The notes: generated by a model from the letters alone, not told the origin. A stretch of DNA of 64,000 nt from Deltaproteobacteria bacterium (GCA_016218825.1 JACRCV010000085.1:1-64000), one strand, 5' to 3'. Shown: positions 1 to 64,000, counted from the stretch's first letter. Translations and numbers: made by a program.

Positions 1-5
1 AACAC

Positions 6-378
6 GGCCGCGCGAGCAGCGCAGAGGGGGGCCACGAAGCCGACGGTGGCGCGTCAGTCGAAGGCACCGAGATCGCATGCGGCACTTAACGCCGATCGAA
101 GCAAGGCCAGATCGAAGGCACCCACGGAGGCGAGGGGTACCCCCCGAGCAGCGCAGTGCGGCCGACTCGAGCACGGCCCCCCGAACAGCGCAGTGCGGCC
201 GACTCGAGCGCGGCCGCGCGAGCAGCGCAGAGGGGGGCCGCGAAGCCGACGGTGGCGCGTCAGTCGAAGGCGCCGAGATGGCATACGGCACTTAGCGTCG
301 ACCGAGGCACCGCCAGGTCGAAGGCGCCCACGGAGGCGAGGGGTGCCCCCCGAGCAGCGCAGTGCGGCCGACTCGAGC
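6..378. repeat. Tandem copies of a ~167-bp non-coding repeat
   Basis: Two near-identical units lie head to tail (about 6-172 and 212-378), separated by a fragment repeating only the end of the unit (173-209). Each starts GGCCGCGCGAGCAGCGCAG, passes GACGGTGGCGCGTCAGTCGAAGG and ends GTGCGGCCGACTCGAGC. A diverged third copy lies in opposite orientation at 50822-50985. Frames are open here, but they differ between copies and carry no recognisable domain, so I treat it as non-coding. The stretch up to the gene starting at 491 holds nothing else I recognise. Confidence 0.8.
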
Positions 379-490
379 TACCCCCAATCCTGGGGGGCAC
401 CCCGGCGCCTCGCGACCCGTGACATCGCCCCGCGCGAGAAGGTAGCATTCCCCCTTGCGCTCGTCGGCGCCGAGGAGCTTCGTGTCACTC

Positions 491-2422
491 ATGTCCGCCC
501 GCGGTCGGATCCCCTTCATTATGATGATAGCGGCTCTCGCGCCCGCCGCTTGCGTCGACTCGCTCACCTCCGGCAGCCCCAGCGCCTTGCGGCAGAAGGT
601 CTGTGATCCGGGCGAGATCCGCTGCACCGCGGACGGCAACGCCCTGATCTGCCGCCTCGACGGCACCGCGTTCGACACCTCGGCCTGCCCGGTGGGGCAG
701 CGCTGCGTCTCCACCACCTGCGGGGGCGCCCACACCTGGACCCCGGGCTGCTACGACATCCTCTGCGACCCGACCGACAAGCGCTGCGACCCCACCGACA
801 ACGTCCGCATCGAGACCTGCGACCCGACCGGCGTCGACTGGTGCTGCGTCAACAGCTGCGGCACCCCGGAGATCGACGGCGTCTGCTACAAAGGGACCTG
901 CGTCTCGGTGTGCAACTCGAGCGCCAAGAGCTACATCGGCTGCGAGTACTTCGCGGTCGACCTCGACAACGCCTACGTCCCGTGCGGCCGCGACGCGAGC
1001 GGCACCCTGATCTACTGCGACGCCGCGGCGCAGCAGTTCGCGGTCGTGGTGTCGAACCCCGACCCGCAGAACGAGGTGGTCTACCTGGTGACGAACGGCC
1101 CGCCGGATCCGGCGACGAGCGTAGACGCCTGCGCCGCGCCGACCCACGTGGTCGCCGCCGGGACCTTGCCGCCCAAGGGCATCGAGATCTTGAACCTGCC
1201 GCGGCGGGACGCGAACGGCACCGTGAAGGCGCAGCTCGCCTACCGTGTCGCCTCCAACGCGCCGATGACCGCCTACCAGTTCAACCCCCTCGACAACGTC
1301 GGGGTGTTCTCCAACGACGCCACGGTGCTGTTGCCGACGAACGCGGTCGGCAAGAAGTATTACGTGATGACCCGCGAGCAGACCTTCGACGATCTGAAGG
1401 GCTACGTGACCATCGTCGGCACGACGACGACGCCGGCGACCGTCACGGTCACGGTGACCGCGAAGACCCTGGCCGGCCCCGGGATCCCGGCGCTGGCGCC
1501 GGGCGGCAGCTTCACGACTTCACTCGCGCGCTACGAGGTCTTGAACATCGAGACCAACTGGGTGGGCGCCGATCTGACCGGCTCGTTCGTCTCCGCCGAC
1601 CAACCGGTGGTGGTCTTCGGCGGCTCCGAGGCGGCCGACGCCCCGAACACCGACCACTGCGACACCGTGACCGGCACCTGCGTCGCCGACCCGCAGACGC
1701 CGTGTGTCTGTGACCCGAGCGAAGGGCCGCTGTGCAACCCGCAGACCAAGTGCAGCCAGTTCATCACCTGTTGCGCCGACCACCTCGAGATGCAGCTGTT
1801 CCCGCTCAACACCTGGGGCCGCGAGTACGTCGCGGTGCGCAGCAAGCGGCGCGGGCTCGAGAAGGACCTGTGGCGCATCCTGGCCTCCGAGAACGCCACC
1901 CACGTCGAGCTGACGCCGCCCACCGCGGTGGTGCCGATGCTGGAGCAGGGGCAGTGGTTCGAGTTCGAGTCGGACGACGACTTCCTGATCCGCGCCGACC
2001 ACCCGATCCTGGTCGGCCAGTTCCTCGAGGCCGAGCAGGCGCCGACGCCCGGCGAGCAGCCCGGCGACGCCGGCACCGGCGACCCGAGCTTCATCTTGGC
2101 GGTCCCGACCCGGCAGCTCCGCGACTCCTACGTGTTCCTGGCGCCGAACGAGTACACCGTCGACTACGTCTCGATCGCCAGCGTCGCGGGCTCGAGCGTC
2201 CGCCTCGACGGCGTCGACATCGAGACCCTGGACCCCGACGCCCGCCAGGTCGACGTCCGCGACATCGCCGGCACCCCGTGGAAGGCGACCCGGGTGCTGA
2301 TCGCCGACGGCTTCCACATCCTCACCTGCCCCGACAAATGCAGCGTCATGGTGCACGGCTACGACCAGTACGTCAGCTACGGCTACCCCGGCGGGCTGAA
2401 CCTCGAGACCACGACGCCGTAG
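491..2422 (+). CDS. Lipoprotein with IgGFc-binding-type domain
   Basis: A 643-residue predicted lipoprotein. From the ATG at 491 there is a short basic N-terminus, a hydrophobic stretch and a lipobox ending APAAC (Cys21). ATGs at 521/524 are in frame but would remove the basic residues. Residues ~30-150 are very cysteine-rich. From ~165 onward the protein has the alternating beta-strand pattern of the IgGFc_binding family (PF17517): a first half with NPLDN and YYVMTRE segments, a Cys-rich insertion (~385-430), then DHLEMQLFPLNTWGREYV and a C-terminal half that repeats the theme. The family is abundant in Myxococcota and some Bacteroidota and is named after a mucus protein; its bacterial role is unknown, probably surface adhesion. 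It stands alone upstream of the M23 gene. Confidence 0.8.
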   Translation: MSARGRIPFIMMIAALAPAACVDSLTSGSPSALRQKVCDPGEIRCTADGNALICRLDGTAFDTSACPVGQRCVSTTCGGAHTWTPGCYDILCDPTDKRCDPTDNVRIETCDPTGVDWCCVNSCGTPEIDGVCYKGTCVSVCNSSAKSYIGCEYFAVDLDNAYVPCGRDASGTLIYCDAAAQQFAVVVSNPDPQNEVVYLVTNGPPDPATSVDACAAPTHVVAAGTLPPKGIEILNLPRRDANGTVKAQLAYRVASNAPMTAYQFNPLDNVGVFSNDATVLLPTNAVGKKYYVMTREQTFDDLKGYVTIVGTTTTPATVTVTVTAKTLAGPGIPALAPGGSFTTSLARYEVLNIETNWVGADLTGSFVSADQPVVVFGGSEAADAPNTDHCDTVTGTCVADPQTPCVCDPSEGPLCNPQTKCSQFITCCADHLEMQLFPLNTWGREYVAVRSKRRGLEKDLWRILASENATHVELTPPTAVVPMLEQGQWFEFESDDDFLIRADHPILVGQFLEAEQAPTPGEQPGDAGTGDPSFILAVPTRQLRDSYVFLAPNEYTVDYVSIASVAGSSVRLDGVDIETLDPDARQVDVRDIAGTPWKATRVLIADGFHILTCPDKCSVMVHGYDQYVSYGYPGGLNLETTTP

Positions 2423-2516
2423 CCTCGGGTCGCCCCTGCCGTGCGCCGCCTTTTTTGATCCTGGGCCCTGGTTTGCTAAGCTTCCGCTAGAGCGACTTCA
2501 TCCTCAGGGAGCTGCA

Positions 2517-4061
2517 GTGGCACGAGACGTAACCTGGCGACCGCGCGACCGGAAGCAAGAGCAACACCGACAGCGCCGCCGCCTGGGGATCCTCGGCGGC
2601 CTCATCGCGGTGAACCTCGGCGTCGTCCTGTATCATGGGGATCCGCGCGACCGCGTCCCCGCCGCTCCCACCCCCGCTCGCGCCGCTCCCCGTCGCCCGC
2701 CCGCGAGAGTGAACGCGCCGGCCGCAAAGACCCCGACCCCGGCCACCACGCCGGAGAACGCGCCCGAGGCTTCGACCGCGAGCACCCCGGAGACGTCGCC
2801 GGTGGCCACGTCTGAAGGCTCGGCAACCGCGACCACCGAAGCCCCGACGCCGCCGAGCACCATGGGAATGTTCGCGGTCGTCGACAAGACCCGCACCCCG
2901 GGCGTGACCGAGGAGCTCAGCCCGACCGCCGGCATGCGCACCCCCGCCGCGGTGCAGCGCGTCCTGAGCCTGAGCCTCGGCCGCGGTCAGACGGTCGCCG
3001 CCGCCCTCGTCGGGGCCGGCGCCAGGAACGACGACGTCAGCGCCGCCCTCCAGAGCCTGAAGGGCGTGGTCGACTTTCGCCGCCTGCGGCCCGAGAGCCA
3101 GCTGAAGGCCCGCTTCGACGCCGACAATCGCCTGGTCGGCCTCGACGTGTTCGCGAGCCGGACCGAGCGCGCCCGCGCCCACCTGAGCGCGACCGGCTGG
3201 CACGGCCACCCCCTCGACGTCACGGTCGACACCGTCGTCACCATGGTCGCCGGCCAAGTGCGCAGGTCGTTGTGGGAATCGCTGGTGGGCGCCGGCGAGC
3301 GCCCCTGGCTCATCACCGAGGTCGTCGACATGTTCGCCTGGGACATCGACTTCTACTCCGAGGTCTACCCCGGCGACACCTTCCGGCTATTGGTCGAGAA
3401 GCGCTACGTCGACGGCGAGCTCGCGGGCTACGGCGCCCTTCTGGCCGGCGAGTTCGTGACCAACAAGACCTTGCACCGGGCGTTCCGCTACACCGCCGAC
3501 GGCGGCGCTGCCGCGTACTACGACGAAGAGGGCCGGTCGCTGAAGAAGCAGCTCCTGAAGAGCCCGCTGCAGTACGGCAACGTCACCAGTGGCTTCGGCT
3601 ACCGCCACCACCCGATCCTGGGCTACAATCGCCGCCACAACGGGATCGACTATGGCGTGCCCATCGGAACACCGGTCTGGTCAGTGGGGGACGGTCACGT
3701 GACCCGCGCCACCTACGACGCCGGCTTCGGCAAGTTCATCGAGGTCCGGCACCCGAACGGCTGGCTATCGCAGTACGCCCACCTCTCCAGGATCGACGTC
3801 AAGGTCGGCGACCGGGTGGAGCAGAAGCAGTTCATCGGCAAGGTCGGGTCGACCGGGATGTCCACCGGCCCGCACCTTCATTTCGGGCTGAAGCGCTTCG
3901 GCGCCTACGTCAATCCGGCGGCGCAGAAGTTCGAGCGCGGCCAGGCCCTCACCGGGTCGGCGCTCGCGGCGTTCAAGGCCAAGGTCGACAGCCTCATCCA
4001 GGCGCTCAATCGCTTGAGCGTCGCCAGCGGCAAACAGCGCGGCGCCCACGAGGCCGGCTGA
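2517..4061 (+). CDS. M23 (LytM/MepM-type) peptidoglycan peptidase
   Basis: 514 residues starting at a GTG with AGGGAG ~7 nt upstream. A basic N-terminus is followed by one membrane anchor (~residues 23-40), a Pro/Ala/Thr-rich linker (~45-125), an OapA/LysM-like region (~140-240) and a C-terminal M23 domain. The zinc ligands are visible: H374-x3-D378 (RHNGIDYG) and H453-L-H455 (GPHLHFG). The intact ligands argue for an active cross-link-cleaving endopeptidase rather than an EnvC/NlpD-like activator. The stop overlaps the start of the GH3 hydrolase (TGATG), so the two peptidoglycan enzymes are translationally coupled. Confidence 0.9.
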   Translation: MARDVTWRPRDRKQEQHRQRRRLGILGGLIAVNLGVVLYHGDPRDRVPAAPTPARAAPRRPPARVNAPAAKTPTPATTPENAPEASTASTPETSPVATSEGSATATTEAPTPPSTMGMFAVVDKTRTPGVTEELSPTAGMRTPAAVQRVLSLSLGRGQTVAAALVGAGARNDDVSAALQSLKGVVDFRRLRPESQLKARFDADNRLVGLDVFASRTERARAHLSATGWHGHPLDVTVDTVVTMVAGQVRRSLWESLVGAGERPWLITEVVDMFAWDIDFYSEVYPGDTFRLLVEKRYVDGELAGYGALLAGEFVTNKTLHRAFRYTADGGAAAYYDEEGRSLKKQLLKSPLQYGNVTSGFGYRHHPILGYNRRHNGIDYGVPIGTPVWSVGDGHVTRATYDAGFGKFIEVRHPNGWLSQYAHLSRIDVKVGDRVEQKQFIGKVGSTGMSTGPHLHFGLKRFGAYVNPAAQKFERGQALTGSALAAFKAKVDSLIQALNRLSVASGKQRGAHEAG

Positions 4062-5791
4062 TGCACAGCGTCGCCGCCCTCCTCGCCGGCGCCAGTATCT
4101 TGGCGTGGAGCACCGGCGGGGGCGCCGTGGAGCTGCCGCGCCCCGGCGAGCCCGTCGACATCGACCAGATCATCGCCTCGATGAGCGTCGAAGAGAAGGT
4201 CGGGCAGCTGTTGATGGTGGGCTTCGGCGGCACCCGCGTGACCCCGCACATCCGCTTCTGGGTGAAGATGCGCCACGTCGGCGGCGTCGCGCTGTTCTCG
4301 CGCAACATCGTCGACCTGGAGCAGACCGCGCGCTTCACCCGCGAGCTCATGGCCGTCGACGACCAACAGATCCCGCTCTTCGTCGCCCTCGACCAGGAGG
4401 GCGGCAACGTCGTCCGGGTGAAGCAGGGCGCGATGGTGCTCCCCGGCAACATGGCGCTCGGCGCCACCCGCTCCCCTACCCTCGCCTACGTCGCCGGCCA
4501 GGGGCTGGCGATCGACCTGCGCAACCTCGGCTTCAACATGAACCTGGCGCCGGTGTTGGACGTCAACTCCAACCCGAAGAACCCGGTGATCGGCGTGCGC
4601 TCTTACGGCGAGCGCCCCGATCTGGTCGCCGAGCTCGGCGCCTGGTACGTCCGCGGCCAACAAGAGATGGGGGTGGTCGCGGTCGCCAAGCACTTCCCGG
4701 GCCACGGCGACACCCAGTCCGACTCGCACTTCTCGATGCCGTCCATCGACGCCGACCTGACGCGCCTGGAGTCGATCGAGCTCCGGCCCTTCAAAGAGGC
4801 GATGGACGCCGGCCTCGACGCGGTGATGACGGCGCACATCGCGGTGCCGCGCATCGCCGAATCGCCGCACGTGCCGTCGACGCTGTCGACGACCATCATC
4901 GGCGAGATCCTGCGCAAGCGGATGGGCTTCAACGGTGTCGTCATCACCGACGGCCTGGAGATGCAGGGCATCGTCGAGCAGTACGGCAGCGGCAAGGCCG
5001 CGGTGCTCGCGATCCTGGCGGGCGCCGACATGCCGATGATCCTCTGGACCCCGAAGAAGAAGGAGGAGGTCTACCAGGCGCTGCTCGCGGCGGTCGTCGC
5101 CGGCGAGATCACGACCGCGCGCCTCGATCAGTCGGTGCGCCGCATCCTGGCGACCAAGCTGAAGCGCGGCCTGTTCGCGCGCGCCGTCGAGCCGCTGGCG
5201 ACCGTCCTCGAGGGCGGCAACCGCAACCCGCTGCACGAGCAAGTCGCGACCCGCATCGCCCGCGAGGCCGTGACCCTGGTGAAGAACAACGGCGAGGTGC
5301 TGCCGCTGCGCTCGGTGCGCTATCGCAAGGTCGCGGTGCTGGCGCCGCCCGGGCCGCTCGCCAACATCCTCGCCGCCGAGCCCAACGTCGAGGTCCTGAC
5401 CGTGCCCTACATCCCGAGCCGCGAGCGGCGGCGCGAAGACGTCTCCGAGGCCATCGCGATGGCGCGCGGCGCCGACCTGTTGGTGATGGCGGTGGTGAAT
5501 CGCTACCACGTCGAGATGGCGAAGGCGGTGACCAAGGCCCTCCCCTACCTGCCGGTCGCGGTGGTGAGCCTGGCGTCGCCGTACTACCTGGCGAGCATCC
5601 CCGACGTCGACGCCTACGTCTGCACCTACAGCTACCTCGAGGACGCCCAGATCGCCGCGGCCCAGGCCCTGCTCGGCCGCTCGCCGATGGTGGGCCGCTT
5701 GCCGGTCACGATCCCGGGCCTGGCGCCGTACGGCTTCCGGGTGCCGGATCCGCGCGACGCGAGCCCGACGGTGGCGGCGGCGGTGCGCTGA
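4061..5791 (+). CDS. nagZ-like: GH3 beta-N-acetylhexosaminidase, NagZ-like, secreted
   Basis: 576 residues from the ATG at 4061, overlapping the upstream stop. A signal peptide (~1-22) precedes a GH3 domain. The NagZ-type loop KHFPGHGDTQSDSH carries the His/Asp catalytic dyad (H215, D217), and ITDGLEMQG supplies the nucleophile D297. A second C-terminal domain (~400-570) resembles the GH3 alpha/beta sandwich. Cytoplasmic E. coli NagZ is ~340 residues and lacks that domain and the signal peptide, so this is closer to the secreted two-domain form of Bacillus and Bacteroidetes. It should cleave GlcNAc-MurNAc bonds of peptidoglycan fragments, matching its coupling to an M23 peptidase. Confidence 0.9.
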   Translation: MHSVAALLAGASILAWSTGGGAVELPRPGEPVDIDQIIASMSVEEKVGQLLMVGFGGTRVTPHIRFWVKMRHVGGVALFSRNIVDLEQTARFTRELMAVDDQQIPLFVALDQEGGNVVRVKQGAMVLPGNMALGATRSPTLAYVAGQGLAIDLRNLGFNMNLAPVLDVNSNPKNPVIGVRSYGERPDLVAELGAWYVRGQQEMGVVAVAKHFPGHGDTQSDSHFSMPSIDADLTRLESIELRPFKEAMDAGLDAVMTAHIAVPRIAESPHVPSTLSTTIIGEILRKRMGFNGVVITDGLEMQGIVEQYGSGKAAVLAILAGADMPMILWTPKKKEEVYQALLAAVVAGEITTARLDQSVRRILATKLKRGLFARAVEPLATVLEGGNRNPLHEQVATRIAREAVTLVKNNGEVLPLRSVRYRKVAVLAPPGPLANILAAEPNVEVLTVPYIPSRERRREDVSEAIAMARGADLLVMAVVNRYHVEMAKAVTKALPYLPVAVVSLASPYYLASIPDVDAYVCTYSYLEDAQIAAAQALLGRSPMVGRLPVTIPGLAPYGFRVPDPRDASPTVAAAVR

Positions 5792-5875
5792 AGCGGTCTG
5801 GATCCGGCCGCTCCTCCTGTGACAAGCTGCGTCCGACGTCGGGCGCCCCCGCCCGACACCGCAAAGGAGCTCCAA

Positions 5876-6991
5876 GTGCGCCACTGGATCCCGCTCGTGG
5901 TCTCGCTGTCGGCAGTGAACGGTGTCGCCCTCGCCGCGCCCGTGAAGATCGCGGTGCTCCCGGCGCAGATGGACAAGAGCGCTCAAGGGATGGTGCCCAA
6001 GCTCATCGACGACTACCTGCTCACCGCGGTGCAGAACGCCTCCGACGCCGAGGTCATCGGCGAAGAAGACGTCAACACCCTGCTCGGGTTCGACAAACAG
6101 AAGGAGCTGCTCGGCTGCGACGACGTGTCGTGCATGGCGAACCTCGGCGGCGCCCTCGGGGTCGACAAGGTCGTCGCCATCAAGATCGCGCGCCTCGAGA
6201 GCGACTGGGTCGTGACCATGAAGCTCATCAACATCCGCGACACCAGGGTCGAGGCCCGCAGCAGCGACTTCGTCAAGGGCGACGTCAAGGCGCTCTTGAC
6301 CGCGGTGCCGGGCTTCGCCGCCAAGCTCTTCGGCAAGGGCGGCCCCTCCCCCGCCGCCGCCCCGGCGCCGGCCGCGACCACCACCGCCACCGCGAGCCCC
6401 GCGGCGCCGCCACCGACCGCCAGCAAACCGGCCCCGCCCGCGTTCACGCCCAACCCGGCGCTCGGCAGCGGCTCGCGCACCGCCGGCGCTTTTCTCACCG
6501 CCCTCGGCGGCGGCGCCGTGATCGTCGGTCTGCTCACCGCGTTCAACTCCGGCGGCCTCGGGGACAACTTCTGCTCGTCCGGCTCGACCGAGTGCATGGC
6601 GGGGTACGGAACGCTGTTCATCGCGCCCGGGCTGTTGCTCGCCGGCATCGGCTCGGGACAAGTGATGAACGGCCGGGCGCGGGCGATCACCGGCGACGAA
6701 GGCGCGTCCGGAAAGAACGGGATGCGCTGGCTCGGCTGGACGTTGTTCGGTCTGTCCTTCATTACGCCAATCGCCGTCGCCGGGTGGCAGGACGACATGA
6801 CCTCCGGCACGAGCGTCGCGACGATCGGCGCGGTCGTCGGCGGCTCGCTGTTGACCTTCCTGTGGACGATGTGGAGCGACGGCGGCTACGCGCGCATGTC
6901 GAACGGCGCCACGCGCCCATTCGCGAGCTTGATCCTCATTCGCGACCGCGACGCCACCCGTCCCGGCCTCGGCCTGGCGGCGACGTTCTGA
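5876..6991 (+). CDS. TolB-like N-domain protein with C-terminal membrane segments
   Basis: 371 residues from a GTG preceded by AAGGAG at 5863-5868. A signal peptide (~1-20) is followed by an alpha/beta domain (~21-165) starting KIAVLPAQMD, similar in layout to TolB-N/CsgG-like domains, with one Cys pair (GCDDVSCM). A Pro/Ala/Thr linker (~165-205) leads to four hydrophobic segments in the C-terminal half. Related architectures are common in Myxococcota, often beside envelope genes. It lies 3 bp upstream of the lptF-like gene, so it may share the transcript. I cannot name a specific role. Confidence 0.65.
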   Translation: MRHWIPLVVSLSAVNGVALAAPVKIAVLPAQMDKSAQGMVPKLIDDYLLTAVQNASDAEVIGEEDVNTLLGFDKQKELLGCDDVSCMANLGGALGVDKVVAIKIARLESDWVVTMKLINIRDTRVEARSSDFVKGDVKALLTAVPGFAAKLFGKGGPSPAAAPAPAATTTATASPAAPPPTASKPAPPAFTPNPALGSGSRTAGAFLTALGGGAVIVGLLTAFNSGGLGDNFCSSGSTECMAGYGTLFIAPGLLLAGIGSGQVMNGRARAITGDEGASGKNGMRWLGWTLFGLSFITPIAVAGWQDDMTSGTSVATIGAVVGGSLLTFLWTMWSDGGYARMSNGATRPFASLILIRDRDATRPGLGLAATF

Positions 6992-6994
6992 GCC

Positions 6995-8089
6995 TTGCGC
7001 ACCCTCAACCTCTACCTGCTGCGCGAGATCAGCCTGCCCTTCGTGGTCGGCCTGGGCCTGTTCTTCGTGGTCGTGACCTTCGCGCAGGTGCTCAAGGTCT
7101 CGGACGCGGTGACCGGGCTCGGGATCTCCGGCGGCGACGTGGTCCGCGCCCTCGGCTATTCGCTGCCGCCGCTCTTGGGTCTGTTGATCCCGGTGAGCCT
7201 CTTGTTCGCGACCCTGCTCGGCATCGGCCGGGTGTCGTCGGATCGGGAGCTCGTCGGCATGGCCGCGGCCGGCGTCAGTCCGTTCCGGCTCCTCTACGTC
7301 CCGAGCGCCCTCGGCCTGATGCTCGCCGGCATCTGCGGCTACGCGCTCGCGGTGGGCGAACCCTGGGGCATCCGCGGCTTGCGGCACCTGATGGCGACGA
7401 GCGCGCAGCGCGCCCTGGCCTCGGGGGTGCGGGTCGGCGAGTTCACCGAGTGGGTCCCCGGCGTGACCTTCATGGCCCGCGCCCAGGTCGGCCGCGAGCT
7501 CGCCGACGTGGTGTTCGCCGACCGCCGTGACCCCGCCCGGCCGATGGTGATCTCGGCGAAGCGCGGCAAGGTCGGCGCGGGCCTCGAGCCCCGCGACATC
7601 GTCTTCGAGCTCGAGGACGGCGCCATCGTGTTGCACGACCGCGAGGTGGTGCGGGTGCTGCGCTTCGAGAAGAGCCTCTACCGCCTCGACGTCCAGGGGA
7701 TGGTCGGGAACAAATTGCGCACCGCGTCGGCGCTGCAGGAGAAGTCGTTGTTCGAGCTCTGGGAGGAGAGCCAGGATCCGCAGCTCAATCACGACGGCCG
7801 CGCCTTCCGCACCATCACCTTGCACCGCAAGCTGGCGCTCCCGGTCGCGACCCTGTTGTTCGCGCTCCTCGCGGTGCCGCTCGCGGCCCGGCCGCAGGGG
7901 GGCGCGCGGGCGCGCGGCTTCCTCTACAGCGCCGCGCTGGTCGGCGCCTACTACTACCTGGGGCGGGGCTTCGAGCTCGCGGCGCGCGGCGGCGCCTTCG
8001 ACCCGGTGCTCGCCGCGTGGATGCCGAACCTGATCGGCCTCCTGGCGCTCGCGATCCTGCTCAAGCGTCTGCCGCGGAGCGCGATGTGA
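6995..8089 (+). CDS. lptF: LptF/LptG (YjgP/YjgQ) family LPS export permease, first copy
   Basis: 364 residues from a TTG three bases after the previous stop. The N-terminus (RTLNLYLLREISLPFVVGLGLFFVVVTF) is typical of the family: three N-terminal membrane helices, a periplasmic beta-jellyroll (~130-265) and three C-terminal helices. The partner with the same layout overlaps its stop. LptF and LptG form the membrane part of the LptB2FG transporter that extracts LPS from the inner membrane. I assign F by position and similarity of the N-terminus; the F/G assignment is less certain than the family. Confidence 0.85.
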   Translation: MRTLNLYLLREISLPFVVGLGLFFVVVTFAQVLKVSDAVTGLGISGGDVVRALGYSLPPLLGLLIPVSLLFATLLGIGRVSSDRELVGMAAAGVSPFRLLYVPSALGLMLAGICGYALAVGEPWGIRGLRHLMATSAQRALASGVRVGEFTEWVPGVTFMARAQVGRELADVVFADRRDPARPMVISAKRGKVGAGLEPRDIVFELEDGAIVLHDREVVRVLRFEKSLYRLDVQGMVGNKLRTASALQEKSLFELWEESQDPQLNHDGRAFRTITLHRKLALPVATLLFALLAVPLAARPQGGARARGFLYSAALVGAYYYLGRGFELAARGGAFDPVLAAWMPNLIGLLALAILLKRLPRSAM

Positions 8090-9177
8090 GGCTGACCCTC
8101 TACTTCGCGTCGATCGCGGCCGCGGCGACCGGCCTGATGTGTGCAGCCCTCGTGGTGCTCGTGGTCGCGGTCACGCTGGTCGAGAGCGCCGGCGATCTGA
8201 CGACCGCCAGCGCCGGCGGCAGCGCCGCCTTTTGGCTGTGCGTCTACAGCGCGGTTCAGTACGGCTACCAGGTCCTGCCGATCGCCTGCTTCATGGGCAC
8301 GCTGGTCGCCGGCACCGTGCTCGCGCACCGCGGCGAGCTGCTCGCGGCGCAGGCGGCGGGCCTGAGCACCCTGAAGATGGCGATCTCGTTCTTCTGGGTC
8401 GCGGTGTTGGTGTCGAGCCTCGGCGTCACCTGCGGCGAACAGCTGGTGCCGGGTGCCATCGCCGGCGTCGTCCGGGTGCAGCGCGAAGACCTGCAGCGAA
8501 CCTCGGCGCTGACCCGCTTCTATGACCGGCGCCTGACCTGGTTTCGCAAGGCGGACCTGCTGTTGTTCCTGCCGGCGGTCGACCCGCTGACCGCGGTGTT
8601 CTCGGACCCGGTGGTCTATCGCTTCGCCGACGGCCTGATCGTCGAGGTCCTCGAGGCCAAGACCCTGCAATACTCCGAGCGCGGCTGGTGGCTCGCAAAC
8701 GCCACGGTCCGCAGGGCCAGCGACGCGACCGCCACCGTGGTGCCGACCGTGCCGCTCGACCTGCACGTGAGCCCCGCCGACCTCATCGACGTGACCGGCG
8801 ACCCGCGCCAGCTGCAGCGCGACGCCATCGACGCGCTGGTGCGCCGCCGCCAGAAGGCCGGGTTCGACACCACCGCGCATCGGATGGAGCTCTACAGCCG
8901 GGTCGCGACGCCGCTGTCGGCCTTGTGGATGTTCCTGTTCATCTCGCCGTGGGCGCTGCACCCGTCGCGGCGACGGTCGCTCGCGGTCGCGCTCGGCTCC
9001 GGGGTGGTGGTCATCGCGGTGCTGTTGTCGTTGACCCACCTGTTTCGGCTGCTGGCGCTCAGCCACGCGATCCCGCCGGCGCTCGGCGCCTGGGGCGCCG
9101 GTGCAGTGACCTTGGCGCTGTTGCCGGCGTCGTTCGCGCTCTACCACCGCTTCCGCGTCCGCGGCGCGATCTTCTAG
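8086..9177 (+). CDS. lptG: LptF/LptG (YjgP/YjgQ) family LPS export permease, second copy
   Basis: 363 residues. The GTG at 8086 overlaps the upstream stop (GTGA) and is followed at once by a first membrane helix (RLTLYFASIAAAATGL), so longer in-frame starts are unlikely. There are three N-terminal helices, a periplasmic beta-rich domain (~115-260) and three C-terminal helices starting YSRVATPLSALWMFLF. With the preceding gene it should form the LptFG pair. lptB is not in the window. It ends 10 bp from the convergent thrombospondin-repeat lipoprotein. Confidence 0.85.
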   Translation: MRLTLYFASIAAAATGLMCAALVVLVVAVTLVESAGDLTTASAGGSAAFWLCVYSAVQYGYQVLPIACFMGTLVAGTVLAHRGELLAAQAAGLSTLKMAISFFWVAVLVSSLGVTCGEQLVPGAIAGVVRVQREDLQRTSALTRFYDRRLTWFRKADLLLFLPAVDPLTAVFSDPVVYRFADGLIVEVLEAKTLQYSERGWWLANATVRRASDATATVVPTVPLDLHVSPADLIDVTGDPRQLQRDAIDALVRRRQKAGFDTTAHRMELYSRVATPLSALWMFLFISPWALHPSRRRSLAVALGSGVVVIAVLLSLTHLFRLLALSHAIPPALGAWGAGAVTLALLPASFALYHRFRVRGAIF

Positions 9178-9187
9178 ACGCCAGCGC

Positions 9188-10777
9188 TCAGGGGATCGTG
9201 GTGACCACGATCCAGCCGAGCTCCATGCCGGCGCGGCCCCAGGTGTAACCGCGGGCCTCGAAGTCGGCCTCGTAGTTCGGGGTGACGACGAGGGTGAAGT
9301 CCTGCCAGGTGCCGGCGGGCTTGAAGCTCGTCGGATAGAGCGTGCGCTCGGCGTGCGTGGTGCCGCCGGTGCCGGTGACCACGTCCAAGGCCAGCACCTC
9401 GTTGCTGCTCGGCGTCGTCGTCAGCTTGACGCGGAAGGTCACGGTCGTGCGCCCCCGCCCCCACGACTTGTACGGCCCGTAGACCATGTGCCCCTTGCCC
9501 TCCGCCGTGGTCACCACCCAGTCGTCGCCGTCGGCGTGGCCCAGCGCGTGGCTCAAGTCGGTGACGCCGTTGTACATGTAGGTGGTGGCGTTGGTCGCGG
9601 TGAGACCACCGCAGTTGCAGTAGGTCTCGTCGAAGTAGCCACCCTGGAAGGTGCCGCTGCACGACATCGGCTGCTCGCAGGACTCCCAGCCCCATTCGCC
9701 GTTGACGCAATAGTAGACCGTATACTTGGAGTTGTTCGCGTCCGGGTTGGTGCCGACGCTCACGCACGGCCGCCCGACCGCGGCGCAATGGCTCTGACAC
9801 GAGGCCCCGGTGTCGTTCAGGATGTTGACGCTGCACGCTTGCGGGTTGCAGTCCTGGCTCTCGCTGGCGCTGCCGCTGCAGGTGACCGCGCCGCAGGTCG
9901 CCGGCATCGTGCTGCTGCAGGTGCGGCTGCGGGTTCGGGTTCCGCCCAGACACGCCGCCGAGCAGGCCGACCAGCCCGACCAGGCGCTCCACTGCCCCTT
10001 CGGCGTCGCGCTGACGCCGGCGCAGACCCCGGCGCTGCTGCAGGCGTCGCTGACGGTGCAGACGTTGCCGTCGTCGCAGGTCATGCCGGTCTTGGCCTCG
10101 TGCCGGCAGGCGTGCTCGGAGCACAGATCGACGGTGCAGATCTGCTGGTCATCGCAGTCGGCGTCGACGTTGCACTCCTCGGGCGGCGCGCCGCACCCTT
10201 CCGGTGGACATTGATGCAGACACTGCTCCTGGCAGCTCGGACAGATGCTGTCGGTGGTTTGGTAGACGCAGCCGCCGGTCGCCGGGTCGCAGGCGCCGGT
10301 GCTGTTGTAGACCCGATAGGTCGAGGTGGTCGCGCACTCGGGCGCCGGTGGGGTGTGACAGATCTTCGCGGTATACTCGCACTTGCCGCCCCGACAACTG
10401 GCGCCGTCGGTCGACTCGCACTTCGCCGGAGCGAGACAATCGGCGGCGTTCTCGCACTCGGCGCTCGGGTTCTTGACGCAGGTCGAATTCTCGCAGATCT
10501 CGTCGCCGCCGGCGCAGTCCTCGTCGGCGCGACACACCTGGCGGCACTGTCCGCCCTCGCACACCGCGCCCGATCCGCACTCGCTGTCGTCGATGCAGCC
10601 CTCGGCACCACTGAGGCCCGCGGTGCCGGTGCAGGCCGCGAGCGCGAGCGCCATCGCACACCCGCCGAGCCCGCCGCCGAAGCATCGTGCCGGCGACCGC
10701 ACGGGCCGCGCCCGCCAAGCGCCCAAGGCTCGAGCATCGCGACTCTGGGAGGTGACGGCGCACGAGACTTGATGCAT
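9188..10777 (-). CDS. Cysteine-rich lipoprotein with thrombospondin type-1 repeat
   Basis: 529 residues. A long basic N-terminus leads to a hydrophobic core and lipobox LAAC (around residue 49). Residues ~58-275 hold many short Cys motifs of the form C-x3-C-x5-C-x3-C (DDSECGSGAVCEGGQC type). A thrombospondin type-1 repeat follows: WSAWSGWSACSAAC with GTRTRSRTC, including the WxxWxxW face and paired Cys. The C-terminal ~135 residues (from about TYMYNG, with GHMVYGPYKSWG) look like a carbohydrate-binding-type beta-sandwich. Type-1 repeats are mainly animal adhesion modules and are uncommon in bacteria. The start is uncertain because the N-terminus is long for a lipoprotein signal. Confidence 0.75.
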   Translation of the reverse strand: MHQVSCAVTSQSRDARALGAWRARPVRSPARCFGGGLGGCAMALALAACTGTAGLSGAEGCIDDSECGSGAVCEGGQCRQVCRADEDCAGGDEICENSTCVKNPSAECENAADCLAPAKCESTDGASCRGGKCEYTAKICHTPPAPECATTSTYRVYNSTGACDPATGGCVYQTTDSICPSCQEQCLHQCPPEGCGAPPEECNVDADCDDQQICTVDLCSEHACRHEAKTGMTCDDGNVCTVSDACSSAGVCAGVSATPKGQWSAWSGWSACSAACLGGTRTRSRTCSSTMPATCGAVTCSGSASESQDCNPQACSVNILNDTGASCQSHCAAVGRPCVSVGTNPDANNSKYTVYYCVNGEWGWESCEQPMSCSGTFQGGYFDETYCNCGGLTATNATTYMYNGVTDLSHALGHADGDDWVVTTAEGKGHMVYGPYKSWGRGRTTVTFRVKLTTTPSSNEVLALDVVTGTGGTTHAERTLYPTSFKPAGTWQDFTLVVTPNYEADFEARGYTWGRAGMELGWIVVTTIP

Positions 10778-11133
10778 GGCGGCTCCTTCGATTCGGCAAT
10801 CAAGCCATGTGCAAGTCCGAGGCCGACGAGAAGCGCCACCCCAGCGGCTCGCCCCGCCGAGACACCCCCCCTAATAACGCTACGTTTATTCGGCGAAGGG
10901 GCGCCGTTGGCGCGCGGCGTCGCGGAACCGCGTGCGGCCCCGGGGAACGGACGGGTTACAGCATCACTATCGCCGGACGGGAGCGGGGGGTTGCGCCTAT
11001 TCGCTCCACTCGCCCGAACACCGGTGGCGGCTTGAGGGCCGCGAGCGGGCGTGTCAGGATTTGGAGTGGACCCGGCCGAGCGCGAGAGACCGAGCGCGCG
11101 ATCAGCACGCGGCACCGGAGATGGAGTTGGAAG
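10778..11133. other. Intergenic stretch between divergent lipoprotein genes
   Basis: About 355 bp without a supportable gene. The only AT-rich part is around 10871-10892 (CTAATAACGCTACGTTTATT), where AATAA and TTATT form a short inverted repeat. This is a plausible place for divergent promoters, but I could not fit a convincing -35/-10 pair. The rest is GC-rich and unremarkable. Confidence 0.4.
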
Positions 11134-11646
11134 ATGGAGCTGCGCCTGCTATCGGCCGCCCTCGGGTGCATGGTGGCCGCCGCCTGCAGCGTGCAGCCGT
11201 CGGCGGCATGCCGCAGCGCTTCGGACTGCGGCGCGGGCTGGAGCTGCTTCGCCGGGGAGTGCCGCAAGCTCTGCAACCGCAATCAGGACTGCTGGCCACC
11301 GGCGGTCGGCTGCGTCGAGGGGATCTGCCGGATCATGCCGCCGCGGGCCTGCACCACGGACGGCGAGTGCGCCGACACCGCCAGCACCGACGTCTGCACC
11401 GTGGATCAGATCTGCGTCTGCGGCGCTGCCGGAATGCCGTGCTTGCTCGGCCAGATCTGCGGTGCAAGCGGCTGCTACGAGCTCAACGTCGGCCCGCAGG
11501 CCTTCGGCCTGACCGCGGGCGGCGGCGCTTCGACCTCGGAGCACTATCGGCTGCGGCTGTTCGTCGAGCCGCTGTCGCCGGTGGGCGCGACCACCAGCGA
11601 CAACTACCGCCTCCGCCTGGGCCCGGCGACGCTCGGCGCCAAGTAG
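11134..11646 (+). CDS. Small cysteine-rich lipoprotein with paired YRLRL motif
   Basis: 170 residues from the ATG at 11134. The signal peptide ends in lipobox VAAAC (Cys18). The mature part has C-x5-C-x5-C-x4-C units like those of the neighbouring lipoprotein (CRSASDCGAGWSCFAGEC). The C-terminus carries two similar segments, TSEHYRLRLFVEP and TSDNYRLRLGP. I do not recognise a named family. Sharing the Cys pattern with the divergent gene at 9188-10777 suggests related surface functions. Confidence 0.7.
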   Translation: MELRLLSAALGCMVAAACSVQPSAACRSASDCGAGWSCFAGECRKLCNRNQDCWPPAVGCVEGICRIMPPRACTTDGECADTASTDVCTVDQICVCGAAGMPCLLGQICGASGCYELNVGPQAFGLTAGGGASTSEHYRLRLFVEPLSPVGATTSDNYRLRLGPATLGAK

Positions 11647-11737
11647 CGGCGCGCACCGCGGCCCAAAAGCGGCGCCCCGAGACACGACGCCAAGGCGCCC
11701 GCACCGAGAGACGCGCTCTCAGCCTCGCCGCATCCGC

Positions 11738-11989
11738 CTAGACGACGATCGCGGCGCCCGGGCAGGCAGACCTGCCAGCGTCGATGATGCTGCGCGCCTG
11801 GTCATGGTCATTCGGGAACAGGGTGCCGGGCACGCACGGCCGCCCCAGGGCGCGGAAGACGAGATAGCGCGCACATTCGGCGCTGTCGGCGCGACAGTAA
11901 CGCATCTTGTACAGCTCTGCCGTCGCTTCGCGACCCTTCATGCGGTCGTTGTAGAAGGGACAGCCGTGAAGAAGCTCACAGTCCGGCAT
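11738..11989 (-). CDS. Small conserved cysteine-containing protein of unknown function
   Basis: 83 residues with no signal peptide. It begins MPDCELLHGCPFYNDRM and has further Cys at YCRADSAECARY and near the C-terminus. From memory this layout (CPFFNDKM..., then ECARY, then a VP-LFPN segment) recurs in small conserved proteins of Desulfo- and related bacteria; the spaced Cys suggest metal or iron-sulfur binding. A GGGGTGAG sequence sits just upstream of the ATG. Codon use and GC match its neighbours. Function unknown. Confidence 0.65.
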   Translation of the reverse strand: MPDCELLHGCPFYNDRMKGREATAELYKMRYCRADSAECARYLVFRALGRPCVPGTLFPNDHDQARSIIDAGRSACPGAAIVV

Positions 11990-12218
11990 GGCTCACCCCC
12001 ATGGCGTGCACGTAGCACGCGAAGAGCTCTCGTTTTTCAACCCCCAACGGACGGCAGTCAAACACCGGTCGCGGTTCGTCGCGCGGCAAAGCGACAACAC
12101 CGGGCAGACCGTAGCAGCTCGGGTCGCCTCGTGACAACCACCCCTGGACCGCCCGGCAGCGCAATCGACTTCTCGCGTTCTTGATGATCGCCTTCGGCGC
12201 CGCTCTCGGCCCGCTCAA

Positions 12219-13529
12219 TCACTGCCCTTCAACCCCGCGGACGCCCAGCCCGACGAGACGAGCCGCCCGTGCCTGCGCCGTGGCGAGATCGGCCTGTGCC
12301 TGCACGACCGCCGCCTCAGCGCGCGACAGCTCGCTCTGCGCGGTGAGCACGTCGAGGGCGGTGGCGCGCCCGAGCTCGTAGAGCGCACCTGCGGCTTCGA
12401 GCGCCCGCTCACTCGCGAGCGCGGCCTCCCGGCTCGCCTCGACGCTCGCGGCGGCGGTGTTCCAGGCGGAGACGGTTTCACTGACCTCGGCGGCGATCTG
12501 CAGCCGGAGCGCCCGCGCGCTCTCCTCCAGGGCAGCGAAGCGCGCCGCGGCCTTGTCCACCTGGCCGAGCGTTGCGCCACCCTCGAATATTCCCCACTCG
12601 AGGTAGAGGCCGGCGGTCCACTCGGGGGCCTCGCCGCCGACGTCGCGGCGACGATACCCATAGGTCCCTTGCACACTGACCTCGGGGAAGTAGCCGCCGC
12701 GCACCGCGGCGGCGAGGGCGCGAGCCTGCTCGAGCTGCGCGGTGACGCGCCCGACGTCGGGGTCATGCGCCAGCGCGGCCCCGAGGAGCGTCGACTCGTC
12801 AACCGACGCACCCGCGGAATCGGCGAGCACGCCGACGGCCGAGAGCGGCACGACCTCCTCGATGCCGAGCACGCGCCGCAGCTGCGCCTGCGCCGACGCC
12901 TCTGCACCGCGCGCCGCGACCAGGGCGCGCTCGGCGTCGAGTCGCTGGGCCTCGGCCTTGAGGGCGTCGAGCTCCGAGCCGCGGCCCGTCGCCAGGCGCG
13001 CGCGCGTGAGCGCCACAAAGGCGCGCTGGCGCTCGGCGGCGGTGCGCGCCACGTCACAGAGGCTCTGCACCGCGAGCAGACGCGCAAACCCCACAGTTGC
13101 GGCGAGCACGGCGTCGGCCTGACTCGCCGTGACACCGGCCTGCGCCGCGTCGATGCCGCGCGCCGTCGCGCTCCTGGCGCGCCAGCCTCTGAGCCCGTCG
13201 AAGACCACCTGCTTGCCCCGCACCGCGGCGTAGGCCTCCTCGCCGTACAGGGCCATGCCGACGTTCGTCGCCGACGGCAGCGGACTCAGCCGGCCGTCGT
13301 CCAACCAGGCATAGGAGAGGCTCGCGCTCAGACGCGGAAAGAGCGCCGCGCGCGCGACGGTGTCATCGGCCTCGGCCTCGTCGAGCCGCGCCTGCTCGAT
13401 GGCAACGAGCGGGCTCTGCGCCTTGGCGATCGCCACTGCCTCGTCTAAGGTGAGGTCGCGCCCGAAGGCCGCCGGCACCTCGACCACGACAAGGACGATC
13501 GCCACGGTGGTGAAGTACGACAGCTGCAT
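12219..13529 (-). CDS. TolC-family outer membrane efflux protein
   Basis: 436 residues with a signal peptide (~1-23) and two repeats of the outer membrane efflux (OEP) domain. Each has an LDEAVAIAKAQSP-type start, long amphipathic helices and a beta-segment (LFPRLSASLSYAWLDDG; GYFPEVSVQGTYGYRRR). Length and layout fit the TolC/OprM class. It lies divergent from the ECF sigma / membrane fusion protein / ABC transporter operon and would supply the outer-membrane duct of that tripartite pump. The 108-bp shared upstream region holds one copy of the bipartite motif described below. Confidence 0.9.
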   Translation of the reverse strand: MQLSYFTTVAIVLVVVEVPAAFGRDLTLDEAVAIAKAQSPLVAIEQARLDEAEADDTVARAALFPRLSASLSYAWLDDGRLSPLPSATNVGMALYGEEAYAAVRGKQVVFDGLRGWRARSATARGIDAAQAGVTASQADAVLAATVGFARLLAVQSLCDVARTAAERQRAFVALTRARLATGRGSELDALKAEAQRLDAERALVAARGAEASAQAQLRRVLGIEEVVPLSAVGVLADSAGASVDESTLLGAALAHDPDVGRVTAQLEQARALAAAVRGGYFPEVSVQGTYGYRRRDVGGEAPEWTAGLYLEWGIFEGGATLGQVDKAAARFAALEESARALRLQIAAEVSETVSAWNTAAASVEASREAALASERALEAAGALYELGRATALDVLTAQSELSRAEAAVVQAQADLATAQARAARLVGLGVRGVEGQ

Positions 13530-13590
13530 GGGATTCGATCCGTCCTCTCACGGGTGGCGCGCGTGCCGCGGCGCCGCCCCGCTGACGCTT

Positions 13591-13618
13591 GAAACCGTCA
13601 ACCCGGCAGGAACTTGCG
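13591..13618 (+). promoter_or_regulatory. Bipartite motif GAAACC-N9-GCAGGAACTTGCG, copy 1
   Basis: GAAACC (13591-13596), nine bases, then GCAGGAACTTGCG (13606-13618), ending 19 bp before the ECF sigma start. The identical pair with the same spacing recurs on the opposite strand at 14240-14267. Position and conservation suggest a binding site or ECF-type promoter element. GAAAC-like -35 sequences are common for ECF factors, but no convincing -10 is visible. Confidence 0.6.
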
Positions 13619-13637
13619 CGCCGGCGCGGAGCCTTCG

Positions 13638-14198
13638 ATGATCGGGGAGCCCGATGTCGACGCCGCGGCGCTGATGGCGCGCGCCGCCGACGGCGACCGC
13701 GGTGCCTGGCGCGAGCTCTACCTCGCATACCGCGACTACGTGTTCCGCACCGCCCTGCGCTTTCTCGGCAGTGAAGCGCAGGCCGCCGACATCACCCAGG
13801 ACGTCTTCGTGGCGCTGTTTGGCCGCGCCCGGCAGTACAAACCGCAGGCCCGCTTCACGACCTTCCTCTTTCGCGTCGTCGCCAACCGTTGCCTAAACGA
13901 GCGCGCCCGCGCCCACACCCGCCTGCACGACGACGACGCGTCGAAACACGACGCCCTCGCCCGCCTCAGCGCCGGCCCGTCCGAGAATCCCGAAGCGCAC
14001 TTGCGCCGCGCCGAGAGCGCCGCGGCCGTGCGCCGCGCCATCCTGGCGCTTACGGAGTGGCAGCGCCTGGCGGTCATCTTGAGCCGATTCGAGGGGCTGT
14101 CGTACGAGGAGATCGCCCTTGCGATGTCGACCTCGGTCGGAACCGTCGAGTCCTTGCTGTTCCGGGCGCGCCGGAAGCTCGGCGAGCTGCTTCGCTGA
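13638..14198 (+). CDS. RNA polymerase ECF-type sigma factor
   Basis: 186 residues from the ATG at 13638 (GGAG upstream; a TTG eight codons earlier is less likely). Region 2 is clear: RDYVFRTALRFLGSEAQAADITQDVFVALFGRA-type sequence ending FTTFLFRVVANRCLNERAR. Region 4 has LTEWQRLAVILSRFEGLSYEEIALAMSTSVGTVESLLFRARRKL-type helix-turn-helix spacing. The next gene encodes its probable anti-sigma factor, and the operon continues into an efflux pump, so it likely controls that pump in response to an envelope or metal signal. Confidence 0.93.
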   Translation: MIGEPDVDAAALMARAADGDRGAWRELYLAYRDYVFRTALRFLGSEAQAADITQDVFVALFGRARQYKPQARFTTFLFRVVANRCLNERARAHTRLHDDDASKHDALARLSAGPSENPEAHLRRAESAAAVRRAILALTEWQRLAVILSRFEGLSYEEIALAMSTSVGTVESLLFRARRKLGELLR

Positions 14199-14239
14199 CG
14201 CCCGCAACCCACGTCACGTTTGTCGCAGGTGGCCGCGGC

Positions 14240-14267
14240 CGCAAGTTCCTGCGAGCTCGCCGGTTTC
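14240..14267 (-). promoter_or_regulatory. Bipartite motif GAAACC-N9-GCAGGAACTTGCG, copy 2
   Basis: Read on the minus strand, GAAACC (14267-14262), nine bases and GCAGGAACTTGCG (14252-14240) match copy 1 exactly in both halves and in spacing. It lies in the 99-bp gap between the sigma gene and the anti-sigma gene and points back toward the sigma gene. The two copies bracket that gene in opposite orientation. Confidence 0.6.
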
Positions 14268-14297
14268 ACTCGCAGGTCACACAAGGAGTCAAGGCGC

Positions 14298-14774
14298 ATG
14301 CGCTGCCGGAAAGCCCAAATGTTCATCTCGCGCCAACTCGACGGCCGGCTGGACGAAGAGACCGGTGTCGTCCTCGCCACACATCTTTGCGCCTGTGCCG
14401 ATTGCGCCCGCTTCGCCGCGCTCGTTCGCGAGAGTTGGCGTCGCCTCGCCGCGGACGCGCCGGCGGTGGGCACCACCCCCGACGTCTTCGCCGGCATCGT
14501 CGAGCGTGCCACTCGCGCCTCGCCACTCGCCGCTTGGCTGGGCGAGCTGTGGCGCCTGAGCCCGAGCCGGGCCGCCACCGCCGGGGTGCTCGCCTCGGTG
14601 ACCGCGATCGGCGTCACCCTCGGCACGCTCGTCGGCGCGCGCCTTGACGCGCCGCCGACAGCGCCGGTGCTGCTCGAAGCCCAGGCGCTCGCGGACAGCT
14701 TCGCCGACCTGCCGCTCGGCACACCGCTCGCCGACTTCGCCGCGTCGTTCGCCGGCCGCCGGGGCTCGCCGTGA
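14298..14774 (+). CDS. Membrane anti-sigma factor with zinc-binding N-domain
   Basis: 158 residues from the ATG at 14298, which has AAGGAG about 10 nt upstream. The N-terminus holds the anti-sigma zinc-finger pattern: an early Cys (MRCRKAQMF), then H-x3-C-x2-C (HLCACADC). One membrane helix follows near residues 92-114. The periplasmic tail is only ~45 residues. It should sequester the adjacent ECF sigma factor at the inner membrane. Its last codons overlap the next gene (GTGA). Confidence 0.85.
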   Translation: MRCRKAQMFISRQLDGRLDEETGVVLATHLCACADCARFAALVRESWRRLAADAPAVGTTPDVFAGIVERATRASPLAAWLGELWRLSPSRAATAGVLASVTAIGVTLGTLVGARLDAPPTAPVLLEAQALADSFADLPLGTPLADFAASFAGRRGSP

Positions 14775-15226
14775 GGCGCCTGGTCTTCTGGTCCCTCCTC
14801 GCGTCCTCGCTCGCCGTGAACTTGGCGATCGGCGTCCAGGTACTTCGCGCCCGTATGAATACGATGCCGCTCATGCGACTCCTCGATCTGACGAGCGAGC
14901 AGCGCGCGACCATCCTCGACTTGCGGACCGCCTTCCTGTCATATCGGGCGGAAAACACTAGGAAAACCAGCGAGCTGCGGGGCGAGCTCGGCCGGCTACT
15001 GACCGCCGACGCGCCTGACCGCGCCGCCGTCGACGACGTGCTCAGGCGCATCGGCGAGCAGCAGGCCGCCTTGCAGCGCCGTGTCGTCGAGCAGGCGCTC
15101 GCGGTGCGGGCGGTGCTGACGCCGGAGCAGCGGCCCGCCTTCGAGGCGCTGATGCAAAGACATCTGCGCGCCGGCGTCCCGATGCAGCAGCCGGCGCCCG
15201 ACGACCTCCACGAGGACCAGCCATGA
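14771..15226 (+). CDS. CpxP/CnrX-like periplasmic sensor protein
   Basis: 151 residues from a GTG overlapping the anti-sigma stop. An N-terminal membrane or signal segment is followed by an all-helical region with LDLTSEQRATILDLRTAF and VLTPEQRPAFEALMQRH, the paired LTxEQ motifs of the Spy/CpxP and heavy-metal-resistance (PF13801) group. Such proteins sit in the periplasm and, as in CnrYXH, can relay metal status to an ECF/anti-sigma pair. The C-terminal tail contains HEDQP but no clear His/Met-rich metal cluster, so the signal may not be a metal. Confidence 0.75.
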   Translation: MRRLVFWSLLASSLAVNLAIGVQVLRARMNTMPLMRLLDLTSEQRATILDLRTAFLSYRAENTRKTSELRGELGRLLTADAPDRAAVDDVLRRIGEQQAALQRRVVEQALAVRAVLTPEQRPAFEALMQRHLRAGVPMQQPAPDDLHEDQP

Positions 15227-16467
15227 AAACGACGTTCCTGTTTGTAGGGCGGCGCGCCGCGCTGTCGGCCGTCGCGACCGCGGTGCTCGGCGCCGGACTG
15301 TACCTTGCCGTGCGACCCGCGACCGCGCCCGCGAACGGCACGATCGCGAGCGTACCGGTGACGCGCCACACGCTGCGCTCGACGGTGCAGGCAACCGGCG
15401 TCGTGCGCGCCGTGACCGGCGCCGAGGTCAAGGTCGGCGCGCGCGTCTCCGGCCAGGTCGCACACCTCTACGCCAACGTCGGCGACACGGTCGAGAAGGG
15501 CTCCAGGATCGCGAGCATCGACGACCGCGACCTCCGCGCCCGGCTCGCCCGTGCGCAGGCTGACCTCGCCGCCGCCAAGGCCCAGCTCGCGATCGTCCGC
15601 CGTGGGGCGCGCGACGAGGAGCGGCGCGAGGCGCACGCCGTCGAGCAGCAAGCCCAAGCCGAGGCCGAGCTCGCACGCGTGCAAGAGGAACGCGCCGCGA
15701 CCCTGGTCGCCCGAGGCTTCGGCGCGGCGGAGGAGCTCGATCGCGCCCACCGCGACGCCCGGGTGGCGAGCGCCAAGCTCGACTCCGCGGCGAGCCGGCG
15801 CGCCCTCGTCGAGACTCGTTTTCTCCCCGAGGACGTCGCCCTGGCCGAGGCACGGGTCGCGCAAGCGCAGGCCGTCGTCGACGAGGCCACCGCCACGCTC
15901 TCCTTCACCACGATCTCGGCGCCCATCAGCGGCGTCATCGCCCAGGTCGCGACGCAGCAAGGTGAGACCGTCTCGGCCGGACTCAACGCCCCGACCTTCG
16001 TGACCCTCATCGACCTCGATCGCCTCGAGGTCGCCGCCTACGTCGACGAGGTGGACGTGGGCCGCATCAAGCGCGGCGAAGGCGCGACCTTCACGGTCGA
16101 CGCTTTCCCGGACGTCGAGTTCAACGGCACGGTCACCGCGGTCTACCCGCGCGCCGTCGTGCAGTCGAACGTCGTCAACTACATCACCACGATCCGCATC
16201 GAAGACTCCGAGGGACGCCTCAAGCCCGACATGACGGCCAACGTCAGCATCAACCTCGCCGAGCGAAAGGACGTGCTCGCCGTGCCCGATCGGACCTTGA
16301 GGCGCGAGGGCGGCAAGACCGTGGTGCACGTCGCCAAGGCCGGCGGCCACGAGAGCCGGTTGGTGCGCGTCGGCCTGCGCGGCGGCGGCCTCACCGAGAT
16401 CACCGCCGGCCTCGCCGAGGGCGAGCGCGTCGTCGTCGCCGAGACCGGCAAAGGAGAGAGCAAGTGA
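15223..16467 (+). CDS. Membrane fusion protein (MacA/HlyD type)
   Basis: 414 residues, overlapping the previous gene by 4 bp. One N-terminal membrane anchor precedes a split lipoyl/barrel-sandwich domain (GAEVKVGARVSGQVAHLYANVGDTVEKG and the second half from FTTISAPISGVIAQV), an intervening long alpha-helical hairpin (~95-215), a beta-barrel and a membrane-proximal domain. Together with the downstream MacB-like ATPase and permeases and the divergent TolC protein it builds a tripartite exporter. Confidence 0.9.
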   Translation: MKTTFLFVGRRAALSAVATAVLGAGLYLAVRPATAPANGTIASVPVTRHTLRSTVQATGVVRAVTGAEVKVGARVSGQVAHLYANVGDTVEKGSRIASIDDRDLRARLARAQADLAAAKAQLAIVRRGARDEERREAHAVEQQAQAEAELARVQEERAATLVARGFGAAEELDRAHRDARVASAKLDSAASRRALVETRFLPEDVALAEARVAQAQAVVDEATATLSFTTISAPISGVIAQVATQQGETVSAGLNAPTFVTLIDLDRLEVAAYVDEVDVGRIKRGEGATFTVDAFPDVEFNGTVTAVYPRAVVQSNVVNYITTIRIEDSEGRLKPDMTANVSINLAERKDVLAVPDRTLRREGGKTVVHVAKAGGHESRLVRVGLRGGGLTEITAGLAEGERVVVAETGKGESK

Positions 16468-17189
16468 TCGAGATCAAGGGTGTCGGCAGGAGCTATGTGA
16501 GCGACCAGGGCGTCGAGGTCCGAGCCCTCGACGACGTGTCGCTGAAGATCGACAAAGGCGAGTTTGTCGCCATCATGGGCCCCTCGGGTTGCGGCAAGAG
16601 CACGCTGATGAACATCATCGGCACGCTCGATCGGCCGACGCGCGGCACCTACAGCGTCAGCGGCGAGGACGCGAGCCGAATGAGCGACGCCGAGCTGTCG
16701 CACTTGCGCAACCGCCGCATCGGCTTCGTGTTTCAGGCGTTCAACCTCCTGCCACTGCTCACCGCCGCCGAGAACGTCGAGCTGCCGCTGGTCTACTCCA
16801 CCGCCGAGATCACGGACGGGCGCGAGCGGGCCATGCAGGCGCTGACGCGCCTCGGCCTCGCCGATCGGGCAACGCACCGACCGGGCGAGATGTCGGGCGG
16901 CCAGCAGCAGCGCGTCGCGATCGCCCGCGCCCTCGTCAACGATCCCGACGTCATCGTTGCCGACGAGCCCACCGGCAACCTCGACTCGACCGCGAGCCTC
17001 GAGGCCATGGCGGTATTCCAAGACCTCTGGCGCGCCGGCAAGACCATCGTCCTCGTCACCCACGAGCCCGATGTCGCGCAGTTCGCGCCGCGGCTCGTCA
17101 CCCTCAAGGACGGCCTGATCGTGAGCGACCAGGTGCAGACGCCGGCGTCCGCCAGGGACCTGATCGCCGCCCAGGGGCAGCGATCATGA
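16464..17189 (+). CDS. ABC transporter ATPase, MacB/LolD type
   Basis: 241 residues overlapping the fusion protein gene by 4 bp. Walker A (GPSGCGKST), Q-loop (FVFQAFNLLPLLTAAENVELPL), signature (MSGGQQQRVAIARAL), Walker B (VIVADEPTGNLDS) and H-loop (VTHEP) are all present. The FQxFNLLP and ENVELPL wording is typical of the MacB/LolD branch. It should power the two FtsX-type permeases encoded next. Confidence 0.93.
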   Translation: MIEIKGVGRSYVSDQGVEVRALDDVSLKIDKGEFVAIMGPSGCGKSTLMNIIGTLDRPTRGTYSVSGEDASRMSDAELSHLRNRRIGFVFQAFNLLPLLTAAENVELPLVYSTAEITDGRERAMQALTRLGLADRATHRPGEMSGGQQQRVAIARALVNDPDVIVADEPTGNLDSTASLEAMAVFQDLWRAGKTIVLVTHEPDVAQFAPRLVTLKDGLIVSDQVQTPASARDLIAAQGQRS

Positions 17190-18400
17190 AAGCCGTGGCA
17201 CTCGCCGTTCGCGTCGGCTGGCGCGGCCTGGCGCTGCGCAAAGGGCGCGCCGCCCTGATGATGCTCGGCGTCGCCATCGGCGTCGTCACGCTCACCCTCG
17301 TCGTCAGCGTCGGCCGCGGCGCCAAGGCCAAGGTCGAGAGCGGCATCAACGCTTTCGGCGCCGACGGCATGCTGATCACCGCCGGCTCGCCGCAGTTTCG
17401 CGGCCCCGGCGACGAGCGGGTCACGACCCTGACGCCCGAGGACGCGACGGCGCTGCGGGCGCGGGTGCAGGGTATCCGCGTCCTCGCGCCGATGGTCGTG
17501 CGCCTCGAGCAGACGCTCGTCTACCAGGGCAACAACATGACCGCGCCGGTCATCGGCTCGACACCCGACTACGGCGAGGCCTGGGACTGGCCGGTGGTGT
17601 CGGGTGAGGAGCTCAGCGAAGCGCACGAGGCGGCGGCGGCGCGCGTCGCCGTCATCGGCAAGACCATCGCCCAGGAGCTCTTCGGCGCGGTCGCGCCGGT
17701 GGGCGAGTCGATGCGCATCGGCGAGCAGGCGTTCAAGGTGATCGGCGTGCTCGCGCCCCGCGGCGTGAGCCCGATGGGCATGGACATGGACCGCCGCGTC
17801 GTCGTGCCGCTGTCGACCGGCATGCGTCGGCTGTTCAACGTCAGCTGGTACACGATGCTGCGGGTGCGCGCCACGAGCATCGACGGCGTCGACGCGGTCG
17901 GACGCGAGGCCACCGGCCTCCTCCGCGAGCGGCACCACATCGGCCCGACCGACACCGACGACTTTGCCATCCGCTCGCCGGCGACCTTCCGCGCCATGGC
18001 GACCGAGATGAGCGGCATGCTGACGATGATGCTCGGCATCATTACCGTCATCGCCCTCGTCGCCGGCGCCGTGGTGCTCGCCAACATCTTGCTCGCCGCC
18101 GTCGCCGAGCGTCGCGTCGAGATCGGCCTGACGCGGGCGCTCGGGGCCACGAAGCGGCAGATCGTGCAGCAGTTCGTCGTCGAGGGCCTCGTCGTCACCG
18201 TCGCCGGCGGCGCGGTCGGCGTCGCGGTCGGGACGATCGGCGCCGCCCTCCTCGGCGGCATCGGGGCGCTGCCTGCCGTGGTCACCTGGGAGCCGTTCGC
18301 CCTCGCCCTGGTCGCGAGTCTGACAGTCGGCCTCCTGGCCTCCTTCGTCCCGGCGCGGCGCGCCGCGGCCATCGAGCCGGCGACGGCGCTGCGGCCATAA
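17186..18400 (+). CDS. FtsX/MacB-type ABC permease, first
   Basis: 404 residues from the ATG overlapping the ATPase stop. One N-terminal helix (KGRAALMMLGVAIGVVTLTLVV), a ~240-residue periplasmic MacB-PCD-like domain, then three C-terminal helices including the VEIGLTRALGATKRQIVQQFVVEG coupling segment. MacB proteins normally fuse the ATPase and permease; here they are separate, and a second permease follows, suggesting a heterodimeric pump. Confidence 0.88.
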   Translation: MKAVALAVRVGWRGLALRKGRAALMMLGVAIGVVTLTLVVSVGRGAKAKVESGINAFGADGMLITAGSPQFRGPGDERVTTLTPEDATALRARVQGIRVLAPMVVRLEQTLVYQGNNMTAPVIGSTPDYGEAWDWPVVSGEELSEAHEAAAARVAVIGKTIAQELFGAVAPVGESMRIGEQAFKVIGVLAPRGVSPMGMDMDRRVVVPLSTGMRRLFNVSWYTMLRVRATSIDGVDAVGREATGLLRERHHIGPTDTDDFAIRSPATFRAMATEMSGMLTMMLGIITVIALVAGAVVLANILLAAVAERRVEIGLTRALGATKRQIVQQFVVEGLVVTVAGGAVGVAVGTIGAALLGGIGALPAVVTWEPFALALVASLTVGLLASFVPARRAAAIEPATALRP

Positions 18401-18419
18401 CCCCGCGGCTGACGACGCC

Positions 18420-19637
18420 ATGCGCTTCACCAAGCTTGCCCGCCTCGCCGCCGCCTCCGTCTGGCGGCAACGGCGACGCACCTGGCCGGCGGCCATCGGC
18501 ATCGCGGTCGGTGTCGGGGGGATGGTCACGATGGTCGCCGTCGGTCAGGGGGCCGAGCAGGCCGTCATCGAGCGCATCGCCGCCTTGGGCACGAACCTCG
18601 TCGTCGTCTCTCCCGGGCAGACCAGGATCTTCGCCGGCCGGCCGCGTCAGGTCGGCAACCTGACAACGCTGACCCTCGAAGACGCCCGCAGCGTCGCCGC
18701 GAGCTGCCCGAGCGCCGCCGCGGTGGCGCCGGCCCAAAGCCGGAGGCTGCAGCTCAAGTGGGAGACCTACGCGACCTCGAGCAACGTCGTCGGGGCGAGC
18801 GCCGAGATCCTCTCGGTGAAGAACCTCGAAGTGGAGCGCGGCCGCTTTTTCGACGACACCGAGGCGCGCGCCGCCCTGCGCGTCGCGGTGCTCGGCGCGA
18901 CCGTGGCCAGGAGCCTGTTCGCCGACGCCGATCCGCTCGGCGTGACCTTGCGCGTCGGCAACGTGCCGTTCGAGGTCATCGGCGTGCTCGCCCCCAAAGG
19001 CCTCGACTCGACCGGCAACGACCAGGACGATCAGGTCGTGATCCCCATCCGCACCGCATTGCGGCGCGTCTTCAACGTCGACTACATCGGCAACATCTAC
19101 GTCACCGCCGTGCCGGGCGCCGCCCAGACCCTGGTCGGCGAGGTCGCCGGCGTTCTGCGCGAGCGGCATCGCATCAAGCCGGGCAAGACCGACGACTTCG
19201 CGGTCCAGAACCAAGCCGACGTGCTCGAGGCCGAGCGCAGCACCGCCGCGAGCTTCACGCTGCTCTTGGGCGCGGTGTCGGCGGTGGCGCTGCTCATCGG
19301 CGGCGTCGGCGTGCTCGCCGTCATGCTCATCGCGGTGCGCGAGCGGATGCGAGAGATTGGGCTGCGGCGGGCTCTCGGCGCCTCGCGCCACGACGTCCTC
19401 GCGCAGTTCGTGGGAGAAGCGCTGCTCATCGGGCTCGGCGGGGCGATCATCGGCGTCGTGCTTGGCGTCGCGGCGGGCCTCGGCGCCTCGGTGCTCGGTG
19501 GATGGCAAGTCGTGCTCTCGGCCGGCGTCGCGCTCGCCGCGACCGCGGTGTCGATGCTCGTGGCGCTCGCGTTTGGCGTGGCGCCGGCGCGCCGGGCCGC
19601 CGCGGTTGATCCGGCGACGTCGCTCAGGAGCGCTTGA
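18420..19637 (+). CDS. FtsX/MacB-type ABC permease, second
   Basis: 405 residues starting 20 bp after the previous permease and sharing its fold: one N-terminal helix, a periplasmic domain, three C-terminal helices, and the MREIGLRRALGASRHDVLAQFVGEALLIG coupling segment. It is clearly homologous to its neighbour, so the pair arose by duplication. It is the last gene of the operon; no terminator hairpin with a T-run is visible before the convergent CotH-like gene. Confidence 0.88.
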   Translation: MRFTKLARLAAASVWRQRRRTWPAAIGIAVGVGGMVTMVAVGQGAEQAVIERIAALGTNLVVVSPGQTRIFAGRPRQVGNLTTLTLEDARSVAASCPSAAAVAPAQSRRLQLKWETYATSSNVVGASAEILSVKNLEVERGRFFDDTEARAALRVAVLGATVARSLFADADPLGVTLRVGNVPFEVIGVLAPKGLDSTGNDQDDQVVIPIRTALRRVFNVDYIGNIYVTAVPGAAQTLVGEVAGVLRERHRIKPGKTDDFAVQNQADVLEAERSTAASFTLLLGAVSAVALLIGGVGVLAVMLIAVRERMREIGLRRALGASRHDVLAQFVGEALLIGLGGAIIGVVLGVAAGLGASVLGGWQVVLSAGVALAATAVSMLVALAFGVAPARRAAAVDPATSLRSA

Positions 19638-19733
19638 GAGGACGACCGCCTGACGTACGCCGACCGGAACGCTCGGGCGGCGACCGCACCCACCTCGACC
19701 CCCGGCGGGGGCTGGTCCCGGCGGCCGGCCGCC

Positions 19734-21419
19734 TCAGGGATGACAGAGGCCGGTCGTCGGCTCGCAGACCGGCACCTGGGACGGACAGTCGGTGTCGACG
19801 GTGCAGCGCGGCACGCAGTGACCGTTTGGGGCGCAGACCTGGTCGGGGCTGCAGTCGCAGACCGGGGCCTGCGGCACACAAATCAGGCGAGTCGCCTCGC
19901 AGGTCAACGTCACCGGCAGGTCGGTCGGGCAGCTGCATTGGTCGGCGCAGCTCGGCAGGCAGCGACCGGCCTCCTGGACGTGGACGCTGCACGCCGGGCA
20001 CTGGGCGCTGCAGTCGGCGTCGCAGCTCTCACCGCTGTCGCAGATGCCGTCGCCGCAGGTCACGGCCAGGGTGCCGTCGAGCGCCGCCAACACGTTGGCG
20101 ACGCGCGCCTCGATGAAGGCCGGCATGCTCACCTGGGCGTTCGTGCCGGGTGTCACCGTGGCCTCGAACATCGCGAACGTGCCGCGCTTCGTCGGATCGG
20201 CGGCGACGTAGTCGGCAATCAGCGCCCGCCATCGCTCGATGGCGGCGGTCATCGGCTCGAGCGCGTAGGCGCCGGTCGCGTACGCCTCGAGCAGCGCGTG
20301 GTAGCGGTCGCGGAACTCGCTGACCGCGAGGATGCGGGTGATGAGCGGCCGCGCGGTCGGGGCGCCGCTGCCCATGCTGACCTTGCAGTAGGGCGAGTCG
20401 ATGTCGAAGCGCAGCAGCTGCTCGATCGTCAGCTGGCAGCTGAAGTGACCAAACGCCTCGTTGTAGTCCCACGGGATCAGCGCGAAGCGCCCGGTGGTCG
20501 GGTTGTCGTAGAGATAGAAGTTGTGCGCGATGGAGCCGGCGTAGCTGTCGAGCGACACCAGCAGGGTGTTCAACGCCAACCACTTCAAGAACAGCTCGAC
20601 GTCGAAGACCGGCTCGATCGCCGCCTTGAAGTCGGCGTCGGCGGTGTTGTTGAGCACGTCGAGGAAGTGGATCAGGCCGCTGTAGTCGGCGACGTCCTCG
20701 TTGGTCTTCAGCTCGTAGGCGAGACCGCCGCCGTAGGCGTCGATGCTGGCGCCGTGGTAGGTCAGGTCACCGCCCTCGGGCTTGTAGAGGTTGCCGCTCT
20801 TGTCGCCGAACCAGGTGGCGAGGAAGTTCTTGTCGACCTGCTCGACGCTGACGTAGAGCCCCTGGTGGTTGCCGTTCACGTACAGATCGACGTAGGCCAC
20901 CCGGCTCGCCGGCACCCCGGCGTCGCGGAACAGATCGTAGGACAGCCGCTCGCGCATGAAGGAGTAGTCGTTCCAGGCGTTGTGCAGGTTCAGGGTCTTG
21001 ACGCCGTGGAAGGTCTGGCCGTCGACGAACTCGTTGAGCTTGACCTTGAAGGAGTAGCGCGTGCTGCCTTCCCTGGTGATCGACCAGCGAGAGGAGTTGC
21101 CTTTGAAGCGCACCCCCACCTGCGCGTAGATCTCGTCGCCGAACCGGAAGGTGCCCTCGACGTACTCGTCGGCGGCCGGATCGGCGATCAGCGCTGCCCA
21201 GCTCGCATCCGAAAGCTCGAGGTCGTAACGCTGCACCACGTCGGGGTCGTAGACGAAGGCGGCGCCCAGGGGGTCCGGCGCGGCGGGATCGGCGCCAAGG
21301 TCCCCCGAATCGGGCAGCGCCGCGGCGTCGGCCGCGCCTGGTTCCTTGGCGCTGCAACCCGCGAGCGCGAGGCCGATAACGAAGAGCAGCGAGCGTCGGC
21401 AGCGGAACCTCGGTAGCAT
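19734..21419 (-). CDS. CotH-family kinase-like lipoprotein with Cys-rich tail
   Basis: 561 residues from an ATG at 21419, chosen because a basic stretch, hydrophobic core and lipobox LAGC (Cys23) follow. Residues ~55-440 match the CotH fold: VGVRFKGNSSRWS, YSFKVKLNEFVDGQTFHGVKTLNLHNAWND-type lines, and IPWDYNEAFG. CotH of Bacillus is an atypical protein kinase acting on spore coat proteins, so an extracytoplasmic kinase role is possible. The last ~100 residues are a Cys-rich module (CGDGICDSGESCDADC and repeats like the other lipoproteins here). Confidence 0.85.
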   Translation of the reverse strand: MLPRFRCRRSLLFVIGLALAGCSAKEPGAADAAALPDSGDLGADPAAPDPLGAAFVYDPDVVQRYDLELSDASWAALIADPAADEYVEGTFRFGDEIYAQVGVRFKGNSSRWSITREGSTRYSFKVKLNEFVDGQTFHGVKTLNLHNAWNDYSFMRERLSYDLFRDAGVPASRVAYVDLYVNGNHQGLYVSVEQVDKNFLATWFGDKSGNLYKPEGGDLTYHGASIDAYGGGLAYELKTNEDVADYSGLIHFLDVLNNTADADFKAAIEPVFDVELFLKWLALNTLLVSLDSYAGSIAHNFYLYDNPTTGRFALIPWDYNEAFGHFSCQLTIEQLLRFDIDSPYCKVSMGSGAPTARPLITRILAVSEFRDRYHALLEAYATGAYALEPMTAAIERWRALIADYVAADPTKRGTFAMFEATVTPGTNAQVSMPAFIEARVANVLAALDGTLAVTCGDGICDSGESCDADCSAQCPACSVHVQEAGRCLPSCADQCSCPTDLPVTLTCEATRLICVPQAPVCDCSPDQVCAPNGHCVPRCTVDTDCPSQVPVCEPTTGLCHP

Positions 21420-21495
21420 CGGCGACCCCTTCTCTTTGGAGCACTTGGACGACCCCGAAGTGTGCAACCCGGATGCCACGACCCCTCGCGCTGCT

Positions 21496-21530
21496 AACAT
21501 GAAAACATGAATACAATTCACAACTTGCAT
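21496..21530 (-). promoter_or_regulatory. AT-rich promoter-like stretch upstream of the CotH-like gene
   Basis: A locally AT-rich segment in otherwise GC-rich DNA, with the direct repeat ACATGAAA/ACATGAAT (21498-21512) and, on the minus strand, TTGTGA followed by TATTCATG. It lies ~80-110 bp before the gene start. I cannot fix exact -35 and -10 boxes. Confidence 0.35.
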
Positions 21531-21643
21531 CGCTAGAGGTGGGAGGTCCGCGGACGGTGGGATCTGCAGGTACCGATCCGACGCGGGCGCGGGCGCGACC
21601 TGAAGATCTCGACGTCCCAGCGCCGTCACCAGGGCGGCGCCGC

Positions 21644-22615
21644 TCAACGCGTGAGCGACACGCCGACCAGATAGCGCACGAGCTCGGCGGTGCCGCGGAC
21701 CTGATCTTCGTGCGTCAGGCAGTGGGGCGCCTCCACGGTGATGGCGCTGTCGCTGCCGGTCTCGACGACGAAGTCCTTCAGCGTGCCGGGGTTGCGGCTG
21801 ACGTAGATCCCCGGCCCTTGCTTGTCGTAGCACGCCGGTCGATCGTCCATGATCGGGTAGCGACGCGCGAGCAGCGCCAGGCTGCGCTCGAGCACGGCGC
21901 CGGCGTCGAGGTGCAGGCCGAAGAAGCCCCCGTTGTTGACCGCGGCGCCGTGTAGATCCAACGCCAGGTTGTAGCCCCGCGCCAGCACGTCGCGCACCAA
22001 CCGCACCTCCAACGGCGCGTTCGCGGCGGTCGAGAACCAGCGGTTCAAGTCCTTCAGGTCGACGTTGACCCGAGTGCCGGCCGAGAGCCCGGTGGGGTTG
22101 ATGAGCGGCACGATGGTGAACTCGACGCCGTCTCTGAGCTTCGGCTGGAGCAGCAGCTGCTGGGCAAACAACATCGCCGCCGCCGGCCCCGCGGGCTCGT
22201 CGCCGTGGACACCGGCGGTGATCAGCACCCGCAGCTTCGGTGGGTTTCGTTTGTCGACACAGCCGAAGTGCAGGGCGACGAGCGGGATGCCGCCGACGAC
22301 GCCGAGGTTCGCGACCTGCACCGCTTGGCTTTGCCGCAGCGCATCGACCCGGGCGCCGAAGGTCTCGACGTACGCCGCGCCGATCGTGCCGCCGGTCGCC
22401 CGCTTCTCGCTCGCCAACCAGTTGACGATGCCGGCGCCCCCCGAGCGCAGCCTGGTGGTCGAGGTGCCGGCGAGGTACTGCTTCCCCGGGCGCAGATCCG
22501 TGGTCGCGACCGGCTCGACGGTCGCGCGCACCACCCTCAACGACGGCACGACGATGTCCGTGGGCCTCACCTCGAGGCTCGGTCCCGTTCCTTTCAGTCG
22601 GTTGATCTCGCTCAC
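21644..22615 (-). CDS. M14-family zinc carboxypeptidase / succinylglutamate desuccinylase-like
   Basis: 323 residues if translation starts at the GTG at 22615 (VSEINRL). Longer in-frame starts run into a G-rich repeat and add only low-complexity residues. The zinc motif is ITAGVHGDEPAG (His and Glu), followed by INPTGLSAGTRVN and the DLHGA His ligand; ITVEAP near the C-terminus supplies the catalytic Glu. No signal peptide is visible. The GVHGDEP wording and DLHGA are typical of the M14 branch that includes AstE/AspA-like and DUF2817 peptidases. The substrate cannot be deduced. Confidence 0.8.
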   Translation of the reverse strand: MSEINRLKGTGPSLEVRPTDIVVPSLRVVRATVEPVATTDLRPGKQYLAGTSTTRLRSGGAGIVNWLASEKRATGGTIGAAYVETFGARVDALRQSQAVQVANLGVVGGIPLVALHFGCVDKRNPPKLRVLITAGVHGDEPAGPAAAMLFAQQLLLQPKLRDGVEFTIVPLINPTGLSAGTRVNVDLKDLNRWFSTAANAPLEVRLVRDVLARGYNLALDLHGAAVNNGGFFGLHLDAGAVLERSLALLARRYPIMDDRPACYDKQGPGIYVSRNPGTLKDFVVETGSDSAITVEAPHCLTHEDQVRGTAELVRYLVGVSLTR

Positions 22616-22647
22616 CCGCGACCCCGTCGCTTCAACTGCCTTCTGCC

Positions 22648-22723
22648 TTTGATTCCCGCGCGGCCGCTGTCGGCCGCGCTCCCCACCCCCACCCCCCGTC
22701 CCCCGCTCGGGTGGGGCGGGGGC
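22648..22723 (-). repeat. G-rich dispersed repeat, copy A
   Basis: Read on the minus strand: CCCCGCCCCACCCGAGCGGGGG, a short gap, GGGGGGTGGGGGTGGGGAGCG (shown by its runs), a GC hairpin and GCGCGGGAATCAAA. The same order is seen at 24939-25018 and 44154-44249. Here it lies between two divergent genes. Confidence 0.75.
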
Positions 22724-22844
22724 CGAAGTCGCGCTCATTCGAGGGCGCTCGCTCCAGTATCGCACGACTCGGCGGTGGATGCCGATCCCTTTCTCGACAC
22801 CGCGCGCGCCCGTCCCGGCTTGTCGGCCGAGATCAGACGTGGGC

Positions 22845-24914
22845 ATGATGGCCGGCATGCGCGCACTTCCTCTGGTGATGCTCTCGAGCCTCGGCCTCGG
22901 GTCCTACGGCTGCAATGACTGTCCGAGCCGCGAAGGCCCGCAGGTCGCGTTCGACCCGACGCTCAAAGACGGCGACGGCAACCCCGCTACCTGGCTGTCG
23001 TTCCCGTTCCCGTCCGACCATCGCCGCGTCGACGGCGGCAACATCCGCGTCCGTGACTTTCCGGATCCGGACCACACCGAGATCCTGAGCAGCTACACCC
23101 ACGAGGCCGAGGCGACGCTCGACGGCTTCGGCACCAACAGCCCGGTGTACCTGAGCTTCAAGCGCCCCCTCGACCTCGGCACCCTCTCGGCCGACCCCGG
23201 GGCGCTCGCGAGCCCGACGGCGCCGTTGCAGCTCGTCGACGTCACCGAGACCTCGCCCGAGTACGGCCGCCGCCGGCCGCTCGGCTACGAGTATTGGGCC
23301 GACGCCGGCAAGTACGTGCCGGCGAACACCCTCGCGGTGGCGCCGGCGTGGGGCCTGCCGCTCTCGGAGCGGACCACCTACGCGCTCGTCGCCACCGCCG
23401 ACCTTCATGACACGGCGGGAGACGCCCTCGAGGCGCCGCCCTTGCTCTCTCGCCTGCTCGGCGACGACGTCGGCCTGAGCTGCTTCGAGCCGGCGGTGGA
23501 CGAGACCCTGGTCGACGCCTTGACGAAGATCTTCGAGCCCCTCACCCGCCTCTTCGAGCGCGAGAGCTGGGACACCGATCGGGTCGCGGCGGCGACGGTG
23601 TTCACCACCCAGACGATCACCCGACCGCTCGCAGAGATCCGCGCCGCGGTCACGACCGAGCTCCGAGCGCCGACGCCGAAGACCGACGGCTGGCAAGAGA
23701 AGGGCGGCGCCGGCGGGTTCGCGGAGCGCCGCACCTTCCAATGGAACGGCACTGAGACCACCGCCTATTGGGTGCTGGAGGGTCGCTTCGAGTCGCCGAG
23801 CTACCAGAAGGGCACGCTGCCCTACGCCGCGCCTCGCGACGGCGGCGCCTTCAACGTCGTCGACGGCAAGCTGACGCCGGATCACTACGAGAGCCTGCGC
23901 TTCGTGCTCACCGTCCCGGAGGCCCCGCCGGCGAATGACGCGCCCTGCTATCCGATCGTGTTGTTCGCGCACGGCACCGGCGGTGACGCCTACGACGTGA
24001 CCGACGGCACCGCGGGGCGGCTGGCAGGGCGCGGCCTCGCCGGCATCGGCATCGATCAGCCGCTGCACGGGCTGCGCAACGAGGGCAAGACCTTCGACGT
24101 CTCGATCATGAGCTTCAATCTGTTCAACGCCGCCGCGGCGCGCGCCAACTTCCGCCAGTCCGCGGTAGACACCTTCTCGCTGACGCGGATGGTGCGCGAG
24201 GCGCTGACGGTCCCGGCCGGCGTCAGCCCCACCGGCGAGGACATCTGCTTCGACCCCGCCAAGGTGAGCTTCTTCGGCCACTCGCACGGCGGCCTGACCG
24301 GCTCGCTCGCCGCGGCGCTCGAGACCGACATCGGCGCCTGGGTGTTCTCCGGCGCCGGCGGTGGCCTGTCCATCACCCTGATGGAGCGCAAGGACATGGT
24401 CGACTTCAAGGCGTTCCTGACGCTGTTGCTCTACCTCGACCCTGCCGACGAGCCGCTCACCGAGATGCATCCGGCCATCGGCCTGGTGCAGGCGCTGGTG
24501 GAGATCACCGACCCGATCAACTACGCGCCGCACTGGCTCGGCGCCGGCGGCGAGCCGGGCGCGAAGAGCGTCTTCATGACCTCGGGAGAGCACGACGCCG
24601 CGACGCCGCACCGCACCGCGAGCGCCCTCGCCGTCGCCGCTCACCTGCCGGTCGTAGAGCCCGTGGTCATTCCGATCCCGGCCTACGACTGGATTGGCTT
24701 GCCGGCCGCAACTGCGCCGGTGTCAGGAAACGCCGGCGCCAAGACCGCGGGCTTCATCCAATGGACGAACGATCGTCCGGGCCGGGACTACGACAGCCAC
24801 TGGCTGATCTTCTACCGCCCCGAGGCGATCCACGCCTCGATGCGCTTCCTGCAGTCGGCGGCCTACGAGGCGACGCCGGTCATCGAGCGCCTGCCGAACG
24901 CCGACGTCCGCTAG
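22845..24914 (+). CDS. Secreted alpha/beta-hydrolase (lipase-like) lipoprotein
   Basis: About 689 residues from the ATG at 22845 (others at 22848 and 22857). The N-terminus carries a lipobox-like GSYGC. The first ~330 residues include FPFPSDHRR and a Cys-poor beta-rich region as in large extracellular lipases with Ig-like N-domains. The hydrolase core starts around YPIVLFAHGTGGDAYD; FFGHSHGGLTG is the nucleophile elbow (Ser in GHSHGG), and TSGEHDAATPHRT probably bears the Asp and His. Lipase/esterase activity on a host or prey lipid is plausible but not shown. It stands alone. Confidence 0.75.
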   Translation: MMAGMRALPLVMLSSLGLGSYGCNDCPSREGPQVAFDPTLKDGDGNPATWLSFPFPSDHRRVDGGNIRVRDFPDPDHTEILSSYTHEAEATLDGFGTNSPVYLSFKRPLDLGTLSADPGALASPTAPLQLVDVTETSPEYGRRRPLGYEYWADAGKYVPANTLAVAPAWGLPLSERTTYALVATADLHDTAGDALEAPPLLSRLLGDDVGLSCFEPAVDETLVDALTKIFEPLTRLFERESWDTDRVAAATVFTTQTITRPLAEIRAAVTTELRAPTPKTDGWQEKGGAGGFAERRTFQWNGTETTAYWVLEGRFESPSYQKGTLPYAAPRDGGAFNVVDGKLTPDHYESLRFVLTVPEAPPANDAPCYPIVLFAHGTGGDAYDVTDGTAGRLAGRGLAGIGIDQPLHGLRNEGKTFDVSIMSFNLFNAAAARANFRQSAVDTFSLTRMVREALTVPAGVSPTGEDICFDPAKVSFFGHSHGGLTGSLAAALETDIGAWVFSGAGGGLSITLMERKDMVDFKAFLTLLLYLDPADEPLTEMHPAIGLVQALVEITDPINYAPHWLGAGGEPGAKSVFMTSGEHDAATPHRTASALAVAAHLPVVEPVVIPIPAYDWIGLPAATAPVSGNAGAKTAGFIQWTNDRPGRDYDSHWLIFYRPEAIHASMRFLQSAAYEATPVIERLPNADVR

Positions 24915-24938
24915 ACCGTCTTCAGGTGGACGTGATCC

Positions 24939-25018
24939 GGCCCCCGCCCCACTCGGGGGCGGGGGATTCAGGGGGTGGGGGTGGGGAGCGACGCCGCATC
25001 GGCGGCGCGGGAATCAGA
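24939..25018 (+). repeat. G-rich dispersed repeat, copy B
   Basis: GGCCCCCGCCCC-ACTC-GGGGGCGGGG hairpin, then GGGGGTGGGGGTGGGG, a CGCCG/CGGCG hairpin and GCGCGGGAATCAGA. It lies between two convergent genes, where the hairpins could end transcription from both sides. The adjacent G-runs could also form a G-quadruplex. Confidence 0.75.
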
Positions 25019-25051
25019 TGAAGGCGAAGACGGTCCAGAAGATCCTCCAGG

Positions 25052-25864
25052 TCACCACGCGGGGTACATCAAGACCCGCTCGATCTCGACCTCGACCGCC
25101 TCGGTGTCCAGCAGGCCGTTGGGGCTCGCGTGCTCGACGCCCGGGAACAAGACGTTCTCGGCGCCGTCGAGCTGCGACGACTCGTTCGGCACCGTGCTGT
25201 CGGCGCCGCCGTACATCGACACCCACAGCGCCGGCCCCGGGGTCACCGGCGGCTGGTTCAGCGCCGCGATGAAGTCGCCGGTCTCGCAGAGCTCGTCCCA
25301 GGTGCAGACGAAGCCGGAGGGCGACAGGCACGGCGACGCCAGGCCGTGGTGCATGCCGCCCATGGTCACGTAGGTCCCGACCTTCGCCGCGCCGCCGAGG
25401 TTCTTCATGTAGTAGCGCGAGCTCACCGAGCCCATGCTGTGCGCGACGATGTCCACCCGTCGCGCCCCGGTCGCCGCCAGGACGTTCCCGACCTCGGCGG
25501 CGATGGTCGCGGCGTTGTCGACGTTGCAGCCCCACTTGGGCGACTCGAAGGTGGAGGCGAAGAGACGGTCGCGCGGCCAGCCGGAGGCGACCAGGCGGTC
25601 GATCATGATCGCGAAGTTGTCGGCGCTGCCGCCGCTGCCGTGGACGAAGACCACCGGATCGTAGATGACCGGCGGCGGATTGTCGTCATGGGCGCGCCCG
25701 TCGTCGCCGGCCGGAGCAGACGGGTCGCCGCTCGGACGCCAGGGGTCACCGCCGCCGCGGTGGCCGTCGCCGTCGTCGCCGGCGGCTCCATCGAGGCGGT
25801 TGTCGCCGCAACCGGCGGCGAGCAGCGCGACCACAGCGATGGCGTACATCGAAACCGAGCGCAT
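25052..25864 (-). CDS. Class 2-type lipase lipoprotein
   Basis: 270 residues from the ATG at 25864, chosen because basic residues, a hydrophobic run and lipobox LAAGC follow; an upstream in-frame ATG would bury the signal. A Gly/Asp-rich linker (~20-65) leads to an alpha/beta-hydrolase core: PVVFVHGSGGSADNF (oxyanion loop), VDIVAHSMGSVSSRYYM (nucleophile in AHSMG, the Bacillus LipA/class 2 form of GxSxG), YGGADSTVPNESS (Asp) and GVEHASP (His). All triad positions are present. Probably a surface-anchored lipase/esterase. Confidence 0.85.
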   Translation of the reverse strand: MRSVSMYAIAVVALLAAGCGDNRLDGAAGDDGDGHRGGGDPWRPSGDPSAPAGDDGRAHDDNPPPVIYDPVVFVHGSGGSADNFAIMIDRLVASGWPRDRLFASTFESPKWGCNVDNAATIAAEVGNVLAATGARRVDIVAHSMGSVSSRYYMKNLGGAAKVGTYVTMGGMHHGLASPCLSPSGFVCTWDELCETGDFIAALNQPPVTPGPALWVSMYGGADSTVPNESSQLDGAENVLFPGVEHASPNGLLDTEAVEVEIERVLMYPAW

Positions 25865-26044
25865 CAATCTCGACCCCGGCGGCAGAGTACAAGGCGCGCG
25901 GCGGTCGGTAAAGGCATCGAAGTCAGGCATCGAAATCACTCAGGATCGCTGGCAACCGGTCAACGATCGCGGCGATAATGAGAAGCGAACGGCCGATTCC
26001 CCCGGCGGTTCGTCGTTCGCGGTCCCCACGGGAGCAGGGGTGGC

Positions 26045-27313
26045 ATGAGCTCGTTGAGCGGTTCTGGCGGCACCCGGGTCGGGTGTCTGAGCTATCAGGT
26101 CCAGGACGGCGACAACCTGTCGCGCATCGCCGAGCGCTTCGGCATCGAGCTCGTGAAGCTGGAGATCGAGAACCAAGGCCAGTTCGTCGACCGCGACCGG
26201 CTGCTGCCCGGGACCACGATCTTCATCCCGCTCTTCGACATCGTCGTGACTCCGTTCGCGCCCGCCCCGGCCGCCCCGACAAAGAAACAGGGGGTCGGCG
26301 TCGGCAAGGCGCCGCCGAGCGACGACCGGCTGGGGTTGGGACGCGACAACGACGCCGCGAAGGTGCGTGCGGTGCAGGAGCTGCTCGTGTCGCTCGGACA
26401 TCCGGTCAGCGTCACCGGCGTCTACGACCAACCGACGAAGAGCGCGGTGTGGCGCTTCCAAAAGGAGAGCCGCATCGCCAAAGACGGCCTGGTCGGCGAC
26501 GAGACCTTGGGCTTCCTCAAAGCGGCGGTGGCGGCAAAGACGGCGGCACGACCGAGCGCCGGCGACGACGGCACAGTCGCCACCCCGGAGCCCGCCCCCG
26601 AGCCGCGGCCGAGCCCCGGCACCTGGACCCCGAACAAGACCGCGCTCGAGCGGGCGCGCGCCTCGGCGGTAGGCCAGAGACTCGTGGAGCGCACGCCCCT
26701 CTATGCCGAGACCTATCGCCGGGTGGAGGCGCTCACCGGCGTGCCGGCGGAGCTCGTCGCCGCGCTGCACGCCAACGAATCGGGGCAGCACACCGCGATG
26801 ACGTCGGTGCTCGGCCCCGAGGCAGGTTTCGGTCTGGACCCACGTTGGGTCACGACGACCTACGGCAACGGCATCCTCCGGGCCTACCGGGCGCAGGCCG
26901 AGAAGCTCGGGATCGCGGTGAGCGTGCCCTGGCAGCGCGGCAAGGACACCACGATGGCGTTGCTGCAGAGCGCGGTGATCGCCGCCGAGCACTTGAAGCG
27001 GCTCGCCGCCGCCGTGGACGTCAAGGTCGCGCGCGACATGCCGCCGAAGGACGTGGCCGGCGCCATCACCGCGTACGCGGCCGGCCCCGGGGCGGGTCGC
27101 ACGGCGCTGCGCCGCGGTGCGCGCGAGGCCTCGAAGCTCAGCTGGATGTTCGACCTCGGCGACCGGAACCCGCACCCGCTGCGCCCGGGCGGCACCTCGA
27201 TCGGCGCCGACGGCAAAGAGATCCCCGTCAAGGCGTCCCGCAAGTCGGGCCTGTTGCGCTGGGACGTCCTGGTGCCGATGCTCCGCGAGCTCCTCGCCCC
27301 CACCGACAGGTGA
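26045..27313 (+). CDS. LysM + peptidoglycan-binding protein with lysozyme-like C-domain
   Basis: 422 residues without a signal peptide. A LysM domain (~16-62, YQVQDGDNLSRIAERFGI) is followed by a PG_binding_1 domain (~105-160, VRAVQELLVSLGHPVSVTGVYDQPTKSAVWRFQ), a Pro-rich linker, and a ~200-residue domain that begins YAETYRRVEALTGVPAELVAALHANESG. Glu245 in HANESG sits where soluble transglycosylase/lysozyme folds keep their catalytic Glu, but I do not recognise the family. The lack of an export signal suggests release by lysis, a different secretion route, or a cytoplasmic-phase role. Confidence 0.75.
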   Translation: MSSLSGSGGTRVGCLSYQVQDGDNLSRIAERFGIELVKLEIENQGQFVDRDRLLPGTTIFIPLFDIVVTPFAPAPAAPTKKQGVGVGKAPPSDDRLGLGRDNDAAKVRAVQELLVSLGHPVSVTGVYDQPTKSAVWRFQKESRIAKDGLVGDETLGFLKAAVAAKTAARPSAGDDGTVATPEPAPEPRPSPGTWTPNKTALERARASAVGQRLVERTPLYAETYRRVEALTGVPAELVAALHANESGQHTAMTSVLGPEAGFGLDPRWVTTTYGNGILRAYRAQAEKLGIAVSVPWQRGKDTTMALLQSAVIAAEHLKRLAAAVDVKVARDMPPKDVAGAITAYAAGPGAGRTALRRGAREASKLSWMFDLGDRNPHPLRPGGTSIGADGKEIPVKASRKSGLLRWDVLVPMLRELLAPTDR

Positions 27314-27350
27314 CAGAGTGTCCGCCTGCGCGGGGATCGCTCTCGGCGGC

Positions 27351-27365
27351 GTGACAAACTGTCAC
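27351..27365. promoter_or_regulatory. Inverted repeat GTGACAAACTGTCAC
   Basis: GTGACA and TGTCAC flank a 3-bp centre; a further GTGACAG lies at 27310-27316. It lies in the 237-bp gap before the MYXO-CTERM protein gene and has operator-like form. No matching regulator is evident. Confidence 0.35.
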
Positions 27366-27550
27366 CGTAGAAGTGGCTGGCACCTTTCGTTACCCAAGTA
27401 TTTTCAGGCCGTTGGAGGCTAGACCGCCCCCCCGATGCCTGGTGCGAAACTTGCTTTGTTGCTTTGATGACCGGTCGGTCGATTGTCGGGATGACGCCTG
27501 CTGTGGAGGCCTGCTTGACCCCAGATCTCTCGCGTGGATACGGTAGCCGC

Positions 27551-28582
27551 ATGTCACGCATTCTCGCCGCTGTCTTGCTGCTGTTGCCGTCGACGCTGTG
27601 GGCGCAGACGGACACCCAGAACCCCACCACCGACGGGCTCACCGTCACCTGGAACCCGCCGACGCTGAACAAGGCGGCCTGCACCAACGACGAGGCGTTC
27701 ACCATTGACGTCGAGCTCACCAGCGGAGCGTTCGCCGCCGGCACCAGCCTCATCGCCTGGTGGCCGACGAGCGCCGAGACCGCGTGCACCGGCGACATCT
27801 CCGACGTCGATCGCTACGGGACTCACGACCTCGTCGCCGACGACGAGGTCGTCACCAGCAACCTCCTCCTCGTCCCCGACGATCTGCTGAACGGCGGCGC
27901 GGTCCCGACCCTGACCAAAGCCGCCGTCCTCGGCAGAGCAACCGGCGCTTGCGACGACCCATGGGTGGCGAGCACGTCGATCAAGCTCTGTTTCGGTCTG
28001 AACACCAACGGGGGCAACACCATCGAGGTCCCGCCCGCCGTCCTCACCGCCGAGCCGACCGGCTGGGTGAAGCTCTACATCGACACTCGCGAGCCGCCGG
28101 CCCCCGAGACACCGACCTTGACGCCGTTGGACTCCCAGATCCGAGTGCACGCGGTCGCCGCGGCCACCGGTGACGCCAACCACGAGGCCGGCGACGTCAC
28201 GGGTTTCCGAGTCGTTGCCCGACCCTTGCCCAGCGATCCCACCGAGGCGGCGCAAACGCCCGCCGAGTGGGCGGCCGGCACGTTCACCAGTACGAACGGC
28301 GACGTCACCGCGGGCGACAGCGCCGACATCACCATCGGCGGCGACAACGGCACCGAGTACCAGGTCGCGGTGTTCGCGCACGACGACGTCGACAACGAAG
28401 GGCCGGCGTCGGGGGTCGCGACCGAGACGCCGCGCCCCGAGTGCGACTTCGCCGAGTGCTATCCGTTGGGCGGCGTCGAGCCGGGCCACGACTGCAGCGC
28501 CTCTGGGTCGACTCCGCTCGCGGCGCTGTCGGTCCTCGTGTGGCTCGGCGCTCGGTTGCGCCGGCGGGAGCGTGCGTCATGA
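27551..28582 (+). CDS. MYXO-CTERM-type anchored surface protein
   Basis: 343 residues from the ATG at 27551; an in-frame ATG 29 codons earlier would place the signal peptide internally. The signal peptide ends LWAQ. The middle is beta-rich with a fibronectin type III-like segment (~175-290). The C-terminus has a Cys (HDCSASG), a hydrophobic helix and RLRRRERAS, the MYXO-CTERM tripartite form. It overlaps the outer-membrane barrel gene by 4 bp. From memory, adjacent MXAN_2561/MXAN_2562-type pairs have the same arrangement. Confidence 0.75.
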   Translation: MSRILAAVLLLLPSTLWAQTDTQNPTTDGLTVTWNPPTLNKAACTNDEAFTIDVELTSGAFAAGTSLIAWWPTSAETACTGDISDVDRYGTHDLVADDEVVTSNLLLVPDDLLNGGAVPTLTKAAVLGRATGACDDPWVASTSIKLCFGLNTNGGNTIEVPPAVLTAEPTGWVKLYIDTREPPAPETPTLTPLDSQIRVHAVAAATGDANHEAGDVTGFRVVARPLPSDPTEAAQTPAEWAAGTFTSTNGDVTAGDSADITIGGDNGTEYQVAVFAHDDVDNEGPASGVATETPRPECDFAECYPLGGVEPGHDCSASGSTPLAALSVLVWLGARLRRRERAS

Positions 28583-29409
28583 GCGCGGGCCTGGGTCGAA
28601 GCTTGCTCTGCGCCGTCTTGCTCCTTCAGGCGGGCGCCGCGCGCGCCAACGACAAGACGCCGGAAGCGACGTGGGGCTTCGAGCTCCGCGGCGGACAGTA
28701 TCGGCCGGTCTGGGGGAACGGCGACATCACCAAGTCGGAACCTGGAATGGACGCAAATGGGGCCCCGACGACGGTCACGACAGTCATCGGCAACGAGAGA
28801 GACTACTTCAACGCCTATTTCGGCAGCCGCCGGCCGCTGATGTTCGCGCTCGAGATCGAGCGCTACATCCCGACGCCGTTCTTCGGGCTCTTGGGCCCCT
28901 TCGTGCGCGCCGGGCAGTGGAAGGCGACGGGGAAGTCCAGAGTCTGCAAGGACGCCTCGGGCCGCGCCACCGACTGCACCACGGAAGCCATCCTCAAGGG
29001 CCCGACCACGGATGGCAACACCACCACGACGCTCACGGTCTATCCCTTGGCGTTCGGGGTCGTGTACCGCTTCGACGTCTTGAAGAAGAAGTGGGAGATC
29101 CCGCTGATCGTCTACGGCAAAGGAGCGTTCGACTACTACCTCTGGTCGATCTCCGCCGACGGCAAGACGACGACGTTCAGCAACGGCGACAAGGCCAAAG
29201 GCGGCACCGCGGGCTGGGAAGCGGCGGCGGGGCTGAGCCTGAACCTCGACTGGATCGATCCGCGCGGCGGCAACAAGAGCGCGGTGTTCTTGGACAGCAA
29301 CCTCTTCGTGGAGTACGCACGCTCCTGGTTCGGCGGCATGGGCCAGAAGCACAAGGCCGACATGTCCGACACCCAGCTCGTCTTCGGCCTGTCGTTCAAC
29401 TTCCAGTAG
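28579..29409 (+). CDS. Outer-membrane beta-barrel protein (MXAN_2562-like)
   Basis: 276 residues from the ATG overlapping the upstream stop. A signal peptide (~1-23, ending ARAN) precedes alternating polar/hydrophobic strands (FELRGGQYRPVWG, LTVYPLAFGVVYRF, LSLNLDWIDPRG) and a final LVFGLSFNFQ strand with the aromatic end expected of outer-membrane barrels. It is translationally coupled to the MYXO-CTERM protein, suggesting a surface pair. Function unknown. Confidence 0.75.
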   Translation: MSAGLGRSLLCAVLLLQAGAARANDKTPEATWGFELRGGQYRPVWGNGDITKSEPGMDANGAPTTVTTVIGNERDYFNAYFGSRRPLMFALEIERYIPTPFFGLLGPFVRAGQWKATGKSRVCKDASGRATDCTTEAILKGPTTDGNTTTTLTVYPLAFGVVYRFDVLKKKWEIPLIVYGKGAFDYYLWSISADGKTTTFSNGDKAKGGTAGWEAAAGLSLNLDWIDPRGGNKSAVFLDSNLFVEYARSWFGGMGQKHKADMSDTQLVFGLSFNFQ

Positions 29410-29425
29410 CCAGCCCGGCGCTCGC

Positions 29426-30187
29426 GTGGATCCGGCGCGCAACATCAAGCTCGTTGTCGAATACGATGGCACCGCCTACGCCGGCTGGCAGTTCCAGGCG
29501 AACGCGCCGTCGGTGCAAGCCGAGCTCATCACCGCGATCCTGACGATGACCAAGGAGCACCCGACCCTGATCGTCGCCGGCCGCACCGACGCCGGGGTGC
29601 ACGCCGAGGCCCAGGTCACGAACTTCCGCACCCACAGCCGCATCGAAGCGCCGCGGTTCGCGAGCGGCCTGAACAGCCTGCTCCCTGGCGACATCTCGAT
29701 CCACGAGTCGGTCGAGGCGCCGCCGTCTTTCGACGCCCGCCACGACTCGCTCTCGAAGCGCTACCGCTACCGGATCTACAACACCCGCCACCGCGCCGCC
29801 CTCGAAGAGCGCCGCGCCTGGCACATCCGCGCGCCGCTCGACCTCCGAGACATGCGCGCCGCCGCCGCGTTGCTCGTCGGCGAGCACGACTTCAACGCCT
29901 TCCGCAGCGTCGAGTGCGACGCCCTGCACGCCTTCCGGCGGATGCTGAGCGTCGACGTATCCGCGACGCCGCGGCCGCCCGCGGGCTCGATCGTCGAGAT
30001 CGTGTTTCACGCCAACGCCTACTGCCGCCACATGTGCCGCATCATCGCCGGCACCCTGGTGGAGGTCGGGCTCGCCAAGCGCAGCGTGGCCGCCGTCGCC
30101 CACGCCCTCGAGAGCCGTGACCGCAAGGACGCCGGGGTCACCGCCCCGCCCTGCGGCCTGACGCTCCTCGAGGTCTTCTACCCGTGA
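29426..30187 (+). CDS. truA: tRNA pseudouridine(38-40) synthase TruA
   Basis: 253 residues from a GTG at 29426, with normal family length. It shows VVEYDGTAYAGWQFQ at the N-terminus, the catalytic Asp55 in GRTDAGVHAEAQ, and FHANAYCRHMCRIIAGTLVEVG near the end. It acts in the cytoplasm on the anticodon stem-loop of many tRNAs. Its stop overlaps the start of a small membrane protein. Confidence 0.96.
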   Translation: MDPARNIKLVVEYDGTAYAGWQFQANAPSVQAELITAILTMTKEHPTLIVAGRTDAGVHAEAQVTNFRTHSRIEAPRFASGLNSLLPGDISIHESVEAPPSFDARHDSLSKRYRYRIYNTRHRAALEERRAWHIRAPLDLRDMRAAAALLVGEHDFNAFRSVECDALHAFRRMLSVDVSATPRPPAGSIVEIVFHANAYCRHMCRIIAGTLVEVGLAKRSVAAVAHALESRDRKDAGVTAPPCGLTLLEVFYP

Positions 30188-30600
30188 GGCGCCTCGGCTT
30201 CCTGCTGACGCTCGCGCCGCTGGTGATGCTCGTGGCGCTCTTTTTGGCCCCGGTCGCGGTGCGGTGTGTCGTGGCCCTGACACCGCCCGCCGTCCCCGCC
30301 GCGCTCCTCGGCCTCGCCGCGCTCTACGGCTACGAAGGGACCCTGGTCGGCGCGGGGCTCGGCGTCTGGCTGGTAGCACTCCGGCTCGGCTGGCTCTGCG
30401 CCCGCGCCGACGCCGTGCTCCTGATCGTCAGCGGCCCGGCGGCGGAGATCCTGCTCGGCGCCGCGCTCGGCCGCACCTCGCCGCTGTTCGGGAGCCTCCC
30501 GGGCTTCGCGCTGCTCGCCGCGCTCTTGGGCCTGGCGGTCGCGACGCTGCGGTTCGCGACCGGCAGCCGGCGGCCGGAGCCGAAAGCCCCTACCCCCTGA
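30184..30600 (+). CDS. Small integral membrane protein, unknown
   Basis: 138 residues from a GTG overlapping the truA stop. Four hydrophobic helices (starting RRLGFLLTLAPLVMLVALFL) and a basic/Pro tail. I recognise no family. Overlap with truA suggests co-translation, but no functional link is clear. It overlaps the convergent gene at 30590 by 11 bp at the 3' end. Confidence 0.65.
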   Translation: MRRLGFLLTLAPLVMLVALFLAPVAVRCVVALTPPAVPAALLGLAALYGYEGTLVGAGLGVWLVALRLGWLCARADAVLLIVSGPAAEILLGAALGRTSPLFGSLPGFALLAALLGLAVATLRFATGSRRPEPKAPTP

Positions 30601-31024
30601 GGTGCCGCGCCAGCCCGACGCTGCGGGCGGCGTCGCCGCTGCGATCGGAGCGCGCCGTGAGGTTCGGCAGCTCGGCGACGTAGATCCGGATCGCCATCGC
30701 CTCGGCGACGTCCACCAGGTGCACCGCGAGCGCCGCGAGCGATCGGGCGCCAAGGCCGGGAGCGCTCGCGACCTGCAATAGCTCCAAGACCGGCGCCGGC
30801 GGCGTCACGAGCCCGGCGGCCGCGAGGATCCCGGCGCCGTCGAGCACCGCGTCACCGAGCTCCTTCGCGACGCGCGCCAAGAGCTCGGCGAGGATCTCGA
30901 CCGAGGCCGGATCGACCCCGGCCGCCGCGAACACCGCGGCGACCGCGACCGCGTGCCCTTCCAGGTCGGTCCGCGGCTCGCCGTCCTCGAACAGGCCGTC
31001 TGCGAGATAGCCGAGCTCGCTCAT
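30590..31024 (-). CDS. Unrecognised helical protein, second gene of a pair
   Basis: 144 residues from the ATG at 31024, overlapping the stop of the upstream gene (ATGA). It has no signal peptide or membrane helix. The sequence is Ala/Leu/Val/Glu-rich and mostly helical (VEILAELLARVAKELGDAVL; ALAVHLVDVAEAMAIRIYV). No family recognised. Coupling implies it works with the 537-residue partner, perhaps as an immunity, chaperone or regulatory subunit; that is inference only. Confidence 0.6.
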   Translation of the reverse strand: MSELGYLADGLFEDGEPRTDLEGHAVAVAAVFAAAGVDPASVEILAELLARVAKELGDAVLDGAGILAAAGLVTPPAPVLELLQVASAPGLGARSLAALAVHLVDVAEAMAIRIYVAELPNLTARSDRSGDAARSVGLARHLRG

Positions 31025-32634
31025 AGGCGGTCCTCGATGCCGAGCTCGGGGAACGGGATCCCGAACGGCGGCGCGAGCAGATCGAGGGCCGCCGGCGCCA
31101 TGAACAGGTCGGCGCGCGCCTTGCGGCCGAAGGTTTCGGGGAGCACGAGGCCGAGCAGCGCCTTGCCGCCGATATTGAGGACCGCGGTCTCTGCCGGTGG
31201 CCGGAGCCCGAGCTCGGTCGTCTCGGCCTCGCCTCTCGCCGAGACCGCGGCGAAGGCGTGCGAGGTTGGCGACTTCAGCTCGTTGACGGTGATCGGCACC
31301 GCGAGGCCGCGCTGCACCGCGTGCACGATCTGACCCAGCGGATCGGCGCCGGCGGTGATCTGATCCGAGAACAGCCGGCGGACGTACGCCGCCCCGGTGT
31401 AACGGGACATGAGATCGCCGAGCGCCCGCGCGGCGTCGAAGCGGTACACGCCGCGGGCGTCCTCGCGCATCGCCTCGACCGCCTCGAGCCGAATGACGTC
31501 GAAGCCCCGCTGCCCCAAGACCGCGAGCGCCTGGTCTTTGAGCGCCAGGCGGTTGTCGGAGAGCTCGCGGCCGGCGAGATAGTCGGTGAGCGCGTCGCGG
31601 CTCCGCAGGTCGAGATCGGGGTCGTTCTTCGCCCGGGCCTCGGCCAAGGCCTGGTGCAGCCGCGGCCGGTCTTGGAGGGGGCTGCGATCGAGATCGGGAA
31701 ACGCCTCGTCGCCGACCTCGGCGCTCTGCCCGCCCGGCAAGTCGTCGCGCTTGCGGCCGTGCTCGCTCCACGCGAACACCGGATCGACCTCGCCCTGCGC
31801 CAGTAAGACGGCGCGCGCCCCGGGACCGGTCGGCGCCGCCAGCCGTGGCGCGACCCGGCTCGGATCGCCGGGGAACAAGGTCGTCCGCGCCGCCAACACC
31901 GCGCGGCCGGCGCCGCGCAGCTCGACCGCGAAGGTCGCGACCTCGTCGACGGCCCGCGGGCCGTCGGCGCTCCACGGCCCGAGCCGATGGCGACGGGCGG
32001 CGAGCGCCTTGAGCACCAGGGCGCGCTCCAGCAGGCGATCGGCGCCTATCTGCGGCCGGCCGCGGGCGTCACCGCCCGCGAGGGTCAAGAGGTTCCACAC
32101 CGTCTCGCGCGCCTTCGGCCCGAGCATCCGAAAGGTGGTGACCGCGGTGCGCGCCTGCACCGCGCCCAGAAAGCCGTGGGTCGGCCGGGTCGCGAAGCGC
32201 GCCTCGGCGACCCCGAGCGCCAACGTGCGGCGGATGACGTGCGGCGCGCCGCACAGATGCAGCGAGCGGTTGGCGACGTAGCCCTCGCGGGCGTTGTGAC
32301 CGGAGAGCAGGCGCTTCAGGAAGCGGCGCTCCTCGGGGTTCGCGCCCTGGTAGTCCATCGCGAACATGCCCATCAGGCGGCCGAGGATCTTGCGCCGCGC
32401 CGGGTCGAAGGGGCTGTCGGGGAAGCGCTCGAGGATGGCCGCGAAGTCGGTCTCGTGCCCCAAGAACTCCGCGGCCGGCATCAGCTCCGCGGCGGGGTCC
32501 GCGGGCACGTCGACCCTCCGCTTGACCTTGGCCGCCTGCCGGGTCGCTCGGGCCGCGCCACCGCCGCCGCCGCCGAGCCGCACGCCGCCGAGGTTTCGGG
32601 CCGGGACGGCGTTGTTCCTCTGAATCGCGCTCAC
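31021..32634 (-). CDS. Unrecognised 537-residue protein, first gene of a pair
   Basis: From the ATG at 32634. The N-terminus is polar with a run of six Gly (NLGGVRLGGGGGGAAR) and no signal peptide or membrane segment. The rest is mixed alpha/beta with Arg/Ala-rich helices and FLKRLLSGHNAREGYVANRS, HLCGAPHVIRRTLALGVAEA, and a C-terminal PPFGIPFPELGIEDRL. I find no catalytic motif I can name. Codon use resembles the neighbours. It starts 189 bp from the divergent ECF/caspase operon and could share its regulatory region. Confidence 0.65.
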   Translation of the reverse strand: MSAIQRNNAVPARNLGGVRLGGGGGGAARATRQAAKVKRRVDVPADPAAELMPAAEFLGHETDFAAILERFPDSPFDPARRKILGRLMGMFAMDYQGANPEERRFLKRLLSGHNAREGYVANRSLHLCGAPHVIRRTLALGVAEARFATRPTHGFLGAVQARTAVTTFRMLGPKARETVWNLLTLAGGDARGRPQIGADRLLERALVLKALAARRHRLGPWSADGPRAVDEVATFAVELRGAGRAVLAARTTLFPGDPSRVAPRLAAPTGPGARAVLLAQGEVDPVFAWSEHGRKRDDLPGGQSAEVGDEAFPDLDRSPLQDRPRLHQALAEARAKNDPDLDLRSRDALTDYLAGRELSDNRLALKDQALAVLGQRGFDVIRLEAVEAMREDARGVYRFDAARALGDLMSRYTGAAYVRRLFSDQITAGADPLGQIVHAVQRGLAVPITVNELKSPTSHAFAAVSARGEAETTELGLRPPAETAVLNIGGKALLGLVLPETFGRKARADLFMAPAALDLLAPPFGIPFPELGIEDRL

Positions 32635-32823
32635 CGGGCGTGGAGTCTACGCCAATCGCGCGGCTTTTCCAGGGGGGACCGCCAAGAGTAGACTCGCCCC
32701 AACGCGCCTGTTAGACCCGGGGACCTCGAGGTGCCCGGTTCCGGAATTGGGGGGGTCGGGTGTCCAACGCACACCAGAGCTCGCAACCGAGCTGTGGGGA
32801 GCGCGTGGACGTGACGAACCACA

Positions 32824-33342
32824 GTGACAGCGAACAACGCCACCGTCGCCGAGCTCTACCGCCGCTTCGCGCCGGTCGTCTACCGCCGCAGCCTGAAGAT
32901 GTTGGGGCAGGAGGCGGACGCCCTCGACGCGGTCCAGGACGTGTTCATCACCGTCAGCCGCCGGCTCGACGACTTCCGGGGCGAGGCTAGTCCGATGACC
33001 TGGATCTACAGCATCACCACCAACTACTGCCTGAACGCGCTGCGGGGGCGCAAGGTGCGCGCCCGCGCCGCCGAGACCTTGCGCCGCGAGCCGGAGAAGA
33101 CCGCCGCCGACGACGCCGCGGCCTTCGAGAGCCGACAGCTGTTGCAGCTCCTCGCCGCCGGCCTCAACCAGCGCCAGATCGAGGTGCTCACCTACCACTA
33201 CCTGGACGGCCTGAGCCAACCGCAAATCGGCGAGATCCTGGGCATCTCGGAGCGCGGGGTGCGCAAGATCCTGGCGAAGGCCCGCGACCACGCCGGGGCC
33301 CGCCTCGCGAGCCTCGAAGGCAAAGGAGCGCCTCCCCGATGA
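32824..33342 (+). CDS. RNA polymerase ECF-type sigma factor of the caspase operon
   Basis: 172 residues from a GTG at 32824. Region 2: VVYRRSLKMLGQEADALDAVQDVFITVSRRLDDF, then MTWIYSITTNYCLNALRGRK. Region 4: LNQRQIEVLTYHYLDGLSQPQIGEILGISERGVRKILAKAR. It overlaps by 4 bp a gene for a zinc-finger anti-sigma protein, so the operon is ECF sigma, anti-sigma and caspase. No copy of its own promoter is evident. Confidence 0.9.
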   Translation: MTANNATVAELYRRFAPVVYRRSLKMLGQEADALDAVQDVFITVSRRLDDFRGEASPMTWIYSITTNYCLNALRGRKVRARAAETLRREPEKTAADDAAAFESRQLLQLLAAGLNQRQIEVLTYHYLDGLSQPQIGEILGISERGVRKILAKARDHAGARLASLEGKGAPPR

Positions 33343-34136
33343 CCCACACCGTCGAGCACCTCTCCGATCTCGTCAACGACGAGCTCTGCGCCGGCCTCCC
33401 ACCCCGTGAAGGCGTCGAGGTGCATCTCGCCCGGTGTGCAGAGTGCCGCGAGGCGCTCGACGCGGCGCGCGCGGCGCACGACCGGTTTCTGGCGCGCTAC
33501 CCCGCGCTCGAGACCCTGCCGGCGCGGCGCAAGTCGCCGGCGGTCCGAGAGGAGGACCCGGGGGCCGGCTGGCTCGACTGGCTCCGGGCGTCCAGGTCCA
33601 CGCGGCGCTTCACCTGGGGCCTCGGGCTCGCGGCGGCGACCGCGGTCGCGATCCTGATGGTGCCGCGCTTCCAGCCGCTGCCGCCCGAGACCGGGATCCG
33701 CCTCAAGGGCGGCTCGAGCGTCGAGCTCTTCGTGGCGCGCGGCGACCGCTCGCAGCTGTTCTCCGGCCAGCCGCTCCGGGCCGGCGACCGCTTGGCGATC
33801 CGCTACAGCACCGAGCACCGCTACCTGATGCTCGTGAGCGTCGAGGCCTCGGGCAAGATCTCGGTGCTGCTGCCGGCCGACGGCGAGGCCAGCATGCCGA
33901 TCGAGCCGGGGCACGCGCGCCGCCTCGACGACGGGGTCGAGCTCGATGCCTACCCGGGCCCGGAGCGGTGGGTGGCGCTCCTGACCGACCAACCGTTGAC
34001 GCGGGCCGACGTGGTCCGTACGCTCAGCGCGGCGATGCTCGACGCCGGCGGCACGACGCGACTGACCGCGGCGCTGGAGCCGTTGCCGTTCGCCGGCGAG
34101 CAGCTGTCATGGTTGCTCACCAAGGAGGCGCCGTGA
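33339..34136 (+). CDS. Zinc-finger anti-sigma factor with DUF4384-like C-domain
   Basis: 265 residues from the ATG overlapping the sigma gene. An H-x3-C-x2-C pattern (HLARCAEC) near residues 29-36 marks the anti-sigma domain. One membrane helix follows at ~87-107 (FTWGLGLAAATAVAILMV). The remaining ~155 residues form a beta-rich domain (YRYLMLVSVEASGKISVLLPADGE-like strands) resembling DUF4384, which often accompanies caspase-like proteins. It would expose that domain to the periplasm. The downstream gene starts inside its stop codon. Confidence 0.85.
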   Translation: MTHTVEHLSDLVNDELCAGLPPREGVEVHLARCAECREALDAARAAHDRFLARYPALETLPARRKSPAVREEDPGAGWLDWLRASRSTRRFTWGLGLAAATAVAILMVPRFQPLPPETGIRLKGGSSVELFVARGDRSQLFSGQPLRAGDRLAIRYSTEHRYLMLVSVEASGKISVLLPADGEASMPIEPGHARRLDDGVELDAYPGPERWVALLTDQPLTRADVVRTLSAAMLDAGGTTRLTAALEPLPFAGEQLSWLLTKEAP

Positions 34137-35656
34137 GCCGCGCCGGGTTGTTGTTCGCCGCCCTCATCGCATCCGCCACCGCGGCGCACGCCGAGCCGCG
34201 CCGGGTCGCGGTGGTGGTCGGCAACAATCAGGGCGGGCCGGGCAAAGGGCTGTTGCGCTATGCGGAGCGCGACGCGACGCGGGTCGCACAGATCCTCGAG
34301 AGCCTGGGCGGCGTCGACGCCACCGAGCTCCTCCTCGGCCGCAGCGCCGCGGAGCTCAAGGCGACCCTGGAGCGCGTCACCCGCAACGCCGAAGGCGCCG
34401 AGGCCCAGAGCGTGTTGTTCTTCTTCTACTCCGGCCACGCCGACGACGACGCCCTGTTGATGGCCGGCAGCCGCTTCAGCTTCGCCGAGCTGCGGCAACG
34501 GTTGAACGACGCCCCGGCGCGGGTCGCGATCGCGTTCGTCGACGCCTGTCAGTCCGGCCGCCTGACCCGCTTCAAGGGCGGCAAGGCGGTGCCGGTCGTG
34601 GACGTGCGCTTCGACGACAACCGCTCGTACCGCGGCCGGGTGTTCGTCACCTCGAGCGCGGTGGGCGAGGCGTCGCAAGAGGCCGACGAGGTCGGCGCGT
34701 CGTTCTTCACCCACTACCTGGTCTCGGCGCTGCGCGGCGCCGCCGACTTCTCCGGCGATCGGGTGGTGTCGCTCGAAGAGGCCTACCAGTACGTGTACCG
34801 CAACACCCTGCTGCGGACGAGCGAGACCCTCTCCGGACCACAGCACCCGACCTACGACGTCGACGTCACCGGCCGCGGCGAGCTGGTGCTGACGCGGTTG
34901 TCACCGAGCCAAGCGACCTTGGTGCTGCAGAAGCCGAGCTACGGCACCTACTACGTCCGCGACGCCGCGGACGGCACCCTGGTCGCCGAGGTCAGCAAGG
35001 CGCGCGGGCAAGTGACGCGCCTGGCGCTCGCCCCCGGACGCTACAAGGTCACCCGCGCCGAGGAAGACCGGCTGCTCGAGACCGAGATGGCGATGGAGGC
35101 CAGAGCCGAAGTGCCGCTCGACGACGCCACCATGCGCGCCCGACCGCTTTCATCGAGGACCACGAAGGGCGCGGCGCACCAGACGCTCGCCGCCCTGTAC
35201 ACCTACAGCTCCGGCTACCTGCAGAACGCCGGGGCGTTGAACGGCGTGCGGCTGGGCTACGACTACGACCTCGGCGTGCTGCAGCTGGGCCTCGGCCTCG
35301 AGTACGGCTACGACGCCTACGGGCGCGAGGACGGCATCGCGGTGCAGCTGCACGACACCGCGCTCTTGGCGTCGGTCGGCCACCGCGTCCCCCTGGCCGC
35401 CATGTTCCAGGCGGCCTTCGCGCTGCAGGCCGGGCCCGCCTGGGTGAGCGAGACCGGCGCGACCGTGAGCGGCCGCCAGCGCCTGACGAGCGCGGTCTTG
35501 GCGTACCGCGCGGTCGTCGGCCTGGAGCTCGAGCTCGTGCCGATGGTGGTGGGGGTGTACGGGATCGGCGGTCAACGCCTGCTCAAGACCGCGACCGGCC
35601 TCGAGACGCGGCTGTCGTTCGGGGTGCAAGCCGGCGTCGGCGTGCGCTTCGATTGA
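34133..35656 (+). CDS. Secreted caspase-family (C14) protease with C-terminal barrel-like domain
   Basis: 507 residues from the GTG at 34133 (AAGGAGG upstream). A signal peptide ending AHA (residue 20) precedes a caspase p20-like domain: VVVGNNQG, catalytic His102 in FFFYSGHAD and Cys139 in FVDACQSGR, with FVTSSAVGEASQEA and FFTHYLVSALRGA following. Residues ~275-345 form a PEGA-like beta-segment; the last ~160 residues alternate like outer-membrane strands and end GVGVRFD. Both catalytic residues are intact. The signal peptide indicates extracytoplasmic action, unusual for a caspase homolog. Confidence 0.85.
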   Translation: MSRAGLLFAALIASATAAHAEPRRVAVVVGNNQGGPGKGLLRYAERDATRVAQILESLGGVDATELLLGRSAAELKATLERVTRNAEGAEAQSVLFFFYSGHADDDALLMAGSRFSFAELRQRLNDAPARVAIAFVDACQSGRLTRFKGGKAVPVVDVRFDDNRSYRGRVFVTSSAVGEASQEADEVGASFFTHYLVSALRGAADFSGDRVVSLEEAYQYVYRNTLLRTSETLSGPQHPTYDVDVTGRGELVLTRLSPSQATLVLQKPSYGTYYVRDAADGTLVAEVSKARGQVTRLALAPGRYKVTRAEEDRLLETEMAMEARAEVPLDDATMRARPLSSRTTKGAAHQTLAALYTYSSGYLQNAGALNGVRLGYDYDLGVLQLGLGLEYGYDAYGREDGIAVQLHDTALLASVGHRVPLAAMFQAAFALQAGPAWVSETGATVSGRQRLTSAVLAYRAVVGLELELVPMVVGVYGIGGQRLLKTATGLETRLSFGVQAGVGVRFD

Positions 35657-35657
35657 C

Positions 35658-36500
35658 TCAGTCCCGGCAGCAGAGCACGCCGCCCTTGTCGCTGTTGCCG
35701 ATCGATCGCGAGTCCCAGCTGCAGCTCTGGCCCGGGCAGCCGGTGGTGGTGATGATCGCCGCCTCGTGCAGGTGGCTGTCGACGCCGCCCTGGCACTGCC
35801 AGGGCCCGAGCGGTGGCTCGGCCTGATTCCAACCGCAGGCGCCGGCGGTGGTGCTGGCGAGCGCCCGGTTGAGCGGCGCGCACGAGCCGGTGGGCGAGAG
35901 CACGACGCCGAGGTTGCCGCAGCCAAAGACGTCGTTGTCGCCGGTCGTCGTGTTGCATTCGAGCGCGCCCTCGGAGTGCTGGGCGGTCGCGAAGAACAAC
36001 ATCTGATCCGCGGTCAAGGCCGGCACCGCCTGGGCGCAGCCGTCCGGCGCCCGCAGCAGGACCTCCGCCGCGCCGCGACAGACGTGCCAGCCGCCGGCGC
36101 AGAGATCCACCGCGGCACAGCCGGCACCGTCCGGGCTCGCGGCGCTGTTCCCCGCGCCGCGGTCGCAGGTGGGCGCCATGTCGGAGCGCAGCACGCCCGG
36201 CACCGAGAAGCCGCCGCCGCAGGCGGCGATGTCCGGGAAAGCGTCCAAGGCCTGGAAGCCCTCGCGCGTCAGGTCGGCGCAGCCCTCGGGCGGCCCGGGC
36301 GGGCCTTTCTCGCCGCCAAGGTCGCCGTCGCCCGGCGCCTCGTCCGCGCTGTCGAAGCGATCGTCACCGGCGCGGTCGGCGGCACAGCCAGCGCCGACAC
36401 ACGGACCGGCGAAGGCGTCCAGCGGTCGACAAGCGCCGCCGGAAAACACCGCGACGAACGAGGTCACCGCGAGCGCCGGCGCTGTCCGAGAGCGAGCCAT
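35658..36500 (-). CDS. Cysteine-rich lipoprotein, unknown
   Basis: 280 residues. A basic N-terminus (MARSRT), a hydrophobic stretch and lipobox-like SGGAC (Cys24) suggest a lipoprotein. The mature part has about 20 Cys, an acidic/Gly linker (~50-75), segments such as WHVCRGAAEVLLRAPDGCAQ and a CCRD end. I recognise no named family. It converges, one base apart, on the caspase gene. Confidence 0.65.
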   Translation of the reverse strand: MARSRTAPALAVTSFVAVFSGGACRPLDAFAGPCVGAGCAADRAGDDRFDSADEAPGDGDLGGEKGPPGPPEGCADLTREGFQALDAFPDIAACGGGFSVPGVLRSDMAPTCDRGAGNSAASPDGAGCAAVDLCAGGWHVCRGAAEVLLRAPDGCAQAVPALTADQMLFFATAQHSEGALECNTTTGDNDVFGCGNLGVVLSPTGSCAPLNRALASTTAGACGWNQAEPPLGPWQCQGGVDSHLHEAAIITTTGCPGQSCSWDSRSIGNSDKGGVLCCRD

Positions 36501-36891
36501 CGGTGCGCATCATAACGCGTCCCGGGCAGGAAACCACGGCACGCCGCCCTGTGGGTTGATCGCTCCCCTCGCCCCACCCGGGAGCGGGCACCGAGCAGCT
36601 GGCTTTGCCAGTGCGCGGTGCGGGGGCACGGGGGGACGCAGAGCCGGCGCTCCACCCTCGACGTGGTCCGCGGACGGAGTGCCGGCGGGCGGTCCCCCCG
36701 CCAGGTTGGCACTGCGGACTCGATGCCCCAACCGCTGAGGAACCCTGTCCGCGACACCTCGAAGGAGTGGCAGCGGCGAGCCCCGGTGCTTGTGGATTCA
36801 TCCGTGTTTTCCTGAGGTTATGGCAGCGCTCCGGACGCCCTCGGCCCGGCACCACGGTTGCAGGATGACCTTCGTCATCACAGGAGGCCAC
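36501..36891. other. Intergenic stretch upstream of the beta-propeller lipoprotein
   Basis: 391 bp without a supportable gene. It holds a CGCTCCC...GGGAGCG inverted repeat (36561-36585) around CCCCACCCG, resembling one hairpin of the G-rich dispersed repeat. A ribosome-binding site (AGGAGG) lies just before the ATG at 36892. No clear promoter boxes are visible. Confidence 0.4.
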
Positions 36892-38655
36892 ATGCCGAGA
36901 GCGTCGACGTCACCCACCCTTTCGCTGTTCCTCGTCGCGGCCACCGTCACGGTCGTGCTGGTGGCGTTGTTCGGGACCGGGTGCGGCTCGGTTGGGATCG
37001 TGGGCGTCGACAACCTCGGCGGCAGCGCCGAGCACGAGTTCACCCACGTGTTCACCGAGAACGCCGACTTCGACACCGGCATCAGCGCCGGGGTCAATCA
37101 CGACCGCGCCGGCGAGCTGCGGTTGAACGTCGACCTGTTCGCCTTCAACACCCCCTACCTGTGGGCGCCGCTGTTCGTGACCAACCAGCTGGTGCGGGTC
37201 GACACGATGAAGGGCGAGAAGCTGGGCGAGTCGATCGACCTGATCTTCAACGGCGAGACCTGTTACAACCCGTCGCGCACCACGGTCGACATCGGCTACG
37301 GCGTATGGGTGGGCTGTCGCGGCAACTGGGGCGACCCCACCGACGGCGATCCGCTGACGAAGTACGAGCCCGACCGCAAGGTCATCCACGTCAACAAGGA
37401 CGGCGTCGTCGACCAGGTGTTGTACGCCGGCTGGGCGGCGCGCGCCGTGGCCCTCGACGCCTACGGTCACCTCTGGGTCGGGTCATCTTACGACGGCACG
37501 GTGTGGGAGTTCGACCCGGCGACCGGCGAGTGCCTGGTGGGTGACAGCACCCCGGACCAGCCCTGCAACACCGAGCGCGCCCTCTGCTTGCGACAAGACG
37601 GCGCCTGCGGCTTCGCCCCCGGTGCGCCGCCGCTCGTGCGCCGCGACGGCGGCACCTTTCCCTACGGCGCGATGGTCGACCAGGACGGCTTCCTCTGGCT
37701 CAAAGGCAGCGCCAAGCCGGGCACCGACTACGTCGCCGCGCTCTACAAGGTCGACATCCGCCACGAGCCCGGCCACGAGAACGAGCACTCGGCCCACGGC
37801 GTCGCCGGGGTGTTCACGGTCCCCGCGGACAAGTGCAGCTGCACCAATCTCTACGGCATGACGATCGACCTCACCGGCGACGTCTGGACCGGCGGCGCGG
37901 CGTGCAACGACGTCAAGCACTTCAGGAGCGACGGCACCTTCGTCGGCTGCTACCCGGCGGGCGGGATGTCCGGCGACGGCAAGGTCTCGAAGTCGATGGG
38001 GGTCGCGGTCGACGTCGACGGCAGCATCTGGGTCGCCAACAACAACCAGTTCGACGACCCGGCGACCGCGTCGCACGCGCTTGCCGACCTGACCGGCAGC
38101 GTCACCCACCTCGATCCGAGCGGCAAGATCTTACAGACGGTGCTGTTGGAGTCGGCCGAGCGCCGGGTGCTGCGCACCAAGGGCGTCGGCGTCGACGCCT
38201 TCGGCAACATCTGGGCGATGGGCGCCACCTCGAACGACATCATGCAGTTCAACCCGGCCCACCCGACCGAGCTGCGGGTGATCGACGCCGGCGGCGGCAT
38301 GTACACCTACTCCGACATGCTAGGGACCGGCCTGCGGACCGTCACCACGCGGCAGAAGGTCGGCACCTGGACCGCGATCGTCGACTCGCGCGCCGCCCAG
38401 CCGACCTGGGGCAGCGTCGCCTGGACCGCGACCGCGCCCGAACGGACCAGCGTCAGCGTCAGCGTCCGGTGCGCGAACGAGCGCGAGGCGCTGAAGAACG
38501 CCGCCTGGTCCCAAATCGCGAACAACCCCGACGCGGTGCCGTGCAGCGGCGAGCGCTACCTGCAGGTGCGCGCGACGCTCGCCGCCGACGGCGTCAACGC
38601 CAGCCCGGCGCTGCAGGACCTGACGCTCTCGTGGTCCGGGACCCTGACCTGGTAG
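36892..38655 (+). CDS. Beta-propeller (Vgb/NHL-like) lipoprotein
   Basis: 587 residues from the ATG at 36892, which has AGGAGG 5 nt upstream. A basic start, hydrophobic core and lipobox GTGC (Cys31) follow. Repeated blades such as ARAVALDAYGHLWVGSSYDGTVWEFD, GVAVDVDGSIWVANN and GVGVDAFGNIWAMG are typical of streptogramin-lyase/NHL-type propellers. The C-terminal ~110 residues form a separate beta-rich region. It lies 26 bp upstream of a VWA lipoprotein gene, probably in one operon. Likely a structural or ligand-binding surface protein, not an antibiotic lyase. Confidence 0.8.
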   Translation: MPRASTSPTLSLFLVAATVTVVLVALFGTGCGSVGIVGVDNLGGSAEHEFTHVFTENADFDTGISAGVNHDRAGELRLNVDLFAFNTPYLWAPLFVTNQLVRVDTMKGEKLGESIDLIFNGETCYNPSRTTVDIGYGVWVGCRGNWGDPTDGDPLTKYEPDRKVIHVNKDGVVDQVLYAGWAARAVALDAYGHLWVGSSYDGTVWEFDPATGECLVGDSTPDQPCNTERALCLRQDGACGFAPGAPPLVRRDGGTFPYGAMVDQDGFLWLKGSAKPGTDYVAALYKVDIRHEPGHENEHSAHGVAGVFTVPADKCSCTNLYGMTIDLTGDVWTGGAACNDVKHFRSDGTFVGCYPAGGMSGDGKVSKSMGVAVDVDGSIWVANNNQFDDPATASHALADLTGSVTHLDPSGKILQTVLLESAERRVLRTKGVGVDAFGNIWAMGATSNDIMQFNPAHPTELRVIDAGGGMYTYSDMLGTGLRTVTTRQKVGTWTAIVDSRAAQPTWGSVAWTATAPERTSVSVSVRCANEREALKNAAWSQIANNPDAVPCSGERYLQVRATLAADGVNASPALQDLTLSWSGTLTW

Positions 38656-38681
38656 TCGACAACCCGAGAAAGGAGCCGCCG

Positions 38682-40244
38682 ATGTCGAACGCTCGAGTGC
38701 TGGTGCCGATGTTCTTCGTGGTCGCGGCGGCGAGCTGCACCGACGCGTCGTTGCGGGTGGTGCAGCCGATGGGGAACGACCTCAAGGTCTCCGGCGAGTT
38801 CTGCACCTCGGCGCCGAAGAGCATGAACGTCTCGACCCGGATCGCCTTCGTGATCGACAACTCCAACAGCATGCGGCAGGTGTCGGACCCCGACGGCGAC
38901 CGCTTCACCGCCGTCGAGCGCATCGTCGACGCTTACGCCGGCGCCGACAACGTCGAGTCGGCGATCATCTGCTGGGCCAACACCGCGACCCTGGAGACCG
39001 CAGGCGGCTTCACCAAGGACCGCGCCGAGCTCGAGGCGGCGCTGGCGAGCTGCCGCGACGCCCAAAACCAACGCGACGACGGCACCAACTACATCGCCGC
39101 GTTGGCCGCGACCCGGGATCTGATCGCCGCCGACGGCACCGAGAGCGAGCGGGTCGACTACCTCGTCGAGCTCATCACCGACGGCATGCCGACCGCCGAC
39201 GACCTGGAGGTCGAGGCGATCCCGGGCCGGATCTACAACGAGGTCGGCCTGATCCTCGACGCCGGGGCGGACCAGGGCGCCGGCCGCACCCGCCTCGACG
39301 TGCTGTTGTTCGCCGCCTACATCCAGGTGCCCGACCTCTTCATTGATCTGCTGCCGCGCATGGCGACCTTGGGCGGCGGATCGTTCCTCCAGGTCTACGA
39401 CCCGTCTCTGGTGTTGGACACCTTGCAGGCGCTGGCGAAGGCCGAGATCTGGCTGCAGAGCTTCGAGCTGCGCGACCTGTTCGTCGTCAGCGAGAACGTG
39501 CGCCTGACCCGCGTCGACAGCGTCGCCGCCGAGGTCCAAGCCTACATCGACACCGACGGCGACGGCCTGGTCGACCTGGCGGAGCTCGAGCTCGGCACCG
39601 CGCCGGACGACCGGGACAGCGACGCCGACGGCGCTTCGGACCTGGTCGAGCTCGAGGTCGAGAACCGCGACCCGACGCTGGCCGAGCTCGAGGCGAGCGG
39701 CCACGACGTCGACGACGCCCTCGACGTGGACCGCGACGGGCTGAACGGCTACGAGGAGCGCCTCCTCGGCCTGGATCCGCAAAACCCCGACACCGACAAC
39801 GACGCCATGCCGGACGGCCTCGAGGTGCTCTTCGCCACCGATCCGCTGCGCCCGGACGACCGCGCCGACTACGACAAGGACAACGTCGCGAACATCGACG
39901 AGCTCAAGCAGCACACCAACCCGCGCCTGGACGAGGGCAGCGACCTGCGGCGCGACTTCGCCTACCGCTCGGCGGGCGTGACGCTCATCGAGCAGGCCGA
40001 GAGCCGCTCGTGCTACAGCTTCGCGGTCGAGAACCTGCGCCTCGGCGAGATCCCGGCGGTCCCCGGGCTGAGAGCCGCCGGCGGCAACCACATCGAGGTG
40101 ATCTTCATCGACAAGCCCGTCGGCGGCCCCAGGGTAACGACCCACGGCGCCTGCGCGGCGACGACCGCGATGACCTATCGCGACGGCCGCCGCGATCCGA
40201 ACCGGGTCGAGCTGCTGATGGACCGCGACGCCTTCTGCGATTAG
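38682..40244 (+). CDS. VWA-domain lipoprotein with type-3-like calcium repeats
   Basis: 520 residues from an ATG after AAAGGAG. Lipobox AASC (Cys19). A conserved prefix (NDLKVSGEFC) is followed by a VWA domain with a MIDAS start D59-x-S61-x-S63 (FVIDNSNSM) and ELITDGMPT. Residues ~285-425 hold DxDxDGxxD loops (DTDGDGLVDLAELELGT and others) as in thrombospondin type-3/EF-hand-like repeats. The C-terminus starts RSCYSFAVENLRLGE, shared with the two paralogs at 57946 and 60036. Probably a calcium-dependent adhesion or scaffolding protein. Its stop codon lies at the edge of a MITE-like element. Confidence 0.82.
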   Translation: MSNARVLVPMFFVVAAASCTDASLRVVQPMGNDLKVSGEFCTSAPKSMNVSTRIAFVIDNSNSMRQVSDPDGDRFTAVERIVDAYAGADNVESAIICWANTATLETAGGFTKDRAELEAALASCRDAQNQRDDGTNYIAALAATRDLIAADGTESERVDYLVELITDGMPTADDLEVEAIPGRIYNEVGLILDAGADQGAGRTRLDVLLFAAYIQVPDLFIDLLPRMATLGGGSFLQVYDPSLVLDTLQALAKAEIWLQSFELRDLFVVSENVRLTRVDSVAAEVQAYIDTDGDGLVDLAELELGTAPDDRDSDADGASDLVELEVENRDPTLAELEASGHDVDDALDVDRDGLNGYEERLLGLDPQNPDTDNDAMPDGLEVLFATDPLRPDDRADYDKDNVANIDELKQHTNPRLDEGSDLRRDFAYRSAGVTLIEQAESRSCYSFAVENLRLGEIPAVPGLRAAGGNHIEVIFIDKPVGGPRVTTHGACAATTAMTYRDGRRDPNRVELLMDRDAFCD

Positions 40245-40433
40245 AGCGCATCTCATAACGTCGGACGTGTAGGATACCGTTCGCCCTGAGCGAGCGAGGC
40301 CGGAGGCCGAGCGAGTCGAAGGGGTGCGCCTGGCACGCGCACCCCTGCGTCCTTCGACTCGCGCGCTGCGCGCGCTCGCTCAGGACGAACGGTGGAGGGG
40401 GCGAGGCCTCAACCGGTTGTGAGATGCGCTCTA
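40242..40433. mobile_element. MITE-like element with 18-bp terminal inverted repeats
   Basis: Ends TAGAGCGCATCTCATAAC (40242-40259) and GTTGTGAGATGCGCTCTA (40416-40433) are inverted copies with one mismatch. Inside is a long hairpin (40277-40392) built from CCGTTCGCCCTGAGCGAGCG and its complement, with GAGTCGAAGG arms, a well-known form of dispersed palindrome. No coding capacity. TA lies at both edges, so a TA target duplication is possible. Confidence 0.7.
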
Positions 40434-40485
40434 GTCCGCGGGCGCCCCGCGACCGGTCTGCCGCGCGGCTTGTGCTACGCCCCGC

Positions 40486-41817
40486 TCACTGAGCGTAGCC
40501 CAGCGCGTGCAGCGCCTCCTGGGTCCGCTGCTCTTCGGCGGAGACCGCTCCGCCCGGCAGACCCAGAACCCCCGTGGGCGGCGGCGGCCGGCGCACCACG
40601 TCGAGCCACAGCCTCTCGCCCTCGACCCCGAGATCTCCGAAGCGCGTGATCTCGCGGAGCACGCCTCGCTGTCGGCGCCACGCGCTCCACTCGCCGGTGG
40701 TCGGATAGAACACGACCTTGGTGTCGCCGCGCCAGGCGCCCGCGACCGGCTCCTGACACCCGGGCATGTTGATGCCGGCGCCCTCGACGTAGCGGGTTCG
40801 GGATGCCGGCGCCTCACCGGCGAAGAGGTCGACGCCGTCGGTGCCGGTCGGCGCAAGACCGGCGAGGCCCGCGACCGTCGCCGCGACGTCGATGGTGCTC
40901 ACCGGATCTCTCCGGGCCGCCGCGACCGGCGGCCGCAGGGTCGAGCCGATCGCGAGCGGGATCCGCAGCGCGCACTCGGCGAGGGAGGTGGCGTGACGGG
41001 CGTGCATCCCCTCCTCGGCGATGCAGTCCCCGTGATCGCCAATGATCACCCAGATGTAGGGGCCGTGGCGGCCCATGGCCGGTCGCAGCCGCGCAAGCTG
41101 CCGATCGATCGCAGCGACCTCGCTCTCGTAGAGGTCCCAGAGACAGGGCCGCCACCACGCCTGCGGCACGGTCTTCGGACGCAGCTCCTGGCAGTCGAGC
41201 ACGCCGCCGTGCCGCACCAGGTCAATCGCCGCGTCGCGGGCCGCCATCGGGCAGCGACGCCAGGTGACCTGCGGCGGGTCGTAGGGGTAATGGGCGTCGA
41301 AGTAGTGCACCCAGGCCAGAAGGGGCGTGCGATCCGGCTGCGCGGCGAGCCAGGCGAGGGCGTGGTCGGTGGTCTCCAGGGCGGCGCGGGGCTCGACGAC
41401 GCCGGGGAGATCGACGTGGTCGAAGCCGAGCTTCTTCCCGAGCCCGTTGAGCGGCGCGGCGCTGATGAAGGCGGCGGTCGCGAAGCCGCGGGCCTTGGCC
41501 TTTGCGACGAGCGAGTCGGGGACCGTGACCTCGGGATGGGCGCGATGGTCGCGCAGCCCGTGCTGCGCCGGATACCGGCCGGTCAGCAACGACGCGTGCG
41601 CCGGCACCGTGAGGGGCGCGACCGTCAGGGCGTCCGCGAAGCGCGTGCTCTCCCGCACCCACGCCGTCAGGGTGGGCGACAGCGCCGCGTCGCCGCCGAA
41701 GCCGGGCACGACGTCGGCGCGCACGGTGTCGAGCGAGATGATGAGGATGTTCGGTGGCCGCGGCGGCGGCGCCGCCGTGATCGCCGCCGCGAGCACCACC
41801 GCGATTGGCGTCGTCAT
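40486..41817 (-). CDS. Sulfatase-superfamily hydrolase with Thr at the nucleophile site
   Basis: 443 residues with a short signal-like N-terminus (~1-16). The alkaline phosphatase superfamily fold is clear: NILIISLDTVRAD (metal ligand D30), APLTVPAHASLLTGRYPAQHG, and VIIGDHGD for the second metal site. The usual Cys or Ser of the sulfatase C/S-x-P-x-R motif is Thr70 and the Arg is not conserved, so formylglycine-dependent sulfatase activity is doubtful. It may be a phosphodiesterase or phosphoglycerol-transferase-like enzyme. It is transcribed away from the MITE-like element. Confidence 0.8.
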   Translation of the reverse strand: MTTPIAVVLAAAITAAPPPRPPNILIISLDTVRADVVPGFGGDAALSPTLTAWVRESTRFADALTVAPLTVPAHASLLTGRYPAQHGLRDHRAHPEVTVPDSLVAKAKARGFATAAFISAAPLNGLGKKLGFDHVDLPGVVEPRAALETTDHALAWLAAQPDRTPLLAWVHYFDAHYPYDPPQVTWRRCPMAARDAAIDLVRHGGVLDCQELRPKTVPQAWWRPCLWDLYESEVAAIDRQLARLRPAMGRHGPYIWVIIGDHGDCIAEEGMHARHATSLAECALRIPLAIGSTLRPPVAAARRDPVSTIDVAATVAGLAGLAPTGTDGVDLFAGEAPASRTRYVEGAGINMPGCQEPVAGAWRGDTKVVFYPTTGEWSAWRRQRGVLREITRFGDLGVEGERLWLDVVRRPPPPTGVLGLPGGAVSAEEQRTQEALHALGYAQ

Positions 41818-41931
41818 GCGGTTTCAAAGGTAGCGCGAAGTGCCGCCGCCGGCCACGCTCGAAACGCCAAACGGCTGTGCTACACTCGCAAAGAACCCGA
41901 GATGCCTCTTCGCAACCTTCACGGAGCAACC

Positions 41932-43482
41932 ATGGTGGAGCGCGACTTCTCGACCGTTTGGGTCCTCGTGACAGTCACCGCGCTCGGCGTCGGCGCCGGC
42001 TGCACGAAGTCCGGCGACGGCTGCAGCAAGAACGGCGACTGCACGAGCGGCCAGGCCTGCGTCGACGGCGCCTGCGCCACCCTCTGTCGCGCCGACAGCG
42101 AGTGTCCGGCGGAGCAGCGCTGCAGCATCGACCACTGTGTGAGTCGCAGCATCGGCGGCAGCCCGCCGATCATCGTCGCGGTGAACGGCAGCGGCTCGAT
42201 CGACTCGGCCGCCGGTCACACCGCGAGGCACCTGAACGACCGCCTGGTGATCACCGGCTACAACCTGGCGCAGGCGTCGGCGCAGCTGCTTGCCGAGAGC
42301 GGCGCGCCCTTCGAGCTCGCGCCCTGCGTCACCCCCACCGACACCGAGCTCCAGGTTCGCTTGCCCCCCGAGGTGCCGGCCGGGAAATACTCCCTGGTGG
42401 TCGCGAACCAGGCCGGGGCCTGCGACGCGACCCTGCAGCTGTTGCAGGGCGAGCCCGGCAGCCTCAACGCCTCCGGCTCCCTGATCGTCTCGAGCATCAA
42501 CGATGCCCTGGGCACCGATCCGCAGCTGCGCTTGCGCGGCGCGTTGCCCACCGGCGCGCACGTGAGCTTCGTCACCGCGGTAGGCTCGGGGACGCTCGGT
42601 GCGAGCAGCATCGTCGTCAACGACCAGGAGCAGGTAGGCGCAGGCGAGAACGACAGCGCCGGGCTCTACCTGGTCATCGTGGACCTCGCGACGCACGCGG
42701 TGGTGAACCAGAGCGCCGGCGCCGGGATGAGCTCGAAGGGACCGTTCTTGGCGAGCGAGGCGACGAAGCTCAGAGACGTGCTGGTGTGGGCCGACAGTCG
42801 CCCGGAGCTCACCGACTACGCCGTGATCTTGGCCTCGGTCGGTGACGTGCGCGCGATGGCGGCGATGGACGGCAACGCCGACCCGAGCGATCCGAACGAC
42901 CTGTTGTGGGTCGAGCTCCAGAGGCTCGGCGCGACCCAGCGCGTGCGGACGCTAGGCGCCGCGGAGTCCTACGTGTTGATTGGCCAGAAGGGCGTCGGCG
43001 AAGGCAACGGCCTGGAGCAGGTGGGCAAGGCGGATCGCAACGGCGTCGCGACGATGGCGACCGCGGTGGTCGGCGGCGCGGTGGTCGGGCTCGGCGCCGG
43101 CCGGACGGTCGCGAGCAGCACCATCGTCGATCAGTCCATCGAGGGAAGGGACATGAAGGTGCCGACGAGCTTCGGCGCGATCACGGTGACCGGCACCACC
43201 GTCGGGGTGAACGTCGCCGCGCCGGCGGCGGCGCTGGACGTGGGCGGTGGGATCAACGCCAGCGGCAAGATCATCGGCACCGACGGGCGCTCCCAGCTCT
43301 ACCGCATCCCCAACGGCTGCGGGGGCGCCGGCACGGTGGTCACCGCACCCGGAAGCTGCACGACCGCCTGCTGTTACGCACCGAACACGAACTGCTGGTA
43401 CTACTACGCCTGCGGCGGCAGCTGTCCGGCCTGGGGTCCCCCGACCACCTGCAACTTCGATTTCCTGGGATACCTTCACTAG
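41932..43482 (+). CDS. Lipoprotein with IPT/TIG and ILEI/PANDER-like domains
   Basis: 516 residues from the ATG at 41932 (GGAG upstream; an in-frame ATG at 41902 is possible). Lipobox VGAGC. A Cys-rich segment (~25-70), an IPT/TIG-like domain (~75-165, RLVITGYNLAQASAQLL), then a region (~215-375) closely resembling the FAM3/ILEI fold: LVIVDLATHAVV, YAVILASVGDVRAMA, VELQRLGATQRVRTLGAAES, YVLIGQKGVGEGNGLEQV. A tail with VGVNVAAPAAALDVGGGINA recalls phage-tail/endosialidase-chaperone spines. Likely a surface-displayed carbohydrate-binding protein. Confidence 0.78.
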   Translation: MVERDFSTVWVLVTVTALGVGAGCTKSGDGCSKNGDCTSGQACVDGACATLCRADSECPAEQRCSIDHCVSRSIGGSPPIIVAVNGSGSIDSAAGHTARHLNDRLVITGYNLAQASAQLLAESGAPFELAPCVTPTDTELQVRLPPEVPAGKYSLVVANQAGACDATLQLLQGEPGSLNASGSLIVSSINDALGTDPQLRLRGALPTGAHVSFVTAVGSGTLGASSIVVNDQEQVGAGENDSAGLYLVIVDLATHAVVNQSAGAGMSSKGPFLASEATKLRDVLVWADSRPELTDYAVILASVGDVRAMAAMDGNADPSDPNDLLWVELQRLGATQRVRTLGAAESYVLIGQKGVGEGNGLEQVGKADRNGVATMATAVVGGAVVGLGAGRTVASSTIVDQSIEGRDMKVPTSFGAITVTGTTVGVNVAAPAAALDVGGGINASGKIIGTDGRSQLYRIPNGCGGAGTVVTAPGSCTTACCYAPNTNCWYYYACGGSCPAWGPPTTCNFDFLGYLH

Positions 43483-43703
43483 CTGCGACGACCGCGCCGC
43501 GCTCGGCCGACGATCCCCGGGCCATGGAGCACGCTCAGCAAGTGATCCCATGGCCGGCGGTGGCCCCCCCCTCCGACGGCAGAATGGGACAAATTTCCCA
43601 ATCCGCGGTCTGCGGGTGGGGATTGACGGCCGGCCTCGCCGACAACTTCGGTAACAACGCACCGCGGCTGATGGTCGGGCGCGGCGCCAGGGAGTGGTCG
43701 ACG

Positions 43704-44123
43704 ATGAGCATCCAGTTAGCCGCCATGCCCCTTGTCAGGACCTACAGCCGCGTAAACCAGGCCCGTCTGCTCGCAGAGCCGACGCCGACCGTGAAGATCA
43801 CGAAGGCGGAGGCGACTAGAGTCGTCCGCCGCATCGCCAAGATCGACGAGGCGCTCGCGAGCCACTACCACGTCCGTGGCGCCGACGCGCGCTTCCAGTT
43901 CCAGATGCTCAAGGAGAAGAAGCGGCTCTTGGCGCTGATCCAAGACGGCCGCCCCGGCAACACCCCCTTCGACCGCGCCATCCTATTCTCGAAAAACACC
44001 GTCGAGGCGACCCTCGACTACGTCCGGGCGCTCGATACCCAGAGCCACTCGGCGCTCGCCGGCGGCAGTGAAGGCTTCACCCTGTTGGCGCGCCGGCTGC
44101 TCGCGCTCGTGCGCGGGGATTAG
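43704..44123 (+). CDS. Small unrecognised cytoplasmic-type protein
   Basis: 139 residues from the ATG at 43704 (GGAG 9 nt upstream); a longer open frame exists but lacks a better start. Mostly helical and basic (KITKAEATRVVRRIAKIDEALASHYH; FQFQMLKEKKRLLALIQDG). No signal peptide, membrane helix or family that I recognise. The gap 43483-43703 holds nothing I can support. Confidence 0.55.
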   Translation: MSIQLAAMPLVRTYSRVNQARLLAEPTPTVKITKAEATRVVRRIAKIDEALASHYHVRGADARFQFQMLKEKKRLLALIQDGRPGNTPFDRAILFSKNTVEATLDYVRALDTQSHSALAGGSEGFTLLARRLLALVRGD

Positions 44124-44153
44124 TGTACACCGCGCGCGCGATTCAGGATCGTC

Positions 44154-44249
44154 GCCCCCGCCCCACCCGGGGGCGGGATCCGGCGCGGCTCGGGAGTAGT
44201 CAGGGGTGGGGGTGGGGAGCGCCGCGGCAGCCGCGGCGCGGGAATCAAA
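44154..44249 (+). repeat. G-rich dispersed repeat, copy C
   Basis: GCCCCCGCCCCACCC-GGGGGCGGG hairpin, ~28 bp of unrelated sequence, then CAGGGGTGGGGGTGGGG, a CGCCGCGG hairpin and GCGCGGGAATCAAA. Same order as copies A and B. It lies between convergent genes, as copy B does. Confidence 0.75.
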
Positions 44250-44266
44250 TGCAGATGCAGGCCGGT

Positions 44267-45622
44267 CTAGCGCAACGGCCCGAGGCTCTGAATACGAGCG
44301 GCGGCGGTTTGAATCGCGTCGAGGTCGGCGTCGGTCGCCTTGACGAAGCCGGTGACGCTCTTCTCGCCCTGGGAGATCTGCGCCAGGATCCCCTGGGCCT
44401 CGGGGATCGCCAGGATGGCGGCGGCGAGGCGCTTCTTGACCTCGGGGCTCAGGCTCTTCTTGACGACGATCATCTCGGCGGGGATCTCGGCGGTGTAGGC
44501 GAGGATCCGGGTCGCGGCGCCCTTGATGCGCTCCTCGCCCCAGACCGCGTCGCGGCAGTCTTCGTAGCAGCCGCCGGCGTCCACCGTGCCGTCCTTGACC
44601 GCGGCCGCGACCGCGCTGTGGCTGCCGAGCCACACGAGCTTGACGTCGCGCTTCAGATCGAGGCCGGCGTCCAACAGCGCCAGGAGCTGATAGAGACCGC
44701 CGGAGGTCGAGCGCTCGCTGACCAGGCCGAGCTTCTTGCCCTTGAGGTCGGCGACGGTGCGGATCGGGCTCATCCGCGGCGCGAAGATGATGCCGAGGTA
44801 GGTGGCGCTCCCCTGGCGCTCCAGACGCGCCACCGGCTCGTAGAGGGCCTTGGCCTTCAGGCAGAGCAGCGGCCCGGCGTTGGCGATGTCGTACTTGCCG
44901 GCGACGAGCGCCTTCTCGAAGGCCTCGTACGACGGCTCGGTCATCACCTCGACGTTGGCCTCGGCGGCTTCGCCCAAGTAGATGCCGAGCGGCTGCCAGC
45001 GGGCTTCGGAGCCCGGACTCGACGGCGCCCGGCCGAGCTTCAAGGTGGTGTCGAAGCGCGGCTTGTCGACCATCAGCACCGATTCGTCGTCCGGCGGCGC
45101 TTCTTCACCGGTGATCCGTTCGAGGTTCTTCTCCAGGGTCTCGGCGAGATCGGGGGCGATGCCGCGGTGCTGGAAGGCGAGCTTGCCCTCTTTGTCGAGG
45201 ATGAAGATGTGCGGCAGCTGGCTCGCGCCGTAGCGCCGGGCGAGCAAGCCGAAGGCGTCGGGCACCACGCGCCACGGGACCTTCTCGTCCTTGGCCCAAG
45301 GCGCGAGCTCCTTGGCGCCCTGGGACATGCCGACGTAGACCACCTCGAGGTCCTTGCCGGGCGCCTTCCAGCGACCGTGGAGCTTCTTGATGATCGGGAT
45401 CTCCTTCATGCACGGCTTGCACCAGGTGGCGAAGAACGACAGCAGCACCGCCTTCTTCGGCGCCTTGGCGTCGGCGCCGGCGTGATCGCGGATCGAGAAC
45501 ACCTTGTTGTCGAGATCGCGCATCGCGAACGGCGGCGCCGCCTCGCCGATCTTCAAGAGCAGCTCGTCGTTGGCAGGGGCAGAAGACGTCGTGGCGAGCA
45601 GAACCAACAGTGCGAATGACAT
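44267..45622 (-). CDS. TlpA-like thioredoxin fused to a PhnD-like binding protein
   Basis: 451 residues with a signal peptide (~1-17). Residues ~24-170 are a TlpA/AhpC-type thioredoxin: APPFAMRDLDNKVFS, then the redox motif W67-C68-K69-P70-C71, and LPHIFILDKEGKLAFQHRG. Residues ~190-445 match a phosphate/phosphonate periplasmic binding protein (PF12974): LKLGRAP, SYEAFEKALVAGKYDIANAGPLL, DLKGKKLGLVSERSTSGG, VKLVWLGSHSAVAAAVKDGTVDAGG. No transporter genes are adjacent, so it may sense a ligand or protect a thiol protein rather than import. Confidence 0.85.
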   Translation of the reverse strand: MSFALLVLLATTSSAPANDELLLKIGEAAPPFAMRDLDNKVFSIRDHAGADAKAPKKAVLLSFFATWCKPCMKEIPIIKKLHGRWKAPGKDLEVVYVGMSQGAKELAPWAKDEKVPWRVVPDAFGLLARRYGASQLPHIFILDKEGKLAFQHRGIAPDLAETLEKNLERITGEEAPPDDESVLMVDKPRFDTTLKLGRAPSSPGSEARWQPLGIYLGEAAEANVEVMTEPSYEAFEKALVAGKYDIANAGPLLCLKAKALYEPVARLERQGSATYLGIIFAPRMSPIRTVADLKGKKLGLVSERSTSGGLYQLLALLDAGLDLKRDVKLVWLGSHSAVAAAVKDGTVDAGGCYEDCRDAVWGEERIKGAATRILAYTAEIPAEMIVVKKSLSPEVKKRLAAAILAIPEAQGILAQISQGEKSVTGFVKATDADLDAIQTAAARIQSLGPLR

Positions 45623-45696
45623 CGGCGGTGACCTCCGGCGCGGCGCACGTTACTCGAAAAACGCGCGGCGGGGCAACCAAACGAACCGTCGGTCGC

Positions 45697-47060
45697 TCAG
45701 TCCGCCGTCAAATCCGTAAACCGAGTCACGGTGTTGCGGCCGTTGGCCTTCGAGCGATACAGCGCCTGGTCGGCGGCGTCGATGAGGGGGCGGGCCTCGC
45801 GCGCGTCCTGGGGGTAGAACGCCACGCCGACGCTGATCGTCAGCTTCCCCTTCGGCTGGGTCTCCTCGAGGGGCAGGGCTGCGCCGCCACCACCTGCTGC
45901 AGCTTCACCGCGGTGCGGTAGCCCTCCTCGGGCCCGGTGTCGAGGAGCAAAACGACGAACTCCTCGCCGCCGTAGCGCGCCACGACGTCGATGGAGCGCA
46001 GGTTGAGCTGCAGCAGGCTCGACAGGCGCTGCAACAGCTCGTCGCCGGCGGTGTGGCCGTTGGTGTCGTTGTAGTGCTTGAAGTGATCGACGTCGACGAG
46101 CACCAGGGTGAACTGGCGCCGGCTGCGCGAGCCGCGGCGGATTTCGAAGTCGAGGGTCTCCATGAAGTGGCGGCGGTTGAAGAGCCCGGTCAGGCCGTCG
46201 GTCTTCGCGAGCTTGTCGAGCTGCTCGTTCGCCGCGACCAGCTTGATGTTGGTCTCGGCGAGCTCGGCGGTGCGCGCCTGCACCAGCCGCTCCAACGACC
46301 CGGTGTAGTCCTGGATTTGCTGCGCCATCGCGTTCAGCTGAGTCGCGAGAAGGCCGATCTCGTCTTTTTGCTTGAGGTCCACCCGGGCGCGCAGGTCGCC
46401 GCCGCCGAAGCGCCGCGCCATCTCCTCCATCGCCATCACGGGGTTGACGACCAAGAGCGACAGGATGAAGTAGGCGATCAGCATCATCCCCACGGTGATC
46501 GCGACGTCGGCGATGATCGCGCGGTTGCGACCGACGGCGATTTCCCGCTCCACCGCGGCCATCGAGAAGCCGGCCTTCAAGGTCCCCCACCGCAGACCGC
46601 TCTTGACCGGCACCGTCATCTCCAGGAGCCGCTCGCCGTCAAGAAGCGCGAACTGGTGCGTCGGCAGGTCGGCCTGAATCGCGGCTCGGGTGAACGGATC
46701 GCCGAGGACCCGGCCGTACTCCCCTTTGCTCGCCAGCAAGCCGTTGCCCTTGGCGAAGCTCCCTTGGTCGGTGTTGGCGACCACCTTGCCTTCGACGTCG
46801 AGCGCCGTCAGGTAGCGCAGATCCATGCGGTTCGCGGCCTCGCCGAACGCGTGCACGTAGTTGTCGAGGGTGGTGATCTCGTTGTTCGCCATCGCGACCG
46901 CGCACGGGATCGCGAAGCCTTCGAGCAGCGTCTGGCCGCGGTTCTGCATCTCCGCCTCGTAGATCAGACGCTCGGAGCGCACCCGGAGGAAGCTCACGGT
47001 GAGCAACACCGTCGTGACGAAGACGGCGACCGTGAGGCCGAGCTTGAGACGAAGACCCAT
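45697..47060 (-). pseudogene. Diguanylate cyclase (HAMP-GGDEF) interrupted by a frameshift
   Basis: An N-terminal membrane helix, a periplasmic sensor region (~30-150), a second helix (~165-190), a HAMP segment, a short coiled coil (~245-275) and a GGDEF domain with intact active-site GGEEF. After QQVVAAQ (about 45878-45892) the frame goes to a stop at 45840; the rest of the domain (LTISVGVAFYPQDAREARPL, then DQALYRSKANGRNTV) continues in the other frame to 45697. A one-base loss in a GC-rich run explains it. It may be a sequencing error; if real, the last ~55 residues are lost. Confidence 0.8.
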
Positions 47061-47177
47061 GGCAATTGGCGCCGCCCTAGACCGCGCCGGCCAGGAGTCT
47101 ACCGGAGGCGAGGTTGTCGATCCACGGCCCGCGCGCTATTCTCATCCGGCCTCCGAGGCCTCGCAGGTGCCGCGTCG

Positions 47178-47513
47178 ATGTGGACCATCATTCTGTTGAT
47201 CTTGTCGAACCTGTTCATGACCGTCGCCTGGTACGGCCACCTCAAAGACCACCGCGCCTCGCCCTTGTGGCTGGTGGTGCTCGTGAGCTGGGGCATCGCG
47301 TTCTTCGAATACTGCCTCCAGGTGCCGGCGAACCGCCTCGGCGCCGCCCGCGGCTTCTCGACCGCCGAGCTCAAGACCATCCAGGAGGCGATCACGCTCG
47401 TGGTCTTCACCGGCTTCTCGACCTTGTATTTGGGCGAGACCTTCAGGTGGAACTACGCGGTCGGCTTCGCCTTCGTCGCGGTCGGGGCGCTGTTCGTGTT
47501 CAAGCCGTGGTGA
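47178..47513 (+). CDS. DUF486-family small membrane protein
   Basis: 111 residues from the ATG at 47178. Four membrane helices in the DMT-like DUF486 (PF04342) pattern: WTIILLILSNLFMTVAWYGHLK, SWGIAFFEYCLQVPANRLG, LKTIQEAITLVVFTGFSTLYLGE, NYAVGFAFVAVGALFVF. Family function unknown. It starts 118 bp from the divergent cyclase start. Confidence 0.88.
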   Translation: MWTIILLILSNLFMTVAWYGHLKDHRASPLWLVVLVSWGIAFFEYCLQVPANRLGAARGFSTAELKTIQEAITLVVFTGFSTLYLGETFRWNYAVGFAFVAVGALFVFKPW

Positions 47514-47564
47514 ACGGCGACCGCACTGCAGGTCGCGGCTGCCGCCGCCCGAACACCGCCGCCC

Positions 47565-47981
47565 CTATTCCTCGGCGAGCCAGGCGCGCGCGGTGGCCGG
47601 ATCGATGACCTCGACGGGCGATTCGCGATAGCCACAGGGATCGCGGGTGACGATCCCGTCACAGCCGCAAGCGGCGGCGGCGGCGGCGCAGACGGCATCC
47701 TCGAAGTCAGGCCAGTCCAAGAGCAGCGCATGGCGCAGGACGTCTTCGTTCACGGGCGCGACCGCGAAGGCACGCATCAGGCCGTCCACCGCGAGCCGCG
47801 CGAACGCCCGGCCCCGTGCCCGCGCCACCACGTAGAACACCGTCGTCAGACCGTGGGCCGGAACGTATCCTTCGCCGCGACGGCTCTCCAGGGCCGCCCA
47901 AACCTCGGACGCCACCGGCGCCCCGGCGCGATCCAAGATGACATCGAGGAGCACGTTCAGGTCGAGGAGCAGCCGCTTCAT
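47565..47981 (-). CDS. vapC: PIN-domain toxin (VapC type)
   Basis: 138 residues with a typical PIN start (LLLDLNVLLDVILDR) and further acidic residues in LDWPDFEDAV and VTRDPCGY; these should bind Mg2+ for RNA cleavage. The start overlaps the antitoxin stop by 4 bp, the classical toxin-second arrangement. Length fits the family. Confidence 0.87.
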   Translation of the reverse strand: MKRLLLDLNVLLDVILDRAGAPVASEVWAALESRRGEGYVPAHGLTTVFYVVARARGRAFARLAVDGLMRAFAVAPVNEDVLRHALLLDWPDFEDAVCAAAAAACGCDGIVTRDPCGYRESPVEVIDPATARAWLAEE

Positions 47982-48208
47982 CGATACTTGTCGACCAGGT
48001 GGCGCTCGTACGCCGCGGGATCGACACCCTTCGCGGCACCCCGCAGCAACTTGAGCACCGGAGGCTCTGCCTGCTCGGCGCGCGGCGGACGCACGACGAG
48101 GGCGAGGTAGCGCTCCACCAGGTGCGACACCGACGTGCCGCGCTTCGCCGCGTAGCGCTTCGCCTGCCGTACGACCCGCTCGTCGACGCTGAGCGTGAGC
48201 TTCGACAT
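47978..48208 (-). CDS. vapB: Antitoxin paired with the PIN-domain toxin (DUF6364/ribbon-helix-helix-like)
   Basis: 76 residues from the ATG at 48208. The N-terminal MSKLTLSVDERVVRQAKRYAAKRGTSVSHLVERYL reads as a beta-strand plus two helices of a ribbon-helix-helix-like DNA-binding domain; the Pro-rich tail would bind the toxin. An upstream in-frame ATG (48298) would extend across the promoter described below, so the shorter start is preferred. Overlaps the toxin gene. Confidence 0.82.
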   Translation of the reverse strand: MSKLTLSVDERVVRQAKRYAAKRGTSVSHLVERYLALVVRPPRAEQAEPPVLKLLRGAAKGVDPAAYERHLVDKYR

Positions 48209-48243
48209 ATACGTACGATACTCTGTCATTAGTACGTAGTCAA
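48206..48243 (-). promoter_or_regulatory. Promoter/operator of the toxin-antitoxin pair, apparently leaderless
   Basis: On the minus strand TTGACT (48243-48238), a 17-bp spacer and TATCGT (48220-48215) fit a sigma70 promoter. The ATG begins 6 bp after the -10, so transcription would start at or near the start codon. A perfect inverted repeat TACGTAC/GTACGTA (48238-48232 and 48216-48210, minus-strand reading) brackets the spacer, fitting autorepression. Confidence 0.6.
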
Positions 48244-48426
48244 TGGTCTCGGCGCCGAGCTCTTGACAGGGCTCATGCGCGCGCCTAACTGTCGGCAAAG
48301 CTCAATGCTTGAGAGGGTTCTCGCCACACCTCCGCATGGGCGTCATCGCCGCTCGGCGCGTCGACGACGGTCGTCGAGCACGGCCAGTTTCGCCAATGAG
48401 CCGTTCGATGCTATCATGGCGCCGTG

Positions 48427-50082
48427 ATGCCAGGCGACCGCACGGCCTCGACACCCGCAAGACGGCTCTTCGCTCGACCGCGGCGCAGGGACGGCTACGC
48501 CACCTGGCTCCGCGGCCTCGCCTTGTTGGCTCTGACCTCGGCCTGCGCGCGCTCGGTGCCCGCGGCGGAGCTCGAGATCCTGGCGATCACCACGGCGGCG
48601 ACACCGGTCCCGCGGTCGACCATCGGCGTCGTCATGGTCGTGGTCAGCCACGCCCCCGCCCCGATCGCGGTCACCCGAACGGCGCTGACGGTCGAGCCCG
48701 AGGTCGAAGGCACGAGGGTGCGGGAGGTCGATCCATTCCCGGTGTCGCTCGAGCCGAACGCAACGGAGTCCCTCGACTTCGCGGTGACTTTGCCCGCCGG
48801 CTACGAGCGGCTGGTCGTCGACGGCGAGATCAGCGGCATCCTCGAGGGCGGATCTCGCGTCGTGACTGCCGCCGGAGCCGACTCGCCGCTGGTCATCGAC
48901 TACGGGGATAGGGGCCCCGGCTCGACCGACCTCGTGGTCTCGGCATCCGATGACGAGCTCGACGGCGGCGCGGGGGTCTCCTCGGTTGCGGCTGCCGGCG
49001 GCTCGGCCGACCTGTCGCTGCGCGAGGCGGTCGAGATTGCCAACGCGCGCGCCGGCCCGGACCTCATCCTCTTCGACGCCGGTGCATTCGGCGAAACGAG
49101 CCCCGGGGTCATCGTGCAGGACTCGGCGGTCGGCCCCTTTGCCGTCTACGACGACGGCACCGTCATCGATGCCACCGACCGCAGCGTCGTGATTGCGCCC
49201 ACCCAGAACGGCGGACCGGTCATCACCGTGGCCGCCAACGAGGTCGAGATCCGCCACCTCACGGTGCGCGGGGTCTACAAGGCCTTCACGCTCACGAACG
49301 CGGGCAACGCGGTCATCGCCGACAACAGCATCCACACGCAGTCGAGCTCCACCAACGTCGGCGCGGTGATGGCGGACAACACCCCCGGCCTCATCGTGAC
49401 GGGCAACTACATCGGCGGCTCGGTCGTCGGCATCGACGTGGCCAACTCGGACCGGGGCGTGATCATCATCGGCAACGACATCGCGACCGGAAGCTACGGG
49501 TTGCGACTCAGCCACGTCACGGGTGCCTCGATCACGGACAACGCCTTCGTGAGCAACGACATCGCCGTCATCTTCTCCTTGACCGATCACGTGCGGTTCG
49601 AGGCCAACCGGCTGTCAGACACCGGCAACGGCTGCGTTCGGCTCGAGCGAGCGTCGGACGCCAACGTCATCGTCGGCAACCGCTTCGAGACCTGCGGGGA
49701 CGCGAGCGGTGAAGCGGCGATCTGGATCCGGGAGACGAGCCGTTACAACACAGTCACGCACAACAGCATCGCCTTCGGCTACGGCGGCTCCCTGCGCTTC
49801 GACGCCGGCACTCAGGAAGGTGTCGCGCCGCCGGTCATCGGCAGCGCGGCCGGGGGGATCGTCGCCGGCAGCTCCGGCGCGGCGGTCGGAAGCGTCGTGG
49901 AGGTGTTCGCGGGCGGCGGCGAGTTTCCCGCGGTCTATCTCGGGTCGGGCACGGTCGACGGCGACGGCAACTGGAGCGTCACCCTCGCGCCGGCGCCGAG
50001 CTCGGGGAGCGCGGTCCTGGCGACGGTCACCACGCCGAACGGCAGCACCTCGACGGTGTCGGCGCCGGCCGTCGTGCCGTGA
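48427..50082 (+). CDS. Lipoprotein-like right-handed beta-helix protein
   Basis: 551 residues from the ATG at 48427 (a GTG one codon earlier is possible). A long basic N-terminus precedes a hydrophobic run with TSAC (Cys about 40), so it is either a lipoprotein or secreted. Residues ~120-200 include ADLSLREAVEIANARAGPDLILF, the opening typical of surface parallel beta-helices. From ~260 to ~460 repeats such as VIADNSI, LIVTGNYIGG, VIIIGNDI, SITDNAF and VTHNSIAFG build the helix. Many such proteins bind or cleave polysaccharides, but no catalytic residues can be assigned. Confidence 0.78.
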   Translation: MPGDRTASTPARRLFARPRRRDGYATWLRGLALLALTSACARSVPAAELEILAITTAATPVPRSTIGVVMVVVSHAPAPIAVTRTALTVEPEVEGTRVREVDPFPVSLEPNATESLDFAVTLPAGYERLVVDGEISGILEGGSRVVTAAGADSPLVIDYGDRGPGSTDLVVSASDDELDGGAGVSSVAAAGGSADLSLREAVEIANARAGPDLILFDAGAFGETSPGVIVQDSAVGPFAVYDDGTVIDATDRSVVIAPTQNGGPVITVAANEVEIRHLTVRGVYKAFTLTNAGNAVIADNSIHTQSSSTNVGAVMADNTPGLIVTGNYIGGSVVGIDVANSDRGVIIIGNDIATGSYGLRLSHVTGASITDNAFVSNDIAVIFSLTDHVRFEANRLSDTGNGCVRLERASDANVIVGNRFETCGDASGEAAIWIRETSRYNTVTHNSIAFGYGGSLRFDAGTQEGVAPPVIGSAAGGIVAGSSGAAVGSVVEVFAGGGEFPAVYLGSGTVDGDGNWSVTLAPAPSSGSAVLATVTTPNGSTSTVSAPAVVP

Positions 50083-50237
50083 GTGGCGCGGGCGGCTAGG
50101 AGACGGATAGGCCCCCTCCGACGGTGCCAGGCACCTGTCCGGGGGCACCTGTCCGGGGGGCGAAAGAGTTGGCCCCGAGAGTCAGAGAGCGATCGTGGGT
50201 CTCGGCAGGTCTCGGCATGACCGAGCCTGGTCGGCGA

Positions 50238-50264
50238 TTGACACGCTCACACCTCCTTGATAAT
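50238..50264 (+). promoter_or_regulatory. Promoter of tRNA-Leu and probably secG
   Basis: TTGACA (50238-50243), 15 bp, then GATAAT (50259-50264), with AT-rich sequence unusual for this region. The tRNA begins 14 bp after the -10. A 15-bp spacer is short, and an alternative 17-bp spacer to TAATCC exists. secG follows the tRNA by 36 bp with no terminator. Confidence 0.6.
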
Positions 50265-50278
50265 CCAGCCCCCCGCTT

Positions 50279-50365
50279 GCGGCAGTGGCGGAATTGGTAG
50301 ACGCACTAGCTTGAGGGGCTAGCGGTGGCGACACCGTGGGAGTTCGAGTCTCCCCTGCCGCACCA
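50279..50365 (+). tRNA. tRNA-Leu (anticodon GAG)
   Basis: 87 nt including an encoded CCA. The acceptor stem pairs GCGGCAG with CTGCCGC. The anticodon stem CTAGC/GCTAG encloses TTGAGGG, giving GAG. A long variable arm (GGTG/CACC stem) marks a class II Leu tRNA, and the T arm has GTTCGAGTC. Tandem placement with secG also occurs in other bacteria. Confidence 0.95.
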
Positions 50366-50401
50366 CCGACCATTTACAACCTACGGGTGAGCCAGGTCCC
50401 C

Positions 50402-50797
50402 ATGGAAACACTACTCACGATTGTCCACATCTTCGTCTCGGTCGTCCTGATCCTGGTCGTGCTCCTGCAGGCCGGTCGGGGCGGCGGCATGGGGGCGACC
50501 TTCGGCGGCGCCTCGCAGCAGATCTTCGGCGGCCGCGGCGCCGGCAGCTTCCTCACCCGCGTCACCACCGTCTGCGCCGTCGTCTTCTTCCTGACCTCGC
50601 TGACCCTCGCGATGATGAGCTCGCGCGAACGCTCCGCGCTCGAGAAGAAGCTCGCCCCGAAGACCGAAGAAACGACACCCGACGCCGCCAAGACGACCGA
50701 CGCCGCCCCGGACACCGCAGCCCCCGCCGCGAGCCCCGAGGCCGCCCCCGCCGCCGAGGTTGCGCCCGAGGCCGCGCCCGCACCCGCGACCAAGTAA
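50402..50797 (+). CDS. secG: Protein translocase subunit SecG
   Basis: 131 residues from the ATG at 50402. Two membrane helices (LLTIVHIFVSVVLILVVLLQ and VTTVCAVVFFLTSLTLAMM) flank the family loop GRGGGMGATFGGASQQIFGGRGAG. A long Ala/Pro/Glu/Thr tail (~75-131) exceeds the usual SecG length. It assists SecYE at the inner membrane. It is co-directional with the upstream tRNA-Leu and convergent with tpiA. Confidence 0.95.
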   Translation: METLLTIVHIFVSVVLILVVLLQAGRGGGMGATFGGASQQIFGGRGAGSFLTRVTTVCAVVFFLTSLTLAMMSSRERSALEKKLAPKTEETTPDAAKTTDAAPDTAAPAASPEAAPAAEVAPEAAPAPATK

Positions 50798-50821
50798 CGC
50801 CGGCAAACCACCTTCTCGTCC

Positions 50822-50985
50822 GATTCGGCCGCGCTGTGCTCCTCGGGGGGGCGCCCCTCGTCTCCGTGGGCGGCTTCGACACGGGCGTGCTTCGATCGAC
50901 GTCAAGTGCCGCATGTAGGCTTTCCGCCTTCGACTGGCGCGCCACCGTCGGCTTCGCGGCCCCCCGCTGCGCTGCTCGCGCGGCC
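50822..50985 (-). repeat. Third, inverted copy of the ~167-bp repeat
   Basis: Read on the minus strand it follows the order of the copies at 6-378: GGCCGCGCGAGCAGCGCAG, GACGGTGGCGCG, AGTCGAAGGC, a CATGCGGCACTT-type core, GGCGCCCC and GCGCGGCCGAATC. It is more diverged than the first two. It lies in the gap between secG and tpiA; the remainder of this gap (50986-51097) holds only a short GC hairpin. Confidence 0.75.
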
Positions 50986-51097
50986 TCGTCCGAGTTGTTC
51001 CGCACCTCGCCACCTACGGCGGCAACTCCGTAGGGATGGGGCGCGGCCGAGACCGCCCGAACAAATAGGCCTTCAGGCTTGTCGGGTGTTTCGCCAG

Positions 51098-51871
51098 CTA
51101 CTGCCCGCGAGTGCGAACGCTCGCCGCCTTGACGATGCCGGCGAACGACTCGGCGTCGAGGCTGGCGCCGCCCACCAGCGCGCCGTCGATGTCGGTTTGG
51201 GCGAGCAGCTCTTTGGCATTGTCGGCCTTGACGCTGCCGCCGTAGAGCAGCGGGATGGTGGCCGCCGCCTCCGGATCGCGGGCCCGCAGCCGCTCGCGGA
51301 TCATCTGGTGGACCTCTTGGGCCTGCTGCGGCGTCGCGACCACCCCGGTGCCGATCGCCCACACCGGCTCGTAGGCGACGACCAGCCGCCGCAACGTGGC
51401 GGCGGGGAGCCCCTCGATGCCGGCGTCGAGCTGCGCCGCGACGATCTTCATGGTGTCGTTCGCCTGCCGCTCGGCCAAGGTCTCGCCGATGCAGAAGATC
51501 GGGGTGAGGCCGGCCGCGAACGCCGCCTTGACCCGCTTCCCCGAGGTCACGAGGGTCTCGCCGAAGAGCTGCCGCCGCTCGGAGTGAGCGACGATCACGT
51601 AGTGGCAGCCGACCTCCTCGAGCATCGGCCCACAGACGGCGCCGGTGAACGCGCCCTTGTTCTCGTAGAACAGCTCCTGCGCCGCGAGCCGCAGGTTGGA
51701 GTCCTCGATCGCCTTGGCCACCGGAAACAGCGCGGTGTACGGCGGCGCCACCGCGATGTCGCAGTCACGCACCTGGGCGACGAGGCGCTTCAGATCCCGC
51801 ACCAGGGCGAGAGCCTCGGCGACGGTCTTGTGCATCTTCCAATTGCCGGCGATCAGGGGACGACGTGCCAT
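51098..51871 (-). CDS. tpiA: Triosephosphate isomerase
   Basis: 257 residues with the family start AGNWKMHK (Lys12), the catalytic His96 in AHSERRQLFGE and Glu168 in AYEPVWAIGTG, and LYGGSVK near the end. It is downstream of pgk by 9 bp. All catalytic residues are intact; it interconverts dihydroxyacetone phosphate and glyceraldehyde 3-phosphate. Confidence 0.97.
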   Translation of the reverse strand: MARRPLIAGNWKMHKTVAEALALVRDLKRLVAQVRDCDIAVAPPYTALFPVAKAIEDSNLRLAAQELFYENKGAFTGAVCGPMLEEVGCHYVIVAHSERRQLFGETLVTSGKRVKAAFAAGLTPIFCIGETLAERQANDTMKIVAAQLDAGIEGLPAATLRRLVVAYEPVWAIGTGVVATPQQAQEVHQMIRERLRARDPEAAATIPLLYGGSVKADNAKELLAQTDIDGALVGGASLDAESFAGIVKAASVRTRGQ

Positions 51872-51880
51872 GGCATGCTC

Positions 51881-53068
51881 CTACTTCTCGGCGAAGCGAC
51901 CGCGCAAGGCCTCGATGCCGGGCAGGGTGCCGAGCTCGAGCAGCTCCAGGCTCGCGCCGCCGCCGGTCGAGACGTGACCGATCTTGTCCACCACGCCGGC
52001 GGCCTCGAGCGCCGCCACCGAGTCGCCACCGCCGACCACCGTGAAGGCGCTGCTCTCGGCGAGCGCCCGGGCGATGCCCATCGTGCCGGCGGCACAGCTC
52101 TTCCACTCGAAGACCCCCATCGGCCCGTTCCAGAAGACCGTCCTCGCGGTCGCCAGGCGGGCGACGAACTGATCGCGGGTCTTCGGGCCGATGTCGAGGC
52201 CGAGCTTGCCGGCGGGGATGTTCTTCTGCCCGAGGGTCGCGACCTTGGTGTTCTCGTCGAAGCGGTCGCCGACCACGTGGTCCTCGGGGAGGAGCAGCGC
52301 CACGTTGCGGCTCGCGGCCCGCTCCAGGATCTCCTTGGCGACGTAAGCCTTGTCGGCCTCGACCTTGCTGGCGCCGACGTCGTCGCCCCGCGCCTTCATG
52401 AAGGTGTAGGCCATCGCGCCGCCGATGCAGATCGCGTCCACCCGGGTGAGCAAGGCGTTCAGCACCCCGACCTTGTCGGCGACCTTGGCGCCACCGATCA
52501 CCGCGACGAAGGGCTTCGCGGGCGCCTCGAGCAGGCGCGACAAGGCCTTGACCTCGGCCTCCATCAGGAAGCCGGCGGCGCGCTCTTCGATGAGCTTGAC
52601 CATGCCGACGATCGAGGCGTGGGCGCGGTGCGACGAGCCGAAGGCGTCGTTGATGTAGACGCTGTAAGGCGCGGCGAGCTCCTTCGCGAAGCCGGGGTCG
52701 TTCTTCTCCTCGGCGGCGTGGAAGCGCAGGTTCTCGAGCAGCACGACCTTGCCGGGGCGCATGTCGCGCACCAGCTTCTTGACGCCGTCGCCGATGCAGT
52801 CGTCGGCGAAGGTGACCTCTTGATCCAAGAGCTCCGAGAGCCGCACGCCGACCGGCTCGAGCGAGTCCTCCTTGCTCTTCTTCTTCGGTCGTCCGAGATG
52901 CGAGGCGAGCGCGACCTTGGCGCCCTGCTCGAGCGCGTGCTTGATCGTCGGCAACGCGGCGCGGATGCGGGCGTCGCTCTTGATCTTCCCGTCTTTGATC
53001 GGGACGTTCAGGTCCAGCCGCATGAAGACCGCGCGGTCCTCGAGGTTCAGGTCTCGAATCGACTTCAT
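51881..53068 (-). CDS. pgk: Phosphoglycerate kinase
   Basis: 395 residues, normal length. N-domain motifs VFMRLDLNVPIKDG, ASHLGRPK and the FHAAEEKNDPGFAKELA region are present; the C-domain shows VIGGAKVADKVGVLNAL, VFWNGPMGVFEW and VVGGGDSVAALE with STGGGASLELLE. It lies 9 bp upstream of tpiA and 21 bp downstream of an aldehyde dehydrogenase gene; a gap gene is not in the window. Confidence 0.97.
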   Translation of the reverse strand: MKSIRDLNLEDRAVFMRLDLNVPIKDGKIKSDARIRAALPTIKHALEQGAKVALASHLGRPKKKSKEDSLEPVGVRLSELLDQEVTFADDCIGDGVKKLVRDMRPGKVVLLENLRFHAAEEKNDPGFAKELAAPYSVYINDAFGSSHRAHASIVGMVKLIEERAAGFLMEAEVKALSRLLEAPAKPFVAVIGGAKVADKVGVLNALLTRVDAICIGGAMAYTFMKARGDDVGASKVEADKAYVAKEILERAASRNVALLLPEDHVVGDRFDENTKVATLGQKNIPAGKLGLDIGPKTRDQFVARLATARTVFWNGPMGVFEWKSCAAGTMGIARALAESSAFTVVGGGDSVAALEAAGVVDKIGHVSTGGGASLELLELGTLPGIEALRGRFAEK

Positions 53069-53089
53069 GACGTCACCCCTCTTCGTGTT

Positions 53090-54613
53090 TCAACCGAACT
53101 GGATCCCCTGCGCCAGGCCGAGCTCGCCGGACCAGTTGATGGTCTGGGTCTGGCGTCGCATGTACTGCTTCCAGGAGTCGCTCCCCGCCTCGCGACCGCC
53201 GCCGGTCTCCTTCTCGCCGCCGAAGGCGCCGCCGATCTCGGCGCCCGAGGTGCCGACGTTGACGTTGGCGATGCCGCAATCCGAGCCCACCGCCGACAGG
53301 AAGCGCTCGGCGTTCGTCAGCGACTCGGTGTAGATGCAGCTCGACAGCCCCTGCGGCACGTTGTTCTGGATCTCGATGGCCTTCTCCACGCCGCCGGAGA
53401 ACGGGATGGCGTAGAGGATCGGCGCGAAGGTCTCCTCGCGCACGATCGGCATGTCGGGGCGCGCCAAGACGATGGTGGGCTCGACGTAGCAGCCGCCGGG
53501 ATACTGCGCGCCGCTGAGCTCCTTGCCGCCGTATAGGATCTCGCCGCCCTGCTCCTTGATGATCTTCAAGGCCTTCATCATGTCGGCGACCGCGCTCTTG
53601 TCGACGAGAGGGCCCATCAGGGTCTTGGGGTCGAGGGGATCGCCGATCTTGATCTGCTTGTAGGCGTTCACCAGCCGCGGCAGGAAGGTCTTCTCGATGC
53701 TCTTGTCGAGGAGCAGCCGCCTCGTCGAGGTGCAGCGTTGGCCGGCGGTGCCGACCGCGCCGAAGAGCACCGAGCGCAGCGCCATGTCGACGTTGGCGTC
53801 GCCCATCACCACCAGGGCGTTGTTGCCGCCGAGCTCGAGGATGGTGCGCGCGTAGCGCTTGGCGGCGGACATCGCCACCCGCTCCCCCATCTGGTTGGAG
53901 CCGGTGGCCGAGATCAGCGGGATGCGCTTGTCGTCGAGCAGCCGCTGGCCGACCGACGAGCCCGGGCCGATGACGAGCGTCATGACGCCGGCGCAGCCGT
54001 TCGCGGCCAGCACCCGGTCGGCGATCTTCTGCACCGCGATCGCGCACAGCGGCACGAGCGACGAGGGCTTCCAGATCATCACGTCGCCGCACACCGCGGC
54101 CAGGAACGCGTTCCACGACCAGACCGCGACCGGGAAGTTGAACGCCGAGATGATGCCGACCATGCCGAGCGGATGCCAAGTCTCGGTCATGCGGTGGAAC
54201 TTGCGCTCCGACTGCATCACCAGGCCGTAGAGCTGACGGGAGAGGCCGGTCGCGAAGTCGGCCATGTCGATCATCTCCTGGACCTCGCCCAGGCCCTCGA
54301 CCTTGATCTTGCCCATCTCCAACGACACCAGCTGGCCGAGCGCCTCCTTCTTCTCACGCAGCGCGTGGCCGATCTGGCGCACGATCTCGCCGCGCTTCGG
54401 CGCCCCCAGGGTCCGCCAGGTCGCGAACGCCTCGAGGCCGACCTGCATCGCGCGCTCGTAGTCCTCGGCGGTGGCCTGCCTGATCTTGGCGATCGGCTTG
54501 CCGTCGATGGGCGAGACGCTCTCGATGATCTCGCCGTGGGTGTCGAAGAACCCGCCGGCCGAGGCGCCTGAGTTCGTGGCTTCGATTCCGAGCTCGCTGA
54601 GAATATCGCGCAT
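53090..54613 (-). CDS. Aldehyde dehydrogenase, ALDH7 (antiquitin) type
   Basis: 507 residues from the ATG at 54613. The catalytic Glu260 (ILELGGNN) and Cys294 (AGQRCTSTRRL) are present, as is SAFNFPVAVWSWN. The pattern GGGREAGSDSWKQYMRRQT near the C-terminus is typical of ALDH7, the alpha-aminoadipic semialdehyde / piperideine-6-carboxylate dehydrogenases of lysine breakdown. It is not the phosphorylating GAPDH that often precedes pgk. Sharing a strand and close spacing with pgk suggests co-transcription. Confidence 0.88.
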   Translation of the reverse strand: MRDILSELGIEATNSGASAGGFFDTHGEIIESVSPIDGKPIAKIRQATAEDYERAMQVGLEAFATWRTLGAPKRGEIVRQIGHALREKKEALGQLVSLEMGKIKVEGLGEVQEMIDMADFATGLSRQLYGLVMQSERKFHRMTETWHPLGMVGIISAFNFPVAVWSWNAFLAAVCGDVMIWKPSSLVPLCAIAVQKIADRVLAANGCAGVMTLVIGPGSSVGQRLLDDKRIPLISATGSNQMGERVAMSAAKRYARTILELGGNNALVVMGDANVDMALRSVLFGAVGTAGQRCTSTRRLLLDKSIEKTFLPRLVNAYKQIKIGDPLDPKTLMGPLVDKSAVADMMKALKIIKEQGGEILYGGKELSGAQYPGGCYVEPTIVLARPDMPIVREETFAPILYAIPFSGGVEKAIEIQNNVPQGLSSCIYTESLTNAERFLSAVGSDCGIANVNVGTSGAEIGGAFGGEKETGGGREAGSDSWKQYMRRQTQTINWSGELGLAQGIQFG

Positions 54614-54760
54614 GACGGTACTCCAGATTGTGACGGCGCCGGCCGCCACAGCGAGGGCGACCATGCACCTTTGCCGTCAGGTTGGTCAAGGGACCCCCGG
54701 CTGCGCGGCGACGCGAGCGCCACCTCCCCTCCCCCGAGCGCTGTGCTATGGTCCCTCGCC

Positions 54761-55774
54761 ATGTCGCTGCTCGTGCTCCCCGCCGGCCAGAGCCTGCGCG
54801 CCGTCGCCCAAAAGCTCGGGGTCGCGGTCGAAGAGCTGCAGCGCCACGCCAAGGTCGCCGACGTCGAGGCCGTGATCCCGGTCGAGCGCAAGATCGAGGT
54901 CCCGGACGGCTTCTTCAAGAGCCGCACCCCGAAGGGCCAGCGCCCGGAAGCGGTCGTCACCGACAGCGCCCGCAAAGGCGGGATGAACGCCTGGCTCGCC
55001 CTCGACATCGAGCAGAAGCGGACCCGCGCCGCCGGCGGCGTCCACCGCCACAAGGCCGACGCCTCCGAAGAAGACGCGCTCGCCGAGGCCCGCCGAACCT
55101 ACCTGCGCTTCGAGGCCGACTCCAACGAGCTCGCGGTGAGCCTCTACGACCAGATCACCTTGACCCACAGCGTCGAGGTCCGCGCCCGGGCGTTCGCCGG
55201 CATGGGGTGCGCGCACGCGCAGCGTTGCCTGCTGTTCGGCGAGCCCCTGGAGCGGGCGCAGCCGCAAGCGCTGTCCGCGGCCAAGGCCGCGCTGTGGGCC
55301 GACCCCAAGCTCGCCGACGCCCACCTGGCGATGGCGCTCGCGCTCGAGACCAGCGGCACCCCGACCGCCCTCGCCGAAGCCAAGACCGAGCTCGAGGCCG
55401 GCCTCGCCTCACAACCCAATGACGCCTGGTGCGCCGCGGTGCTCGGCCGAGTGCTGCAGCGCCTAAGCGAGGTCGATGCCGCCATCGCCGCGACCGCCAA
55501 GGCGCTCGAGCTCGACGCCAACTTGGTCTTCGCGCTCGAGACCGCGGCCCGGATCAGCCTGGCGCGCGGCAAGACCGAGGACGGCCTGGCGATGCTGCGC
55601 CGCGCCGCCGACGCGGTGCCGACCTACGCCAACGCCAAGATGATGCTGGCGGCGGTCCTGAAGCGCCTGGGCAAGGCGAGCGAGGCCCAGACCCTGCGCG
55701 AGGCGGCCATCGGCCTCGCCACCAAGGACTGCCACCGGCAGCTGCTCGAACGGATCTTCGAGACCCAAGCATAA
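54761..55774 (+). CDS. LysM-like and TPR-repeat protein
   Basis: 337 residues from the ATG at 54761; the upstream in-frame start adds a non-conserved Pro/Ala stretch. The first ~45 residues (LVLPAGQSLRAVAQKLGVAVEELQRHAKV) resemble LysM but lack an export signal. From ~115 on, TPR-like helices follow (AEARRTYLRFEADSNELAVSLY, AAKAALWADPKLADAHLAMALAL, AIAATAKALELDANLVFALETAARISL). Probably a cytoplasmic scaffold. Function unknown. Confidence 0.7.
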   Translation: MSLLVLPAGQSLRAVAQKLGVAVEELQRHAKVADVEAVIPVERKIEVPDGFFKSRTPKGQRPEAVVTDSARKGGMNAWLALDIEQKRTRAAGGVHRHKADASEEDALAEARRTYLRFEADSNELAVSLYDQITLTHSVEVRARAFAGMGCAHAQRCLLFGEPLERAQPQALSAAKAALWADPKLADAHLAMALALETSGTPTALAEAKTELEAGLASQPNDAWCAAVLGRVLQRLSEVDAAIAATAKALELDANLVFALETAARISLARGKTEDGLAMLRRAADAVPTYANAKMMLAAVLKRLGKASEAQTLREAAIGLATKDCHRQLLERIFETQA

Positions 55775-55813
55775 GCGTCCAGCGCCGACGAGGGCGCCCC
55801 ATGCCCTGGACGC
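55775..55813 (+). terminator. Hairpin after the TPR gene
   Basis: GCGTCCAG (55775-55782) pairs with CTGGACGC (55806-55813) across a 23-nt loop. No T-run follows, so it may be a structured 3' end rather than an intrinsic terminator. Confidence 0.45.
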
Positions 55814-56340
55814 GCCCCTGATGACCTGCGCCGGATCGTGGCAGCATCGAGCCGAAGATCTGTTGCCTCGAACCCACACAAACATGTGTAGTGCGCAGGC
55901 AACACAGTGTTGTCTGTGATCTACACGTCGTGCATGTGTTCGATAGTAGATGTGAATACGCCCATGATCCGGTCCGGCGCGGTCCGCCGCCACCCTCGGC
56001 CTCGCCGGCCGCCGACCTTCAACGCAATTACGTTGATTACATTATGAAAAAATCTAATATCCCGCGGGGGGCCCGGTGAGGAGTGGTTTCGATCCCACAC
56101 GCCGCAGCGGCAAGACGCGAGGTATGGGGTCCACACCCCACACAGCCTGCGTGGCAGAGATCTGGTCCCGCAGCAATACGGATATGAAATTAGTATGAAA
56201 AGTGATACGGTCGCGCCCATCGCCGCCGTTGGCTTGGAACTCGCAAGCACTCATGAAGGCGCGGGCGGGAAATCGCCCGGCACACATACAAAGCATTCGT
56301 TCTGGAAACACGAACGGACAAAGACAAAAAGGAGAGAGAG
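55814..56340. other. Long upstream region of the type-3-repeat protein, with palindromes
   Basis: No supportable gene. It is less GC-rich than its surroundings and holds ACACA-N4-TGTGT (55876-55889), CAACAC-A-GTGTTG (55900-55912) and GGGGTCCACACCCC (about 56125-56138), which are operator-like. AT-rich tracts around 56028-56065 and 56170-56205 may contain promoters. The gene at 56341 has a strong AAGGAGAGAGAG ribosome-binding site. Expect a regulated, long 5' leader. Confidence 0.5.
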
Positions 56341-57813
56341 ATGAACAAGCTGCTGACGACACTGGGCGCCGCGTTTGTGATGGTGATGTGGCTGGCGTTC
56401 CCAGGGGTGGCCCTGGCGCAGAACTCGGGGGGCGAGTGCAGCGGCGGTCTCTGTGGTACCCCGAACCAATCCGGTGGCGGCTGCGGCTGCGGTTGCGGGT
56501 CGGTGCTCGTCGCGATGACCGACCGCGGCGACACCTATCAGTTCGCCGATGACTTCGACGGTGACGGCATCGAGGACGAGTTCGACAACTGTCCGTTCCT
56601 CGCCAACTACGACCAGGCGGACGGCGACAGCGACGCCGTCGGCGACAGCTGCGACAATTGCGCGCTGCGCTCGAATCCCGAGCAGAGCGACATCGATGGG
56701 CCGAAGAGCGACGGCTCGGTGTTCGGCGACGCCTGCGACCCGGACATCGACGGCGACGGCATCTTGAACGCCAGCGACAACTGCGCGCTGGTGCCAAACC
56801 GCGACCAGCTGAACAACGACAGCGACGCCTACGTGGCCGGCAACGACGGCACCGCGCTGTCAGGCGGCGACGCCTGCGATCCGGACGACGACAACGACGG
56901 CGCTCCGGACATCAGCGACCCGTGCCGCCTGATCGCGGACGTCACCGGCGGCGCCGGTTGCGACGACGACCCCGACGGCGACGACATCCCCACGGCGCAG
57001 GACAACTGCCCCTACATCTATAACCCGATCGACGGCACCACCGGCGTGCAGCTGAACATGAACCTCGACGCCGAGCTCGAGGCGGTAGCCGACGGCGTCG
57101 CGGGCGCCATGGTCCGCGGCGACGCCTGCGACCTCGACAAGGACGGCGACGGCGTGCAGAACTTCGAGGACAACTGCCCCGGCGTCTCGAACCCGACGCT
57201 CGACTCGCGCGGCAAGCAGATCGACACCGACATGGACGGCCTCGGCGACGCCGGCGGCTGGGAAAGCGGCGGCGAGAGCTGTGACAGCCGCGAGTGCTAC
57301 GTGATCGGCGGCGACCGCGCCAACTGCCTCGACCCGAACGCGGCGTTCAGCATCTACCTGACGCTGGTCGGCGAGCGCCTGGACGGCAAGTTCCAGGTGG
57401 ACCGCGAGATCACGGTGGCGTTGTTCTCGAACCGCCTCACCCAGTGGCACAACTGGACCGCGAGCTTCACCAAGCTGCCGGACAGCTCGGACGCCAGCAT
57501 CATCAACGCCAAAGGCTCGGGCGCGACCTTGGACGCGAGCCCGCAGGTCGCCAACTGCCTGGAGCAGAACGCCGGCGGCGAGTGCACCAAGCTCAACAAC
57601 ATGCGCTTCACCCCCGACGCCCCCGGACAGTACGTCATCAAAGTGCACGCCGAGCTGCCGAACGCCGCGGGCATGGGCCAGAACGCCGCGACCTTCAGCA
57701 TCATGGCCGAGGTCGAAGGCGAGCCGAAGGGTGGCTGCGCCGCGACCGGGTCGTCGGCGGGTCTCGTCGCCCTGGCGCTGGGCCTGGTGGCCCTCCGCCG
57801 CCGCCGCCGCTAG
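56341..57813 (+). CDS. Thrombospondin type-3 repeat protein with MYXO-CTERM tail
   Basis: 490 residues after a strong AAGGAG site. Signal peptide ends ALAQ (~26). Residues ~65-310 carry repeated DxDxDGxxDxxDNC units (DFDGDGIEDEFDNCP, DIDGDGILNASDNC, DKDGDGVQNFEDNCP), the calcium-binding thrombospondin type-3 form. A beta-rich region follows (~330-455), then Gly-Gly-Cys, a hydrophobic helix and RRRRR: the MYXO-CTERM signal, processed for surface anchoring. With its strong ribosome-binding site and terminator this looks like a well-expressed protein. Confidence 0.88.
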   Translation: MNKLLTTLGAAFVMVMWLAFPGVALAQNSGGECSGGLCGTPNQSGGGCGCGCGSVLVAMTDRGDTYQFADDFDGDGIEDEFDNCPFLANYDQADGDSDAVGDSCDNCALRSNPEQSDIDGPKSDGSVFGDACDPDIDGDGILNASDNCALVPNRDQLNNDSDAYVAGNDGTALSGGDACDPDDDNDGAPDISDPCRLIADVTGGAGCDDDPDGDDIPTAQDNCPYIYNPIDGTTGVQLNMNLDAELEAVADGVAGAMVRGDACDLDKDGDGVQNFEDNCPGVSNPTLDSRGKQIDTDMDGLGDAGGWESGGESCDSRECYVIGGDRANCLDPNAAFSIYLTLVGERLDGKFQVDREITVALFSNRLTQWHNWTASFTKLPDSSDASIINAKGSGATLDASPQVANCLEQNAGGECTKLNNMRFTPDAPGQYVIKVHAELPNAAGMGQNAATFSIMAEVEGEPKGGCAATGSSAGLVALALGLVALRRRRR

Positions 57814-57851
57814 AACGGCGAGGGCGCCGGATCCGTAGCGAGTGAATGTCA

Positions 57852-57903
57852 AGCGCAGCCCCTCCCGTCGAGGAAACTCACGGAAGGGGCTGCGCCCTTT
57901 TCT
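57852..57903 (+). terminator. Strong intrinsic terminator
   Basis: GCGCAGCCCCT (57852-57862) and AGGGGCTGCGC (57884-57894) form a perfect 11-bp stem with a 21-nt loop; CCTTTTCTT follows. It separates the type-3-repeat gene from the VWA genes, so the latter need their own promoter. Confidence 0.9.
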
Positions 57904-57945
57904 TGAGGTAAACTTCCGCCAACGTTCTCACCTTGGGAGATCGGC

Positions 57946-60024
57946 ATGCGACGCTTGGCGCTCTCGTTCTGTTGTCTGGCGGTCGCCTGCTCCGACGTTC
58001 GCCTCGAGCCCCCCGAAGAAGACGTCGTCGTACCCAGAGTCGACAACGAGGTCGCGCTCCGCGGCAGCTTCTGCACCTCGCCGGCCGGCAACGTCGAGTA
58101 CCCGGTGAAGGTGCTGTTCGTGGTCGACGGCTCGGGCTCGCAGCAGTTCTCGGACCAGAACCGGCAGCGGGTGGTGGCGGTCGAGGAGACGATCAACTCC
58201 CTCATCGGGCTCGGCAACACCTACTTCAAGGTGGTCGTCTTCAACGCCTCGGTGACCGCGACGCCACCGGTGTCGACCGGCTGCGACGTCTTCACCCGCC
58301 AGCTGACCGGCGCCAACAGCCTGATGGAGGCGCTGAACAACCTCGCCCAGGCCGACACCCTCACCGACTATCAAGGGGCGCTCTCCGTGGCCTACAACGA
58401 GCTGAACCGCGACATGGGCTGCATCCGCGTGGATCCGCAGCGCGGCCTCGCGGAGCTCGGGCGCACCAAGTACGTGGTGATCTTCATCTCCGACGGCATG
58501 CCCGATCCGCAGTGCACCATCGGCATCGGCAACGACCTCGACCCGGTCACCGGCGGCCCGTACCGGATGTGCGAGAGCTCCAACTACGTCAACTGCCTAT
58601 TGAAGCGCCCGGGCACGGTCTGCGACCGCGGGCGGTACGGGACCTGCGCCAACGGCGCCGCGGGATGCGCGTTCAACGACCCCGCCAACACCGATCAGGC
58701 GAACCACTGCTGCGACCAGCAGGGCGGCGAGGCGACGCTGTTCGGCGGCACCGCGGCCTCCGAGCTCGAGGGCGGCAACGACTACAACCAGCCGTACCAG
58801 ATCCTGCAGAAGATCTCGGACATCATGGAGCTGCAAGACCGTTACCAGCTCGGCGAGCTCAGGGTGCACTCCGGCCTGGTGATGGACCCGCTCGCCGACC
58901 CCGCGGTGATCGGCATCTTCGGCGACTCGTCGCAGGCGGCGCCGCTGATGAAGCAGGTAGCCGAGCTCGGCCTTGGCCAGTACATGGAGTTCTACGGCGG
59001 CGACCAGATCGACTTTCTGCAGATCAACTTCGAAGCCATCAAGCAGCAGCGCGTGATCCGCGGCTTCTTCGCCGACAACCGCGCCGCCAGGCTGAGGAAC
59101 GGCGGCCTCGAGCCGGACACCGATCTGGACGGCCTCACCGACGAAGAAGAGTTCGGGCTCGGGACCGACCCGACGCAGCCGGACACCGACGCCGACGGCT
59201 ACAGCGACCTGATCGAGACCCGACAGACCGGCTTCTCCTTCGACCCGAAGGACGCCTGTTACCCGCCGATCGACGACACCGCGGCGGGCGACGGCCTCGC
59301 GACTCGAACCGGGGTGTGCGTCGAGGCGGACGTGGTGAACGGCGCCGTCCCGGCCTGCCGCGGCCGGCGCGGCCCGGTGGACCGCTGCGGCGCCGGTGAC
59401 TGCGACGAGCTCGGGTTCCTCGACACCGACCGCGACGGCCTGCACGACTGCGAGGAGCTGGCGATCGGCACCGATCCAACCCAGCCCGATACCGACCGCG
59501 ACGGCATCCCCGATCTGCAAGAGGTCACCTTCGGCCTCGACCCGAGCCGCTGGGACGCGGACGACGACGCCGACAACGACGGCCTGCCGAACGCGGTCGA
59601 GATCGAGTGGCACCTGAACCCGACCGTCCGACAGACCGACGAAGAGACCCGCAGCCGCTACCGCTACTCGCGCCCTGAGACCGGCAACATGGTGGACGGG
59701 CGGTCGTGCTACGACTTCCAGGTGCGGCGAATGCAGCTGGCCTACACCCTCGACACCCGCATCCCCGGGTTCCAAGACGGCGTCGGCTTCAACGAGGTGC
59801 GGCTCTACATCCTCGAGAACATGGCCGACAACCTCTCCGGCTCACCGCTCGTCCGCGCCGCCTGCGTGCGCGCCCAGTACATCCCCCCGAGCCTCAAGGT
59901 CCCGAGCTCGGGGGAGATCGTGATCGATGAAGGCCGGTTCAAGTACCTGGGCAACCTCGAGGCCCAATTCAACACCCCGGCGCTGTTGTTCGCCCCGCAG
60001 GCCGACTGCGTGATGGCCGAGTGA
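57946..60024 (+). CDS. VWA-domain lipoprotein with type-3-like repeats, paralog 2
   Basis: 692 residues. Lipobox LAVAC (Cys15). The prefix NEVALRGSFC precedes a VWA domain with D61-x-S63-x-S65 (VVDGSGSQ) and FISDGMPDPQC. Residues ~210-270 form a Cys-rich insert. From ~385 there are DxDxDGxxD loops (DTDADGYSDLIETRQTG, DTDRDGLHDCEELAIGT). The end (RSCYDFQVRRMQLAY, then FNEVRLYILENMADN) matches paralogs at 38682 and 60036. Probably calcium-dependent and outer-membrane anchored; the Ser after DGS keeps the MIDAS form. Confidence 0.82.
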   Translation: MRRLALSFCCLAVACSDVRLEPPEEDVVVPRVDNEVALRGSFCTSPAGNVEYPVKVLFVVDGSGSQQFSDQNRQRVVAVEETINSLIGLGNTYFKVVVFNASVTATPPVSTGCDVFTRQLTGANSLMEALNNLAQADTLTDYQGALSVAYNELNRDMGCIRVDPQRGLAELGRTKYVVIFISDGMPDPQCTIGIGNDLDPVTGGPYRMCESSNYVNCLLKRPGTVCDRGRYGTCANGAAGCAFNDPANTDQANHCCDQQGGEATLFGGTAASELEGGNDYNQPYQILQKISDIMELQDRYQLGELRVHSGLVMDPLADPAVIGIFGDSSQAAPLMKQVAELGLGQYMEFYGGDQIDFLQINFEAIKQQRVIRGFFADNRAARLRNGGLEPDTDLDGLTDEEEFGLGTDPTQPDTDADGYSDLIETRQTGFSFDPKDACYPPIDDTAAGDGLATRTGVCVEADVVNGAVPACRGRRGPVDRCGAGDCDELGFLDTDRDGLHDCEELAIGTDPTQPDTDRDGIPDLQEVTFGLDPSRWDADDDADNDGLPNAVEIEWHLNPTVRQTDEETRSRYRYSRPETGNMVDGRSCYDFQVRRMQLAYTLDTRIPGFQDGVGFNEVRLYILENMADNLSGSPLVRAACVRAQYIPPSLKVPSSGEIVIDEGRFKYLGNLEAQFNTPALLFAPQADCVMAE

Positions 60025-60035
60025 ACGGAGGCCCC

Positions 60036-63000
60036 ATGCGATCGCTCGTGATTGGCGCTTGGCTGGCGTTGACCCTGGCGTGCACCCAATCCAACTTCTA
60101 CATCCCGCCGGTGGTGCTCGAGCACCCGATCGACAACAAGGTGGCGGTGAGCGGCGCCTTCTGCGCCGAGGGCGCCGACGACCTCGAGTCCTTCCTCAAG
60201 ATCATGTTCATCATCGACCGCTCGAACTCGATGCAGGTGACCGACAAGAACAACCGCCGCATCGAGGCGGTCGCCGAGGTCATCAACGAGTTCATCGAGG
60301 ACCCCGAGACCCTGCGGCTGCAGGCCGGCGTCGAGTTCGCGCTCGTGAGCTTCTGGGGTGACGTCGCGGTGCACACCCGCAACAAGCTCGGCCTGCCGGG
60401 CTTCTCGGACAACGGCACCCAGGTTCTCTCCAACCTGGTGCGGATGGCCGAGACCAGCTCCAACACCGGCTATGACAAGGCGCTCGCCACCGCGTTCCAG
60501 ATCCTCGACACCGACATGGCGCGGATGACAGACACCGCCCGGCCGCGCTCGAGCTATCAGATCTTCTTCCTCTCCGACGGCATGCCGTTTCCCAACAACT
60601 GCTCCAACGACAGCAACTCGCTGCGCGCCGCGATCGGCGGCGCCGCGCGCATCAAGGCCCTGGAGGCGCTCTACAAGATCCCGGTGGCCTTCAGCACCGG
60701 CTTCGCCGCGGTGGACGCGATGTTCACCTCGCCGGTCAACGGCGACGAGTGCCGCTGCCTCGGGATCACCTCGGCGCCGATGACCCTCGCCAGTGACTGC
60801 TACGGCTTGAACGTCGTCGACCCGAACGCCCCGGACTTCGTCTCCAAGGGCGCGGTCACCCGCAAGCTCTTGTCGCAGATGGCGGCGGTCGGCGGCGGCA
60901 CCTTCCTCCAGTTCCGGAACGGCGACGCGATCAACTTCCTCGACTTCGAGTTCGCCGAGGCCCGGCGCCTGTACGCGATGTCGAACTTCATCGTCGCGAA
61001 CACCAACGCCCGCGCCGACCACGATCACGTCGACGCCGACAGCGACGGCGACGGGCTCACCGACCTCGAGGAGGCCGACCTCGGCACCTCGCCGTATTGG
61101 CGCGACACCGACGGCGACGGCTTCGCCGACGGCATCGAGTGGCGCTTCCGGCTCTCCGGCTTCGATCCCCTCGACCCGACCGACGCGCAGTGCTCGGCCT
61201 TCGACAGGGTCGACGCCGACAGCGACTCGCTCTTGGACTGCGAGGAGATGTTCCTCGGCACCCTGCGCCGGGCGTACGACACCGACGCCGACGGCATCGC
61301 CGACTCGGTCGAGGTCCAGTCAGGCGGTGACGCCAACTCGGCGACGCCGCTCTTCGACCATCAGAACGACGCCGACGCCGACGGTGGCACCAACGCCGAC
61401 GAGCTGCGTTGGCACACCGACCCGAAGATCGACGACGTCGGCGAGCGCGCCGCGATCGCCTACGACTACACCCAGACCGAGCTCCCGATCATGACCGGCC
61501 AGGCGTGCTACGACTTCCGGGTCACCAACATCTCGCTGGCGTCGACCAAGGGCACCCCGGCGACGCGCGCCCGGGGCTTCTGTGTCACGAGCCCTGCCGC
61601 GGCCTGCGGCCCGAACATTCCCTGCACCGCGCCGTACGAGGTGTGTGACCTCGAGAACGGCCTGTGCCACGACCGCGCCGCGCTCCCCTGCCTGCTGAAC
61701 ACCGACTGCACCGCCGCCGGCACGCTGTGCGGCAACGCCCCGTCGTTGGACGGCTGGAATCGGATCATGCTCTACATGGCGCAGACGCCCTACGACGATC
61801 CGCTCTCGGAGCCCTTGTACCGCATCGCCTGCATCGAGCCGCGCTACATCGAGGAGCGCGACCTCAAGATCCCGGCCAACGGCCGCTTCGAGCTCCCGGC
61901 GCGCCGCCCGTCCGACACCTACGCGCCCGCGGCGGTGCTCGAGCCCAACAAGGTCGCCTGCCACGTCTCCAACAACCAGGACTGCGGCCTCGACACCCTG
62001 TGGTGCCAGTTCGCGAACGACGGCTCGACCTGCTCGTGCTGCAAGCCGCCGCCGATGAACTGCAGCTCCGACCGCGACTGCGACCGCCGCCTGGGCGACG
62101 GTGTCGGTCGCTGCAGCACCACCGCCAACGCCAGCGGCCTGCGCTTGTGCACCAACGCCAACACCGAGAACGGCGTCAACTGCGGCCTGCCCTGTCGGGC
62201 TTGCGCCGACGGCAAAGACAACGACAACGACGGCAATACCGACTACCCGTTCGATCCCGACTGTTTCGACTCGATGGACGACAGCGAGGATCCAGGCGTC
62301 GAGTGCTCCAACGGCATCGACGACGACGGCGATGGCAGCGGCGACTGGCCGGCAGACCCCGGCTGTGGCGACGCCTACGATACCACCGAGGGCGGCCATC
62401 CGATCCCGCTGCCCCGCTGCGGCGACCCGGGCAACACCGGGGCCGGCTTGCCGGAGTGCGCGAACGGGCTCGACGACGACGGCAACGGCCTGTGCGACTT
62501 CCCGGTCGAGCCCGGATGCTTCGCGGCCAACGATCCGGTGGAGAGGCTCGACTTGAACGCCCGCCAGCCCGGCACCTCCAACCTGATCCGCGCCTGCAAC
62601 GACGGCCTCGACAACGACGGCGACGGCCTGATCGACTACGGCGCCGGGGCGACGACCGACCCGGGGTGCGCCGACCCCGAGGACGTCGACGAGAACGGCC
62701 CGAACGTGTGCTTCTACTGCGAGCTGGCGAGCGACGTCACCCCGGGCCAGTGCGATCTGAAGAGCGGTCACTGCCGGGCCTATGCCGGCATGCCCCCGGG
62801 TCGCGGTCGCGCCTGCGGCTCGTCGGCGGCGTGCAACGGCGGCAGCTGCACGACCACGGTGCCGCCGAACAGCATCATGCAGCGAAACACCTGCGCCACC
62901 TACGGCTGCGCCAGCGACGCCGACTGTCGCGGCAGCCGCTGCGACACCGACCCGACGAGCGTCAACTACCGCCAGTGCCGCAAGTGCCTGGCGAACGACG

Positions 63001-63464
63001 ACTGCGACTCCGCGGCCGGCGCCGGGGACGGCATCTGCGACGTCGACAAGGGCTGGTGCCTGAACCTCGCGCCGCCGTCCTACGCCGCGACCGCCTGCAC
63101 CGCCGACTCCGACTGCGGCGGCAGACCTTGCGCCGTCGACGTCGGGGTGTGCGCGGTCGACCCGTACGGCGCCTGCGGCCTCGACTCCGACTGCGCCAAG
63201 GGTGACCGCTGCTCGACCGAGCGCGGCTTCTGCCTGCGGCGGACCTTCGAGACGACGCAATGTACTAGCGACGCGGACTGCGGTGCCGGCGCGATCTGTG
63301 ATCCGGCGCGCCGTTGGTGTGTACCCGTGGATGAGGGACTCAAATGCAAACACGACGACGTGTGTCCGTTCGGCGACTGCCAGGAAGCTGGCTGGTGCGA
63401 CCAGCAGACCTTCGTGTTCCCGGAGGACTTCAATCCGGACGTCGACTGTCTGCACAAGTACTGA
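60036..63464 (+). CDS. Large VWA lipoprotein with type-3-like and Cys-rich repeats, paralog 3
   Basis: 1142 residues from the ATG at 60036 (CGGAGG upstream; a GTG at 60021 overlaps the previous stop but has no better site). Lipobox LTLAC (Cys16). Prefix NKVAVSGAFC and MIDAS D61-x-S63-x-S65 (FIIDRSNSM), then FFLSDGMPF. Residues ~325-460 carry DxDxDG loops. From ~505 the protein is dominated by short Cys-rich modules and DNDGDG-type repeats (ACNDGLDNDGDGLIDYG) to the C-terminus. Longest of three paralogs; likely a rigid, calcium-stabilised surface filament. Confidence 0.82.
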   Translation: MRSLVIGAWLALTLACTQSNFYIPPVVLEHPIDNKVAVSGAFCAEGADDLESFLKIMFIIDRSNSMQVTDKNNRRIEAVAEVINEFIEDPETLRLQAGVEFALVSFWGDVAVHTRNKLGLPGFSDNGTQVLSNLVRMAETSSNTGYDKALATAFQILDTDMARMTDTARPRSSYQIFFLSDGMPFPNNCSNDSNSLRAAIGGAARIKALEALYKIPVAFSTGFAAVDAMFTSPVNGDECRCLGITSAPMTLASDCYGLNVVDPNAPDFVSKGAVTRKLLSQMAAVGGGTFLQFRNGDAINFLDFEFAEARRLYAMSNFIVANTNARADHDHVDADSDGDGLTDLEEADLGTSPYWRDTDGDGFADGIEWRFRLSGFDPLDPTDAQCSAFDRVDADSDSLLDCEEMFLGTLRRAYDTDADGIADSVEVQSGGDANSATPLFDHQNDADADGGTNADELRWHTDPKIDDVGERAAIAYDYTQTELPIMTGQACYDFRVTNISLASTKGTPATRARGFCVTSPAAACGPNIPCTAPYEVCDLENGLCHDRAALPCLLNTDCTAAGTLCGNAPSLDGWNRIMLYMAQTPYDDPLSEPLYRIACIEPRYIEERDLKIPANGRFELPARRPSDTYAPAAVLEPNKVACHVSNNQDCGLDTLWCQFANDGSTCSCCKPPPMNCSSDRDCDRRLGDGVGRCSTTANASGLRLCTNANTENGVNCGLPCRACADGKDNDNDGNTDYPFDPDCFDSMDDSEDPGVECSNGIDDDGDGSGDWPADPGCGDAYDTTEGGHPIPLPRCGDPGNTGAGLPECANGLDDDGNGLCDFPVEPGCFAANDPVERLDLNARQPGTSNLIRACNDGLDNDGDGLIDYGAGATTDPGCADPEDVDENGPNVCFYCELASDVTPGQCDLKSGHCRAYAGMPPGRGRACGSSAACNGGSCTTTVPPNSIMQRNTCATYGCASDADCRGSRCDTDPTSVNYRQCRKCLANDDCDSAAGAGDGICDVDKGWCLNLAPPSYAATACTADSDCGGRPCAVDVGVCAVDPYGACGLDSDCAKGDRCSTERGFCLRRTFETTQCTSDADCGAGAICDPARRWCVPVDEGLKCKHDDVCPFGDCQEAGWCDQQTFVFPEDFNPDVDCLHKY

Positions 63465-64000
63465 GGCTCGCGGCCGCTGCCGCCGCCCTCGCCGGTTGCA
63501 CCTCGGAGGTTCGGGTGCCGCCGATCAGCGCCGACGTCGGCCTGCCGGGGCCCGGTTGCCTGCCGCCCGACCCCTCGGACAGCCCCGAGACCGCGTACCT
63601 CGTGACCGCCGACGACATCACCAACCAGACCCTGCTGCAGGACACCATCTGTCCGCGCTCCGATTGGGACTATTGGAAGGTGAGCGTCTCGGGAGAGCGG
63701 CAGCTCGTCAAGCTCGCCGTCGAGTACCGCAAGTCGGGCAACATCGCGCTCGGCGCCGAGTGGTGGGGCGTCAAGGAGCTGTGCGTGCGCGGTGATCACA
63801 TCGGCTGCAGCGACAACGCCGGCTGCCAAACGAGCGCCTGCGCCGCGACCGACGCCGCCTGCGCCACCTGTGGCGGCGTGCGCCAGCCCACCTGCACCGG
63901 CGGCACCTGCACCGCCAACCGCACCGACTGCGCCGCTTGCGGCGGCACCCAGGTGTTTCACTGCAACGGCGGGCAGTGTGACGCGGCGCGCAACGGCTGT
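63395..64000 (+). CDS. Partial cysteine-rich lipoprotein, runs off the window end
   Basis: Open in frame from 63344 to the end. The start is uncertain: ATG 63344 or GTG 63395, both overlapping the previous gene. A hydrophobic run ends in lipobox LAGC (Cys about residue 35 from the GTG), followed by TSEVRVPPISADVGLPGPGC. Near the edge Cys-Gly-Gly modules (CATCGGVRQPTCTGGTC) repeat. Probably the next member of the VWA lipoprotein operon; no VWA motif has appeared by the window end. Confidence 0.6.
   Translation, partial: MRPADLRVPGGLQSGRRLSAQVLRLAAAAAALAGCTSEVRVPPISADVGLPGPGCLPPDPSDSPETAYLVTADDITNQTLLQDTICPRSDWDYWKVSVSGERQLVKLAVEYRKSGNIALGAEWWGVKELCVRGDHIGCSDNAGCQTSACAATDAACATCGGVRQPTCTGGTCTANRTDCAACGGTQVFHCNGGQCDAARNGC

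Follow-up and report, generated by a model that had tools for sequence, protein, structure and literature searches.

Why should an exported homolog of the caspases be encoded in a single unit with an ECF sigma factor and a membrane anti-sigma factor? Such a unit occupies positions 32824-35656 of a 64,000-nucleotide stretch of DNA from a Deltaproteobacteria bacterium (GCA_016218825.1, JACRCV010000085.1:1-64000), which in its entirety we call the window. An initial annotation had recognized the three genes and had surmised that the caspase, secreted and furnished with a predicted outer-membrane barrel, might cleave or be sensed by the DUF4384-like domain of the anti-sigma factor.

The three-gene unit and its phyletic spread

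The domain matches bear out the three-gene unit, all features of which lie on the + strand. The first gene (32824..33342) codes for a short protein of 172 aa possessing only the sigma-2 and sigma-4 regions, as is characteristic of ECF sigma factors (TIGR02937, 5e-29; Sigma70_r2, 5e-15; Sigma70_r4_2, 3e-11). The second (33339..34136) codes for a membrane anti-sigma factor of 265 aa, in which a zinc finger, a transmembrane (TM) helix and a DUF4384-like periplasmic domain were recognized from Pfam matches, a structure model and 117 homologs, and the third (34133..35656) for an exported C14 caspase homolog of 507 aa (Peptidase_C14, 1.5e-12). The sigma and anti-sigma genes overlap in the sequence ATGA (33339-33342) and the anti-sigma and caspase genes in GTGA (34133-34136), the latter gene beginning with the GTG at 34133, with AAGGAGG 5 bases upstream. 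The claim that these 4-bp overlaps exceed chance is upheld by their recurrence in 79 anti-sigma/caspase and 71 sigma/anti-sigma pairs of homologous trios. Since the genes flanking the unit at either end are transcribed in the opposite direction, the operon comprises exactly three genes. A second ECF sigma/zf-HC2 anti-sigma pair is present in the same window (13614-14774) with no caspase found adjoining it; this pair is succeeded by a gene for a small protein of exported appearance (14771-15226) and one for a membrane-fusion protein of the efflux type (15223-16467).

A neighborhood search revealed that the trio is conserved well beyond this locus. Caspase homologs were detected in 165 of the 195 genomes of the phylum (Myxococcota), and among the 127 distinct caspases fetched, 117 are immediately preceded by an anti-sigma gene and 105 by the complete sigma/anti-sigma pair; a full trio is also found on a contig from Fibrobacterota (L011). 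Caspases lacking the complete upstream pair include several situated at contig ends and others for which the pair is divergent (e.g. L083). In a less biased sample, obtained by a Pfam C14 search of seven genomes, the anti-sigma factor was present in the same locus at 23 of 30 loci. The genome that yielded the window contains four further caspases of the same kind, and a Pfam C14 search recovers no others from it; three of the four have an anti-sigma gene directly upstream, with one contig ending before the sigma gene. For the fourth, on contig 18 of this genome (L135, 105000-119000), the sigma/DUF4384 anti-sigma pair lies 3.3 kb from the caspase on the opposite strand, separated from it by a gene for a VWA-like protein, and the anti-sigma factor retains an R-x-K-G sequence outside its TM helix. 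We also observed a clade of caspases (L009, L012, L034 and L083) with a TPR-like segment inserted before the barrel and no co-directional anti-sigma gene; a divergent sigma gene is present at L009 and L034, and a divergent sigma/anti-sigma pair with the KG dipeptide at L083.

The proteins of the trio have further diverged in concert, with correlations between their distances of 0.92 to 0.96 (0.94 for caspase and anti-sigma factor, 0.96 for caspase and sigma factor) as against a permuted maximum of 0.15. As these correlations hold at a mean identity of only about 28-36%, paralogous trios appear to travel as units; this speaks for co-inheritance and not by itself for binding. When the regions preceding 95 sigma genes were scanned for an ECF promoter motif indicative of autoregulation, none was found, the counts falling within the shuffled range.

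Architecture of the caspase and the anti-sigma factor

The signal peptide reported for the caspase is indeed present once translation is begun at the GTG, spanning residues 1-20 (34133..34192; ..TAAHA/EPRR), and similar hydrophobic N-termini were seen in 24 of 26 homologs. An AlphaFold model is confident over most of residues 23-340, which encompass the caspase domain and a small beta domain with confident strands (residues 255-338; 34895..35146) placed between it and the linker to the C-terminal region. In a PDB fold search the model matches the structures of caspase-3, -7 and -8 (best E 2e-9), while sequence-profile matches are to metacaspases 1, 4 and 9; the PF00656 score of 48 bits against a cut-off of 21.4 likewise places the protein in peptidase family C14. 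The catalytic residues, His102 (34436..34438) and Cys139, are intact as the initial annotation had numbered them, and both are present in all 127 homologs. The cysteine is closely preceded by D137 (34541..34549 for both), conserved in 126 of 127, and a further acidic residue, D47 in helix alpha1 (34271..34273), is conserved in 125 of 127 and aligns with the 'ND' of metacaspases. The positions of these two aspartates correspond to Asp95 (for D47) and Asp211 (for D137) of TbMCA2, which have been proposed to line the S1 pocket for basic substrates (PMC4357240). By analogy to MALT1 Glu500, the invariant E183 (34679..34681; 127/127) is possibly a third residue of this pocket. Characterized C14 proteases other than the animal caspases prefer Arg or Lys at P1, and orthocaspases self-process (PMC5756287). 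With acidic residues kept at the expected places, the caspase of the window may likewise be specific for Lys/Arg. Additionally, we noticed an EF-hand-like acidic loop (D205-x3-D209-x6-E216, within residues 202-218; 34736-34786); its acidic residues hardly vary among the homologs (D 125, D 122 and E 125 of 127), and it might be a calcium site.

The C-terminal domain (35210..35653) is predicted to form an 8-strand outer-membrane beta-barrel. When the C-terminal profile of the family was compared with the PDB, the only matches up to E = 1 were the barrels NspA (9.9e-6) and OpA60 (3.9e-4). The hydrophobic alternation of the C-termini is well above that of shuffled sequences (mean z 2.07, and 2.7 for the window protein), with caspase domains giving -0.13. 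The domain, in most members some 160-180 residues long, shows little conservation (mean column identity 9%); a terminal Phe or Trp occurs in 54 of the 127 caspases and in no partner protein. Pfam barrel families recognize only a minority of members (OMP_b-brl 5 of 79), and the window protein, which ends in ..VQAGVGVRFD in agreement with the terminus GVGVRFD originally read, has no Pfam barrel match of its own. In its AlphaFold model, built with only 8 sequences, residues 340-507 have pLDDT <50 and no barrel is discernible. Structure prediction, which had been suggested for this protein, thus delivered a confident caspase fold and no confident model of a barrel of 8-12 strands; the profile gives the barrel good support at the level of the family, and for the window protein it is likely rather than proven. 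Some members depart from this plan: the C-termini of L002 and L013 are lengthened before the end by repeats of the G-x-Q-V-A-G-G-V-N type, which may be another surface domain, and those of L008, L022, L023 and L027, all of which keep the [KR]-G linker, appear by eye to consist of hydrophobic helices and a short tail rather than a barrel, with L027 alone among the four passing a strict hydropathy cut.

The anti-sigma factor has a cytoplasmic zinc-binding motif, H29-x3-C33-x2-C36 (33423..33446; H 94, C 95 and C 95 of 117 homologs), and then a single TM helix at about residues 95-111 (33621..33671), seen as a helix in the structure model and in the hydropathy. The HX3CX2C motif, here with the TM helix after it, is that of class I (zinc-binding) anti-sigma factors, although the Pfam zf-HC2 match is weak and below the cut-off (0.18); from the operon and the order of domains, the protein probably holds the sigma factor. 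Outside the membrane is a beta-sandwich (33720..34124) with confident strands from residue 128 and a match to Pfam DUF4384 over residues 146-219 (1.7e-4). We term it 'DUF4384-like' because its score lies under the curated cut-off of PF14326 (22.0 vs 27.0 bits), which close homologs pass. A fold search with this sensor domain gave only weak Ig-like and sugar-binding matches, none with E < 0.001. Of the 21 DUF4384 matches in seven genomes, 20 share their 3-kb locus with a caspase and one has it 3.3 kb away, and 23 orthocaspases of cyanobacteria are fused to DUF4384 (PMC8283722). Whether paired with caspases or fused to them, the domain thus belongs with these proteases, in one chain or two, an association which is suggestive, though not proof, of physical contact.

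Shared Lys/Arg-Gly sites and a proposed proteolytic relay

A second thread connecting the two proteins is a dipeptide of Lys or Arg followed by Gly. It occurs twice in the caspase, as K148-G149 (34574..34579; K 123 + R 3, G 126 of 127), in the loop 9 residues past the catalytic cysteine, and as K345-G346 (35165..35170; K 108 + R 18, G 126 of 127), in the linker before the barrel, and once in the anti-sigma factor, as K123-G124 (33705..33710; K 108 + R 4, G 114 of 117). Together as [KR]-G, the pair is kept in 126/127, 126/127 and 112/117 sequences respectively, and this conservation persisted when the sets were reduced to 52 and 38 divergent sequences. In the anti-sigma factor it is the best conserved pair (K 92%, R 3%, G 97%), above even the zinc ligands (~80%), a rank that it keeps among 52 divergent sequences. 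The three sites, all of them exposed, resemble each other in their surroundings: P2' is mostly a small residue (Gly/Ala) at all of them, and Arg is commonest at P3 of the loop (71%) and of the anti-sigma site (65%), the linker site lacking this shared P3 Arg. In the models, residues 142-147 and 149-164 of the caspase and 111-124 of the anti-sigma factor are disordered, all with pLDDT <50. A KG dipeptide lies 5-27 residues past the TM helix in 104 of 113 caspase-linked anti-sigma factors, where shuffling predicts 8.5%, and in none of 14 control anti-sigma factors, a small set, from the same genomes that do not adjoin a caspase. Two anti-sigma factors of one clade (L091 and L100) have Met-Gly in place of Lys/Arg-Gly at this site, and their caspases, which keep the catalytic residues, look active. 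Covariation of Lys and Arg between the caspase and anti-sigma sites gave no clear signal; as the changes at the three sites do not clearly track each other, this line furnishes no proof of a link.

As the most economical reading, we posit, with a probability of a little over one half (about 0.57), that the trio is a self-contained envelope-signaling module in which the caspase would release itself and then deliver the first cut to the anti-sigma factor. At rest, the cytoplasmic zinc-finger domain of the latter would hold the sigma factor, while the exported caspase would be moored in the outer membrane by its C-terminal barrel and would extend its protease domain into the periplasm. Upon a signal at the barrel or in the envelope, the caspase would become active and cut itself after K148, in caspase-like fashion, and after K345, thereby being freed from the outer membrane. 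The linker cut would settle a problem of geometry, because a caspase still moored to the outer membrane ought to be unable to reach a peptide that lies 12 residues from the inner one. The free protease, perhaps guided by the DUF4384-like domain, might then reach the inner membrane and cut the anti-sigma factor after K123, which is situated 12 residues beyond the outer end of the TM helix, whereupon intramembrane (site-2) and cytosolic proteases would complete its breakdown and the sigma factor would direct transcription. The link between caspase and anti-sigma factor surmised at the outset is carried further by the shared motif, which places the likely cut at the juxtamembrane K123/G124 rather than inside the DUF4384-like domain.

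The same observations could be accommodated by other arrangements, one of which makes the caspase the output of the system rather than its trigger: produced by the sigma factor upon some other signal, it would act on the envelope, on prey proteins or on its own cell, with the anti-sigma factor being controlled by other proteases. The caspase gene closes the operon, where a sigma target would be expected, and control of the operon that encodes them is common among ECF sigma factors. Moreover, bacterial caspases have frequently been connected with cell death or defence (PMC3501461). However, a mere output would leave unexplained the near-constant presence of a caspase beside this type of anti-sigma factor, the near-exclusive pairing of DUF4384 with caspases and the shared [KR]-G sites; further, PADLOC, run on the locus with antiphage defence in view, returned only a generic caspase match and no defence context. 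We therefore regard this explanation as unlikely.

Alternatively, the DUF4384-like domain might be an inhibitor or sensor of the caspase, to which the KG peptide is offered as a pseudo-substrate, such that a change in occupancy instead of cleavage signals to the sigma factor. Both the KG motif and the domain do track the caspase, and Lys/Arg loops can block the active sites of clan CD proteases, as in the gingipain prodomain (PMC4357240). Nevertheless, a KG that lies in a disordered linker and is flanked by poorly conserved residues is more reminiscent of a cut site than of a folded inhibitory loop, making this proposal distinctly improbable. More doubtful still is the notion that the dipeptides are structural and unrelated to cleavage, the module being wired otherwise: the KG of the anti-sigma factor could be a feature of the start of the DUF4384-like beta domain, and those of the caspase could mark turns, where Gly is common, and the Met found instead of Lys in two anti-sigma factors speaks in the same sense. 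Against this, the same K/R-G, mostly followed by Gly/Ala, recurs in the two proteins at three sites unrelated to one another, of which two are disordered in the models, and it surpasses the zinc ligands in conservation in the anti-sigma factor.

Relationship to known systems and implications

The arrangement of genes is real, but it is not unreported: the 2012 survey by Asplund-Samuelsson et al. records sigma-70 genes in 4 of the 5 metacaspase operons of M. xanthus and also in metacaspase operons of Anaeromyxobacter, Haliangium, Sorangium, Ralstonia and Fibrobacter (PMC3501461). These are very probably the same operons as the trio described here, for which the section concerned names no anti-sigma partner, barrel, cleavage sites or mechanism. 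In the open-access literature we found no report joining an orthocaspase to an anti-sigma factor or peptidase C14 to an ECF sigma and anti-sigma factor. Thus, while the sigma-caspase operon was already known, the anatomy of the trio and the logic of its cut sites appear to be new.

The proposed relay resembles the sigma-E pathway of RseA, DegS and RseP in having a membrane anti-sigma factor, an envelope signal and an expected first cut outside the TM helix. However, whereas DegS, a serine protease, has its anchor in the inner membrane, the candidate here is a cysteine protease of clan CD that would be moored to the outer one, and its gene belongs to the operon itself. Among proven systems, the closest in logic is type III-E CRISPR, in which the protease Csx29 cuts Csx30, an inhibitor of the ECF sigma factor CASP-sigma (PMC10028731). 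Common to both would be a caspase-like protease that cuts the inhibitor of an ECF sigma factor; yet Csx29 is cytoplasmic and activated by RNA via Cas7-11, in contrast to the exported, barrel-bearing caspase and zinc-finger anti-sigma factor of an operon devoid of CRISPR genes. The locus is accordingly not itself a type III-E Craspase module (Cas7-11, the TPR-CHAT protein Csx29 and Csx30), having instead three genes, a signal peptide and a barrel-like C-terminus.

The EACC1/EACC2 systems, which in other bacteria associate caspases with ECF genes (PMC8195603; NCBIfam NF047832), also show a caspase with a variable C-terminus and predicted self-cleavage, often with an ECF gene nearby. They differ from the trio, which has a membrane anti-sigma factor and an outer-membrane barrel and in which no EACC domain was found; as an EACC1-associated caspase (NF047832), the window protein scores 61 bits vs the cut-off of 140. 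For ECF54, too, proteolysis by neighbors, in that case CHAT, subtilase or carboxypeptidase proteins, has been proposed to control the sigma factor, but without an anti-sigma factor (PMC8999054), which the trio possesses. Whether the relay extends across the whole family seems to us evenly poised: the outer-membrane-tethered caspases of Myxococcota and their relatives would then constitute a large family of dedicated site-1 proteases of ECF anti-sigma factors, released and activated by themselves through the very K/G motif at which they cut their targets.

Multicellular bacteria possess many caspase homologs, for most of which no function is known. If our proposal is true, many of those in Myxococcota, including all five C14 genes of the genome that yielded the window, would be signaling proteases rather than effectors of death. 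Envelope stress signaling would gain a further class of protease, with transmembrane switches in which a caspase makes the first cut, and exact residues would be at hand for mutation. This would also parallel the control of a sigma factor by a CRISPR caspase, with proteolysis by caspases serving to relay signals across the periplasm to transcription.
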